From Bacteroidota bacterium (GTDB lineage Bacteria > Bacteroidota > Bacteroidia > NS11-12g > UBA955), in contig CAUJCT010000038.1 in the NCBI GenBank assembly GCA_963169345.1, forward strand, positions 1 to 48,405: a stretch of 48,405 nucleotides of DNA, given 5' to 3'. The position numbers were made by a program, and so were the translations under genes. The notes below the pieces were generated by a model, which saw only the letters and a program-made list of their open reading frames with translations, ran no database searches and was not told the DNA's origin. Positions 1-48,405 of this stretch are shown here, one piece after another. The first letter of the stretch is position 1; every line of letters begins with the position of its first letter.

Positions 1-173
1 TTCGATGATCTTTTAATTCAAAATAGGATTGTATACCTGCTGGCAATACTAGGTTTAATATAATGTGTAAAGATTCGTGCATTTTATAAATGCAAATATC
101 TCATTTATTTTGTTTACCCCACAGAAATTGTACCTGATCCGTTTTAATTCTATTTTTTAATCACAGTAGTTAC
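1..173. other. Noncoding left edge
   Basis: AT-rich sequence downstream of the sensor gene on the minus strand. I see no open frame of note, no strong hairpin and no T-tract terminator here. The window edge prevents assignment of the next gene. Confidence 0.5.
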
Positions 174-1307
174 TCATATCAAACCCTCTATATCCAGCGA
201 ATTCTGCTTTTCTGAGTAGACTTTGTTTAATTGCTGGGTGAAAGTTTCCATTTCTTCGGATACTGTTTTGATATAGCCTATGTATTGTTTTAAATCCAAT
301 GTACTTAAACTGTCTTCATCGTCCATTAAGGCCGTTAGTCCCAATAAGGTCGTAACGGGTCTTCGCAATACATGTGAAATATCGAATGCAATTTTCTCAA
401 GTGTTTCTTCGTATTCCTTGAACTTGCTGATGTTTTGAAATGTGCCGTAACAAATGATTCTTCCGCTTTCGTTGATTTCTGTGATGGCTTTGCCAACATG
501 CCATTCGGTTTTTCCTTCGGGAGATGTAACGAGGTATTCAACGTACCAGGGCGATTGAGTCGCTATGGCTTTCTTTAAACTTTCTCTTATTCTGCCCTGA
601 TCCTCTGGGTGAATCATGCTAAAGGCCAGTCGTGGGTCTTTTTTAATGGCATCTGCATTGAGCTTGGGATGTAGTTTAGAAATACCCTTGCTAATAAATG
701 GAAATGACATTGAACCATCTGCTGCCATTTCTAACTGAAAAATCACACCGGGAGCCTGGTCGGTGAGTTTGTTGAGTTTCTCCAGATTTGTTTCAATATT
801 CTCTTGCTGTATTCGAATCAGTTTGCGGGCATTGATGAATTTCATCACCTGCTTGGATAAATTGCTGAGTGCTGCCCTTTGATTGTCGCTGAGCTGATGG
901 GGTTTATTGTCGAGCACACAAATGGTTCCGAGCACGTTGCCATCGGGTGAAACCAACGGAGCACCGGCATAAAACCTGACTTTTGGGTCGTAAACAACCA
1001 GTGGGCTATTGACAAAGCGTTCATCTTGCAAGGGGTCTTCAACCACCAGTAGTTCCTGAGGTTTATTGAGTGTATGCTGGCAAAATGAAACCTGACGGGG
1101 CATGTTTTCGATGGGATAACCATGGGCAGATTTGAACCATTGACGTTCACGGTCGATGAAACTGATTAGACCAACATCGGTGCCGCAGACTACCGAAGCT
1201 ATTTGTGCCAGCTCATCCAGTTCCTGCTCGGGCGGCGTGTCCATGATGAAATAGCTCAATAAATCATTGATGCGCTCATCCTCGTTATATGGTTGATTAT
1301 CTGACAT
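174..1307 (-). CDS. GAF-PAS sensor protein with H-box but no ATPase domain
   Basis: A 377-residue cytoplasmic sensor with no signal peptide or membrane segment. Residues about 20-165 match a GAF domain of the type found at the N-terminus of bacterial sensor kinases (DTPPEQELDELAQIAS, then VGLISFIDRERQWFKS and GAPLVSPDGNVLGTICVLD). Residues about 180-300 look like a PAS fold ending in the typical GTFQNISKFKEYEE. The last 75 residues carry a HisKA-like H-box (SHVLRRPVTTLLGL) and its second helix. The protein then stops: no N, G1 or G2 box of the HATPase_c domain is present. The stop (TGA) is clean and nothing in the 173 bases beyond continues the domain. It may receive phosphate from a partner kinase or act as a dimerising ligand sensor; this is inference. 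ATG start. Confidence 0.8.
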   Translation of the reverse strand: MSDNQPYNEDERINDLLSYFIMDTPPEQELDELAQIASVVCGTDVGLISFIDRERQWFKSAHGYPIENMPRQVSFCQHTLNKPQELLVVEDPLQDERFVNSPLVVYDPKVRFYAGAPLVSPDGNVLGTICVLDNKPHQLSDNQRAALSNLSKQVMKFINARKLIRIQQENIETNLEKLNKLTDQAPGVIFQLEMAADGSMSFPFISKGISKLHPKLNADAIKKDPRLAFSMIHPEDQGRIRESLKKAIATQSPWYVEYLVTSPEGKTEWHVGKAITEINESGRIICYGTFQNISKFKEYEETLEKIAFDISHVLRRPVTTLLGLTALMDDEDSLSTLDLKQYIGYIKTVSEEMETFTQQLNKVYSEKQNSLDIEGLI

Positions 1308-1410
1308 TGAATGTTATAATAGTATGAACAATAATATTTATAAAAAGTTGAATACTTGAAAAAACTTTGTCAATTCAGGTCAAAAATTTTTTTAAGTGAA
1401 ATTCCGGCAA

Positions 1411-1418
1411 TACATTTG
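1411..1418 (+). promoter_or_regulatory. -7 promoter element TACATTTG
   Basis: Matches the Bacteroidota sigma-ABfr -7 consensus TAnnTTTG. It ends 4 nt before the ATG at 1423, so the transcript may start at or next to the start codon. No clear -33 TTG is seen. Confidence 0.5.
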
Positions 1419-1422
1419 AATC

Positions 1423-1805
1423 ATGAAAGCGGCATTTTCATTATTGGTTGTAGCAGGTTTGGCTTTAGCTTCTTTTACAAGTGTAAGTTATAAACCAAAA
1501 CCATGCGGAACTTACAACGGTCGCAATCTATACAAAGGTGAAAAGGGGGGCTGTTATTTTAGCTGGTATCAAAAACAACCTTTAGGCCAAACCGGTATTT
1601 TGGATATTTATTACAACTCGTCTTTTTTATTCATACGTCGTTGTATTTCTTGCTCAGACCACCATTGGTATGTGCTTCGAAATACGCCTGGTCTGAATAA
1701 AAAATACTCGTTTTTGGCTCTAAATCCTATTTTTGAAACCAGCTATACTTAAAGACTAAAAAGAAAGTGAAAGTATATGTCGATAAAATGCATTGTAATT
1801 GTTGA
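1423..1805 (+). pseudogene. Small secreted basic protein gene interrupted by a MITE-like element
   Basis: The reading frame from ATG 1423 encodes a signal peptide (MKAAFSLLVVAGLALASF) and then CGTYNGRNLYKGEKGGCYF. This resembles the start of short secreted Bacteroidota proteins related to the PBCV-type basic adaptor motif (GxRGGxYY...YVD). At 1561, right after the CYF codons, a 184-bp terminal-inverted-repeat element begins. The frame runs through the element to a stop at 1752, giving a 109-residue chimera. Just beyond the element, in another frame, lies KKVKVYVDKMHCNC followed by TGA at 1803-1805. That is what the expected C-terminal YVD...C segment should look like. I infer that the ancestral gene was 1423-1560 joined to about 1746-1805 (roughly 65 residues). 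The chimera could still be made and exported. Confidence 0.75.
1561..1744. mobile_element. MITE-like element, copy A
   Basis: A 184-bp non-coding element. The left end reads AGCTGGTATCAAAAA and the reverse complement of the right end reads AGCTGGTTTCAAAAA, so the ends are near-perfect inverted repeats. Internally TCAGACC (about 1655) and GGTCTGA (about 1689) form a second inverted pair. It is closely similar along its whole length to 40530-40714, and its left two thirds to 9361-9492. It sits inside a small secreted-protein gene. No clean target duplication is visible. It encodes no transposase, so it would need one in trans. Confidence 0.75.
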
Positions 1806-1937
1806 ATTTGCTCATCAATTAATTTTAAATCGATATAAATCAATCATTTAAATAATTAATAAAAAATTCAGACAACTTTCTTCGAACTAACATAGTCTTG
1901 GAAATAAGCTGTCTATTAATAATAAAACTATGTAAGC

Positions 1938-4900
1938 GTGACATTCATCCGCAAAATATTATCAGTGTGTGTGTTATTATCCTGTCAATTCCTGATGGGT
2001 AATCCTGTTGCAGATTTTTCTATGTCTGTTTCTCAGGGTTGTGTGCCACTAACAATTAAGTTCACTAACAATAGCACCGGTACAGGTCTCAGATATTCCT
2101 GGTCTTTTGGAAACGGAAACCAATCTACCCTAAAAGATCCATCTGCCATTTATTACCGTTCAGGTAAATTTACAGTTACATTAACAGTAACAGATGCCAA
2201 TGGTAAGCAATCCAGCAAGACATTTAATCCAATAAGGGTATTTTCCAATCCTGTTGCTTCTTTTATATCCGATACAGTCGGATGTATTGGTCAACCTTTG
2301 GCTTTCACCAGTACTTCGACTCCGGGAGACACAAGTATAGTTAAATGGACCTGGGATTTTGGAGATGGACAGCTAGGTTCAGGAAACAATCCTCAACATG
2401 CGTATACTTACAGCACGAAATTCAGTATTGGATTAACAGTTGTCGATGGATTCGGTTGCAAATCTCTGGCTGTGAAACCTCAGTACGTCAGAATAAAACC
2501 TTCCCCCAAAGCCTCATTTAAACTGGACAAGGATTACAGTTGCAAACTTCCCGGTGTTTTTAATGCTACAAATACTTCGCCTGGAACGAACACATATTCA
2601 TGGGTATGTTCAGATGGTAAATCCGGAACAGGTACAAGTTTCAGTACCAATATCAGTTCTTATGGAAAATACAATATTACACTGAACGTTGCTAATGGTG
2701 GTTGTACAACTTCAGTTGTCAAAAGTGTGAATGTACAAAAGTTAATTTCAAAGTTTACCTTAGATCAGGGTTCAATTTGTGTGGGCGCAGAGGTTAAATT
2801 TGAAAATATTACAACACCTGATAACAGTTCACTTAAATTCAGTTGGGATTTTGGAGATGGTTTGAAGGATACTGCTAAATCACCTAAACATACTTATATC
2901 AGTACCGGAAAATACAATGTTAAGCTCAGTGTAAGCAATGGAGTATGTAATGATTCAACTGTTCAGACTTATACCGTGAATCCAGTTCCAAATGTGGATA
3001 TCAGTGTTGTGGACACTGTAGGGTGTAAAGCACCGTTTACAGCAAAATTCAATATTACCGGTTCAGAGTATGTATCAAGTGTCTGGAAATTTGGAGATGG
3101 GACTAGCGAAAAATATTTCAGAAGAGGTGATAACATTCAGCATCAGTATAATAAAAAAGGGTCTTATCCTGTCAGTGCAGTTGTAACCAATTCTTATGGT
3201 TGCGGGCAGGAATTGGATTTAGAAGAAAAGATCCATGTCGGCACACAGGATGTCGAAATTAATCCTAAGGAATATAATGCTTGTCTTCCAAGTGATACCG
3301 TATACAATGCTGAGTTAAACTTTATGCAGCCTGTTGAATCTATAAGCTGGTTGTTTTCAGATTCAGGGCGCATGTATTATGGCCAAAAAGTCAAAAAGCA
3401 TTTCGAAAAAGCAGGAAATTTTTCAGCAATTGTCAAAGTGCGGACTTATATGGGTTGTGAGATATCAGACACAGCGTCAATTTCGGTAGGCCATAGATAT
3501 GTCCCAACGTTTAATATTCATGATTACGATGTCTGTGCTATTGATAAAATTAGTTTTGAAAATACAACTGATGATTCGTTAAAGAAGTTTTTAAAATTTG
3601 GGTTCGAGACCATTCATCAATACAAAGGAGATACCGGGACCACATTGAATATCCGGGATTCAGTTTTTGAATCGCACAGAGGCGGAAGGCATGTATTTAA
3701 GATGTATGCTATACATTTTGGATGCAAAACCCCTTCTGAAATGACAGATACTGTTTATTCTCATGGACCATTTACCAGCTTGTCGATTGAGCCATTGGAT
3801 TGTAGAAATACCAGAGTAAGAGTTAGTCCATCAGTTAGTTGGGCCAACCGATACGAATTCTGGAAAGATGATACCATTCGTTTGCCAATACAAACAATCA
3901 TTCAGAAATGGGATCCAAACAAGTATGTATTAAAAGCCTGGAATGATACATTTGGTTGTTATGGTGAGCAAAGGCCGCTTGGTCCACCACCTTTCAATTA
4001 TCAATTGACTACAAGTTGGAAACTGAGTCAGGATTGTGCACCTTCAATAGCCAATTTAAAAAGCAATATTTTACCTGTTAAAGTTAAATGGGTAATAGAC
4101 AATAAAGATAGTTTATCCGGTAAAAATGTCAATTTTACATTTAAAGAACCCGGACTTAAAAACATCATGGCGGTAGCAGTGTTCGATTCGATTGATTGTC
4201 CGGATACTGTTTATTTCTCATTAAACGTCAATGGTGTCAAGCTGCGTTCAAATGTGTTAAAGCAGGGGAAATGCCTTCCAATGACTTTACAGTTAATAGA
4301 CACTACTGCCGGCAGTGACAACGATATTCATACCTGGATAGTCAATGATTCAATCATGGAAGTGAATCAGATGCTGACCAGTTTTGTTGTTGGTTCTATG
4401 ACTTCCGGTGATACAGCGATTAAAATTAAGCATATAGTGTCAAGTCCGAGTGGTTGCTCTACAGAAAAAGAGTTTTCCATTCCTTATGAAGGTCCTGTAG
4501 TCAATTACGAAATACGCAGATTTACAGTATGTGATACACCAGTTTTTTACTTTAAATCTTATCCGGATACATCCAGATCGAAGTTCCCTTTGACCTACCA
4601 TTGGAAAACTGATCATGGGTTTGAAAGCCAATCAGCTAATGCCAATGCTAAGTTCAAGGAAATGGGTATGCATTATCTGACCTTCACGATTACAGACAGA
4701 AATGGTTGTTCTACTGTTTATAAAGACAGTTTTGAGGTATCACCAAACATGCTGGCACCTCAGTTTAAAGCCAATCCTACCGGCAGATTTTGCCCACCTT
4801 TGGAATGTGAGTTTACAGACATGTCCAAATCATTTATATCAGAAATTAATTCATGGGAATGGGATTTTGGAGATGGCACTACTTCGCAGCTTCGCAACCC

Positions 4901-7169
4901 TAAAAAGATGTATTTGTTGCCAGGTTCTTATGATTTAACATTAAAGATTACCAGCAAATCGGGCTGTACTGCAACCATCAAAAAACCTGGTTATATAATT
5001 GTGAATGGACCGCGAGGTTCTTATGATTTCGACAGAGGTGATGCCTGTTTGCCTCATACAGTAGAGTTTAGGGGTACAACCATGGATTCTGCCACTATGG
5101 AGTGGGATTTGGGAGATGGGGTCGTCAGAGAGGGCAATTTTTTCAAGCATACCTATAAGTTACCGGGCAGATTCATACCTGCTATGATTTTAAGCGATAC
5201 TTTGGGATGTAAATATACTTTACCACCAATAGATACTATAGAGGTATTTGATTATCCTAATGCTCAGTTTAATTTGAGTGGGTTGTGTTTAAAACAACCA
5301 ATCAACGTGAGCAATTTGTCCAGTAGTAAACACGATAATCCTTATTTGAAAAATACCTGGTATCTCAATGGTAAAGAAAAAACCATTGGTAATGATTCAA
5401 TTTTAAAACCAGATGGCAGAGGAATCAATACCATTAGACTGATAATAGAAAACATTGGTAGATGTAAGGATACACTCGACAAGCCAATACGCATTTTTGC
5501 CCCGGAAACAGATTTCACAGTCAAGGATAAATACATTTGTCTGGGTATGCCAATGACTTTATTGAATGCCTCTAAATCGGATACCAGTATCATCGATTTC
5601 AGATGGGATTTTGGAGATGGCAACCATGGAACAGGAAAAGATGTTATACATCGTTACAATCTCCCTGGAGCTTATGATATACGCTTGATTGCTAAGGATA
5701 TCATGAATTGTGAAGATACAATCTTTAAACCTGGTATTGCAATCGTTGGGGACACAATTGAGCCTGTACCTGTTCATATTCGCAGGGCTTCTGTAATTGG
5801 CGATTTCAGAAATGAGTTGGTATTTGAAGCATATAAGAGCTTTGATTTCACCAACTACAGTATTTATAAATATAGTTCTGGCAGCTACCAGAAAATAACA
5901 GAAATTACCAATCCATTAGATACGGTATTTATGGATAATATGGTCAATACACTTGACAATTCGTATTGCTACAAAGTGCGAATGAAGAATTTATGTTTGC
6001 TTGAATCTCCATTGCCAATTACCCGGGAACACTGTACAATAGAAACCAAGACTAAAGGATTATTCGAGAGCAACGAAGTAAAATGGTCGCCATACATAGG
6101 ATTTGATTCCATTGCCAGATATGAAATCTGGAGAAGCGACAACAACGACCGCCGAACCTACGTATTGCTTGATTCAGTAGCATCAACTGCCAATACTTAT
6201 CTGGATACTAATTTTTCTTGTTTTGTATCCAAACATTATTTGATAAAAGCCATTCAAAGTGGAGGGTTTAATGAATATTCCAACTCAGATACATCGGTTG
6301 GTACACCTCATACTGTCAATACAACCAAGCCAAATCTTGCCTGGAGAGTTACAGTAGAGAATAACGATTATGCCTTACTAGAATGGAAGCATGACGCCTG
6401 GAGCAGACATGGTATCAGAGGTTATCTGGTAGAGAAATGCTTTGCAGATGGCAGAAAATCAAACAATGATCAGTACTTTGATGCGGGTATTACCAGTTTT
6501 GATGATATGAGTGTGAACGTTAACGAGCAAAGCTATGTGTACCGCATGCGTGGAATAGATAATTGTAATGATACTACACCATGGAGCAATTTTTCTCAGA
6601 CCATACTTTTGAGCGGCAGGTTTGATAAAGCATCCAATAAGCCGGCTTTAAGTTGGAATTTTTACAAGGAGTGGGGGCAAGGAATTGTGCGATATGAAAT
6701 TGACAGAATGCTGCCAAATGGTGTTTTTGAAACCATTGCAAGTGTTTCAAATTCTGTTAATACTTATATAGACTATTCCGCAGAATCAGGCTGTGTACCT
6801 CATTATATTTACAGAGTCAGAGCTATCAGTGCCTGGCATTCAACTTACGATACTTTGGCTACCAGTACTTCCAATCATGCCCAGGTTTGGCCTGAATCGC
6901 ACTTGTTTATGCCTAATGCCTTTAGTCCTGACTTAAATAATATCAATGAAAAGTTTGGTCCAAACGGACAGTATATAGTGAAATACCACATCTCCATATA
7001 CAACAGGTGGGGAGAAAAGCTATTTGACTCCAATACCTGTATGGATGCCTGGGATGGCACCTACAAGAACGAACGCTGCCAGCAGGATGTATATATGTAT
7101 CGCATAGAGGCAGTTGGAGCAGATAACAAAACCTACAATTTGCATGGCACTTTCACCTTGCTAAGGTAG
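1938..7169 (+). CDS. Giant PKD-repeat surface protein with T9SS type B sorting domain
   Basis: 1743 residues. The GTG start at 1938 is followed by a signal peptide (FIRKILSVCVLLSCQFLMG). The upstream ATG is followed at once by TAA, so it cannot be used. Multiple PKD/Ig-like beta domains follow, each with a cysteine near its start and a W-D-F-G-D-G type core; the clearest cores are near residues 139, 303, 975, 1054 and 1223. Residues about 1290-1640 look like fibronectin-III-type modules. The last about 85 residues (FMPNAFSPDLNNINEKF, IYNRWGEKLFDS, AWDGTYKN, DVYMYRIEA) are the gliding-motility-type C-terminal domain (TIGR04131, T9SS type B cargo). It is therefore expected to be exported by Sec and T9SS and exposed at or released from the cell surface. 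Adhesion is the likely role. The 96-bp gap to the next gene contains a promoter, so the two are not obviously one operon. Confidence 0.88.
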   Translation: MTFIRKILSVCVLLSCQFLMGNPVADFSMSVSQGCVPLTIKFTNNSTGTGLRYSWSFGNGNQSTLKDPSAIYYRSGKFTVTLTVTDANGKQSSKTFNPIRVFSNPVASFISDTVGCIGQPLAFTSTSTPGDTSIVKWTWDFGDGQLGSGNNPQHAYTYSTKFSIGLTVVDGFGCKSLAVKPQYVRIKPSPKASFKLDKDYSCKLPGVFNATNTSPGTNTYSWVCSDGKSGTGTSFSTNISSYGKYNITLNVANGGCTTSVVKSVNVQKLISKFTLDQGSICVGAEVKFENITTPDNSSLKFSWDFGDGLKDTAKSPKHTYISTGKYNVKLSVSNGVCNDSTVQTYTVNPVPNVDISVVDTVGCKAPFTAKFNITGSEYVSSVWKFGDGTSEKYFRRGDNIQHQYNKKGSYPVSAVVTNSYGCGQELDLEEKIHVGTQDVEINPKEYNACLPSDTVYNAELNFMQPVESISWLFSDSGRMYYGQKVKKHFEKAGNFSAIVKVRTYMGCEISDTASISVGHRYVPTFNIHDYDVCAIDKISFENTTDDSLKKFLKFGFETIHQYKGDTGTTLNIRDSVFESHRGGRHVFKMYAIHFGCKTPSEMTDTVYSHGPFTSLSIEPLDCRNTRVRVSPSVSWANRYEFWKDDTIRLPIQTIIQKWDPNKYVLKAWNDTFGCYGEQRPLGPPPFNYQLTTSWKLSQDCAPSIANLKSNILPVKVKWVIDNKDSLSGKNVNFTFKEPGLKNIMAVAVFDSIDCPDTVYFSLNVNGVKLRSNVLKQGKCLPMTLQLIDTTAGSDNDIHTWIVNDSIMEVNQMLTSFVVGSMTSGDTAIKIKHIVSSPSGCSTEKEFSIPYEGPVVNYEIRRFTVCDTPVFYFKSYPDTSRSKFPLTYHWKTDHGFESQSANANAKFKEMGMHYLTFTITDRNGCSTVYKDSFEVSPNMLAPQFKANPTGRFCPPLECEFTDMSKSFISEINSWEWDFGDGTTSQLRNPKKMYLLPGSYDLTLKITSKSGCTATIKKPGYIIVNGPRGSYDFDRGDACLPHTVEFRGTTMDSATMEWDLGDGVVREGNFFKHTYKLPGRFIPAMILSDTLGCKYTLPPIDTIEVFDYPNAQFNLSGLCLKQPINVSNLSSSKHDNPYLKNTWYLNGKEKTIGNDSILKPDGRGINTIRLIIENIGRCKDTLDKPIRIFAPETDFTVKDKYICLGMPMTLLNASKSDTSIIDFRWDFGDGNHGTGKDVIHRYNLPGAYDIRLIAKDIMNCEDTIFKPGIAIVGDTIEPVPVHIRRASVIGDFRNELVFEAYKSFDFTNYSIYKYSSGSYQKITEITNPLDTVFMDNMVNTLDNSYCYKVRMKNLCLLESPLPITREHCTIETKTKGLFESNEVKWSPYIGFDSIARYEIWRSDNNDRRTYVLLDSVASTANTYLDTNFSCFVSKHYLIKAIQSGGFNEYSNSDTSVGTPHTVNTTKPNLAWRVTVENNDYALLEWKHDAWSRHGIRGYLVEKCFADGRKSNNDQYFDAGITSFDDMSVNVNEQSYVYRMRGIDNCNDTTPWSNFSQTILLSGRFDKASNKPALSWNFYKEWGQGIVRYEIDRMLPNGVFETIASVSNSVNTYIDYSAESGCVPHYIYRVRAISAWHSTYDTLATSTSNHAQVWPESHLFMPNAFSPDLNNINEKFGPNGQYIVKYHISIYNRWGEKLFDSNTCMDAWDGTYKNERCQQDVYMYRIEAVGADNKTYNLHGTFTLLR

Positions 7170-7221
7170 TTGGTGCACAGGCTATTTGTCCATTAAATCT
7201 TACACAAGCAATTACTAAACC

Positions 7222-7251
7222 TTGCATTTTAACCGCATGGCATTATTTTTG
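7222..7251 (+). promoter_or_regulatory. Promoter TTG-N19-TATTTTTG
   Basis: TTG at 7222-7224 and TATTTTTG at 7244-7251 are 19 nt apart. This fits the Bacteroidota -33/-7 arrangement and is the best two-part match I found. It lies 14 nt before the ATG at 7266. Confidence 0.6.
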
Positions 7252-7265
7252 GATAATTATTTGTC

Positions 7266-9299
7266 ATGAGGTCTTTATCCCTACTCTTTTTTACTTGTTT
7301 ATTTTCATTATCAGTGAGTGCACAGAAGCTCGACTGGCAATTGCAGGTGGATCAGGAGCAAAATCGAATTGATATTCTGGATGGAGACTTAGACAGTAAA
7401 CTGCATATAGGCAACGAGCGTCAGGACCTTTTGGCCACTGATATTTTTTTTGCGTCCGTAGACAGGATTCAGGAGCAGATAAGGAAAATGGATGCCAGTA
7501 AATCTGTCCAATACAGCAGAGGCTTATTTGAGTATTTAAAGAAAATTCAGAAGCACGATATTGTTCATTTATCTTCACAGCAAAGAGCGATGGATATGCT
7601 CGAGAAGCTGGTCAGTTTAAACAATGATTCGAGAGAGCTGGAGTTGTTGAAGAACGATTTGAAGACAGGATTGGTATTGTCCGATATCATTAATCTAAAG
7701 TCGTATGCAAAAAATTACTGGGTATATGCGGCAGGGTTTTATCCAACTGATGTGTTGAATTTATTTAAAACATTGGCTTATACACCATTGGGTAACGATG
7801 TGGTATTGGCATTGGCGCGAATCGATCCGGGTGCTATTAAGCAGTATTTTGGCAGCAACCATTTAATAGATAGGGCCATTAAAAACTCGAAAGACAGCAT
7901 CGCCATGTTGTTGTACAGAATTTACAGCACTTATGGTACGGCTTCTAAATCTTATGCCTTAATAGACCTGGTGGTCAGCAAAAAAATGACTTTAGAGAAA
8001 GCAGAACTGATATCGAAAGACCCGGTGAAGTTCTACAGGACATTGATTGATTTGCGCAAGCGTAAAAATATACTGGCAGATTACACAGTAGAAAAGGAGT
8101 TGGAGACCATCAGCATGGAGCGTGTGGTGGAAATTAATCTGCGCCATGAGGAAAAAGATACAGTAAGATTTGAGCCTATTCAGGAAGATAACGCACAGGA
8201 GATTTATACATCTATCGTTTATTGTCAGCAGGAGATATTTACATCTTCATTTCTGGGTATGTACAAACGCATGATGGCTAAACGCAAAGAGAAATCGGGA
8301 TATGAGTTTTTGAAAGCGACCAATTTCAACCGTTTTAGAATTTTCATTAAGCAGTGTGCAGGTTATAATAAATTGGATGATTTCTTTTCTACAATGAATG
8401 ATTCTCAGGTGACGGCATTGGTAGCTCAGTTTGCAGGCGGATTGTACAATTACGGTGGTAATTTAGGCCCGGCTGTTGATGTTGCTGATACTTATGGCAG
8501 TCTGGAGAATGAGAAATTTAAAAGTTTGTTTAATCAGACACTCGAAAAGGAATTGAAGTGGTGCATATTGAATGCCAATGAACACGGTATTAAAATTTAT
8601 GGGCTTTTGCTGAAGCTTACAGGTGGAAATCCTGAAAATTTTACAAGTGCCTTTGCTTTTGATATTCCAAATCTGGACAGAATCAGTTCAGCGGATTTAT
8701 TTCCGGATAGTTTACACATACAGCAACATTTCTTCTTTGACGATGAGGATGGTGAAATGGCCTTTAACTCGTGGTTGACCTTATATCCTGCTACTATATA
8801 TAAAAAGGAAGATAAAGGAACTTATGTGGTATTTAAGAGCATTAAAGGGCGCAAGATGGAGATTTATGCCAATAAACCACATGCAGAAATACAGGGACGC
8901 AAGGATTTGCAGGCTTATTTTGAAAAGACAGGCAGGTTTCCTGATTTGATAGTACACAGAGGACATAGTTACTATATAGACAACACACTTGACAATATGA
9001 CCAACAGCAATAAAGTGGCTATTTTGGGCAGCTGTGGAGGATATCAGAATATTTCAAAAGCGATGGAGAATGCTTATGATGTTCAGATCATCAGTACAAA
9101 ACAAGTAGGTACATTAGTAGTCAATACAGTATTAATTCAGGAGATTACAGAAACCATACGACTAGGCAAAGATTTGGTTTGGCCGGATGTATGGAAGCAG
9201 ATTGCCATAAAACTTAAAAACAATCCTCAATTTAAGGATTACATACCCCCATACAAAAATCTGGGAGCCAGGTTTATCAAAGCTTACAATGAAATTTAA
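7266..9299 (+). CDS. Secreted protein with caspase-like (clan CD-like) C-terminus
   Basis: 677 residues starting with a signal peptide ending at VSAQ (residue about 19). Residues 20-480 are largely helical and I recognise no family. The C-terminal 150 residues have the order of a caspase-like fold: a hydrophobic strand with His (PDLIVHRGHS, H564 and H567), about 25 residues later a second hydrophobic strand ending in Cys (KVAILGSCGG, C590), then DVQIISTKQVGT. His-Gly followed by a hydrophobic strand and Cys is the signature of clan CD cysteine peptidases and CHAT domains. The exact HG order is changed to HRGH, so peptidase activity is inference. No T9SS tail is present, so the product probably stays in the periplasm. 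A MITE-like copy lies 60 bp downstream. Confidence 0.6.
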   Translation: MRSLSLLFFTCLFSLSVSAQKLDWQLQVDQEQNRIDILDGDLDSKLHIGNERQDLLATDIFFASVDRIQEQIRKMDASKSVQYSRGLFEYLKKIQKHDIVHLSSQQRAMDMLEKLVSLNNDSRELELLKNDLKTGLVLSDIINLKSYAKNYWVYAAGFYPTDVLNLFKTLAYTPLGNDVVLALARIDPGAIKQYFGSNHLIDRAIKNSKDSIAMLLYRIYSTYGTASKSYALIDLVVSKKMTLEKAELISKDPVKFYRTLIDLRKRKNILADYTVEKELETISMERVVEINLRHEEKDTVRFEPIQEDNAQEIYTSIVYCQQEIFTSSFLGMYKRMMAKRKEKSGYEFLKATNFNRFRIFIKQCAGYNKLDDFFSTMNDSQVTALVAQFAGGLYNYGGNLGPAVDVADTYGSLENEKFKSLFNQTLEKELKWCILNANEHGIKIYGLLLKLTGGNPENFTSAFAFDIPNLDRISSADLFPDSLHIQQHFFFDDEDGEMAFNSWLTLYPATIYKKEDKGTYVVFKSIKGRKMEIYANKPHAEIQGRKDLQAYFEKTGRFPDLIVHRGHSYYIDNTLDNMTNSNKVAILGSCGGYQNISKAMENAYDVQIISTKQVGTLVVNTVLIQEITETIRLGKDLVWPDVWKQIAIKLKNNPQFKDYIPPYKNLGARFIKAYNEI

Positions 9300-9360
9300 G
9301 TGTTAGCTGAAAGCTTAGTTTGTAGTTAAAACAGAAATTATTTTCCCATTCTATATTTAA

Positions 9361-9492
9361 AGCTGGTCGTAAAAGCCACCTTTATGCCAAACAGGTACTG
9401 GATTATATGTATTCGAACGCGTCTTTTTTTATTCATAAGTTGATGTATTTCTTGTGTAGCTCAGGGCAGGCATGTGTTTCGATATACTCAGC
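9361..9492. mobile_element. MITE-like element, decayed copy B
   Basis: Starts with AGCTGGTCGTAAAAG and continues with segments shared with copies A and C (GCCAAAC, CGTCTTTTTTTATTCATA, TGATGTATTTCTTG, TTCGATATAC). Similarity fades after about 9492 and no right terminal inverted repeat is found. It looks like an old, truncated copy. The rest of the 322-bp gap between 9300 and 9621 is AT-rich and holds only the promoter-like box before the antitoxin gene. Confidence 0.6.
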
Positions 9493-9596
9493 ATCCGCTT
9501 TGTTTATTGATAATCTTCGTGTGAACTGAATTAAAAACATGAGCATTTGGATTTTAATCAAATTTCGAGACTGGCACTAATTATTAAAATATGTAT

Positions 9597-9604
9597 TATA
9601 TTTG
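9597..9604 (+). promoter_or_regulatory. -7 element TATATTTG of the toxin-antitoxin pair
   Basis: Consensus TAnnTTTG element 17 nt before the antitoxin ATG at 9622. Its position inside a longer open frame argues against starting that gene further upstream. Confidence 0.45.
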
Positions 9605-9621
9605 TATTTTATATTTATAAT

Positions 9622-9867
9622 ATGACAACATTTACAAGTTCTTTACCCGATTCATTATTGAATTTGCTGGATGAAAAAGCAAAGGAATTGTCACTTCCAA
9701 AGAATAAAATAATTGAGAGGGCATTAAGTTTATATCTCGACCAACTGAATAAAGCTGAATATCTGAAATCATATAAACGTATGGCTGATGACGTCGACAT
9801 TCTGAATATTGCAGATGAAGGTTTGGCAGATTATTACAAACAATTAAGGGACTATGAAGCAAGCTGA
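9622..9867 (+). CDS. Ribbon-helix-helix (CopG/MazE-like) antitoxin
   Basis: 81 residues from ATG 9622. The N-terminal MTTFTSSLPDSLLNLLD strand and the following helices (KAKELSLPKNKIIERALSLYL) fit a ribbon-helix-helix DNA-binding domain. The acidic, flexible C-terminus (ADDVDILNIADEGLADYY) is the kind of tail that wraps the toxin. Its 3' end overlaps the start of the MazF-like toxin by 14 bp, the usual translationally coupled arrangement. An in-frame TTG 75 nt upstream is less likely because the -7 element lies between. The complex probably represses its own promoter, as is typical of the family. Confidence 0.8.
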   Translation: MTTFTSSLPDSLLNLLDEKAKELSLPKNKIIERALSLYLDQLNKAEYLKSYKRMADDVDILNIADEGLADYYKQLRDYEAS

Positions 9868-10186
9868 AATATGGTATGCAGATTTAAATCCGGTGAAAGG
9901 GAGCAAACAATCCGGATACAGGCTTGTTGTGATTGTGAGTGGTAATTTAGCCAATGATAATCTGCAAACAGTTATATGTTGTCCTTTGACGACTCAAATA
10001 AAAAATTACAAGGGTAATGTGATACTAAACCCGAATGAGCGCAATAAACTCAAATTGCCATCAGAAATCATCACTTTCCATATCAGGTCAATTTCAGAAG
10101 AGCGTTTAATTAAAAAAGTTGGGAAAATCAGTGAAATTGAGCTTGCGCAAATAAAGAAGTGTTTGGATGAAATTTGGAGATATTAG
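9854..10186 (+). CDS. MazF/PemK-family toxin (endoribonuclease)
   Basis: 110 residues, the usual MazF length. The opening QAEIWYADLNPVKGSKQSGYR and the following VVIVSGNLAND match the MazF/PemK fold (EIWLVDLNPxxGxEQxGxRPVLVVS), although the second part has VV where RPV is common. The ICCPLTTQIKNYKGNV strand and the C-terminal KKVGKISEIELAQIKKCL helix also fit. Family members cleave mRNA at short specific sequences; the specificity here cannot be read from sequence. It overlaps its antitoxin, so the pair forms one operon. The neighbouring decayed mobile element suggests a mobile or unstable spot. Confidence 0.85.
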   Translation: MKQAEIWYADLNPVKGSKQSGYRLVVIVSGNLANDNLQTVICCPLTTQIKNYKGNVILNPNERNKLKLPSEIITFHIRSISEERLIKKVGKISEIELAQIKKCLDEIWRY

Positions 10187-10243
10187 TAGGAATATAATTA
10201 TAAAGATGAGCAAGAAGGACACTTATTTTTTGCAAGTATCCCT

Positions 10244-10251
10244 TAACTTTG
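10244..10251 (+). promoter_or_regulatory. -7 element TAACTTTG
   Basis: Consensus element ending 4 nt before ATG 10256. A leaderless or nearly leaderless transcript is implied. Confidence 0.45.
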
Positions 10252-10255
10252 TAAT

Positions 10256-11029
10256 ATGCTAAAGAATAAGCGATTCCAAACCGTATTGGCAATTTCAGGT
10301 TTAATGATGGTGTTATTTAGTTCGTGCAGAGCCAGATTTTATACACCCAACAGGCATGTGGTTCCGATGTTTAAAAAGAGCGGAGAAGTCTTTTTAGATG
10401 GTTCCATGAATATGTTTAATAAGATGGATATAACAGCAGGAGCTGCCTTAACGGATAATATTGGTGCCTATGTTGGATATGCAGGGGCATCTCAAACAGC
10501 GGGGTCGGATTCCATCAATGAAGACAAATACCGATACAGAGGAAATATGTTAAATGCCGGAATTGGTTTTTTTGTCAATCAGGATCAAAGTGAAGCCTTC
10601 AGATTTGAGATTTATGGGGATTTTGGATACGGTTCATTTAAAAACAGAGTGACTGGATTGCACAGTGAGTTTTTCAATGGCAGTTACACCCGTATGGGCA
10701 TTATGCCCTCTATTGGTTACCGTTCAGTTGACGATGCGATTACGGTAGCTTATACTGCTCGATTCAGCCAATTAAAATTCTTCAACGAATCCTACAGTGA
10801 CCCACAATTTTGGGAAGAGGATTTAAAACGTTACAGATATGCATCAAGTTATAATATGTTAGAGCACGCCTTAACCATGCGACTAGGAGGTGAGCGTGTA
10901 AAGTTTCAGATGCAGGCAGCCATTTATCAGGCATTAAACGCCGACAAATCAGACAATTTCCAATCGGCGGTACCCTATACGAATATGGCTTTTATGATTG
11001 GGATTGTATACAATTTGTACTTGAGGTAG
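10256..11029 (+). CDS. Putative outer-membrane lipoprotein or beta-barrel, unknown function
   Basis: 257 residues. The N-terminus is a signal peptide with a possible lipobox (VLFSSC, Cys24). The remainder has alternating glycine/aromatic strands (AGAALTDNIGAYVGYAG, NAGIGFFV, IYGDFGYGSF, MGIMPSIGYR) and ends in a strand with a terminal aromatic and basic residue (IGIVYNLYLR), as in small outer-membrane beta-barrels. I do not recognise a named family. It is convergent with the methyltransferase gene, and a 25-bp perfect hairpin separates them. Confidence 0.6.
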   Translation: MLKNKRFQTVLAISGLMMVLFSSCRARFYTPNRHVVPMFKKSGEVFLDGSMNMFNKMDITAGAALTDNIGAYVGYAGASQTAGSDSINEDKYRYRGNMLNAGIGFFVNQDQSEAFRFEIYGDFGYGSFKNRVTGLHSEFFNGSYTRMGIMPSIGYRSVDDAITVAYTARFSQLKFFNESYSDPQFWEEDLKRYRYASSYNMLEHALTMRLGGERVKFQMQAAIYQALNADKSDNFQSAVPYTNMAFMIGIVYNLYLR

Positions 11030-11034
11030 TAGGT

Positions 11035-11087
11035 CCCCACTAACTTTTTGTTTTTTGCCTTTGGCAAAAAACAAAAAGTTAGTGGGG
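11035..11087. terminator. Bidirectional terminator with 25-bp perfect stem
   Basis: The arms 11035-11059 and 11063-11087 are exact reverse complements with a 3-nt TTT loop. The stem starts CCCCACTAAC and contains A/T runs that give U-tracts on both strands. It lies between convergent genes and its right arm includes the stop codon and last codons of the methyltransferase gene. Confidence 0.85.
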
Positions 11088-11591
11088 TATTAACTCCCAC
11101 AACACAATCCCGGCACACACCGCTACATTAAACGAATGTTTGGTGCCAAATTGCGGGATTTCTACGCAGGCATCGCAGATGGAGAGAACATCCTGGTGGA
11201 CGCCATCTACTTCGTTACCTAAAATGACGGCATATTTTTTATCTTTATCTAACTGAAAGCTACCGAGAGGAATGCTGCCTTCAGCTTGCTCTATAGCGAT
11301 AAGAAAATAGCCATCCGATTTTAATTTCTGGCAGATTTCAAAAGAAGAATCGTGGTAGGTCCAGGGTACAGCATTTTCGGCACCCAGAGCTGTTTTGTGA
11401 ATCTCTCGGTGAGGAGGTGTACCGGTGATACCACACAGATACAAATGTTCTATCCCAAATCCATCAGATGTTCTGAAAATACTGCCAACATTATGCAGGC
11501 TTCTCACACCGTCGAGAACGAGCGAAACAGGGTGTCTGTATTGATAAAATGTTAATCGGTTTAACTGGTGCGTGCTTAACTTGCGGAACAT
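11079..11591 (-). CDS. SpoU/TrmH-family RNA 2'-O-methyltransferase
   Basis: 170 residues with the three SPOUT knot motifs: motif 1 NVGSIFRTSDGFG, motif 2 AVILGNEVDGV, motif 3 KHSFNVAVCAGIVLWEL. These bind S-adenosylmethionine in the trefoil knot. The protein lacks an N-terminal RNA-binding extension, so it is a minimal SpoU enzyme; family members methylate ribose 2'-OH in tRNA or rRNA, and the target here is not deducible. ATG start. It is divergent from mutS with only 41 bp between start codons. Confidence 0.85.
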   Translation of the reverse strand: MFRKLSTHQLNRLTFYQYRHPVSLVLDGVRSLHNVGSIFRTSDGFGIEHLYLCGITGTPPHREIHKTALGAENAVPWTYHDSSFEICQKLKSDGYFLIAIEQAEGSIPLGSFQLDKDKKYAVILGNEVDGVHQDVLSICDACVEIPQFGTKHSFNVAVCAGIVLWELIPH

Positions 11592-11632
11592 TTGTCGGGA
11601 GGGCAGGTGTAACTAATTTATGTAGGGATAGT

Positions 11633-14233
11633 ATGTGTGCAAAGATAGCAGATAATCAAACACCATTGATGAAACAGTACTTCGGATTTAAACAAAAATA
11701 TCCGGGAGCATTGCTTTTGTTTAGAGTTGGGGATTTTTACGAAACATTTGGAGAGGATGCTGTCACTGCATCTAAGGTTTTGGGTATAGTGCTAACAAAA
11801 CGTGGAGCAGGTAGTCCTAGCGAAACAGAATTAGCCGGATTCCCTCATCACTCTTTGGATACTTATTTGCCTAAACTGGTCAGAGCCGGCCACAGAGTAG
11901 CGATTTGCGATCAGCTTGAAGACCCTAAAATGGCCAAAGGAATCGTGAAAAGAGGTGTTACTGAGTTGGTAACTCCCGGAGTTGTATTCAATGATAAAGT
12001 ACTGGATGCCTCCAGCAGTAACTTTTTAGCGTCTGTTTATTTTGATGCAGGCTCGGCTGGCGTGGCTTTTCTGGATATTTCTACAGGAGAGTTTTTAGTT
12101 GCAGAAGGCTCTCAGGACTACATAGACAAATTGCTGAACAGTTTGAAACCTTCAGAGATTATTGTCAGCAAACCTCAATTGCAAACCTTTAAGGAATTAA
12201 CCAATGACAGATTTTATCAGTTTCCTATGGAAGACTGGGTGTTTCAATTTGATTTTGCCGAAGAAAAACTCCTCAATCATTTTGGAACTAGTACTCTGAA
12301 AGGCTTTGGAATTGGTCATTTGAAATCAGCCATAGTTGCAGCTGGTTCAGCTTTGTATTACCTCGAGCACAATCAACAAACCAATATCAGACATATCAAT
12401 GCCATCAGCCGTATTGATGAAGATAAATTTGTGTGGTTTGACCAATTCACCATTCGCAATCTGGAAGTATTGTTTCCAAGTCACCCGGGCGGTAAAACAC
12501 TTGCCGATGTTTTGGATAATACCCTGACACCGATGGGCAGCAGATTGCTGAAAAAGTGGATAGTATTACCCTTAAAAGATTTACACGAAATCAATTCAAG
12601 ACTCAATACAGTTGAGTCATTGATATTATATAAAGAAGCTTCAGAAGACCTCACAACCTCCCTGACACAATGCGGAGATATGGAAAGAATCATTTCCAAA
12701 ATATCATTACTGAGAGCCAATCCCAGAGAGGTTTTGCAACTAGGCAGAGCATTGGAATGTGTTCGACAGGTCAAACAAATTTGTTCGAATTTGCCAGGAA
12801 CTGAAATGCAGGTATTTTCAGATCAATTAAATCCCTGCCACAGTCTTGTAGACAGAATAAACAAGGAACTAAAGGCAGATGCGCCGGTATTGGTCAATAA
12901 AGGAGGTGTCATCAATGATGGTGTTAATGAAGAACTGGATGAGCTCAGGAATCTGCAGTTCAGTGGCAAGGAAAAACTCCTGGAAATACAAAAGAGGGAA
13001 ATAGAAAGAACAGGCATACCTTCTCTTAAAATCGCTTTTAACAATGTGTTTGGTTATTATCTTGAAGTCACCAATACACACAAGGACAAGGTGCCCGGAG
13101 ACTGGATCCGCAAGCAGACACTGACAAACGCAGAGCGCTATATCACTCAGGAATTAAAAACGTATGAAGACAAGATACTGAGTGCTGAATCAAGAATACT
13201 GGAGATTGAAACTCAGATTTACAATACGCTTTTGCATGATATGAACGACTATGTAACGGCTGTTCAACTGAACTCACAGTTACTGGCACGTCTTGATTGT
13301 TTACTGAGTTTTGCAAAAATATCGGTCCAGAATAAATACACCCGTCCTATCATTAATGATGGTTTTGACTTAACTTTAAAAGACTGCAGACATCCGGTTA
13401 TAGAAAAGCAGTTAAGTATAGATAACGCTTATATCCCTAATGATATCGAGCTGAACAGAGACCTTCAGAGAATTGTTATTTTAACCGGGCCGAATATGAG
13501 TGGTAAAAGCGCCGTGTTGCGTCAAACCGCACTGGCAGTTTTAATGGGGCAAATAGGTTGTTACGTTGCTGCAGGGTATGCAGAATTTGGTCTGGTAGAC
13601 AGAATATACACCAGAGTAGGTGCCAGTGATAATATCTCCGGAGGTGAAAGTACTTTCATGGTAGAGATGATAGAAACCGCAGGTATTCTCAACAATATCT
13701 CTGCACGAAGTCTGATATTGCTGGATGAAATTGGCAGGGGTACATCTACATTTGACGGTGTTTCATTAGCATGGGCAATTGCAGAGTTTTTGGGCAAACA
13801 TCCGGATGCACCTAAAACTATATTTGCTACACATTACCACGAATTGAACGAGCTGGAAAAAAATATTCAGGGCATAGTCAATTATCATATATCAGTAAAG
13901 GAGACCAAAGACAAAGTGATATTTTTGCGCAAGCTTGTCAAAGGTGGAAGTGAACACAGCTTTGGTATACATGTGGCTCGTATGGCCGGAGTACCTGTAA
14001 TGGTACTGAGTCGTGCAGAGGAAATACTGCATGAATTGGAGAAAGACAGAGCCAGTATCAGTGGAAGGGAAACCTTAAAGCAAATAAAAGTACCGCAATA
14101 TCAGTTGACGATGTTTGGAGTGAATGATCCAAAATTGGAAGAGCTGCACAGACAACTTCGTTCGATTGAACTCAATGCTATGACGCCAATTGAGGCATTT
14201 ATGAAATTGCAGGAACTGAAGAAATTGTTGTAA
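11633..14233 (+). CDS. mutS: DNA mismatch repair protein MutS
   Basis: 866 residues from ATG 11633, close to the usual length of MutS. The mismatch-recognition F-x-E motif is at residues 35-37 (VGDFYETFGED). Clamp and lever domains follow, with the conserved NNVFGYYLEVTNTHKD segment. The ATPase domain has Walker A GPNMSGKSAV at about 619, STFMVEMIETAGIL, Walker B ILLDEIGRGTSTFDG and the ATHYHEL switch. The C-terminal tail ends with the short MutS helix region (LNAMTPIEAFMKLQELKKLL). Longer in-frame starts exist upstream but overlap the divergent methyltransferase gene, and TPLMKQY fits the normal MutS N-terminus. It acts with MutL in post-replicative repair. It ends 1 bp before the convergent DUF2851 gene. 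Confidence 0.97.
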   Translation: MCAKIADNQTPLMKQYFGFKQKYPGALLLFRVGDFYETFGEDAVTASKVLGIVLTKRGAGSPSETELAGFPHHSLDTYLPKLVRAGHRVAICDQLEDPKMAKGIVKRGVTELVTPGVVFNDKVLDASSSNFLASVYFDAGSAGVAFLDISTGEFLVAEGSQDYIDKLLNSLKPSEIIVSKPQLQTFKELTNDRFYQFPMEDWVFQFDFAEEKLLNHFGTSTLKGFGIGHLKSAIVAAGSALYYLEHNQQTNIRHINAISRIDEDKFVWFDQFTIRNLEVLFPSHPGGKTLADVLDNTLTPMGSRLLKKWIVLPLKDLHEINSRLNTVESLILYKEASEDLTTSLTQCGDMERIISKISLLRANPREVLQLGRALECVRQVKQICSNLPGTEMQVFSDQLNPCHSLVDRINKELKADAPVLVNKGGVINDGVNEELDELRNLQFSGKEKLLEIQKREIERTGIPSLKIAFNNVFGYYLEVTNTHKDKVPGDWIRKQTLTNAERYITQELKTYEDKILSAESRILEIETQIYNTLLHDMNDYVTAVQLNSQLLARLDCLLSFAKISVQNKYTRPIINDGFDLTLKDCRHPVIEKQLSIDNAYIPNDIELNRDLQRIVILTGPNMSGKSAVLRQTALAVLMGQIGCYVAAGYAEFGLVDRIYTRVGASDNISGGESTFMVEMIETAGILNNISARSLILLDEIGRGTSTFDGVSLAWAIAEFLGKHPDAPKTIFATHYHELNELEKNIQGIVNYHISVKETKDKVIFLRKLVKGGSEHSFGIHVARMAGVPVMVLSRAEEILHELEKDRASISGRETLKQIKVPQYQLTMFGVNDPKLEELHRQLRSIELNAMTPIEAFMKLQELKKLL

Positions 14234-14234
14234 A

Positions 14235-15515
14235 TCAGAAACTCTGATCTTTTATAATTTTACTACCGATCGGGCATTCAGTACAAGCTCTCTTATCACA
14301 ACTATATTTTCTAAGCTCCAGGAGTGATTGAGAATCGAATGCAGAAGTACATTCAACACCTGACATAGCCCAGTCTCTTATAATATGGTTGTTTTCAGGA
14401 GGCAGCTTTCTTAATATATCCAGTGCATTTTCCATCATACCCTGATCTTTGGTGTAGTAACCAAATTGAAAAATAAACGGCACAAAAGCATTGATGATGA
14501 TGACTTGTCTGGCAGCCAATGAAAGTGCACATTGGTGTTTATTGCTTTTCTTTCCAAATTGATAATGATTGTTCCAGTATTCAGAGAGTTCAATACCAAG
14601 CATACGGAGCATAGTTGGTATATTAGGACTTAATAATATATCTTGAAAAATTATCTGGAAATCGGCGAGAATAGCAGATAATTGAGCCAGGCGTATACTA
14701 GGGAAATTACCTGGTCGCATGCGCATGAACTTGAACACAGATTTATCTAATGTATGCAGATTCAACCTTTTCCTTTGATAGATCCATTCTTGTCTTAACT
14801 TAGCCTGATAGGCATCATTTGGACTTTCTTCCAGAAATCCTGCGATACCAAAAACAATGGCCATAACCTTTAAGGGGTCGTTTTCCGCCCGGCAAATTTC
14901 TTTAACTGGTAAATGCAAAGCCAATAATTCGAAAGCTTCGCCATTGGTACCAAAACCAAAACTTCTCACCAGTGACGCGAAGAAGACGGTCATCCAATCA
15001 CCTTCTGATTGACGCAGCCATTCCTCCATCCATAAGCTTTTTCTTTGTAGTCTTTGCACCATAGCTCTATCGAGTGCCTGACTGATAACTGGAGCAGGAA
15101 TATCTTTAAGACGGTGCATACAAGGTATTTTTTGGTGACTGAATTTTAGCGCTTCATAATTGTCAATCAGGTGACTCAAAATCTTTCCTTTCAATTCAAG
15201 ACAAGGTACAAGAGAGCCATCCTGTCTTTTAGCTTTTTCAGTTTCATTGTATACAACATGCAAAGTCACATTGTTATACGCAGGGTCGTTTTGGTGATTG
15301 TGTTTCATCCATTCATCAGAATTAATATGAATTTCTATATGTCCAAACCAGTCGGTATCATCGATTCGGATATGAGCATTGTTGAAATCAGGTCCTGCGT
15401 GTCTGTTGAGTTCACCGCTGTTAAAGATTTCTACAGATTCGTTATCTGTTGTAATTAAAGATTGTTGATCAAAAAGGCCATGTGCCCAAATAAAATGCAA
15501 AAACTCCTCATTCAT
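14235..15515 (-). CDS. DUF2851 family protein
   Basis: 426 residues from ATG 15515; a GTG two codons upstream is an alternative, with a near-consensus TATTTTCG box 4 nt before it. The start NEEFLHFIWAHGLFD and the block FNSGELNRHAGPDFNNAHIRID followed by WFGHIEIHINSDEW are typical of DUF2851, a family common in Bacteroidota and of unknown function. The last residues hold a cysteine cluster (SCDKRACTECPIG), which might bind metal. It is soluble with no signal peptide. Convergent with mutS, with only one base between the stop codons, so each transcript must run into the other gene. Confidence 0.8.
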   Translation of the reverse strand: MNEEFLHFIWAHGLFDQQSLITTDNESVEIFNSGELNRHAGPDFNNAHIRIDDTDWFGHIEIHINSDEWMKHNHQNDPAYNNVTLHVVYNETEKAKRQDGSLVPCLELKGKILSHLIDNYEALKFSHQKIPCMHRLKDIPAPVISQALDRAMVQRLQRKSLWMEEWLRQSEGDWMTVFFASLVRSFGFGTNGEAFELLALHLPVKEICRAENDPLKVMAIVFGIAGFLEESPNDAYQAKLRQEWIYQRKRLNLHTLDKSVFKFMRMRPGNFPSIRLAQLSAILADFQIIFQDILLSPNIPTMLRMLGIELSEYWNNHYQFGKKSNKHQCALSLAARQVIIINAFVPFIFQFGYYTKDQGMMENALDILRKLPPENNHIIRDWAMSGVECTSAFDSQSLLELRKYSCDKRACTECPIGSKIIKDQSF

Positions 15516-15591
15516 TCCCACAGTTCGAAAATAAATAAGTAGATTGAGAAAGACTCAACCATTCAAAAAGGAAAAGTGCTATTTTAAAAAA

Positions 15592-16287
15592 TTAAGATTG
15601 AGGTTGGTTGAAAGAAGTATCTTCCATGACCTTATTTTGTTCTACTTTGACTACCCTCGCAGGATATTTTTCAAGCAATCTGTGTTCGTGGGTTGCCATT
15701 AAAACAGCAGTACCTTCTTCTTTGGCAATGGTTTGAAGTAAGTGTGTAATATCGTTGGAGATTTCAGGATCGAGGTTACCTGTTGGCTCATCTGCAAGAA
15801 TAATTTCAGGTTTGTTGAGCAAAGCTCTGGCAATTACGAGACGTTGTTGTTCGCCACCACTAAGCTGATGTGGCATTTTGTAATCTTTTGTTTCAAGACC
15901 TACAATTTGCAATACTTCACCAACACGTTTAAACATCTCCATTTTATTGGTCCAGCCGGTAGCATTGAGTACAAAAAGCAAATTATCTTTAGCATTTCTG
16001 TCTGTCAGCAATTGAAAGTCCTGGAATATGATGCCCAATCTGCGACGGAGTTTAGGTACTTGTCTTCTTTTGAGTTTAATCAAATCGAAACCTGCAATTT
16101 GACCTTTACCCAATTCAAGTTTGAGTTCACCGTAGAGTGTTTTAAGCAAAGAACTTTTACCACTACCGGTTTTACCAATCAGATAGACAAATTCGCCTTT
16201 GTTCAGACTAAAATTAACCTGATGCAGGACCAAATTTTTTTCCTGGAAGATGTCAGCGTTTTCTAAATGAATGACCGGTTCGGACAT
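15592..16287 (-). CDS. FtsE-like ABC transporter ATPase
   Basis: 231 residues, a single nucleotide-binding domain. Walker [15 protein letters not shown] lies at 38-51, Q-loop IFQDFQLL at about 89, signature [16 protein letters not shown] at about 143, Walker [13 protein letters not shown], and the switch [11 protein letters not shown]. The order and wording ([33 protein letters not shown]) are those of Bacteroidota FtsE-type proteins. FtsE works with the permease FtsX to activate peptidoglycan hydrolases at division. No ftsX lies next to it, so the partner must be encoded elsewhere; a LolD/MacB-type role is the alternative. A TAGTTTTG promoter box (16310-16317, minus strand) lies 22 nt before the ATG. 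Confidence 0.75.
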
Positions 16288-16309
16288 GCTTTGCTTTGTT
16301 GATTCTTTG

Positions 16310-16317
16310 CAAAACTA
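16310..16317 (-). promoter_or_regulatory. -7 element TAGTTTTG for the FtsE-like gene
   Basis: Consensus TAnnTTTG on the minus strand 22 nt upstream of ATG 16287. Confidence 0.4.
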
Positions 16318-16323
16318 AGGCAT

Positions 16324-16989
16324 TTAACTGATTTGCCAATCAATAGGACTCAAGCCTTTTTCAACAAGGAAGGCATTGGTTTTAGAAAAGTGTTTACAAT
16401 TAAAGAATCCATTGTGAGCAGAAAGTGGCGAAGGGTGAGCAGCTTCGAGAATCAGGTGACGATTGATGAGTACTTTTTTACTGCGAGCATAATTACCCCA
16501 TAACAGAAAAACAAGATGATCTCTTCTCTCATTGAGTTTCGAAATAATAGTGTCTGTAAATGTTTCCCAGCCTTTTTTTTGATGAGAGCCAGCGGTATTA
16601 GCCCTAACTGTAAGTGTTGCATTGAGCAGCAAAACACCTTGTTCGGCCCAGTGCATGAGATACCCGTGATTTGGCATTTGGATACCAACATCAGCTATCA
16701 GTTCTTTGTAAATATTTCTAAGAGACGGAGGCACATCTATGCCTTTATTGACACTGAAACATAGACCATGTGCCTGTCCAAATCCGTGATAGGGGTCTTG
16801 TCCTAAAATGACAACTTTTACCTTATCGAAAGGTGTTGCATCCAAGGCTGCAAAAATCTGTGAAGAAGGTGGATAAACGATAGCACCGGATTGTTTTTCC
16901 TTCAAGAGAAATTCCCTCAATTGACACATATAGGGTTTTTCAAATTCATCTTTTAGAACTTCCATCCAGGAAGCATCGAGTTGCACCAT
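16324..16989 (-). CDS. ung: Uracil-DNA glycosylase
   Basis: 221 residues, the normal family-1 UDG size. The water-activating loop is GQDPYHG with D65, the uracil-binding part is HGLCFSV, and the catalytic-His/leucine loop is [12 protein letters not shown] with H185. It removes uracil from DNA as the first step of base excision repair. ATG start, with TATCTTTG on the minus strand (16994-17001) ending 4 nt before it. It is divergent from ligA with 88 bp between start codons, so two excision repair enzymes share one control region. Confidence 0.96.
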
Positions 16990-16993
16990 GGTT

Positions 16994-17001
16994 CAAAGAT
17001 A
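16994..17001 (-). promoter_or_regulatory. -7 element TATCTTTG of ung
   Basis: TAnnTTTG on the minus strand, 4 nt from the ung ATG. This predicts a leaderless ung mRNA. Confidence 0.45.
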
Positions 17002-17017
17002 TTGATATCGACCTTAA

Positions 17018-19084
<2,067 letters not shown>

Positions 19085-19088
19085 TTTA

Positions 19089-19637
19089 TTACGCCAGCAA
19101 GCTGGAAAGTGCTAAGGCAGACATGAGGCCACTTAGCAACAATAGTCCGAAGACAATTAACACACTGATGGCCCATCCATAACCTTTATATTTTCCGGCA
19201 AACTTTTTTTTGTTTCTTATAGCCAGAATCGCAAGAACTACTCCAGCCACAGCTAATAAACCGCTAATAGTGCCGAGCATTATAAAAGATAAACCCAATA
19301 TTTCGCCAATGCCTGCCAGCAACATACCAGAGTAAAAACTGATACCCGAAGCAATTGCTAATCGGTCTGTTTTTCTTTTTACTTTTGGTAATGAGTCAGT
19401 AAGCGGAACTTGAATTTTATGTTTGGATTTTATTGCAGTTGTCTTGATGCCTGTTGGATGTTCATGTATGGAAGAATCTCTCATTTCACTTGTGTAATTT
19501 GGATGATTTTGACTTGTTTTCACAAAATCGAAACTGACATCCACACTATTTACAGCGGGCAATTGAGAGTATATATTTTTCTTAGGTTTGCAAGCGATTA
19601 AAGACATTACAATCAAGGTAAAAAAGTATCTGTTCAT
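19089..19637 (-). CDS. Putative lipoprotein with C-terminal membrane helices (DUF4190-like)
   Basis: 182 residues. The first 16 residues look like a lipoprotein signal (FFTLIVMSLIAC, lipobox LIAC with Cys16). A polar stretch to about residue 90 follows. The C-terminal half has two or three hydrophobic helices (SGISFYSGMLLAGIGEIL, LGTISGLLAVAGVVLAILAI, WAISVLIVFGLLLLSGLMS) separated by the basic NKKKFAGKYKG loop. Helix pairs of this kind occur in DUF4190-like proteins. A lipid anchor together with membrane helices is unusual, so the N-terminus may instead be a plain signal anchor. Function unknown. Confidence 0.55.
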   Translation of the reverse strand: MNRYFFTLIVMSLIACKPKKNIYSQLPAVNSVDVSFDFVKTSQNHPNYTSEMRDSSIHEHPTGIKTTAIKSKHKIQVPLTDSLPKVKRKTDRLAIASGISFYSGMLLAGIGEILGLSFIMLGTISGLLAVAGVVLAILAIRNKKKFAGKYKGYGWAISVLIVFGLLLLSGLMSALALSSLLA

Positions 19638-19826
19638 CTTACAATATTGAGCAGAGAAATTGAATATAAATCAGCCACTTTATTGAAACAGTATTTATTT
19701 TGTTTAAAGGCGTATATTTTTTTATTGAACAGCTTGAAAAGACAGATATTCCAATTATCTAAACAGTTTAGATTTGGTGTGGATTTTATTCTTCGTACAG
19801 AATAAAGTTATTGGAATTCTCGTTTT

Positions 19827-19834
19827 TACTTTTG
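19827..19834 (+). promoter_or_regulatory. -7 element TACTTTTG of ftsK
   Basis: TAnnTTTG ending 14 nt before ATG 19849. It lies within an upstream extension of the open frame, which argues that translation starts at 19849. Confidence 0.45.
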
Positions 19835-19848
19835 CGATACGCGAAATA

Positions 19849-22407
19849 ATGGCCAAACAAAAAGGAAATAACTTCAGAAATGCAGCAGATGATTTTCAGG
19901 CTGAAGAGCAGGAACGTGTGAAGAAGCCTGCTGTGGGCCGTTTTGCATGGATAAAGGACGAGAGAACCAAAAGAATTGCTGGTGCTTTTTTCATTTTATT
20001 TTCGCTATTTCTCTTTTTGTCATTTACCTCACATATCATCAATTTATGGGGTTTTGAAACCGATCAGGATTTGTTACAAAGCAGCAGTTGGCAATGGTAT
20101 AGCGTGCATAACCCTAAAGGTACTGCCAATATGATGGGATTTTTTGGTGCCTGGTTTGGGCATCTGTTCATCCATAAGTGGTTTGGAATTTCATCTTATG
20201 TGTTGCTATTTAGTTTGTTTACACTTGGTACAAAATTGCTCTTCAACTGGCAGATGTATCCGATTGGTAAAATTCTGCGATATACATTTTTTATTATTGT
20301 CTGGACTTCCATTTTGATGGGCTTTATTTTCCATCAAAACAACATTTTTATGGGAGGAGGTTTTGGCTATTATGGTTTCATGTGGTTGAAGGGATTGATG
20401 GGCTATGCAGGGACTGTTCTGTTTCTGTTAATGTATGCAGCAGTTTTCATGATACTGGTATACAATATTGATTTTAGATTTGGACGAAAACTTGCTCAAG
20501 CTTCGGGGACGGATTTGAGGGTAGATTTCTCTGACCATGCCGCAGAAGCTGCAGCAATAAAAGCTCAAATGGAGGAATTAAAATCGCAGGAGCAGTTAAA
20601 AACAAAGGATGAGATTATTGAAGATGAAGCAGAAGGGATAGATTTAATAACCTTGAATAATGAAGAGGAAATTGAAGAAGAATTAACTGAAACGGTTGAG
20701 GAAGAAGAACTTGAAGAGGTTGTGAGTACAGATGAGCCAAGCAAGCCAATTAGCTTTAATTTAAATACACCTTCACAACCTGTAAAAATCAAACAGGACA
20801 ATTTTGAGTTAAAAATAGAAGCTCCTGAAGAAGAAGAAGTCATAGTTGAGACAGTAAAAGCTGAGCCTGTCAGTTCAACGGCTTTCACAGACGAGTTATA
20901 TGATCCGCGACTGGATTTAGCGGGCTACACCATGCCTACAATTGATTTGTTGCAGGATTATGAATTTACAAAGACAGAGATTGACAGAGCAGAGCTTGAA
21001 ACAAGTAAGAACCTGATTGTAGAGACACTAAAGAATTACAATATTGGCATTTCCGAAATTAAAGCCAATATTGGTCCTACTGTTACACTTTATGAAATAG
21101 TACCAGCTCCCGGAGTCAAGATTTCGAGGATAAAGAACCTTGAAGATGATATTGCTTTGAGTTTAGCTGCCTTGGGCATCAGGATCATTGCACCTATTCC
21201 TGGAAGAGGTACCATTGGTATAGAAGTACCAAATAAAAAGCCTGAGATGGTGCCAATGAGACAGATGATTGCGAGTAAGAAATTCCAGGAAAGTAATTAT
21301 GAGTTACCCGTAATACTAGGTAAAACCATTTCAAACGAAATATATCTGGCAGATTTGGCTAAAATGCCGCATTTATTGGTAGCAGGAGCCACCGGTCAGG
21401 GTAAATCTGTTGGATTGAACACTCTGATTGTATCTTTATTGTATAAAAAGCATCCTTCGGAATTGAAGTTTGTGCTGGTAGATCCGAAGAAAGTTGAATT
21501 GACGTTATATAACAAGATTGAAAGACATTATTTAGCCAAACTACCCGGTGATGGTGATGCCATCATTACAGATACCAAACTGGTTTGTAATACACTCAAT
21601 TCATTGTGTATGGAAATGGATGATCGTTACGAGTTGTTGAAATCGGCTGGTAAGCGTAACATCATTGAATACAATACTAAATTCAGGGAGAGAAAATTAT
21701 TACCAACAGAAGGTCACAGATTCTTGCCTTATATAGTGGTGGTGATAGATGAGGTAGCGGATTTGATGATGACGGCGGGTAGAGAAGTTGAGACGCCGAT
21801 AGCCCGATTGGCACAATTGGCAAGGGCAGTAGGTATACATGTTATTCTGGCAACCCAGCGTCCTTCGGTTAACATCATCACAGGTACTATAAAAGCGAAT
21901 TTCCCTGCGCGATTAGCATTTAGAGTAACGTCTAAAATTGACTCAAGGACCATTTTAGATAGTAACGGAGCCGATCAGCTGATAGGTAAAGGGGATATGT
22001 TGTACAGCACCGGTAATGACCTGATTCGTCTGCAATGTCCTTTTGTAGACACTCCTGAAGTCGAAAAGATAACTGAATTTATTGGTAATCAAAGAGGGTA
22101 TAGCGGGGCATTTGAATTACCTGAATTTAAGGGAGAAGAAGGGGGAAGCGACAGAGAGGATTTTGATCCAAATGAGCGGGATGCATTGTTTGAAGACGCT
22201 GCCAGACTGGTCGTAATGACGCAACAGGGTAGTACATCTTTAATACAGAGAAAACTCAAATTGGGATATAACCGTGCAGGCAGGTTAGTCGATCAATTGG
22301 AACAAGCCGGAGTTGTTGGTCCATTTGAAGGGGCTAAGGCGAGAAAAGTCCTGATTCCGGATGAAATATCTTTGGAACACTTTTTGGATAATCTGAATAG
22401 CAAATAA
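19849..22407 (+). CDS. ftsK: DNA translocase FtsK/SpoIIIE
   Basis: 852 residues from ATG 19849 (MAKQKGNN). Four hydrophobic segments lie within about residues 45-210. A highly acidic linker (about 235-345, rich in EEE/EEL runs) follows. The motor domain carries Walker A GATGQGKSVGLN at about 512, Walker B IVVVIDEVADLMM and the LATQRPSVNIITG segment. The C-terminal gamma winged helix (STSLIQRKLKLGYNRAGRL, DQLEQAGVVGP) recognises KOPS-type DNA signals. FtsK moves chromosome ends at the septum and activates XerCD. lolA-like follows after 53 bp with its own promoter box; ftsK-lolA adjacency is also seen in many other bacteria. Confidence 0.96.
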   Translation: MAKQKGNNFRNAADDFQAEEQERVKKPAVGRFAWIKDERTKRIAGAFFILFSLFLFLSFTSHIINLWGFETDQDLLQSSSWQWYSVHNPKGTANMMGFFGAWFGHLFIHKWFGISSYVLLFSLFTLGTKLLFNWQMYPIGKILRYTFFIIVWTSILMGFIFHQNNIFMGGGFGYYGFMWLKGLMGYAGTVLFLLMYAAVFMILVYNIDFRFGRKLAQASGTDLRVDFSDHAAEAAAIKAQMEELKSQEQLKTKDEIIEDEAEGIDLITLNNEEEIEEELTETVEEEELEEVVSTDEPSKPISFNLNTPSQPVKIKQDNFELKIEAPEEEEVIVETVKAEPVSSTAFTDELYDPRLDLAGYTMPTIDLLQDYEFTKTEIDRAELETSKNLIVETLKNYNIGISEIKANIGPTVTLYEIVPAPGVKISRIKNLEDDIALSLAALGIRIIAPIPGRGTIGIEVPNKKPEMVPMRQMIASKKFQESNYELPVILGKTISNEIYLADLAKMPHLLVAGATGQGKSVGLNTLIVSLLYKKHPSELKFVLVDPKKVELTLYNKIERHYLAKLPGDGDAIITDTKLVCNTLNSLCMEMDDRYELLKSAGKRNIIEYNTKFRERKLLPTEGHRFLPYIVVVIDEVADLMMTAGREVETPIARLAQLARAVGIHVILATQRPSVNIITGTIKANFPARLAFRVTSKIDSRTILDSNGADQLIGKGDMLYSTGNDLIRLQCPFVDTPEVEKITEFIGNQRGYSGAFELPEFKGEEGGSDREDFDPNERDALFEDAARLVVMTQQGSTSLIQRKLKLGYNRAGRLVDQLEQAGVVGPFEGAKARKVLIPDEISLEHFLDNLNSK

Positions 22408-22412
22408 TTTAT

Positions 22413-22420
22413 TAATTTTG
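22413..22420 (+). promoter_or_regulatory. -7 element TAATTTTG upstream of the LolA-like gene
   Basis: TAnnTTTG between the ftsK stop and the LolA-like ATG, 40 nt before the start codon. Confidence 0.4.
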
Positions 22421-22460
22421 CACCCTTTTTAAATTTTGTTAAGATAAACCAGCTTAAGTA

Positions 22461-23150
22461 ATGAGCAAATCACTTTTAATTACATTTATAACTATTTCAT
22501 TTATTGGATTTTCATTCATCCAAACCCCTAAAAAAGAGACTGAAAAAGATAAGGCAACAACCAAATTATTAAAGGACGTTTCTAAAAAATACAAAGCTTA
22601 TAAGACTTTGAAAGCTGATTTTTCAGTTTTACAAACGCCTGCCGATCCAAAAGCGCCATCTAAAAAGGACAATGGATCATTGATAACCAAAGGCAACAGT
22701 TTCAAACTTGTATATGCAGGTCAGGAGATATTTTGCAATGGAAAGATTATCTGGACTTATACCAAAGAGTCAAACGAATGTCAGAAAGAAACCTACAATC
22801 CAAACGCCAATAACAGTATTAATCCGGCAAAGATTTTTACAGTTTGGGAAAAAGGATTTCTCTACGAGTCGGATGGCAGTTCAAAAGTTGGTACTGTCGA
22901 GTATGCAAAGGTAAAACTTACTCCTACTGATAAATCTAAACCTTATTTCCTGATGAATCTGGAGGTAGATAAGGCTGCAAAGACAGTACACAGTTTGAAA
23001 ATTTCTTTCAAGGCGGGTAATAAACAAACCTATACCGTTACTTCGCAAACCCCGAATACAGCAGTTGATGACAAGACATTTGAGTTTGATGCAAGCAAGT
23101 ATCCAGGTGTTGAGATAATTGATCTGACTGCTAAGAAGAAGAAGCCTTAA
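22461..23150 (+). CDS. LolA-like outer-membrane lipoprotein carrier
   Basis: 229 residues. A signal peptide (SLLITFITISFIGFSFIQ) is followed by the LolA-type beginning LLKDVSKKYKAYKTLKADFS, the half-barrel strands GSLITKGNSFKLVYAG and EIFCNGKIIWTY, and later SLKISFKAGNKQTYTVTS. LolA carries lipoproteins through the periplasm from LolCDE to the outer membrane. In Bacteroidota many paralogues exist, so the specific role is less certain than the fold. It follows ftsK in the same direction with 53 bp between. Confidence 0.8.
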   Translation: MSKSLLITFITISFIGFSFIQTPKKETEKDKATTKLLKDVSKKYKAYKTLKADFSVLQTPADPKAPSKKDNGSLITKGNSFKLVYAGQEIFCNGKIIWTYTKESNECQKETYNPNANNSINPAKIFTVWEKGFLYESDGSSKVGTVEYAKVKLTPTDKSKPYFLMNLEVDKAAKTVHSLKISFKAGNKQTYTVTSQTPNTAVDDKTFEFDASKYPGVEIIDLTAKKKKP

Positions 23151-23202
23151 AATCGTCTGAAGAGGCTGATTTCAGTCAGTTTTACAAAATTTTCCAAAGC
23201 AT

Positions 23203-23210
23203 TAAATTTG
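23203..23210 (+). promoter_or_regulatory. -7 element TAAATTTG of trhO
   Basis: TAnnTTTG ending 4 nt before the GTG start at 23215. Confidence 0.45.
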
Positions 23211-23214
23211 CAAG

Positions 23215-24234
23215 GTGGTATTACATAATAAAGTCAATAGAGAAATATTAAAAAAGAAAATTGAGGAGAGTACAACTCCTCGTACAACAATTTCTTTTTA
23301 CAAGTATCATTACATTGACAACCCTCAGGCATTCAGGGATGCTTTGTATTTGAAATGGGAGGAATTGGGTGTTTTAGGTAGAATTTATGTTGCAGATGAG
23401 GGGATCAACGCTCAATTATCTGTACCAACAGAAAATCTTGAGGCTTTTAAGGATCATTTGGAAAGTATTGATTTTTTAAAAGGCAACAGGTTAAACATAG
23501 CTGTTGAGGACAATGGAAAATCATTCTTCAAGCTCAGCATTAAAGTTAAAAAGAAAATTGTAGCGGATGGAATTGAAGATCCTGAGTTTGACGTAACCAA
23601 GATAGGCAAGCATTTAAAAGCAGAGGAGTTTAACGAAATTACAGAGAGAGAGGATGTGGTAATAGTTGATATGCGCAACCATTACGAGAGTGAAGTTGGA
23701 CATTTCGAAAGGGCTATTTTGCCGGATGTAGTGAGTTTCAGAGAGCAATTGCCGAAAGTGGCAGAAATGCTGGCGGATAAAAAAGATAAGCCGGTTGTCA
23801 TGTATTGTACTGGCGGAATTCGTTGTGAAAAGGCCAGTGCTTATATGAAATACAGAGGATTTAAGGAAGTATATCAACTCGAAGGTGGCATCATCCATTA
23901 CGCCAATCAAATTAAGTCTAAAGGATTAAAGAATAAGTTTCACGGTAAAAATTTCGTGTTTGACGAAAGATTGGGTGAGCATATAAGTACGGAGGTGATT
24001 TCTAAATGTCATCAGTGTGGAGCACCATGTGATACACATACCAATTGTGCTAATGTTGCATGTAATTTACTGTTCATACAATGTCCGGAGTGTAAGGCTA
24101 AATACGCCAATACTTGTGGTGAAGAATGTCAGCATATAGCCTCATTGCCTGAAGAAGAGCAAAAGAAAATGCGCAAAGGCAAAGATTATGGCCGTTTGGT
24201 ATTCAACAAAGGTAGAAAGATTAAGACTCAGTAG
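23215..24234 (+). CDS. trhO: tRNA uridine(34) hydroxylase TrhO (rhodanese family)
   Basis: 339 residues from GTG 23215. The N-terminal VLHNKVNREILKKKIEE block lines up with the start of Escherichia coli TrhO (YceA), which supports the GTG. The acylphosphatase-like region has EGINAQLSVP. The rhodanese domain has DMRNHYESEVGHF and the active loop MYCTGGIRCEK with C198. A cysteine-rich tail (CHQCGAPCDTHTNC, IQCPECKAKY) follows. TrhO forms 5-hydroxyuridine at tRNA wobble position 34 using oxygen. Monocistronic by context, with a promoter box just upstream and an unrelated secreted protein downstream. Confidence 0.92.
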   Translation: MVLHNKVNREILKKKIEESTTPRTTISFYKYHYIDNPQAFRDALYLKWEELGVLGRIYVADEGINAQLSVPTENLEAFKDHLESIDFLKGNRLNIAVEDNGKSFFKLSIKVKKKIVADGIEDPEFDVTKIGKHLKAEEFNEITEREDVVIVDMRNHYESEVGHFERAILPDVVSFREQLPKVAEMLADKKDKPVVMYCTGGIRCEKASAYMKYRGFKEVYQLEGGIIHYANQIKSKGLKNKFHGKNFVFDERLGEHISTEVISKCHQCGAPCDTHTNCANVACNLLFIQCPECKAKYANTCGEECQHIASLPEEEQKKMRKGKDYGRLVFNKGRKIKTQ

Positions 24235-24358
24235 TTTATCTTAAAAGTTTTGAGCCATTTTACCTTAGGGTTCAATATATTTCAAATCTAAGGCAACTTT
24301 TATTGTCTAATTCTAGTCAAATTAATAGACCAGTTAAAGTTTATTAATTGTGTTGTAT

Positions 24359-24366
24359 TAAATTTG
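24359..24366 (+). promoter_or_regulatory. -7 element TAAATTTG
   Basis: TAnnTTTG 8 nt before ATG 24375. It overlaps an in-frame upstream extension, so it also decides the start in favour of 24375. Confidence 0.45.
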
Positions 24367-24374
24367 ATTTCCAT

Positions 24375-26390
24375 ATGAAAAAACTAATTACTTTTTTTAG
24401 CCTTCTTTTTATTTTCCAATTAAAGATTTCCGCTCAGGTTGTAGCCAATGCAGGAAGCGATCTGGAAATTTGTTTGTATGACACATTAAAACTTACGGGT
24501 TCGGGCTTACCTGTTGGTGATTCAGGGAGTTATAAATGGTACCAGTTGAAGAGCAATACACTGGTAAGTACGAATGAATTTTATAAGAAGAGGGTATTGT
24601 CTGCTCTGCCGGATTCTTTTAGGCTGCTTGTTACAAGGATAAAAAATGGTATAACTTATATAGACGATGATACCATTGCCATACACGTCAATCCTTTGCC
24701 TACCTTCGCTTATGGAGGATTGTCAAATTTCTGTTTTTCCGATTGCAATTATAATTTGACGAAAAATTTATATGCAATAGGCAGAGCTGGTTATGATGCA
24801 AGTGAAAAGGATTCGAGTTTGGTTTATTATAAGAACAATAAAAAAGACTGGTTAGTAAAAACCAATGATGAATACATTTACAGTTTTTGCAATTATATCA
24901 ATAATTCGGAAATACCATCCAATGGAATAAGGGATACAATTTGTTTCGAGTATAGAGATTCTAAAGGTTGTTACAACAAGGCTTGCAGATCATTTCGAAT
25001 CAATCCCAACCCGATAGTTGAAATGATAAATGCCACTATTTGTATCAAACAGGGTCAGTTCAATCTCGATAATTTAGTCGTTAAGCCATTTGTAAAAACA
25101 GGAGGAATAAGTACGTTTAGATGTTTATCAGTTCCTTCCACTTCCAGTCTGGATAAAAACAATATCATTAGTACTGTACAAACTGTACCAGCTACTCATT
25201 ATTTGAATTTAGGAGCAATTGACACTTTAAATGTAGGGGACTATGTGATAGAATACGGGTTTAAAAATTCATTTACTGGTTGTGAGACATTGGATACGGC
25301 AACCATCACTATTGTTGGGTTGCCTGAATTAAAGTTCAAAAGTTTTCCAAAGTTTTGTATAAATCATGATGCCATTGATTTAGATACTATGGTTTATGAT
25401 GCCAGAACAGGCAAGGCATTACATGGTATTTGGACAAGCGTTGAATACAATGGTTCACGAGATCAGTCTAACCCAAATGTCAAAATTAAACTGGATAGTT
25501 CAATCGTTCAGAATCGTTTCAGGAGCCAGTTTGGAGCAGGTAGTTACTATATTAAATTTGTTGAACAATCATCAGTTTGTGGTATAATGGATAGTATTCC
25601 TGTAGTGGTAAATGGATTGCCTTTAGTACAAATTGATGTTCAGGATACAGTTTGCGTAACGGATTCTGTAGTGCCTTTGAGTAATATAGTACCTGTTGGG
25701 AATGTAGGCATTTGGTCGGGATTAGGCGTCAAAGGCAATAGTTTTGATGCTAGATTTAGTCCGCAAAAAAATGAGTTTGAAAGGATGCCTGTTAAGTATA
25801 CGTATACCAATCCAACGACATTGTGTACCTCTTCCGATTCACAAGATATTTACGTTAAAACGCTGGTTAGTTTTAAAATAAATTCACAAGTAACACGCAC
25901 TAATTCTACTTTCCACATGGCTTTTTATTTAAGTAATGTTCAATTTGCCGGTAGTAATGTAAATAGTCTTATCTGGAGATTCAGCGACAACACTGCTGAC
26001 TCAAGTTTAGGTTTTATGGGCGTTGCTTACAAAACCACACAAGATTCAGGTATATATAAGGCCTATGTTACTATTACTGATGGATTTTGTCAGTCGACTG
26101 ATTCGTTGGAAGTAGATTTGAATTACACCATCAAGGACAGTAAAATTGATAATAGTAAGTACGATGGATTGACATTTTATCCAAATCCAGCAAATGAAAG
26201 CATTCAACTATCTATTTTAGATGCAGGAGAACTTGTGATTGCTGATTATACGGGCAAAGTGATAATGAAATTGGATCTCGAGGCAGGTAGTCATAAAATT
26301 GATGTCCGTGATTTATCAAAAGGCTTGTACATTTTAAGCTATGTCAATTCTTATGGTCAGACTATTCAATACAAAGTAATCAAGGAATAG
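24375..26390 (+). CDS. Secreted multi-domain protein with T9SS type A sorting domain
   Basis: 671 residues from ATG 24375, opening with the signal peptide KKLITFFSLLFIFQLKISAQ. The body is made of Ig/PKD-like beta modules with cysteine pairs (ICLYDTLKLTGSG, FCFSDCNYNLT, FCINHDAIDLD, DTVCVTDSVVPLS). The final about 75 residues (FYPNPANESIQLSI, GELVIADYTGKVIMKLDL, DVRDLSKGLYILSY, YKVIKE) are a classic Por-secretion-system type A C-terminal domain. The product should be exported by T9SS and attached to the surface through A-LPS. No enzymatic motif is seen, so binding or structural function is likely. Its 3' end overlaps the convergent membrane protein gene by 11 bp. Confidence 0.85.
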   Translation: MKKLITFFSLLFIFQLKISAQVVANAGSDLEICLYDTLKLTGSGLPVGDSGSYKWYQLKSNTLVSTNEFYKKRVLSALPDSFRLLVTRIKNGITYIDDDTIAIHVNPLPTFAYGGLSNFCFSDCNYNLTKNLYAIGRAGYDASEKDSSLVYYKNNKKDWLVKTNDEYIYSFCNYINNSEIPSNGIRDTICFEYRDSKGCYNKACRSFRINPNPIVEMINATICIKQGQFNLDNLVVKPFVKTGGISTFRCLSVPSTSSLDKNNIISTVQTVPATHYLNLGAIDTLNVGDYVIEYGFKNSFTGCETLDTATITIVGLPELKFKSFPKFCINHDAIDLDTMVYDARTGKALHGIWTSVEYNGSRDQSNPNVKIKLDSSIVQNRFRSQFGAGSYYIKFVEQSSVCGIMDSIPVVVNGLPLVQIDVQDTVCVTDSVVPLSNIVPVGNVGIWSGLGVKGNSFDARFSPQKNEFERMPVKYTYTNPTTLCTSSDSQDIYVKTLVSFKINSQVTRTNSTFHMAFYLSNVQFAGSNVNSLIWRFSDNTADSSLGFMGVAYKTTQDSGIYKAYVTITDGFCQSTDSLEVDLNYTIKDSKIDNSKYDGLTFYPNPANESIQLSILDAGELVIADYTGKVIMKLDLEAGSHKIDVRDLSKGLYILSYVNSYGQTIQYKVIKE

Positions 26391-27771
26391 TATTTCTGTA
26401 AATGATTGAGTAGGCAGGTCCATTTTTAATGGTTTTATATTGTTTAAAATTTGGACTAAGCTTAGATGTGTCAGATATATTGCCTGGTAACGTAAATACT
26501 TTGTAGTCGACCGTGTCCGAAGGAAGAAGTTCAATTTTGAAATCTGCAATTCTGTTATAGCCGTTGTTTTGGTCGAAGAAGCAAGCAGCAAGCGGAAAAC
26601 CAAGTTCGACAGATTTCTTTTTATAGTTGGGTTGATCAAGTTCAGAAATGACTGCACTCATGTTTTTAAGATGGGGCACATAAGAAAAATTGACATCTGT
26701 ATAGTCACCCTTGCCTTTGAGGTACCAAAGTCCATTGAAAGTCAGTACAGCTGCTGTTAACCAAACGAGGTATTTTTTATCATGAACTGACTGAGCAAAA
26801 ATCAATAGACAGAAAGTAAGGAAAGGCAATAAAAAGAAAAGTGTATATCGGCTGAGAAAATAATTGAGAATTTGAAAACCAATACCTCCAATAAAGATGA
26901 CTGGAAAAATAAGAAGAGAAGCTTCCATTTTTCGTAAAGTTTTAAATCCGTTGATGAGAGCGATTGCCAATATTATCGGGAACAGAAAATGACCTTGATC
27001 GAAGAAGACAAAGTCTGAAAGATTGTCCCACCGTTCGTTTATGTAATATGCTTCGAGCTTGGTTAATGAAGTATGAAGAGGATAGAAGAAGTAGCCTCTT
27101 TGAACTTTTTGTATAATAAAAAAAACAGTAATAGAAAGGACTGGAATTATGAAAGCTGTGAAAAGAAACGATAGATTAACTTTGAATTTAGATTTGACAA
27201 ATTCAGTCAGTACGAAAGCAATAGGCAGGATTAGAGCAGATTCTTTAATGAACAGGGCAGAGGTTATGGCTAAGCACAAAAGTATTTTTTTATTGTTGAT
27301 ATAAGCCAAAATAGCTACAGTAGTGGCAAGCATAAGTGGCATTTCCGGTAGAACAAGCACCGATTGTGAAAGGAATACAGGTTGTATGAACAGAGTTAAA
27401 GTAAGAATCAGTGCGTGTATTAGAGAAATGAATTTCTTGAATATGAGAAACAAGACGTGGAAGTTGATCATATTTAGGAGAGCAGCAGCACAATGGGCAA
27501 CTAAAGGTTGGCAACCGAATAATTTAAAGGCGAGGGCAAAATAAAATGTACTGAGCAAAGGATGTCCGCGTGAAAGCTCATCAGGAATAGCGTCTGGAAG
27601 CAGGCTAAGTCCATTCAGATGCATATTTACAGCCGCTCTCGAATACACACCCAGTTCATCCCAAAGGTAAGGTTGATGAAATACGCCCCACAGCCATTCC
27701 AATAGGATATAGCACAGGAACATAGACAGATAGAGAACAATTATATGTAATGCATTTGGGTATTTGGACAT
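26380..27771 (-). CDS. GT-C type membrane glycosyltransferase (GT39/ArnT-like)
   Basis: 463 residues from ATG 27771. There are about ten hydrophobic helices. The first periplasmic loop carries the acidic pair typical of polyprenol-phosphate-sugar-dependent GT-C enzymes (QPYLWDELGVYSRAAVNM), followed by GHPLLSTFYFALAFKLFG. The C-terminal part is short and soluble. Such proteins transfer sugars or mannose from a lipid carrier to proteins or lipid A in the periplasm; the acceptor is not deducible. An in-frame TTG at 27783 is unlikely because the TAATTTTG promoter box covers it. It runs into the 3' end of the secreted protein gene. Confidence 0.7.
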   Translation of the reverse strand: MSKYPNALHIIVLYLSMFLCYILLEWLWGVFHQPYLWDELGVYSRAAVNMHLNGLSLLPDAIPDELSRGHPLLSTFYFALAFKLFGCQPLVAHCAAALLNMINFHVLFLIFKKFISLIHALILTLTLFIQPVFLSQSVLVLPEMPLMLATTVAILAYINNKKILLCLAITSALFIKESALILPIAFVLTEFVKSKFKVNLSFLFTAFIIPVLSITVFFIIQKVQRGYFFYPLHTSLTKLEAYYINERWDNLSDFVFFDQGHFLFPIILAIALINGFKTLRKMEASLLIFPVIFIGGIGFQILNYFLSRYTLFFLLPFLTFCLLIFAQSVHDKKYLVWLTAAVLTFNGLWYLKGKGDYTDVNFSYVPHLKNMSAVISELDQPNYKKKSVELGFPLAACFFDQNNGYNRIADFKIELLPSDTVDYKVFTLPGNISDTSKLSPNFKQYKTIKNGPAYSIIYRNTIP

Positions 27772-27780
27772 TTCAGAGTT

Positions 27781-27788
27781 CAAAATTA
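27781..27788 (-). promoter_or_regulatory. -7 element TAATTTTG of the glycosyltransferase gene
   Basis: TAnnTTTG on the minus strand, 9 nt before ATG 27771. Confidence 0.45.
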
Positions 27789-28092
27789 CATAAAAAGACA
27801 GCTTCAGAATTCAATATAAAAAGTCGATTTCTTCAGAAAGTTTGCTCAGATTTTGCCAAAAATTGAACTTAAAGTGTGGGAAAACTATATGGAAAAGCAT
27901 GGAGAATACTGTCAATTAGAGTCAATTGGCACTTACAATTAACAAAGAATTACTGTCGTGGAAATGCTTAATTAACTGATTAATAATTTGATGGGATGTA
28001 TGCTTATTTTTTTGTGTTTTAATTTATACACAATTGGAAAAATAGAAACTTTTTTTCTTGTACGATTTGTCTACTTCGCATTCCTTTGTAAT

Positions 28093-28148
28093 AGTAAAAA
28101 ACTAGTATTAAAATACTAAAAAGATACCCAAAACTAGTATTTTTTACT
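28093..28148. repeat. AT-rich inverted/direct repeat cluster
   Basis: The motif ACTAGTATT occurs at 28101-28109 and again at 28133-28141. TAGTATT at 28103-28109 pairs with AATACTA at 28112-28118. The outer arms AGTAAAAAACTAGT (28093-28106) and ACTAGTATTTTTTACT (28133-28148) are inverted with a 2-nt bulge. Confidence 0.5.
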
Positions 28149-28374
28149 CAGAAAAAGTTCTAAAATTTGATAATTTGAATAAAAGACAAAATGAATAAAA
28201 AATATCATTTTTGAGATGAATCGTGTTGATAAGAAATGGTATTTTATTGAACATTTGCTTTGAGAAAGAATGATTTGCGAAAAGTGTAAGTTCATTTTTA
28301 GGCACTTTTATTTGAGTTTATAGCCACGACATTAAGTGTTAATGTGATAGATAACCGTTAGGTTAGTTTTTTTC

Positions 28375-28405
28375 ATAGAGTGCCCCGGAAACGGGGCATC
28401 TCTAT
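28375..28405 (+). ncRNA. Strong hairpin with GAAA tetraloop, possible 3' end of a small RNA
   Basis: ATAGAG plus TGCCCCG pairs with CGGGGCA plus CTCTAT, one bulged T, closing on GAAA: 13 base pairs in an AT-rich setting. The plus strand continues ATTTTAC, a weak U-run; the minus strand has no U-run. Just before it TAACC-GTTA-GGTTA is followed by seven T. No adjacent plus-strand gene explains it, so it may end or form part of an unannotated RNA. It does not resemble tmRNA, RNase P RNA or SRP RNA. Confidence 0.35.
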
Positions 28406-28456
28406 TTTACAAGGTTTTGTATTAAGACTTCAGCATCGAATTACATATAAAAGAAA

Positions 28457-28478
28457 AACGCCGTCAATTGACGGCGTT
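28457..28478 (-). terminator. Rho-independent terminator of glnN
   Basis: A perfect 22-bp palindrome with core ACGCCGTCAATTGACGGCGT lies 35 bp past the glnN stop. On the minus strand it is followed by TTTTCTTTTAT. Confidence 0.8.
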
Positions 28479-28513
28479 ATCTCATTTCTGTAAGAAGAAA
28501 TAGGTGTGTGTGT

Positions 28514-30691
28514 CTATTTTAAAAAGAGCAAATCGCGGTATTTTGGCAATTTCCAGGCATCGTTGTCGATTAGCTCTTCGAGTTTATCTGCACTTTCTCT
28601 GATTTCATCAAAGTAAGGTTTTACCTTATCGCAGTATGCTTTAGCCTTTTTATCGGCATGGTTCAGATTATTCGCTTTTTTGCGTTCTTCAATCATCTTA
28701 TTGTTGTTTTCCCAAATCAAATTAATGTGCATTGAAATTTCTTTCGCCAGCTCATATAAATGTTTGTTTTGGGCTTTTGTCTGACCAATTCTGCTTAATC
28801 CTTCAATGGTGTCTACTAATTTCTTCTGATATTCAACTGCAGATGGAACGATGTAATTTTTAACCAGTTCACCTAGAATTCTGCCTTCAATTTGAATTTT
28901 CAGCAAATAATTTTCGAATTTAATTTCGGTTCTGGCTTCTAATTCTTTATCAGTGAAAATATTGTTCTTTACAAAGAGTTCTTTGCTTTGTTTAGTAGAA
29001 TAGGCGTCAAGGGCATACGGAGTAGTTTTAATATTATTTAAACCTCTTTTAGCTGCTTCTTTAACCCATTCTTCACTGTATCCATTGCCTTCAAAGATTA
29101 TTTTCTTAGAAGATTTCACATACGATTTAAGAACTTGTTCAATAGCTTGAATTTTATTCACTTTCTTTTTAACCAGAGCGTCAACCTCCTTTTTGAATTT
29201 CACCAGTTGTTCACCCACTATTGTATTGAGAACGATAATGGCATTTGCACAATGGTCGCTGGAGCCAACTGCTCTGAATTCAAATTTATTACCTGTAAAA
29301 GCAAATGGAGAAGTTCTGTTTCTGTCAGTGTTATCTAATAGGATTTCAGGAATTCTGTAGACACTTATTTTCTTTTCACTTACTTTACTGCTTTTACCTT
29401 TGCTTGGTTTAGATTGTTCGAACTGGCCGAGGACATCACTCAGGGTACTTCCAATAAATACTGACATGATAGCTGGTGGGGCTTCATTAGCACCCAAACG
29501 GTGATCATTAGCTGCTGTGGCAATACTTGCTCTCAGAAGATCGGCATTGTCGTGAACAGCTTTTATGGTATTGATAAAGAAAGTCAGGAACTGCAGGTTG
29601 TCAATTGGGCTATGACCGGGAGACAACAGGTTTACACCGGTATCTGTGATAATTGACCAGTTATTGTGTTTACCTGAACCATTTACACCTTTAAAAGGTT
29701 TTTCGTGCCAAAGTACTTTAAGTTTATGTCTGCTGGCAACCGATTGCATAACATCCATAAGCAGTGAGTTGTGATCGATAGCCAAATCAGCCTCTTCGAA
29801 CATTGGAGCACACTCATATTGACCGGGAGCTACTTCGTTGTGACGGGTTTTGAGAGGAATGCCTAGTTTAAGAGCTTCTTTTTCAAAGTCTGTCATATAG
29901 TTGTAGATTCTTTCAGGAATGCTTCCAAAGTAGTGATCTTCCAATTGTTGTCCTTTTGCTGGCATGTTACCAACGAGGGTACGACCGGCAAACACCAAGT
30001 CAGGGCGTTGGTTATAGATTTCTTCATCCACCAGGAAATACTCCTGTTCGATTCCCAAAGACACTTTTGCATTTTTCACATTAGGGTCGAAATATTGACA
30101 GACATCAGTCGTAATATTGGTTAAGAAGTTGGTTGATTTAATTAGTGGAGCTTTATAATCGAGCGCTTCACCAGTATAAGCAACAAAAATTGTTGGAATG
30201 CACAATGTTTTACCACTAGCTTTTTCCATTATAAAAGCAGGAGAGGAAGGGTCCCAGGCACTATAACCTCTAGCTTCAAAAGTATTTCTTATACCACCAT
30301 TAGGGAAACTGGATGCATCAGGTTCTTGTTGTACCAGTGCTTTACCGTTGAAAATTTCAATACCTGTATCAATTCCGGTAGGTTCGAAGAAAGCATCGTG
30401 TTTTTCTGCTGTAGAACCACGTAAAGGCTGAAACCAGTGGGTGTAGTGCGTAGCACCTCTTTCAATCGCCCAGTTTTTCATACCTTCTGCGATTTGGTCC
30501 GCCATTTTGCGGTCCATTGGTTTGCCTGTGTTTCGAGATTCGTTAACCGCCTTAATGGCTTCTTTGCTGACGTATTCGGCCATAGCTTTTGGTCCGAATA
30601 CGCTCTTTCCGAAGTATTCTGAAATTTGTTTCATGGAGTTTTTGGGTAAGGATTTGTCTTGAGAATGGGATTTACCAGATGATTTTATCAT
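28514..30691 (-). CDS. glnN: Glutamine synthetase type III
   Basis: 725 residues from ATG 30691, the size of GSIII and much larger than GSI. The GSIII-type start KQISEYFGKSVFGPKAMAEY is followed by THYTHWFQPLRGSTAEKHDAF. The catalytic core has SLGIEQEYFLVD, KTRHNEVAPGQYECAP, the ATP/glutamate region GVNGSGKHNNWSI, and the segment RNRTSPFAF. It makes glutamine from glutamate, ammonia and ATP in the cytoplasm; GSIII is the main form in many Bacteroidota. An in-frame TTG at 30712 falls inside the promoter box and is rejected. The gene has its own terminator and faces a degenerate Fic protein gene across 127 bp. Confidence 0.95.
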   Translation of the reverse strand: MIKSSGKSHSQDKSLPKNSMKQISEYFGKSVFGPKAMAEYVSKEAIKAVNESRNTGKPMDRKMADQIAEGMKNWAIERGATHYTHWFQPLRGSTAEKHDAFFEPTGIDTGIEIFNGKALVQQEPDASSFPNGGIRNTFEARGYSAWDPSSPAFIMEKASGKTLCIPTIFVAYTGEALDYKAPLIKSTNFLTNITTDVCQYFDPNVKNAKVSLGIEQEYFLVDEEIYNQRPDLVFAGRTLVGNMPAKGQQLEDHYFGSIPERIYNYMTDFEKEALKLGIPLKTRHNEVAPGQYECAPMFEEADLAIDHNSLLMDVMQSVASRHKLKVLWHEKPFKGVNGSGKHNNWSIITDTGVNLLSPGHSPIDNLQFLTFFINTIKAVHDNADLLRASIATAANDHRLGANEAPPAIMSVFIGSTLSDVLGQFEQSKPSKGKSSKVSEKKISVYRIPEILLDNTDRNRTSPFAFTGNKFEFRAVGSSDHCANAIIVLNTIVGEQLVKFKKEVDALVKKKVNKIQAIEQVLKSYVKSSKKIIFEGNGYSEEWVKEAAKRGLNNIKTTPYALDAYSTKQSKELFVKNNIFTDKELEARTEIKFENYLLKIQIEGRILGELVKNYIVPSAVEYQKKLVDTIEGLSRIGQTKAQNKHLYELAKEISMHINLIWENNNKMIEERKKANNLNHADKKAKAYCDKVKPYFDEIRESADKLEELIDNDAWKLPKYRDLLFLK

Positions 30692-30709
30692 GACTGATTT
30701 TTGGTGCTG

Positions 30710-30738
30710 CAAAGGTAAAATTATTCATCTCAAGTCAA
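30710..30738 (-). promoter_or_regulatory. glnN promoter TTG-N18-TACCTTTG
   Basis: On the minus strand TTG (30738-30736) and TACCTTTG (30717-30710) are 18 nt apart, a good match to the Bacteroidota promoter. The -7 box lies 18 nt before the glnN ATG. Confidence 0.55.
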
Positions 30739-30787
30739 CTCTGTTAAGATGAAAATAATAAGAATATAATGTAAAAATATTGATAAA

Positions 30788-30814
30788 TGTCGAAAAAATG
30801 ATATAATTTCGACA
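30788..30814. promoter_or_regulatory. Inverted repeat TGTCGAAA-N11-TTTCGACA
   Basis: Perfect 8-bp arms at 30788-30795 and 30807-30814. The right arm covers the -7-like TAATTTCG (30804-30811) of the Fic-like gene, whose ATG is at 30819. The geometry fits an operator for a dimeric DNA-binding protein, possibly the winged-helix Fic-like protein itself. Confidence 0.55.
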
Positions 30815-30818
30815 CAAA

Positions 30819-31883
30819 ATGATAAATTCACAAATTCCGTTTAATCAGTTGCCTTTTTTAAGGAATCGTCTGGATAGTAGTTTGAGTGGAATTGAAAGAA
30901 CAGAAATGACGTGTTTAAGGCAATTGGAATATCTTAATGGCTATTTAGATGGGATTTTGGATGAACAGGTACAAGAGTTTCTTGAAATATTACATTTAGC
31001 AGATTTCAGACACTCATTGGATTTAGAGAGGGAGCCGATTGCTTTGCACAGATTGATGGAAGGGTATTGTTCGGAAAATGCTTTGAAGGATCCTCAACTT
31101 CAGTCGGCACTTAATTATTTGAGTTGGTACAGAGAGGTTCGTTCGTTGAGTTTAGATCAATTGGCTCCCGGATATTTACGACTGATTAGAAAGGGGGCAG
31201 ATTCAAACAGAGAAAGGAAAGAAATTACAGTTAAAAGTTATTTTACGAATTTAACATTGTACACTGCGCCTCAGGGGAATACTGTACTTCAACCGTTGAG
31301 ATTGGAGTTGGACAGTTTCCTGAAAGATATTTCCAGCCAGGATTCATTAACAAGCCTTGCCATAATTCATTTTCATATTAGAACATTAGCGCCTTTTAAT
31401 GACTTTAATGGTTTTGTGGCGCGGGCATATAACATGTTATCTCTACGACTTATTGGTCTGAATTATGATTTTATTCCGCTTTCTTGGGCAATTACCAAAA
31501 GGAAAGAACAATATCAGTCGCTGATAAGACAGTGTATTTCCGAGAATAATTTAGAAGCCTGGGTCCGCTTTATGCATGAGGTAGCCGAGTCTGCAGCACA
31601 TAGACTATACATACAATTGAAGTCGATGTTAAAGTTAAAGAGAAAATTGAAGGATCAGTTATTAAAATACACTATCTACGATTTTCCTGAAGAGTTGGTG
31701 GGAGTGTTAATGAAGCAACCCTATATAAAGACGGCACATTTGACATCTGCACTTGGGTGCCACAGACATACAGCATATACCTATCTGAATCATTTGGTAG
31801 CGATGGGCATTTTGATTGAAAAGACATCTGGCAGGGAGAAATTGTATTTACACAAGGAGTTATTCGATTTAATTAATGATTGA
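30819..31883 (+). CDS. Fic-fold protein with degenerate active site and C-terminal winged helix
   Basis: 354 residues. The overall order is that of Fic family proteins: an N-terminal helical region, LYTAPQGNTVLQPLRLELD (normally YTPPxG), a helix leading to the active-site loop, EQYQSLIRQCISENN, then a C-terminal winged helix (KTAHLTSALGCHRHTAYTY). The Fic loop HPFxDGNGRxxR reads APFNDFNGFVAR at residues 191-202: the catalytic His is Ala191, the first loop Gly is Phe196 and the phosphate-binding Arg is Phe199. AMP transfer is therefore not expected. It may be a transcription regulator or a binding protein. It is divergent from glnN and has an inverted repeat over its promoter. No mutation interrupts the frame, so it is a conserved-looking pseudoenzyme, not a broken gene. 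Confidence 0.75.
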   Translation: MINSQIPFNQLPFLRNRLDSSLSGIERTEMTCLRQLEYLNGYLDGILDEQVQEFLEILHLADFRHSLDLEREPIALHRLMEGYCSENALKDPQLQSALNYLSWYREVRSLSLDQLAPGYLRLIRKGADSNRERKEITVKSYFTNLTLYTAPQGNTVLQPLRLELDSFLKDISSQDSLTSLAIIHFHIRTLAPFNDFNGFVARAYNMLSLRLIGLNYDFIPLSWAITKRKEQYQSLIRQCISENNLEAWVRFMHEVAESAAHRLYIQLKSMLKLKRKLKDQLLKYTIYDFPEELVGVLMKQPYIKTAHLTSALGCHRHTAYTYLNHLVAMGILIEKTSGREKLYLHKELFDLIND

Positions 31884-31971
31884 ACTCAAGAAAGTCCAAG
31901 GTTAAAAAATATTCTCTGAAATAACAAGTATGTCTTAATGAAAGCAGCTTAAATTTTGACAAGAAATGCAG

Positions 31972-32371
31972 AATTTTTTGTAGAATGAGGAGTGAAGTTT
32001 TTATTTTTTTTAATTTTCGATACCCTAGCAGGGTGATTGAAATTAAAATAATTGTTTCCATTAAAATCAAATACCTTTTCTAAATGAAATTAACAAGTGA
32101 CTTTTATTGAATTCAAATGAATTTTTAATGAAATAGAAAGAATTTTTTGTAGAATGAGGAGTAAAGTTTTTATTTTTTTTAATTTTCGATACCCTAGCAG
32201 GGTGATTGGTTTTAAAATAATTGTTTCCATTAAAATCAAATACCTTTTCTAAATGAAATTAACAAGTGACTTTTATTGAATTCAAATGAATTTTTAATGA
32301 AATAGAATGAATTTTTTGTGGGATGAGGAGTGAAGTTTTTATTTTTTTTAATTTTCGATACCCTAGCAGGG
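31972..32371. repeat. Tandem 169-bp repeat, 2.4 copies
   Basis: Copy 1 is 31972-32140, copy 2 is 32141-32309 and partial copy 3 is 32310-32371. Copies 1 and 2 differ at only a few bases. Each has an A/T run and then ACCCTAGCAGGGT (32022-32034, 32191-32203, with the last base C in 32360-32372), which can form a 5-bp hairpin. No protein is encoded. The array fills most of the 564-bp gap 31884-32447 and ends 76 bp before the exporter gene. Only an AT-rich leader with a near-consensus box (TTACTTTG, 32433-32440) follows. Confidence 0.85.
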
Positions 32372-32447
32372 CGTTTTGCATTAAAAAAATTCCCTTTACC
32401 GCCTCCCCACCCCAAATCCCACAAAAAAGTATTTACTTTGCTCTCTG

Positions 32448-34271
32448 ATGAAAGCCATGATTCGCATGTTGAAACTGCTTAAGCCTTACAAAGGGCTGGC
32501 AATGCTTAACATGCTTTTTAACCTCATTCAGATTTTGGCAGGTTTGTTCTCTCTGGCGCTGGTAATGCCTTTGCTCGATTTCATGTTTAATAACAATCGC
32601 GAAGCCTTCAGACAAAAATCTGTAGAAAGTTCAGGGGACTTCAACTCTCTTTACAATGACTTCATCAACTGGATGACCAACCTGGTGGATGATAACAAGC
32701 AACAAGCTCTCCTCTGGATTTGCATCAGTTTGCTGCTTGCAACCATTATTAAAAACATTGCACGCTATCTTGCCTTGTACTTCCTGGTCATCCTGAGAAA
32801 CAGAATTATCAGAGATATACGCCGTGATCTTTATAATAAAATTCTGGACCTGCCTATCTCCTATTTCAGTGATGAACGAAAAGGTGATATCATCTCCCGA
32901 ATGAGCAACGATGTCAAAGAAGTTGAATGGAGCCTCATGGCATCTTTGGAAGCCATATTTAAAGAACCCGTAACAATAGTATTTTATATAGGCTCTTTGG
33001 TATATATGAGCCCTAAACTGACATTGTACATCATATTATTGTTGCCTTTTGCGGCAGGTTCAATTGCTTTGTTGGGCAAGTCACTCAGAAGAAAATCCAA
33101 ACGAAACCAGGAACAACAAAGTGCAGTTTTATCTTTCCTCGAAGAGTCTTTGGGTGGTATCCGTATTATAAAAGCTTTTGCAGTTGAAAGTGTGTTTAGA
33201 AGGAAATTCAATTTGCTTAATCAACAATCCGCCTTAGCTAATATTAAAGTCAATCATCGCGGAGATATGGCATCTCCTATTTCTGAAACACTTGGTATCA
33301 TTGTGGCTTGTGTGCTTTTGTGGTTTGGTGGAAATATGGTGTTTGACGGTGAATTAAAAGGGTCTGCATTTTTAGCCTACTTTGCAATTTTCAGCCAGGT
33401 AATTCCTCCATTCAAACAGCTTTCCCAGGCTTTCCCAATGGTACAGAGAGGTGCAGCAGGCATGGACAGGTATGAGGAAATCTTAAAATCGGATATTAAA
33501 ATTTACGAGAAAAAGGACGCCAGGGAAATTCACCGAATTGATAAAGGCATTACTTACGAGAACATCAATTTTAGTTACAATTCCAATGGACAGGTGCTTC
33601 ACAACGTTTCATTCGAAATTCCTAAAAATAAAAAAGTAGCATTGGTGGGCTCTAGTGGTAGTGGAAAGAGTACATTGGCGGATTTGTTGCCTAGATTTTA
33701 TGACAGTCAATCAGGTGGTATAAAAATAGATGGAACTGACATTCGTGAATTCAAATTGAAAGACCTGAGATCCATGATGGGAATAGTTACTCAGGAAGCG
33801 ATTCTGTTTAATGATACAATAGCTAACAATATTCTGTTTGGACAGGAAGGGAGAACTATGGAAGACATTATCCATGCTGCGAAATTGGCAAATGCTCTGG
33901 AATTCATAGAAAAAACAGAGAATGGATTTGATACTGTAATCGGTGAAAGAGGCAGTAAACTGAGTGGCGGTCAAAGGCAAAGATTGGCAATAGCTCGTGC
34001 ATTGCTAAGGAATCCTGAAATTTTAATTCTGGATGAAGCCACCAGTGCTCTGGATAATGAAAGCGAAAAACTGGTTCAGCAGGCTTTGGATAATCTTAGA
34101 GAGGGACGTACAACTCTGGTTATAGCGCATAGACTGACAACGATTCAGGATGCTGATGAAATCATCGTTTTAGACAGAGGACATATTGTAGAGCGTGGAA
34201 CACACGACAACTTATTAGAGCGCAAAGGTCATTATTACAGACTCTATACCTCACATGGTATGAACAACTGA
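32448..34271 (+). CDS. MsbA-like ABC exporter (fused permease and ATPase)
   Basis: 607 residues. An N-terminal transmembrane domain of six helices (about 20-320) has the exporter-type IISRMSNDVKEVEWS and EESLGGIRIIKAFAVE coupling segments. It is followed by an ATPase domain with Walker A GSSGSGKSTLAD at about 401, signature LSGGQRQRLAIARALL at about 505, Walker B ILILDEATSALD and the switch IAHRLTT. Half-size exporters of this type act as homodimers; MsbA flips lipid A-core across the inner membrane. The nearby waaA supports an LPS role, but multidrug or lipid export cannot be excluded. The 5' region carries the 169-bp tandem repeat, which could affect expression. Confidence 0.85.
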   Translation: MKAMIRMLKLLKPYKGLAMLNMLFNLIQILAGLFSLALVMPLLDFMFNNNREAFRQKSVESSGDFNSLYNDFINWMTNLVDDNKQQALLWICISLLLATIIKNIARYLALYFLVILRNRIIRDIRRDLYNKILDLPISYFSDERKGDIISRMSNDVKEVEWSLMASLEAIFKEPVTIVFYIGSLVYMSPKLTLYIILLLPFAAGSIALLGKSLRRKSKRNQEQQSAVLSFLEESLGGIRIIKAFAVESVFRRKFNLLNQQSALANIKVNHRGDMASPISETLGIIVACVLLWFGGNMVFDGELKGSAFLAYFAIFSQVIPPFKQLSQAFPMVQRGAAGMDRYEEILKSDIKIYEKKDAREIHRIDKGITYENINFSYNSNGQVLHNVSFEIPKNKKVALVGSSGSGKSTLADLLPRFYDSQSGGIKIDGTDIREFKLKDLRSMMGIVTQEAILFNDTIANNILFGQEGRTMEDIIHAAKLANALEFIEKTENGFDTVIGERGSKLSGGQRQRLAIARALLRNPEILILDEATSALDNESEKLVQQALDNLREGRTTLVIAHRLTTIQDADEIIVLDRGHIVERGTHDNLLERKGHYYRLYTSHGMNN

Positions 34272-34284
34272 CGAGAATCAGTTG
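34265..34284. other. Small hairpin over the exporter stop codon
   Basis: CAACTGA and TCAGTTG form a perfect 7-bp stem with a 6-nt loop. It includes the exporter stop codon. No U-tract follows, so termination is doubtful; it may be an mRNA-stabilising or processing structure. Confidence 0.3.
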
Positions 34285-34344
34285 AGAAGTCACATGACCA
34301 ATAATTGGAGTGTAACTAATTTTACCAAAAATTTCAGAACAGTA

Positions 34345-34785
34345 ATGAAAGTTAATATCAAAAGAATAGACAGCGATTTTTTATTGGAAGCTGTCAACGA
34401 CACAAACAACACATTGTTGATGGATGGAACTGAGAGTATTGGTGGACATCACAAAGGGTTCAGACCGTTTCAGATGTTACTGGCAGCTGTTGGGGGCTGC
34501 AGTGCAATAGATGTGATTTCAATTTTAAAGAAGCAAAGACAGGAAATCACTTCTTTTGAAATGGAAGTAGATGGAGATAAGCAGTCGGTAGATTCTTATT
34601 CTGTGTATAAACGTATTGAAATGCACTTCAAATTAGAAGGAAAAATAGATCCGGAAAAAGCCTTAAGAGCAGCGAAACTATCGCATGACAAATATTGTTC
34701 TGTTTCTAAAGCTTTGGAGCACGACTCAGAAATCGTACTTAAAGTTTCAGTGAACGGTGTTTTAGTCGAAGAAGAGAAAGTCTGA
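34345..34785 (+). CDS. OsmC family protein
   Basis: 146 residues from ATG 34345 (MKVNIKRIDSDFLLEA), the start that matches the family. A TTG 63 nt upstream in frame is less likely. The conserved peroxidatic cysteine segment LLAAVGGCSAIDVISIL and the second cysteine HDKYCSVSKAL are both present. Together they form the redox pair that reduces organic hydroperoxides in OsmC/Ohr proteins. Small uncharacterised OsmC members in Bacteroidota have this pattern, so the substrate is uncertain. It is 73 bp downstream of the exporter gene on the same strand and may be co-transcribed with it. Confidence 0.8.
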   Translation: MKVNIKRIDSDFLLEAVNDTNNTLLMDGTESIGGHHKGFRPFQMLLAAVGGCSAIDVISILKKQRQEITSFEMEVDGDKQSVDSYSVYKRIEMHFKLEGKIDPEKALRAAKLSHDKYCSVSKALEHDSEIVLKVSVNGVLVEEEKV

Positions 34786-34829
34786 GAACTCAGGCTAATA
34801 CTAAAGGCAAAAAAACGAGACCTGTTTAG

Positions 34830-34837
34830 TATATTTG
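34830..34837 (+). promoter_or_regulatory. -7 element TATATTTG
   Basis: TAnnTTTG ending 4 nt before the GTG start at 34842. Confidence 0.45.
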
Positions 34838-34841
34838 CCTT

Positions 34842-35636
34842 GTGTTAAATTCTAGAATCATTATTTTTTGTTTTTTATTGGCATCATTTCAATTGAATGC
34901 CCAGGATACTTCTAAGGCCAAAACAAGTGCGCCTAAGTCAGAGTATAGGAATTCTGTATTGTTGTGTTTTAATTACGCACGATTAGCTCAGTTTGGTGAT
35001 TTAGCCAAGCGTTTTGGCGGCGTTAATTCACTGGGATTCACAGCAGCATATAAATTTGGAAAGAACTATCAGATTCAAGGCGGCATTAACACAGTGTTTG
35101 GAAGTCGAGTAAAGGAAAATGGGGCATTTGACACTATCATTGGCAACAGTGGTTATCTTATAGATATTAACGGCAATTATTCGGAGGTCAAGCAGTACAT
35201 GAGAGGTTATCACTGGCATGTCGATTTTGGAAAAATTATACCTATCAATAAGTACGACCAGAATTCGGGATTTTTAGTGAGTGCCGGACTCGGTTTTATG
35301 CAGCACAAGATAAAGTATACTTTTCAAAGAACTGTTTTACCACAATTGGAAGGTGAATATGCCAAGGGTTACGACAGACTTACAAACGGCTTGATGTTTA
35401 GAGGTTTTCTTGGGTATCAGAGGATAGACCCTAAAGCAATGCTTAATCTGATTGCAGGGTTCGAATATTTATATGGGTTCACCAAAAACAGACGATCTTA
35501 TAATTTTGATACGCGCACAGCAGAAACTGGTCTGAGAAATGATATCATGCTGGGATTCAAATTTGGATTTATGATTTCCATTTCAGGACGTAAAGCAGGA
35601 ACAACTAAAGGCGAGGAAGAGCGCTATTTCGAATAA
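34842..35636 (+). CDS. Putative outer-membrane beta-barrel protein upstream of waaA
   Basis: 264 residues from GTG 34842. Signal peptide IIIFCFLLASFQLNAQ. Mature strands alternate aromatic and small residues (YKFGKNYQIQGGINTVFGS, HWHVDFGKIIPI, GFLVSAGLGFMQHKI, LIAGFEYLYGFTK, NDIMLGFKFGFMISI), typical of an 8- to 10-stranded outer-membrane barrel. No named family recognised. Its stop codon TAA overlaps the waaA start (TAATG), so the two are translationally coupled, which suggests an envelope or LPS-linked function. The C-terminus has a polar extension after the last strand. Confidence 0.65.
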   Translation: MLNSRIIIFCFLLASFQLNAQDTSKAKTSAPKSEYRNSVLLCFNYARLAQFGDLAKRFGGVNSLGFTAAYKFGKNYQIQGGINTVFGSRVKENGAFDTIIGNSGYLIDINGNYSEVKQYMRGYHWHVDFGKIIPINKYDQNSGFLVSAGLGFMQHKIKYTFQRTVLPQLEGEYAKGYDRLTNGLMFRGFLGYQRIDPKAMLNLIAGFEYLYGFTKNRRSYNFDTRTAETGLRNDIMLGFKFGFMISISGRKAGTTKGEEERYFE

Positions 35637-36862
35637 TGAGTTTTGTCTACCGCATATTTGTAGGTATTGTTGAATACCTTTTACCATTAGCAGCTTTGTT
35701 TACAGGCGGGAAGCTAAAGTTGTTTGTGGAAGGCAGGAAAGTGTTGTTTAAACGATTACAGTTTAAGAAAACAGGAAAAGTATATTGGTTTCATTGTGCA
35801 AGTTTGGGTGAATTTGAGCAAGCACGACCAGTCATGGAGCAACTCAAACGTTTAGATGCATCTTGTCAGCTCGTAGTTAGTTTTTTTTCTCCTTCTGGTT
35901 ACGAGCAGCGCAAAAATTTTGCTTTAGCGGATTTGGTTTGTTATATGCCATTGGATACCCCTTCGAATGCGAAAAAATTTCTGGATATTATTAAAGCAGA
36001 TATGGCCATTTTTGTCAAGTATGAAATATGGTATTGTCATTTGAAGGAGCTCAGGAAAAGGCAAATACCAACTTATCTGTTATCGGCTACATTCAGAGAA
36101 AATCAATATATTTTAAAATTTTATGGACAATGGTTATTCAATGTTTTGAAGGATTTTAAATTGATTTTTTTGCAGGACAGCAAGAGTTTTCACTTGCTCG
36201 AAAACCGAGGATTATATAATATTATGTTAAGCGGAGATACCCGTTATGACAGGGTTCGCAACACTGCATTATCTTCTCAGAGAATAGATATTTTAGAAAA
36301 ATTTAAAGGTATTTCACCAATTTTAATGGTAGGAAGCAGCTGGCCTGAAGAAGAAACAATTATTAAGGATTTTTTGAAAGATGAAAACTTCAGGAAATTC
36401 AAAGTTATTCTGGCACCACATGATGTTACGGAATCACATATTGTACAAATCAGTCAGTTATTGAAGGAGTTTGGACTGAGTCGTTTTACTTCCGGTCAGT
36501 TTCAAACTAACGACAGGGTAATGGTTTTAGATACTATTGGTCATTTATCAAATGCTTATTTTTATGCAGACCTTGCATTTGTTGGAGGTGGATTTGGAAG
36601 GGGTTTGCACAATATTCTGGAAGCACTCGCATTTGGAGTCCCGGTTGTTTATGGTCCGGAGGTAGACAGATACCCGGAGGCGCTTGAATCAATGGCCTCA
36701 GAGGTAGCTTATAAAATTTCTGATGTTGAAGGATTAGGAGCGGCAATCAATCGTTTGCTTCCATCAAGCCATTTAGAAAATCCTGTCAGAGCAAAATGTC
36801 TGGATTTTATTAATTGGCATTCAGGAGCTACCGAAAAAGTAATTAAAGAATTATTGAATTAG
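35636..36862 (+). CDS. waaA: 3-deoxy-D-manno-octulosonic acid (Kdo) transferase
   Basis: 408 residues, a GT30 family protein. The N-terminal membrane segment (FVGIVEYLLPLAALF) is followed by the catalytic FHCASLGEFEQARPVM, with the conserved Glu, and by VVSFFSPSGYE. Further family blocks are VGSSWPEEE, ILAPHDVTESH, and the donor-site region FVGGGFGRGLHNILEALAFGVPVVYGPE. It attaches Kdo from CMP-Kdo to lipid IVA on the cytoplasmic face of the inner membrane. It starts at the last base of the upstream beta-barrel gene's stop codon. A short inverted repeat (GAACT/AGTTC, 36862-36878) covers the junction with convergent ruvB. Confidence 0.94.
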   Translation: MSFVYRIFVGIVEYLLPLAALFTGGKLKLFVEGRKVLFKRLQFKKTGKVYWFHCASLGEFEQARPVMEQLKRLDASCQLVVSFFSPSGYEQRKNFALADLVCYMPLDTPSNAKKFLDIIKADMAIFVKYEIWYCHLKELRKRQIPTYLLSATFRENQYILKFYGQWLFNVLKDFKLIFLQDSKSFHLLENRGLYNIMLSGDTRYDRVRNTALSSQRIDILEKFKGISPILMVGSSWPEEETIIKDFLKDENFRKFKVILAPHDVTESHIVQISQLLKEFGLSRFTSGQFQTNDRVMVLDTIGHLSNAYFYADLAFVGGGFGRGLHNILEALAFGVPVVYGPEVDRYPEALESMASEVAYKISDVEGLGAAINRLLPSSHLENPVRAKCLDFINWHSGATEKVIKELLN

Positions 36863-36876
36863 AACTGTTGAATAGT

Positions 36877-37905
36877 TCAAAACAATTCTCCGGAATCTTT
36901 TCTGTACTGGATACGGCCCAGGTGTTTATAAGCATGTGCTGTAGCCTCTCTTCCTCTGGCTGTTCGCATGATATAACCTTCCTGAATTAAAAAGGGTTCA
37001 TAGACTTCTTCAATAGTACCGGCTTCTTCACCTACAGCTGTAGCAATAGTGTTTATGCCCACGGGTCCCCCTTTAAATTTATCGATGATGGTGCTTAAAA
37101 TACGGTTGTCCATTTCATCCAGTCCATTGGCATCAACATTGAGAGCTTCCAGAGCATATTTAGCAATATCAATGGTTATTTCTCCATCACCTTTTATTTG
37201 AGCAAAGTCGCGGGTTCTTCTGAGCAAAGCATTGGCAATACGGGGAGTGCCTCTGCTTCTACGAGCAATTTCCATAGCAGCTTCATCATGGATGGGAACT
37301 CTGACTATACCAGCAGAACGAATGACAATACGAGCCAATAAGTCGGTTGTGTAATATTCAAGTCTGTTTGTAATGCCAAATCTTGCGCGTAAAGGTGCAG
37401 TCAACAAACCTGAACGTGTAGTTGCACCAACAAGGGTAAAAGGAGCTAAACTGATTTGCACCGAGCGTGCACTTGGTCCGCTATCCAAAACGATGTCAAT
37501 TTTGTAGTCTTCCATTGCCGAATAAAGGTATTCTTCGACAACAGGACTTAAGCGGTGGATTTCATCTATAAACAAAACATCTCCCTCTTCGAGATTGGTC
37601 AATAGTCCCGCCAAATCACCTGGTTTTTCCAGAACCGGTCCACTGGTTGTTTTAATATTGCTTTTTAATTCATTGGCAATAATATTGGCTAAAGTAGTTT
37701 TACCTAATCCGGGAGGGCCATGTAGTAAAACGTGATCGAGAGCTTCACCTCTCTGAACAGCGGCTTTTACAAATATTTTTAAATTGTCAAGAATTTTTTC
37801 CTGACCTGTAAAGTCTTCAAAAATGGAGGGGCGCAAGACTTTCTCTATATCTTTGTCGGCAGGACTCAGTTGAGACTTATCAGGATCGAGGTTCTTATTT
37901 TGCAT
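36877..37905 (-). CDS. ruvB: Holliday junction branch migration helicase RuvB
   Basis: 342 residues from ATG 37905. An in-frame TTG at 37917 lies within the TATCTTTG promoter box and is rejected. [18 protein letters not shown] is the family N-terminus. Walker A is [13 protein letters not shown] at about 62, Walker B is [12 protein letters not shown], sensor 1 is [22 protein letters not shown], and the C-terminal winged helix contains [10 protein letters not shown]. It drives branch migration with RuvA and RuvC. No ruvA or ruvC in the window. Confidence 0.97.
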
Positions 37906-37914
37906 CAGGCTTTG

Positions 37915-37922
37915 CAAAGATA
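37915..37922 (-). promoter_or_regulatory. -7 element TATCTTTG of ruvB
   Basis: TAnnTTTG on the minus strand, 9 nt before ATG 37905. Confidence 0.45.
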
Positions 37923-38000
37923 TTCGATATAAAGCAACCTTTTGAAGAAAAAATTAATCTTTCAAGTAAAAATTGTATGAAATTTGTAATAACCTACAGG

Positions 38001-39092
38001 ATGAAAAAACTGGTTTTAAGCGCACTGATATTTGGATTGATGGGTACACTCTCTGCTCAGATGAGTGCAGGTGTGAAATTTGACAAGATTTCCCATGATT
38101 TTGGTGATTTAAAAGAAGAAATGGGAACTGCAACAGCCTTGTTTGAATATACCAATGTTAGTGGCGGCCCGCTTTATATAAGTAAAGTTGAAACCAGTTG
38201 TGGCTGCACAAAACCTGAATATACCAAAGATACTTTAAAGCCGGGTGAGAGAGGATTTGTTAAAGCGATTTATGAGACTAGGGGGCATCACGGCACTTTT
38301 CACAAAAACATTTTTGTATATTTTAATACCCAGGATTATTACCAAAGTTTAAGTATATCAGGAAATGTCATTCCTGAAGCCAATCTGTCAAAACGTCCGC
38401 CTTCTTATGCCACAACTTATTCCAATTTGGCATTCAACACCACACTCGCTTCGTTTCCTAATTTACATACAAATGAAACCCAAACCTATGTGATCAAGAT
38501 GTTTAACTACATGGGTTATCCGATAAAAATCTGGGAAGTAAGAGAGTTACCAGAATATGCAAGTGTTGATTTGGGAGACAGCACTATAGATGCCAGCGAC
38601 TCACTTTATATTACTTTTAAAGTTGATGGCAGTAAAATTGGCAACTTAGGAGAAATTTATCAAAGAGTTTTGTTACTGACAGATGATGTAGCCGGAGAAA
38701 ATAAGTTCTTGCATATCTATATCAATCTTAAAGAAGATTTCTCCAAAATGACCAAGCAACAATTGAAGCTGGCGCCTGTCATCCAATTGGATTCAGGTTC
38801 GACACTAAACTATGGAAAATGCCGTGCTGGCGGTATAGTGAGTAAGACCATTACCATTACCAATACAGGAAAGAGCGATTTAAACATCAGGAATGTCAAA
38901 CCTAGTTGTTCATGTGTTACATTTAAGTTGCCAAAACAAATATTAAAACCGGGAGAATCAGTTACGTTTACAATCATTATAGATACAGTTAATCAAACTA
39001 TAGCAACTCATAACAAGTATATAACGCTTTACAGTAACGATCCAAAGAAATCGGAAATCAACATTAAACTTATCATACAAATAACCAGTTAG
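38001..39092 (+). CDS. DUF1573 domain protein (two ASH-like domains), secreted
   Basis: 363 residues from ATG 38001, where the signal peptide KKLVLSALIFGLMGTLSAQ begins; an ATG 24 nt upstream lacks a proper signal start. Two DUF1573 (ASPM-SPD2-hydin-like) units are visible: residues about 25-125 with FDKISHDFGDLKEEMG and VETSCGCTKPEY, and the last about 95 residues with KTITITNTGKSDLNIRNV and KPSCSCVTFKLPKQILKPGES. Proteins of this kind are common in the Bacteroidota periplasm and outer membrane, function unknown. It is 5 bp from the DegP/HtrA protease gene, so the two almost surely form an operon, which suggests an envelope stress or folding role. Confidence 0.78.
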   Translation: MKKLVLSALIFGLMGTLSAQMSAGVKFDKISHDFGDLKEEMGTATALFEYTNVSGGPLYISKVETSCGCTKPEYTKDTLKPGERGFVKAIYETRGHHGTFHKNIFVYFNTQDYYQSLSISGNVIPEANLSKRPPSYATTYSNLAFNTTLASFPNLHTNETQTYVIKMFNYMGYPIKIWEVRELPEYASVDLGDSTIDASDSLYITFKVDGSKIGNLGEIYQRVLLLTDDVAGENKFLHIYINLKEDFSKMTKQQLKLAPVIQLDSGSTLNYGKCRAGGIVSKTITITNTGKSDLNIRNVKPSCSCVTFKLPKQILKPGESVTFTIIIDTVNQTIATHNKYITLYSNDPKKSEINIKLIIQITS

Positions 39093-39097
39093 CAGAT

Positions 39098-40525
39098 ATG
39101 AAGAAAATAATTGGAAATGCATTTTTAGCCTTAATTTTTGGAATCTTAGGCGCCTTTGTTTTTTCAAGATTTAACAATAGTTCTGAAAGCAATTCAAATA
39201 TTCAGCAAGATCAACTCCGTGGACTTTTGGCGTCCTATAATGGCAAAGTAGGAGAAAGTTCTATTAGCTTCGTCCTGGCTTCAAAAGTTGCCACTCCAAC
39301 AGTGGTTTTTATAAAAACGACCGCTATGGTGAGACGTTCAGATCCATTTGGATTTTTCTTTGATGGATGGGATCCATTCGGAAGTATAGGCAAAGTGAGC
39401 AGCACCGGAAGTGGCGTCATTGTTAGAAAAGATGGCTATATTGTAACCAATCTGCATGTTGTTAAAGACGCTCAGACCATTGAGGTAGTACTTAACAACA
39501 AGAAAAAGAATTACACGGCCACTTTAGTCGGCACAGATCCTTCTACCGATCTGGCAGTTTTAAAAATTGATGCAGATAATTTACCTGCTATCAGTATGGC
39601 TAATTCAGATGACTTACAGATTGGGGAATGGGTTATAGCTGTAGGAAATCCTTTTAATTTAACATCTACAGTTACAGCAGGAATAGTGAGTGCTAAGGGC
39701 CGCAACATCAATGTAGTCAACAATCAGTTTCCAATAGAATCTTTTATACAGACGGATGCAGCTATTAATCCTGGTAATAGTGGAGGAGCCTTAGTTAATT
39801 TAAATGGCGAGCTGGTCGGAATTAACACAGCAATCTTTAGTCAAACAGGTTCGTATGCCGGATATGGATTTGCAATACCAGTCAATATTGTCTCAAAAAC
39901 TATAAAGGATTTAATTGATTTCGGTAAAGTACAAAGAGGTTACTCAGGAGTAGAAGCTAGTGATATAGATGAATCCAGCGAAAAACTGAATAAAATAACT
40001 GAAGGGGCATTAATTACAAGTGCTTACGAAGGTAGTCCGGCTGATAAAGCAGGCTTGAAAAAAGGCGATGTTATAATTAAAATTCAGGACAGAGCAATAG
40101 GCAGTAAATCCTCTTTTGACGAGCACATGTCTTATTACAGACCAGGAGATAAAATTAAACTTGTCTACGTTAGATCAGGTGTTCAGAAGGAAACAACCAT
40201 GACATTGACCAATGAAGATGGTGAAACCAGTTTGTCTACCAAGGAGGTAAGCAGTTCGGATAAATTAGGAGCGGATTTCAGCACTGTCAGTATGGCTGAG
40301 AGACAAAAGTACAAGATCAGTAACGGCGTGAAAGTAAGCAATATCAGAAATGGTTTTATCAACCGATTGGGCATTGAGGACGGTTTTATTTTTATAAAAT
40401 TCAATGAAAAGCCATGCAATGACGCTTCACAATTAATAAAAGATCTGGAAAGTGCTCAGGGCAAAATCATGATAGAAGGCATAGATGCCTATGGCAATAC
40501 AAGAATATACAATTACTGGTATTAA
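39098..40525 (+). CDS. DegP/HtrA-type periplasmic serine protease
   Basis: 475 residues with an N-terminal signal anchor (IIGNAFLALIFGILGAFVFS). The trypsin-like domain has the full triad: H120 (VTNLHVVKD), D151 (PSTDLAVLKID) and S228 (NPGNSGGALVN). A conserved PDZ domain follows (ALITSAYEGSPADKAGLKKGDVI, about 305-370). The C-terminal 75 residues (NGVKVSNIRNGFINRLGIEDGF) form a second, shorter PDZ-like unit. It degrades or refolds misfolded envelope proteins. It is downstream of and coupled to the DUF1573 gene. A MITE-like copy begins 5 bp after the stop. Confidence 0.93.
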   Translation: MKKIIGNAFLALIFGILGAFVFSRFNNSSESNSNIQQDQLRGLLASYNGKVGESSISFVLASKVATPTVVFIKTTAMVRRSDPFGFFFDGWDPFGSIGKVSSTGSGVIVRKDGYIVTNLHVVKDAQTIEVVLNNKKKNYTATLVGTDPSTDLAVLKIDADNLPAISMANSDDLQIGEWVIAVGNPFNLTSTVTAGIVSAKGRNINVVNNQFPIESFIQTDAAINPGNSGGALVNLNGELVGINTAIFSQTGSYAGYGFAIPVNIVSKTIKDLIDFGKVQRGYSGVEASDIDESSEKLNKITEGALITSAYEGSPADKAGLKKGDVIIKIQDRAIGSKSSFDEHMSYYRPGDKIKLVYVRSGVQKETTMTLTNEDGETSLSTKEVSSSDKLGADFSTVSMAERQKYKISNGVKVSNIRNGFINRLGIEDGFIFIKFNEKPCNDASQLIKDLESAQGKIMIEGIDAYGNTRIYNYWY

Positions 40526-40529
40526 CTAA

Positions 40530-40714
40530 AGCTGGCCTCAAAAATAACCTTTAGGCCAAACTGGTAATTGATGATATGAATTCGATTGCGTCTTTTTTAT
40601 TCATACGTCGTTGTATTTCTAGCTCAGACCACCATAGGTATGAGCTTCAAAATACGCCTAGTCTGAATAAAAAATACTTGTCTTTGACTCTAAATCCTAT
40701 TTTTGAGACCAGCT
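40530..40714. mobile_element. MITE-like element, copy C
   Basis: 185 bp. Left end AGCTGGCCTCAAAAATA and right end, read in reverse complement, AGCTGGTCTCAAAAATA are nearly perfect terminal inverted repeats. Internal TCAGACC and a degenerate partner (AGTCTGA) form the second inverted pair. It fills the convergent gap between the protease gene and dapA and may serve as a terminator for both. Any open frame inside is an artefact of the repeat. Confidence 0.75.
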
Positions 40715-40725
40715 ATAGTAATATT

Positions 40726-41625
40726 CTAACCTTGTTTGGCTGCAACCTTCATCGTATCCAATAAAGCCTGTTTAACTTTTTCACTCACATCGTGCAAAGG
40801 CATTCTGACTGTAGTGCCGCAAATTCCCATGGCTTCAAGAAGTACTTTAATGCCACCCGGACTACCATCAGCAAAGATCAGGTTCATAGCATCCAGCAAT
40901 TGATTATGCAGAGGCAGAGCAGATTTAAAATTGCCTTCTAATCCTAATCTGACCATATCACTGAATGCTTTAGGATAAGCATTGGCAATTACACTGATTA
41001 CACCATCCATGCCAAGAGATAAGAAAGGATGTGTCAAAGCATCATCACCACTGATAACAGCAAAATTATCGGGTCTGTTTTTAAGAATATCCATGCATTG
41101 CGTAAAGTTACCACTGGCTTCTTTTGTACCAAGAATATTTGGGTGTTCAGCCAGTTTTAAAGTAGTTTCGGTACTGATATTACTGCCGGTTCTTCCCGGA
41201 ACATTGTAAAGAAGCAAAGGCAAAGTAGATATGTCTGCAAGATGGGTATAATGACGAATAATGCCTTGTTGATTTGGCTTATTGTAATACGGGCTAACAC
41301 TTAAAATAGCACTTATACCGTCCAAATCCTGATATTTTATTGCATCAGCAACTTCCAGAGTATGGTTTCCACCTATTCCGAGGACCAATGGGAGCCTTCC
41401 GTTGTTTTCAGTACGTATGGTTTCGAGTATACTTTGCTTTTCCTGCTTTGATATTGTCGGACTTTCACCTGTAGTACCTAAAATAACCAGGTAATCTACA
41501 CCATTGTCGATCATGTGATGAACGAGTTTTTTTAAGCCAGTGAAGTCGATACTGGCATCAGGATTAAAAGGTGTGACCAATGCCACTCCTGTTCCTTTAA
41601 GTTTTTGGGATGAGATGTGTGCCAT
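40726..41625 (-). CDS. dapA: 4-hydroxy-tetrahydrodipicolinate synthase
   Basis: 299 residues, normal size. The family motifs are GTGVALVTPF, VILGTTGESPTISKQEK, LSVSPYYNKPNQQGI, the catalytic tyrosine Y140 (LLLYNVPGRTG) and the Schiff-base lysine K168 (ILGTKEASGN). It condenses pyruvate with aspartate semialdehyde in lysine and diaminopimelate synthesis. It follows the DUF6913 gene with 11 bp between, so both share a promoter. ATG start. Confidence 0.96.
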   Translation of the reverse strand: MAHISSQKLKGTGVALVTPFNPDASIDFTGLKKLVHHMIDNGVDYLVILGTTGESPTISKQEKQSILETIRTENNGRLPLVLGIGGNHTLEVADAIKYQDLDGISAILSVSPYYNKPNQQGIIRHYTHLADISTLPLLLYNVPGRTGSNISTETTLKLAEHPNILGTKEASGNFTQCMDILKNRPDNFAVISGDDALTHPFLSLGMDGVISVIANAYPKAFSDMVRLGLEGNFKSALPLHNQLLDAMNLIFADGSPGGIKVLLEAMGICGTTVRMPLHDVSEKVKQALLDTMKVAAKQG

Positions 41626-41636
41626 AATGCGTGTGT

Positions 41637-42155
41637 TTATTGGATTTTACTCAGATTTTTACCAATTTCTATTAAGTAATTCTCGCAGGGATTAGCTCCA
41701 TTTGGACTAATCAGTAATTCATAAAAATTGGTATCATCATTTTGCAGGTAAGGGCCAATTCTGAATTTTGCTTTTGAAAAGACAGAAATGGTTTTTAAAT
41801 ATTCATTGTCAGACAGGCAGCCATTGATAAGTAAATCGTAAGGAGTTTCGAGTACATCTTTGAGTGCTTTCGATTTAGGCACTGCAAAAAAGTTAAAATC
41901 ACCTTTACAACAGAGTTTATGAATTTCGTTTGGCAACATATCCGGGCCTAATTTTTTTATGGGATGAAATACTAAAAAAGCGATTTCTTTACCACTTTTT
42001 CTCAATTCATGACCAAATGTTTTTAACTCTTCTATATCCGATTTATCCTGTGAAGCATCCCATAAAAGCAAAACAGTATGAATATCCTTATATGCTCTGG
42101 CAGTCCTGGGAATGGACAGTTGTTTGACTTTCTTAATTAATGCTTTTGTTTTCAA
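41637..42155 (-). CDS. DUF6913-like protein co-transcribed with dapA
   Basis: 172 residues from TTG 42155; there is no in-frame ATG near. TAAATTTG on the minus strand (42167-42174) is 11 nt upstream. Segments ALIKKVKQLSIPRTARAYKD, VLLLWDASQ, DFNFFAVPKSKALKDVLETPYDLLING and ISVFSKAKFRIGPY resemble the Bacteroidota family DUF6913, which often sits near dapA. Soluble alpha/beta protein, function unknown. Confidence 0.65.
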   Translation of the reverse strand: MKTKALIKKVKQLSIPRTARAYKDIHTVLLLWDASQDKSDIEELKTFGHELRKSGKEIAFLVFHPIKKLGPDMLPNEIHKLCCKGDFNFFAVPKSKALKDVLETPYDLLINGCLSDNEYLKTISVFSKAKFRIGPYLQNDDTNFYELLISPNGANPCENYLIEIGKNLSKIQ

Positions 42156-42166
42156 TGAATAATAGG

Positions 42167-42174
42167 CAAATTTA
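42167..42174 (-). promoter_or_regulatory. -7 element TAAATTTG of the DUF6913-dapA operon
   Basis: TAnnTTTG on the minus strand, 11 nt before the TTG start at 42155. Confidence 0.4.
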
Positions 42175-42240
42175 GGGAATTGTTTTGGTTTTGAGGAATT
42201 GAAAAAGTTGCCGGAGGATTTAGTTCAGTTCCTTTGCAAC

Positions 42241-43158
42241 TTAAACAATAAAACTTCTGCCTTCTAAAGCCAATTCTGTTGATGGAAAGACTTCCCGTGC
42301 TTCATCCAGTAAAATTTGCAAACTTTCATTGTCGTATCGTGAAGAAAAGTGTCCAATGATGAGTTGAGATGCATTGGCTAATTTTGCTATAGTAGCGGCT
42401 TGTTCGGCAGTGCTGTGAAAATAAAGATTAGCCCTGTCGATTAAGTTGCGGGTATATGTAGATTCGTGATAAACCAAATCGGCGCCTTCGATGTTAGGAA
42501 CTATTTCAGGGTCAAAAATAGTATCTGAGCAATAAGCAAATGAACGACTTTTTTCTGAAGCTACAGTGAGCAGTTGATTAAGGATAATTGAGCCATCAGG
42601 CAATTTAAAATCTTCACCGGCTTTTATGTTTTTATAGAGCTCAACAGGTATATTATACTGCTTAGCAGCCTCCGGATTTAGATGTCTTAATTTTTTTGCT
42701 TCCGTTATTCTGAAACCTGTGCAGTGAATGCGGTGTTTAAGAGGGAAACTCGTGATTGTAAAATCGGAAGTTTCCAAAACTGTTTCAGGTTGAGTTCCAT
42801 TTGTGATAATATAATGAACAGGATAATTAAGATGCATATTGCCTGCCTTAATCATTAATTGAATGATGGCTGGTAATTCAGGAGGACCAATTAAATGAAT
42901 ATCCTGAGTTCGGCCCATAAGACTCATAGTGGATAGCAATCCGATGAGGCCGAAATAATGATCGCCATGTAAATGAGAGATACAAATATAATCGATGCCC
43001 GTATGTTTGATGCCAAATTTAAGGAGCTGCATTTGAGTTCCTTCACCGCAATCGATGAGGATTTTAGTGGAGCCAATTTTCAGCAGCTGTGCACTGGGGT
43101 GTCGCTCACGCGCAGGTGTGGCACTTCCTGTTCCTATAATTTGTAGTTCAGTTATCAA
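42241..43158 (-). CDS. rnz: Ribonuclease Z (tRNA 3' endonuclease)
   Basis: 305 residues from TTG 43158 (MITELQIIGTGSATP). The metallo-beta-lactamase metal-binding motif is SHLHGDHYFG, with H62, H64, D66 and H67. Other family residues lie in DCGEGTQMQLLKFG, AYCSDTIFDPEIV and HFSSRYD. It removes 3' trailers of tRNA precursors lacking CCA. The gene is divergent from the SDR gene, with 73 bp between. No ATG lies near the start, so TTG initiation is likely. Confidence 0.93.
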   Translation of the reverse strand: MITELQIIGTGSATPARERHPSAQLLKIGSTKILIDCGEGTQMQLLKFGIKHTGIDYICISHLHGDHYFGLIGLLSTMSLMGRTQDIHLIGPPELPAIIQLMIKAGNMHLNYPVHYIITNGTQPETVLETSDFTITSFPLKHRIHCTGFRITEAKKLRHLNPEAAKQYNIPVELYKNIKAGEDFKLPDGSIILNQLLTVASEKSRSFAYCSDTIFDPEIVPNIEGADLVYHESTYTRNLIDRANLYFHSTAEQAATIAKLANASQLIIGHFSSRYDNESLQILLDEAREVFPSTELALEGRSFIV

Positions 43159-43213
43159 GATTTCGTGTACGATATTACAATTTTTTAGTGTCCATCCCCC
43201 AAAAAGTTTTACC

Positions 43214-43221
43214 TATTTTTG
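43214..43221 (+). promoter_or_regulatory. -7 element TATTTTTG of the SDR gene
   Basis: TAnnTTTG 10 nt before ATG 43232. A longer open frame reaches back into rnz, but this box argues for the later start. Confidence 0.45.
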
Positions 43222-43231
43222 CTGCCGATTT

Positions 43232-43993
43232 ATGAAAAGAAAAGTTGCATTTATAACCGGAGCCAGTGCTGGCATTGGTGAGGCTTGTTCAAGAATTCTT
43301 GCAGAGAATAATTATAATCTGGTGTTATGTGGTCGCCGCGAAGAGCGTTTAAATACGCTTAAAATCGAGCTGGAAGAACAGTATAAAGTTGAATGCAGAG
43401 TTCTGGTTTTGGATGTGAGAAACCGTGAAGCTGTAACAGATGCAATTGAACATCTCGAAATTGAATGGAAAAGTCCGGATGTTTTAATTAATAATGCAGG
43501 TTTGGCGATGGGTTTGGCGTCTTTCGAAAATGGCGATTTCAGGCACTGGGATACCATGATTGATACAAACATTAAAGGTCTGCTTTACATAAGCAGAACA
43601 CTTGTGCCACACATGATTGCTGCAAAAAAAGGTCATATTGTCAATGTTGGCAGTATAGCCGGAAAAGAAGTCTATGCCAATGGCAATGTTTATTGTGCAA
43701 CCAAGCACGCGGTTGACGCCTTAAGCAGAAGCATGCGATTGGATTTAAGCAAATTTCCAATTAAAGTTTCTGCCATACATCCTGGTGCAGTAGAAACAGA
43801 ATTTTCAATTGTTCGATTTGAAGGTGATACAGAAAAGGCCTCCAAAGTCTACGAAGGTTTCGAAAACCTTGTCGCCCGTGATGTAGCAGAAGGGGTTTGG
43901 TTTATGATTAACCGACCAGAACACGTTAATATCAATGAGATGACCATTATGCCAACAGCTCAGCCTATGGCAGGTGTTATTCACAGGAAATAA
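43232..43993 (+). CDS. Short-chain dehydrogenase/reductase (YdfG-like)
   Basis: 253 residues from ATG 43232. The cofactor motif TGASAGIG is at 9-16 and the basic GRREERL after beta-2 suggests NADP preference. NNAG is at 87-90. The catalytic triad is S141 (VNVGSIAGK), Y154 and K158 (YCATKHAV). The C-terminal substrate region (PGAVETEFSIVRFEGD, HVNINEMTIMPTAQ) matches the YdfG/3-hydroxy acid dehydrogenase type, which oxidises serine or 3-hydroxypropionate-like substrates. The substrate is inferred from similarity only. Confidence 0.87.
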   Translation: MKRKVAFITGASAGIGEACSRILAENNYNLVLCGRREERLNTLKIELEEQYKVECRVLVLDVRNREAVTDAIEHLEIEWKSPDVLINNAGLAMGLASFENGDFRHWDTMIDTNIKGLLYISRTLVPHMIAAKKGHIVNVGSIAGKEVYANGNVYCATKHAVDALSRSMRLDLSKFPIKVSAIHPGAVETEFSIVRFEGDTEKASKVYEGFENLVARDVAEGVWFMINRPEHVNINEMTIMPTAQPMAGVIHRK

Positions 43994-44072
43994 TTGTTCA
44001 TATTTCTGGATATATAATCGAATTTCTATTTCGGATTACATGTTAGCAACTACCAATTAGCCTTAATACAGA

Positions 44073-44966
44073 TTGAAGTACTTAGTTCATATTGCCTTGT
44101 TTTCAGTTTCACTGATATACGCGGTTACATTCAGTTTGGTTAAGGATATCATGCCATACTATTTGCAGGGATTTGGCTTTATAATTTTAAGAGTATGTGG
44201 GGCAACCATTCTATTTCTGATAGCTTCACAGTTTGGTCCAACTGAAAAAGTAAACTGGAAATCAGATGGAGGTCGCATGTTATTATGCAGTATGTTGGGT
44301 GTAGCGGCTAATATGCTCATGTTTTTTAAGGGTTTAGAAATAACGACCCCAATTAATGGCGCAGTTTTGATGCTTGCAACCCCCATTTTTGTTTTTATTC
44401 TAAATGTTGCAATCAACAAACAACAAGTGATATTATCTCAATTGTTGGGGATAATTACAGCCTGTATAGGTTGTGTTGTTTTAATGGCAGGTCGGAATTT
44501 CTCATTCAACAGTGCTACCTTATCAGGGGATATACTAATCATATTAAATGCCATTTCTTATGCAGGTTATCTTGTTGCAGCCCGAAAACTTTTACAGAAG
44601 TATCATACACTTACAGTTTCAAAATACACTTTTTTATTTGGTTCGGTTTTAGTTATACCTTTTGGATTTGAAGAGCTTACTCAGGGAAAATTTGCAGGAA
44701 TGCCAATCGATATCATTCTAAAAATTGTGTTCATCATTGTCTTTACGACCTTTGTAACCTATCTGTTAAATGCCTGGGCTATTACCAAGGCTGGGCCAAC
44801 CATAGTTGGGGCGTATATATATTTACAACCAATACTGGCCTCAATAATAGCCATACTGCTGAAAAAAGATGATTTAAATATGCAGAAAATATTGGCAATA
44901 TTGTTGATTTTTGCTGGAGTTTTCATCACTTCAACGAAAAGCAAATGGTACAAATCAAAAGCATGA
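44073..44966 (+). CDS. EamA/DMT superfamily permease
   Basis: 297 residues from TTG 44073 (MKYLVHIALFSVSLIYAVTF); no ATG gives the first helix. Ten hydrophobic helices in two five-helix halves are visible, each with the EamA pattern (GLEITTPINGAVLMLATPIFVF; TKAGPTIVGAYIYLQPILASI). It is an inner-membrane transporter, probably exporting metabolites or amino acids; the substrate is unknown. Its end overlaps the yicC start by 22 bp, so the two are co-transcribed and continue into the protease gene. Confidence 0.85.
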   Translation: MKYLVHIALFSVSLIYAVTFSLVKDIMPYYLQGFGFIILRVCGATILFLIASQFGPTEKVNWKSDGGRMLLCSMLGVAANMLMFFKGLEITTPINGAVLMLATPIFVFILNVAINKQQVILSQLLGIITACIGCVVLMAGRNFSFNSATLSGDILIILNAISYAGYLVAARKLLQKYHTLTVSKYTFLFGSVLVIPFGFEELTQGKFAGMPIDIILKIVFIIVFTTFVTYLLNAWAITKAGPTIVGAYIYLQPILASIIAILLKKDDLNMQKILAILLIFAGVFITSTKSKWYKSKA

Positions 44967-45829
44967 CCGGTTTCGGCGCCTCTGAATTCGAGAACGAAAT
45001 TTGGAATATCAAGACCGAAATCAAGTCATTAAACAATAAATTTCTGGAATTAAATGTCAGAATGCCGAAATCCTTCAAGGACAAGGAAATCGAATTAAGA
45101 CAGCATCTGAATACCAGAATTCAGAGAGGGTCTGTATCTATGAATATCGTTACGGAAAGAAAGGACAACAGCAGTGTAAATGATACACTCAGCATTAATT
45201 TACCATTGGCTAAATCCTACTATGAAAAGTTAAATATGCTTTCAGGAGAATTGGGTATGGATACCCCCAACTTGTTAAGTACCATAATTGCTTTTCCGGA
45301 TGTAGTGCGATACGAAGAAACAGAAGTTTCGGAGGAAGACTGGCAGTTGATTATGGGTACAGTAGAAACTGCTCTTCAGAGATTCGATGAATTTCGTACT
45401 ATTGAAGGCACCACAATCAGTAAGTATCTCATCGATTGTATTGAAAAAATCCGCGGACATGTCAAACATGTAGAAACCGAAGAAGCTCAGAGAAGAGAAA
45501 GTATTAAAGGTAAATTACTCCAATCGCTGATGGAAAACAAAGACGATATAAGTGTCGACCAGAATCGTTTTGAACAGGAAGTTATTTACTATCTCGAAAA
45601 ATATGATATAGCTGAGGAAAAGAGCCGATTGATACATCACCTTGACTTTTTCATTGAATGTCTTGAAAAGGATGCGAGTGGCAAGAAGCTCAATTTTATT
45701 GCACAGGAGATGGGTAGGGAGATTAACACAATGGGTAGTAAAGCTTATTATTTTCCTATTCAGCAATCGGTTGTATTTATGAAAGAAGAGCTCGAAAAAA
45801 TAAAAGAGCAACTCCTGAACGTTTTATAA
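44945..45829 (+). CDS. YicC family endoribonuclease
   Basis: 294 residues with the family opening KSMTGFGASEFEN and the conserved EIKSLNNKFLELNVRMP. The C-terminal DUF1732-type part contains DQNRFEQEVIYYLEKYDIAEEKSRL, the segment LNFIAQEMGREINTMGSKA and a final helix. YicC proteins are stress-related endoribonucleases that influence mRNA and small RNA stability. It overlaps the upstream permease gene by 22 bp and ends one base before the S41 protease gene, which fits an operon. Confidence 0.88.
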   Translation: MVQIKSMTGFGASEFENEIWNIKTEIKSLNNKFLELNVRMPKSFKDKEIELRQHLNTRIQRGSVSMNIVTERKDNSSVNDTLSINLPLAKSYYEKLNMLSGELGMDTPNLLSTIIAFPDVVRYEETEVSEEDWQLIMGTVETALQRFDEFRTIEGTTISKYLIDCIEKIRGHVKHVETEEAQRRESIKGKLLQSLMENKDDISVDQNRFEQEVIYYLEKYDIAEEKSRLIHHLDFFIECLEKDASGKKLNFIAQEMGREINTMGSKAYYFPIQQSVVFMKEELEKIKEQLLNVL

Positions 45830-45830
45830 A

Positions 45831-47474
45831 ATGTCGGAGCAAAACCCAATCAAAGAGGATAATGCGAGGGCTTTCAGGCCTATCATCTATTCAGTCTTGC
45901 TGGCAGCAGGACTTGCAATGGGTTTTTCTATCAACCGTGAATCGAAAGATAAATTTTCTCAAATATTTGATATCATTGACAATGATTATGTCGATAGTAC
46001 TGATATAAAAAGGCTTCAGCAAAGCACTATAGATAATCTGCTTTCGCAACTCGATCCACATAGTACTTATATTCCACCGGCTCTTTCTGAGATGAACGAG
46101 AGTCAGATAAGAGGTAATTATGAAGGTTTGGGAATTGAGTACATTCAATACATGGATACGCCATTTGTCTACAATGTGTATCCCAATGGTCCTGCCATGA
46201 AAGCAGGCATAGTACCGGGCGACAGACTGGTAAGTGTCAATGGTAAAAGTTTAACAGATAGTTTAGATGTTATGGATATCAGAGCATCTATGCAAGGACC
46301 CAAAGATAGTCTTGTTAAATTACTTGTCTACAGAAGGTCTGAGAATGCCTTGAAAGAAATTAAGCTGAAGCGGGAAACAATTGTAGTCAATAGTTCTGAA
46401 GTTTTTTATATGGTCAGTTCAAATGTTGGTTACATTCAGATTGACCGATTCAGCGGGAACACCCATGAAGAATTTTTGAAAGCTTTAGATGCTTTAAGAA
46501 AAGTGGGCATGAAAGACCTTATTTTAGATTTGCGCAACAATGGAGGCGGCTTATTGAATGAGGCAGTGGCCATAGCTAATGAATTCCTTGAGAAGGATGA
46601 ATTGATTGCTTACACGTATGGATTTAAAAGACAAAGACGAGATTATCTGGCCGATGGCAATGGGGTATTTAAGGAAGGCAAATTGATTTTACTTGTGAAT
46701 CATAATACCGCTTCGGCAAGTGAGATTTTAGCGGGTGCGCTTCAGGATAATGACAGAGCTGTTGTAATGGGCAACAGAACATACGGGAAAGGATTGGTGC
46801 AGGAGCCGTTCAGGTTATCGGATGGTTCTATGCTCAGATTGACAATTGCCCGTTATTACACACCAAGTGGTCGGAGTATTCAAAAGCCCTATAATAAAGA
46901 CATTTCAGCTTATAAGAATGAAATTTACAAGAGAGATGTTTTGAAAGATACCTTAAATCCGGTTTTAGACCCTGAAGTCAAAAAAGAATTCTTTTCTAAG
47001 AATGGCCGACTGCTCACAATAGGAGGAGGAATACGACCGGATATTTTTTTAAGGGATACATTAAGTGACAGTACAGAAATAGAGATGCTGATTCCTGGCT
47101 TGTTTTACAGTCGAATTTTTGATATATACATATTGGACAGAATGCGACAGGATATAGAGTCATCCAGAAAGAAATACAAGGATGTACTTTCATTTTATTC
47201 CGGCTATTCTATCAGTCAGTCAGAAGTATTAAGATTTATTAAAATAGCTTCCAGCATACCCTATTTAAAGAATCTCAAATCTTCGCCTAAGGCTAATGAT
47301 ATTATTGCGAAGCATCTTAAAGCTGCAATTGCTCACCGTTTGTTTGGTGAAAAGGGTCATTCACTGATTATTAATCGTGAAGAGGGACTTTTCTCGAAAA
47401 GTTTCGATGTTTTAAAGAAATACGACCTGATTCTGAATATCGGAAAGTATAAATCGCGTAGTTTTGATTATTAA
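45831..47474 (+). CDS. C-terminal processing peptidase (S41 family)
   Basis: 547 residues. An N-terminal membrane anchor (IIYSVLLAAGLAMGFSI) is followed by the CTP-type DNDYVDSTDI...LLSQLDPHSTYI region. The PDZ domain is about 90-175 (YVYPNGPAMKAGIVPGD-like motif). The S41 core has DLRNNGGGLL, catalytic S295 in NTASASEI, and K320 in TYGKGLVQ, a Ser-Lys dyad with 25-residue spacing as in E. coli Prc. The C-terminal 150 residues are helical. It cleaves periplasmic or exported proteins near their C-termini. It lies 1 bp after yicC and 3 bp before the phosphoesterase gene. Confidence 0.93.
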   Translation: MSEQNPIKEDNARAFRPIIYSVLLAAGLAMGFSINRESKDKFSQIFDIIDNDYVDSTDIKRLQQSTIDNLLSQLDPHSTYIPPALSEMNESQIRGNYEGLGIEYIQYMDTPFVYNVYPNGPAMKAGIVPGDRLVSVNGKSLTDSLDVMDIRASMQGPKDSLVKLLVYRRSENALKEIKLKRETIVVNSSEVFYMVSSNVGYIQIDRFSGNTHEEFLKALDALRKVGMKDLILDLRNNGGGLLNEAVAIANEFLEKDELIAYTYGFKRQRRDYLADGNGVFKEGKLILLVNHNTASASEILAGALQDNDRAVVMGNRTYGKGLVQEPFRLSDGSMLRLTIARYYTPSGRSIQKPYNKDISAYKNEIYKRDVLKDTLNPVLDPEVKKEFFSKNGRLLTIGGGIRPDIFLRDTLSDSTEIEMLIPGLFYSRIFDIYILDRMRQDIESSRKKYKDVLSFYSGYSISQSEVLRFIKIASSIPYLKNLKSSPKANDIIAKHLKAAIAHRLFGEKGHSLIINREEGLFSKSFDVLKKYDLILNIGKYKSRSFDY

Positions 47475-47477
47475 TTG

Positions 47478-48405
47478 ATGTTTCAATCCGTCATTTCACT
47501 TATTCCAATGTTTTTTAGAATTGCAATTCCGATTTTGTTGGTCCTGATTTTTGATTTTTATGCATTTCAGGCTATACGTACAATAACTGCCGATATGGGT
47601 GTAACAGCCCGTAGAATTATCCGAATAGGCTATTGGACACTAAATATTAGTTTTTATATAGTTGGTTTTTTAGGTATGGCAGGATATCTCAACCATCTTG
47701 ATCGTGGGTTCAGAACAGTATTCACGGGGATGTTTTTTGGTTTGTTTTTAGCTAAAATGTTGATGATGTTGCCAATGCTAATGGAGGATATTTACAGAAT
47801 ATTCAATGGTATCATCAGTTGGATCAGCAACAAGAAAGACAATTCAGTTGACGAAACCGGCAATAGCTTTCTGGTGAGCAGAAAGAAATTTATTTCACAA
47901 ATCAGTATTGGTCTGGGTGGTTTATCATTTGCAGGATTGACCTATGGAATTGTAAAAGGAGCGCATGATTACAGGATACACAGAGTAGATGTGCCGTTAA
48001 GCAATCTTCCTCCTGCTTTTAAAGGGTTGAAGGTGGGACATATCAGTGACATTCATTCAGGTAGTTTCTGGGATAGGAAAGCGGTTGAGAAGGGTGTAGA
48101 AAAGCTATTGAAAGAGAAACCGGATGTGATATTTTTTACCGGTGATTTGGTCAATTCACTAGCCGATGAAATGGATGAAGAGTTGATGGAAATTTTCGGT
48201 CGTCTTAATGCACCAATGGGTGTTTACAGCATTCTTGGCAACCACGATTATGGTGATTATCACAATTGGCCTGATAAAAATGAATTACAAATTGGCAACA
48301 GGTCGCAAGCCAATAAATCACACATGACCCCATTGCAGCTGGCCAACTTGCAAGCATTAATGGATAAGCACAAACAAATGGGGTGGGATTTGTTGATGAA
48401 TGAGA
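47478..48405 (+). CDS. Membrane-anchored metallophosphoesterase (YaeI-like), 3' end cut by the window
   Basis: 309 codons are visible from ATG 47478. Four hydrophobic helices cover about 1-125, then a further helix (FISQISIGLGGLSFAGL), then the calcineurin-type catalytic domain: GHISDIHSG (D and H metal ligands, about 190), FFTGDLV (about 217) and LGNHDYGDY (about 253). The remaining metal-ligand motifs lie past the window edge. YaeI-type proteins hydrolyse phosphodiesters, some on membrane lipids such as UDP-diacylglucosamine-like substrates, but the substrate is not readable here. It is 3 bp from the S41 peptidase gene and in the same operon. Confidence 0.85.
   Translation, partial: MFQSVISLIPMFFRIAIPILLVLIFDFYAFQAIRTITADMGVTARRIIRIGYWTLNISFYIVGFLGMAGYLNHLDRGFRTVFTGMFFGLFLAKMLMMLPMLMEDIYRIFNGIISWISNKKDNSVDETGNSFLVSRKKFISQISIGLGGLSFAGLTYGIVKGAHDYRIHRVDVPLSNLPPAFKGLKVGHISDIHSGSFWDRKAVEKGVEKLLKEKPDVIFFTGDLVNSLADEMDEELMEIFGRLNAPMGVYSILGNHDYGDYHNWPDKNELQIGNRSQANKSHMTPLQLANLQALMDKHKQMGWDLLMNE

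Follow-up and report, generated by a model that had tools for sequence, protein, structure and literature searches.

A Fic-fold protein with a dead active site as a predicted local regulator beside the glutamine synthetase III gene in one genus of Bacteroidota

In a genus of Bacteroidota known from metagenomes, a Sofic-type Fic protein with a dead active site, here called pseudo-Fic, is encoded divergently beside glnN, the gene of glutamine synthetase type III. On the evidence of conservation and gene order, we consider it probable that this protein is a dedicated local regulator, which would bind a 27-bp palindrome ahead of its own gene, likely as an autorepressor, and likely control glnN. 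We analysed a stretch of 48,405 nt (the window), for which an earlier note had proposed a pseudo-Fic transcription factor or nucleotide sensor. The transcription-factor half of that proposal is well supported by the linkage, the palindrome and its fixed spacing, and control of glnN is what we infer from them; the nucleotide-sensor half fared badly, since one clade of the family, clade B, has lost the pocket.

The Fic active site is lost and the DNA-reading helix is kept

The pseudo-Fic gene (30819..31883, forward strand) starts with an ATG and encodes 354 aa, its assignment resting on the open reading frame, a SoFic match by sequence and fold, and the family alignment. The predicted fold matches SoFic and the Fic fold spans the whole length of the protein; the MerR-type fold of GlnR and TnrA, which is unlike the Fic fold, was not found. 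The C-terminal domain passes the SoFic-like_C profile (PF21248; 58.3 bits for a cut-off of 27), so that fold and winged-helix tail are indeed retained, as the earlier note had it. The Pfam Fic profile (PF02661) gives 15.0 bits, under its 24-bit cut-off, and the Sofic model NF046030 gives 118.3 bits, short of its equivalog cut-off of 550. The PADLOC SoFic model still scores the protein at 121.7 bits, a warning that a defence-system model takes this predicted regulator for SoFic.

Aligned with SoFic, the family and canonical rows, the Fic loop (codons 191-202; 31389..31424, forward strand) is degenerate. Where the canonical motif is HxFx[D/E]GNGRxxR and SoFic has HPFIDGNGRTGR, pseudo-Fic has APFNDFNGFVAR. 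His191, Gly196 and Arg199, the first Arg of the motif, are gone, and the loop is catalytically dead, as claimed earlier; Asp195, Asn197, Gly198 and the second Arg (202) are still present, Arg202 being invariant among 37 rows of clade A. The catalytic His is found in none of 59 family rows (51 database proteins, the window's own included, plus 8 locus proteins, with some duplicates and, in row P0051, a gap near the site), so the family lacks the motif of Fic AMP-transferases and its loss in the window protein is more than chance. The earlier note had also named an intact HPFxDGNGR in orthologues as an observation that would tell against it, and no family row has one. Its suggestion that Ala191, Phe196 and Phe199 might be conserved did not hold up, since the residues at 191, 196 and 199 vary (among others A/S/G, F/L/M/Y and F/L/V/H/M); the feature common to the family is the loss of the catalytic set, not the particular replacement residues. 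What may be left of the class II inhibitory helix, with its motif [S/T]xxxE[G/N] as in CccR and CbFic2, aligns at codons 66-71 (31014..31031, forward strand); it reads SLDLER in the window protein and S..LE[G] in many clade A rows, the E being replaced by D in other clade A rows and in most rows of clade B.

The winged helix-turn-helix (wHTH; codons 285-345; 31671..31853, forward strand), identified by the PF21248 match and by its conservation, has a recognition helix (CHRxTA) and a wing (GREKLY) that are both nearly invariant. In six canonical rows, mean pairwise identity is 93.8% in the Fic loop and 37.3% in the recognition helix plus wing, whereas in the 37 dead clade A rows the corresponding values are 58.4% and 74.1%. 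Conservation is thus the inverse of that in active Sofic, with the DNA-reading helix retained and the Fic loop lost. Clade B, at the same chromosomal place, goes further, the flap and every Fic motif residue being gone and the wHTH kept; between the two clades identity is 2.8% in the flap, which is 67% identical within clade A, 19.0% in the core and 11.0% in the loop, as against 68.1% in the recognition helix plus wing. An enzyme with shifted chemistry was rejected as a reading, as clade B keeps no motif residue. The reading frame is open in 16 of 16 genomes, and whole-gene dN/dS, which could be computed for three of the six pairs tried, is 0.079, 0.039 and 0.082, with dS near saturation in two of the three. 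Pseudo-Fic is under purifying selection, and its DNA-reading surface lasts longest.

Pseudo-Fic adjoins glnN in all glnN-bearing genomes of the genus

glnN (28514..30691, reverse strand; open reading frame and profile search) is the sole match to the glutamine synthetase profile PF00120 in the window's own genome, and is present in 57 of the 59 genomes searched, this one included. Pseudo-Fic lies divergent to and adjoining glnN in all 16 glnN-bearing genomes of the genus; a seventeenth (G012, 87% complete) has neither gene. The earlier note would have been undone by a lack of conserved linkage, and the genus shows the opposite. Among 41 glnN loci outside the genus, read over roughly 0.8-1.6 kb upstream, pseudo-Fic was found in none. 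At the four clade B loci (L082, L083, L084 and L087), the far-side neighbour is a different gene on the opposite strand, in place of the ABC exporter, so that glnN is the one neighbour whose linkage persists. The nearest genome outside the genus by glnN (G022, 78%) has glnN directly facing an apparent ABC exporter which, by eye, is like the one that follows pseudo-Fic in the window; pseudo-Fic therefore probably entered a pre-existing gap between glnN and the exporter.

The relatives read elsewhere are intact. At the level of the order, six genomes outside the genus give profile matches at 1e-15, and the five that were read (G057, G017, G049, G044 and G042, G056 being the sixth) all have HPFxDGNGR. 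In the class, a match at 1e-30 is given by 87 of 395 genomes, among them the window's own and G001; the 28 other class-level loci that were read (L114-L141), fewer than the matching genomes, hold 30 Fic open reading frames, all with HP[FY]xDGNGR (29 by pattern, one by eye). One of these 28 loci (L125, genome G303, from another family of the class) has an intact Sofic gene (HPFFDGNGR; 1411-2499) tail-to-tail with glnN (2553-3986), with about 50 bp between them, an adjacency that may be chance. Besides pseudo-Fic, the window's own genome has three more Fic matches to the window protein (L002, L003 and L004, on contigs C25, C2 and C56); L002, the one that was read, is intact (HPFTDGNGR), with 326 bits for the PADLOC SoFic model.

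With its completeness rated at 99.93%, the own genome gave no match to GlnE (PF03710) or PII (PF00543), while the same searches in 14 control genomes matched GlnE in 3 and PII in 13. The genes required for adenylylation of glutamine synthetase by GlnE with PII were thus not found, and this control is not in play here. Ammonium supply makes a 35-fold difference to glnN-2 transcripts in Prevotella ruminicola, a species that has PII, according to the available text of PMC5552732, a precedent for strong transcriptional control of a glutamine synthetase III gene.

A palindrome lies at a near-constant distance from the predicted glnN promoter

The predicted operator is the 27-bp palindrome TGTCGAAAAAATGATATAATTTCGACA (30788..30814, no strand assigned), of the pattern TGTCGA-N15-TCGACA, which ends 4 bp ahead of the pseudo-Fic ATG in the window; the prediction draws on 16 loci, 17 genomes, the spacing and a non-genus control. 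With at most 3 of 12 mismatches, the palindrome occurs at the corresponding place in 15 of the 16 loci (no mismatch in 8, one in 3, two in 2 and three in 2), which thus have an inverted repeat in the regulator's own promoter, as CccR does. The two three-mismatch sites (G006 and G007) are weak, with fractions of 0.027 and 0.034 in shuffles that preserve single-base but not dinucleotide content, and G016, with 5 mismatches and a fraction of 0.75, has no recognisable palindrome. With a looser half-site, TGWYGA, chosen post hoc and by eye, G016 and the weak sites of clade B would come closer to the pattern; these counts do not use it. The palindrome ends 4-6 bp ahead of the start codon in 11 of 16 loci, so that binding would block the pseudo-Fic promoter, and 23-25 bp ahead of the presumed start in the four clade B loci. 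Within it, TAATTTCG (30804..30811, forward strand), one mismatch away from TAnnTTTG, reads as a possible -7 element of pseudo-Fic.

The exact pattern occurs 11 times in the 17 genus genomes, 8 times at the glnN locus and 3 times inside open frames, and the reversed pattern once. One of the three off-locus sites is the only one in the own genome (C54:15789) and the other two are elsewhere in the genus; the one at L111, 41 bases from the 5' end of its open frame, could be a promoter site and a second target. In 14 non-genus glnN upstream regions, the best match has 3-5 mismatches. A scan of the own genome allowing two mismatches returned 19 sites, compared with 9 for the reversed control. Many of these look like one dispersed repeat, seemingly unrelated to the operator, near-copies of TGTCGATAAGCTTTAAGTATATCCACA recurring for example at C10:50825, C34:67089, C35:18457 and C58:36850.

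On the glnN side, the predicted -7 element is TACCTTTG (30710..30717, reverse strand), which fits TAnnTTTG, the Bacteroidota consensus as quoted in the available text of PMC7366714. The consensus is found ahead of glnN in 15 of 16 loci, G006 having TACTTTCG instead. The longest glnN frame starts at a TTG (30712) that overlaps this element, which makes two other starts likelier, the ATG at 30691 or the Met at 30634 that opens MKQISEYFG; the 127-bp gap given in the earlier note is correct with the former. From the palindrome centre to the -7 element the distance is 91-94 bp in 15 of 16 loci and 82 bp, about one helical turn less, in G002. These distances were read with a second candidate at 67 bp in G009 passed over for the one at 92 bp, and with a relaxed pattern in G006, where candidates at 49 and 29 bp were passed over for one at 92 bp. 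Their standard deviation is 2.6 bp, compared with 13.3 for the glnN leader (to the MKQISEYFG Met), and the sequence of the spacer shows almost no conservation (39.9% identity, against 34.0% after shuffling). A fixed length over an almost free sequence argues that the palindrome also acts on glnN, with the caveat that the 16 spacings share ancestry and are not 16 independent observations. Measured from the predicted glnN start site, the palindrome centre is about 97 bp upstream; the palindrome is closer to pseudo-Fic.

Proposed mechanism and rival explanations

The transcription-factor reading gains a concrete mechanism from the palindrome and from its fixed spacing to the glnN promoter. A dimer whose subunits meet through the Fic-fold body, as in active Sofic, would set its two winged helices on half-sites whose centres are 21 bp, or two turns, apart, and would shut the promoter of pseudo-Fic itself. 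From about -97, on a near-constant helical face, the same dimer would modulate glnN, and would more likely activate than block it; activation is our guess, somewhat preferred to repression. Activation from a site at such a distance is the logic of many divergently transcribed regulators. The leading guess for the signal is glutamine, or glutamine synthetase itself as for GlnR. More tentatively, and with real doubt, we suggest that a phage-defence AMPylase may have settled beside glnN in the ancestor of the genus, lost its activity and become a nitrogen regulator reading glutamine or the synthetase, which would amount to a GlnR-like circuit made from a dead Fic enzyme in cells without PII or GlnE.

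Regulation might stop at the regulator's own gene, with pseudo-Fic repressing itself through the palindrome, having its other targets elsewhere or none nearby, and glnN a passive neighbour. The palindrome does abut the pseudo-Fic start (4-6 bp in 11 of 16 loci) and lies far from that of glnN, and CccR is an autorepressor of the same type; but linkage to glnN is complete in the genus, even in clade B with its different far-side gene, and the distance to the -7 element is near-constant across a spacer of almost random sequence, the one exception being shorter by about a turn, so that we hold autoregulation alone to be rather unlikely. It is quite improbable that the Fic pocket acts as a nucleotide sensor or residual enzyme, binding ATP, AMP or a modified protein and reporting energy or synthetase state. 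The conserved flap of clade A, its invariant Arg202 and the common inhibitory-helix relic would suit such a role, yet clade B occupies the same locus without the flap and all the loop residues, and neither GlnE nor PII was found in the own genome as a partner. Two of the lost residues, the first Arg and the Gly, form part of the phosphate-binding nest (available text of PMC3667792), and crystals of EcSofic H194A were without bound AMPPNP (available text of PMC12249575).

The three further Fic matches in the own genome, and the dimeric state of Sofic (PMC12249575, available text), are what an antitoxin-like partner would have, a dead protein pairing with active Sofic copies in the cell and restraining them; but another distinct Fic match (E <= 0.001, a search of limited sensitivity) is found in only 5 of 16 genus genomes (G000, G001, G002, G004 and G010), and neither the restriction to the glnN locus nor the palindrome is explained, which makes this very improbable. 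Hardly credible at all is a decaying defence gene, a pseudogene in the making: the motif loss and the remaining PADLOC score fit it, but the frame is open in all 16 genomes, dN/dS is 0.04-0.08 in three pairs and the wHTH is nearly invariant.

Comparison with known systems

Sofic (SoFic; NF046030, PDB 3zcn) is a class II Fic AMP-transferase and an anti-phage system. Pseudo-Fic differs from it by the missing catalytic His, loop Gly and first Arg, by its inverted conservation and by being fixed at the glnN locus in one genus. EcSofic dimerises through its first helices (PMC12249575, available text). DNA binding by SoFic had not been demonstrated according to the accessible part of PMC10628234, so proof of DNA binding does not extend to every Sofic C-terminal domain. 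In the same part of that source, CbFic2 is, like pseudo-Fic, a class II Fic protein with a C-terminal wHTH, and its wHTH binds DNA; unlike pseudo-Fic, it is an active enzyme whose AMPylation is stimulated by DNA binding.

CccR of Yersinia pseudotuberculosis, a Fic-HTH autorepressor, shares the Fic body, the C-terminal HTH and an inverted repeat in its own promoter (PMC9755527, here and below in its available part). Its repression requires the dimer interface, and an H192A form worked in a delivery assay. It differs in being an active, secreted AMP-transferase and in its repeat of 10 bp - N26 - 10 bp, that of pseudo-Fic being 6 bp - N15 - 6 bp; a link to glnN is not mentioned in that part of the paper. 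An active Fic protein repressing its own gene is thus already known. GlnR of Gram-positive bacteria is likewise a local regulator encoded beside a glutamine synthetase gene, but in the same operon, whereas pseudo-Fic is divergent; GlnR binds the feedback-inhibited synthetase and so serves as the model of a regulator that takes its signal from the enzyme itself (PMC9249791, available text).

The literature searched on DNA-binding Fic proteins, inactive Fic proteins, Sofic and glnN regulation, with subscription papers mostly outside it, held no dead-Fic regulator and no link between Fic and glnN. Pseudo-Fic thus appears to be a Fic-wHTH regulator without the enzyme, and such a clade tied to one metabolic gene would be new to that literature. 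If true, a toxin-type defence protein has taken on a housekeeping role as a regulator, and in one sub-clade erosion of its dead domain has gone further. For the glutamine synthetase of a cell in which neither PII nor GlnE was detected, there is now a predicted regulator, operator and target, which makes control of ammonium assimilation in such a cell a testable question.

Repeats beside the gene

Between pseudo-Fic and the ABC exporter lie three tandem copies of a 169-bp non-coding repeat (31919-32425); a search of Rfam gave no match anywhere in the window, and the RNA fold z of the repeat is -1.8. The core of the repeat, which includes the hairpin ACCCTAGCAGGGT, has 62 matches scattered over the genome, several of them in arrays at a spacing of about 165-172 bp (C12, C30, C48 and C56).
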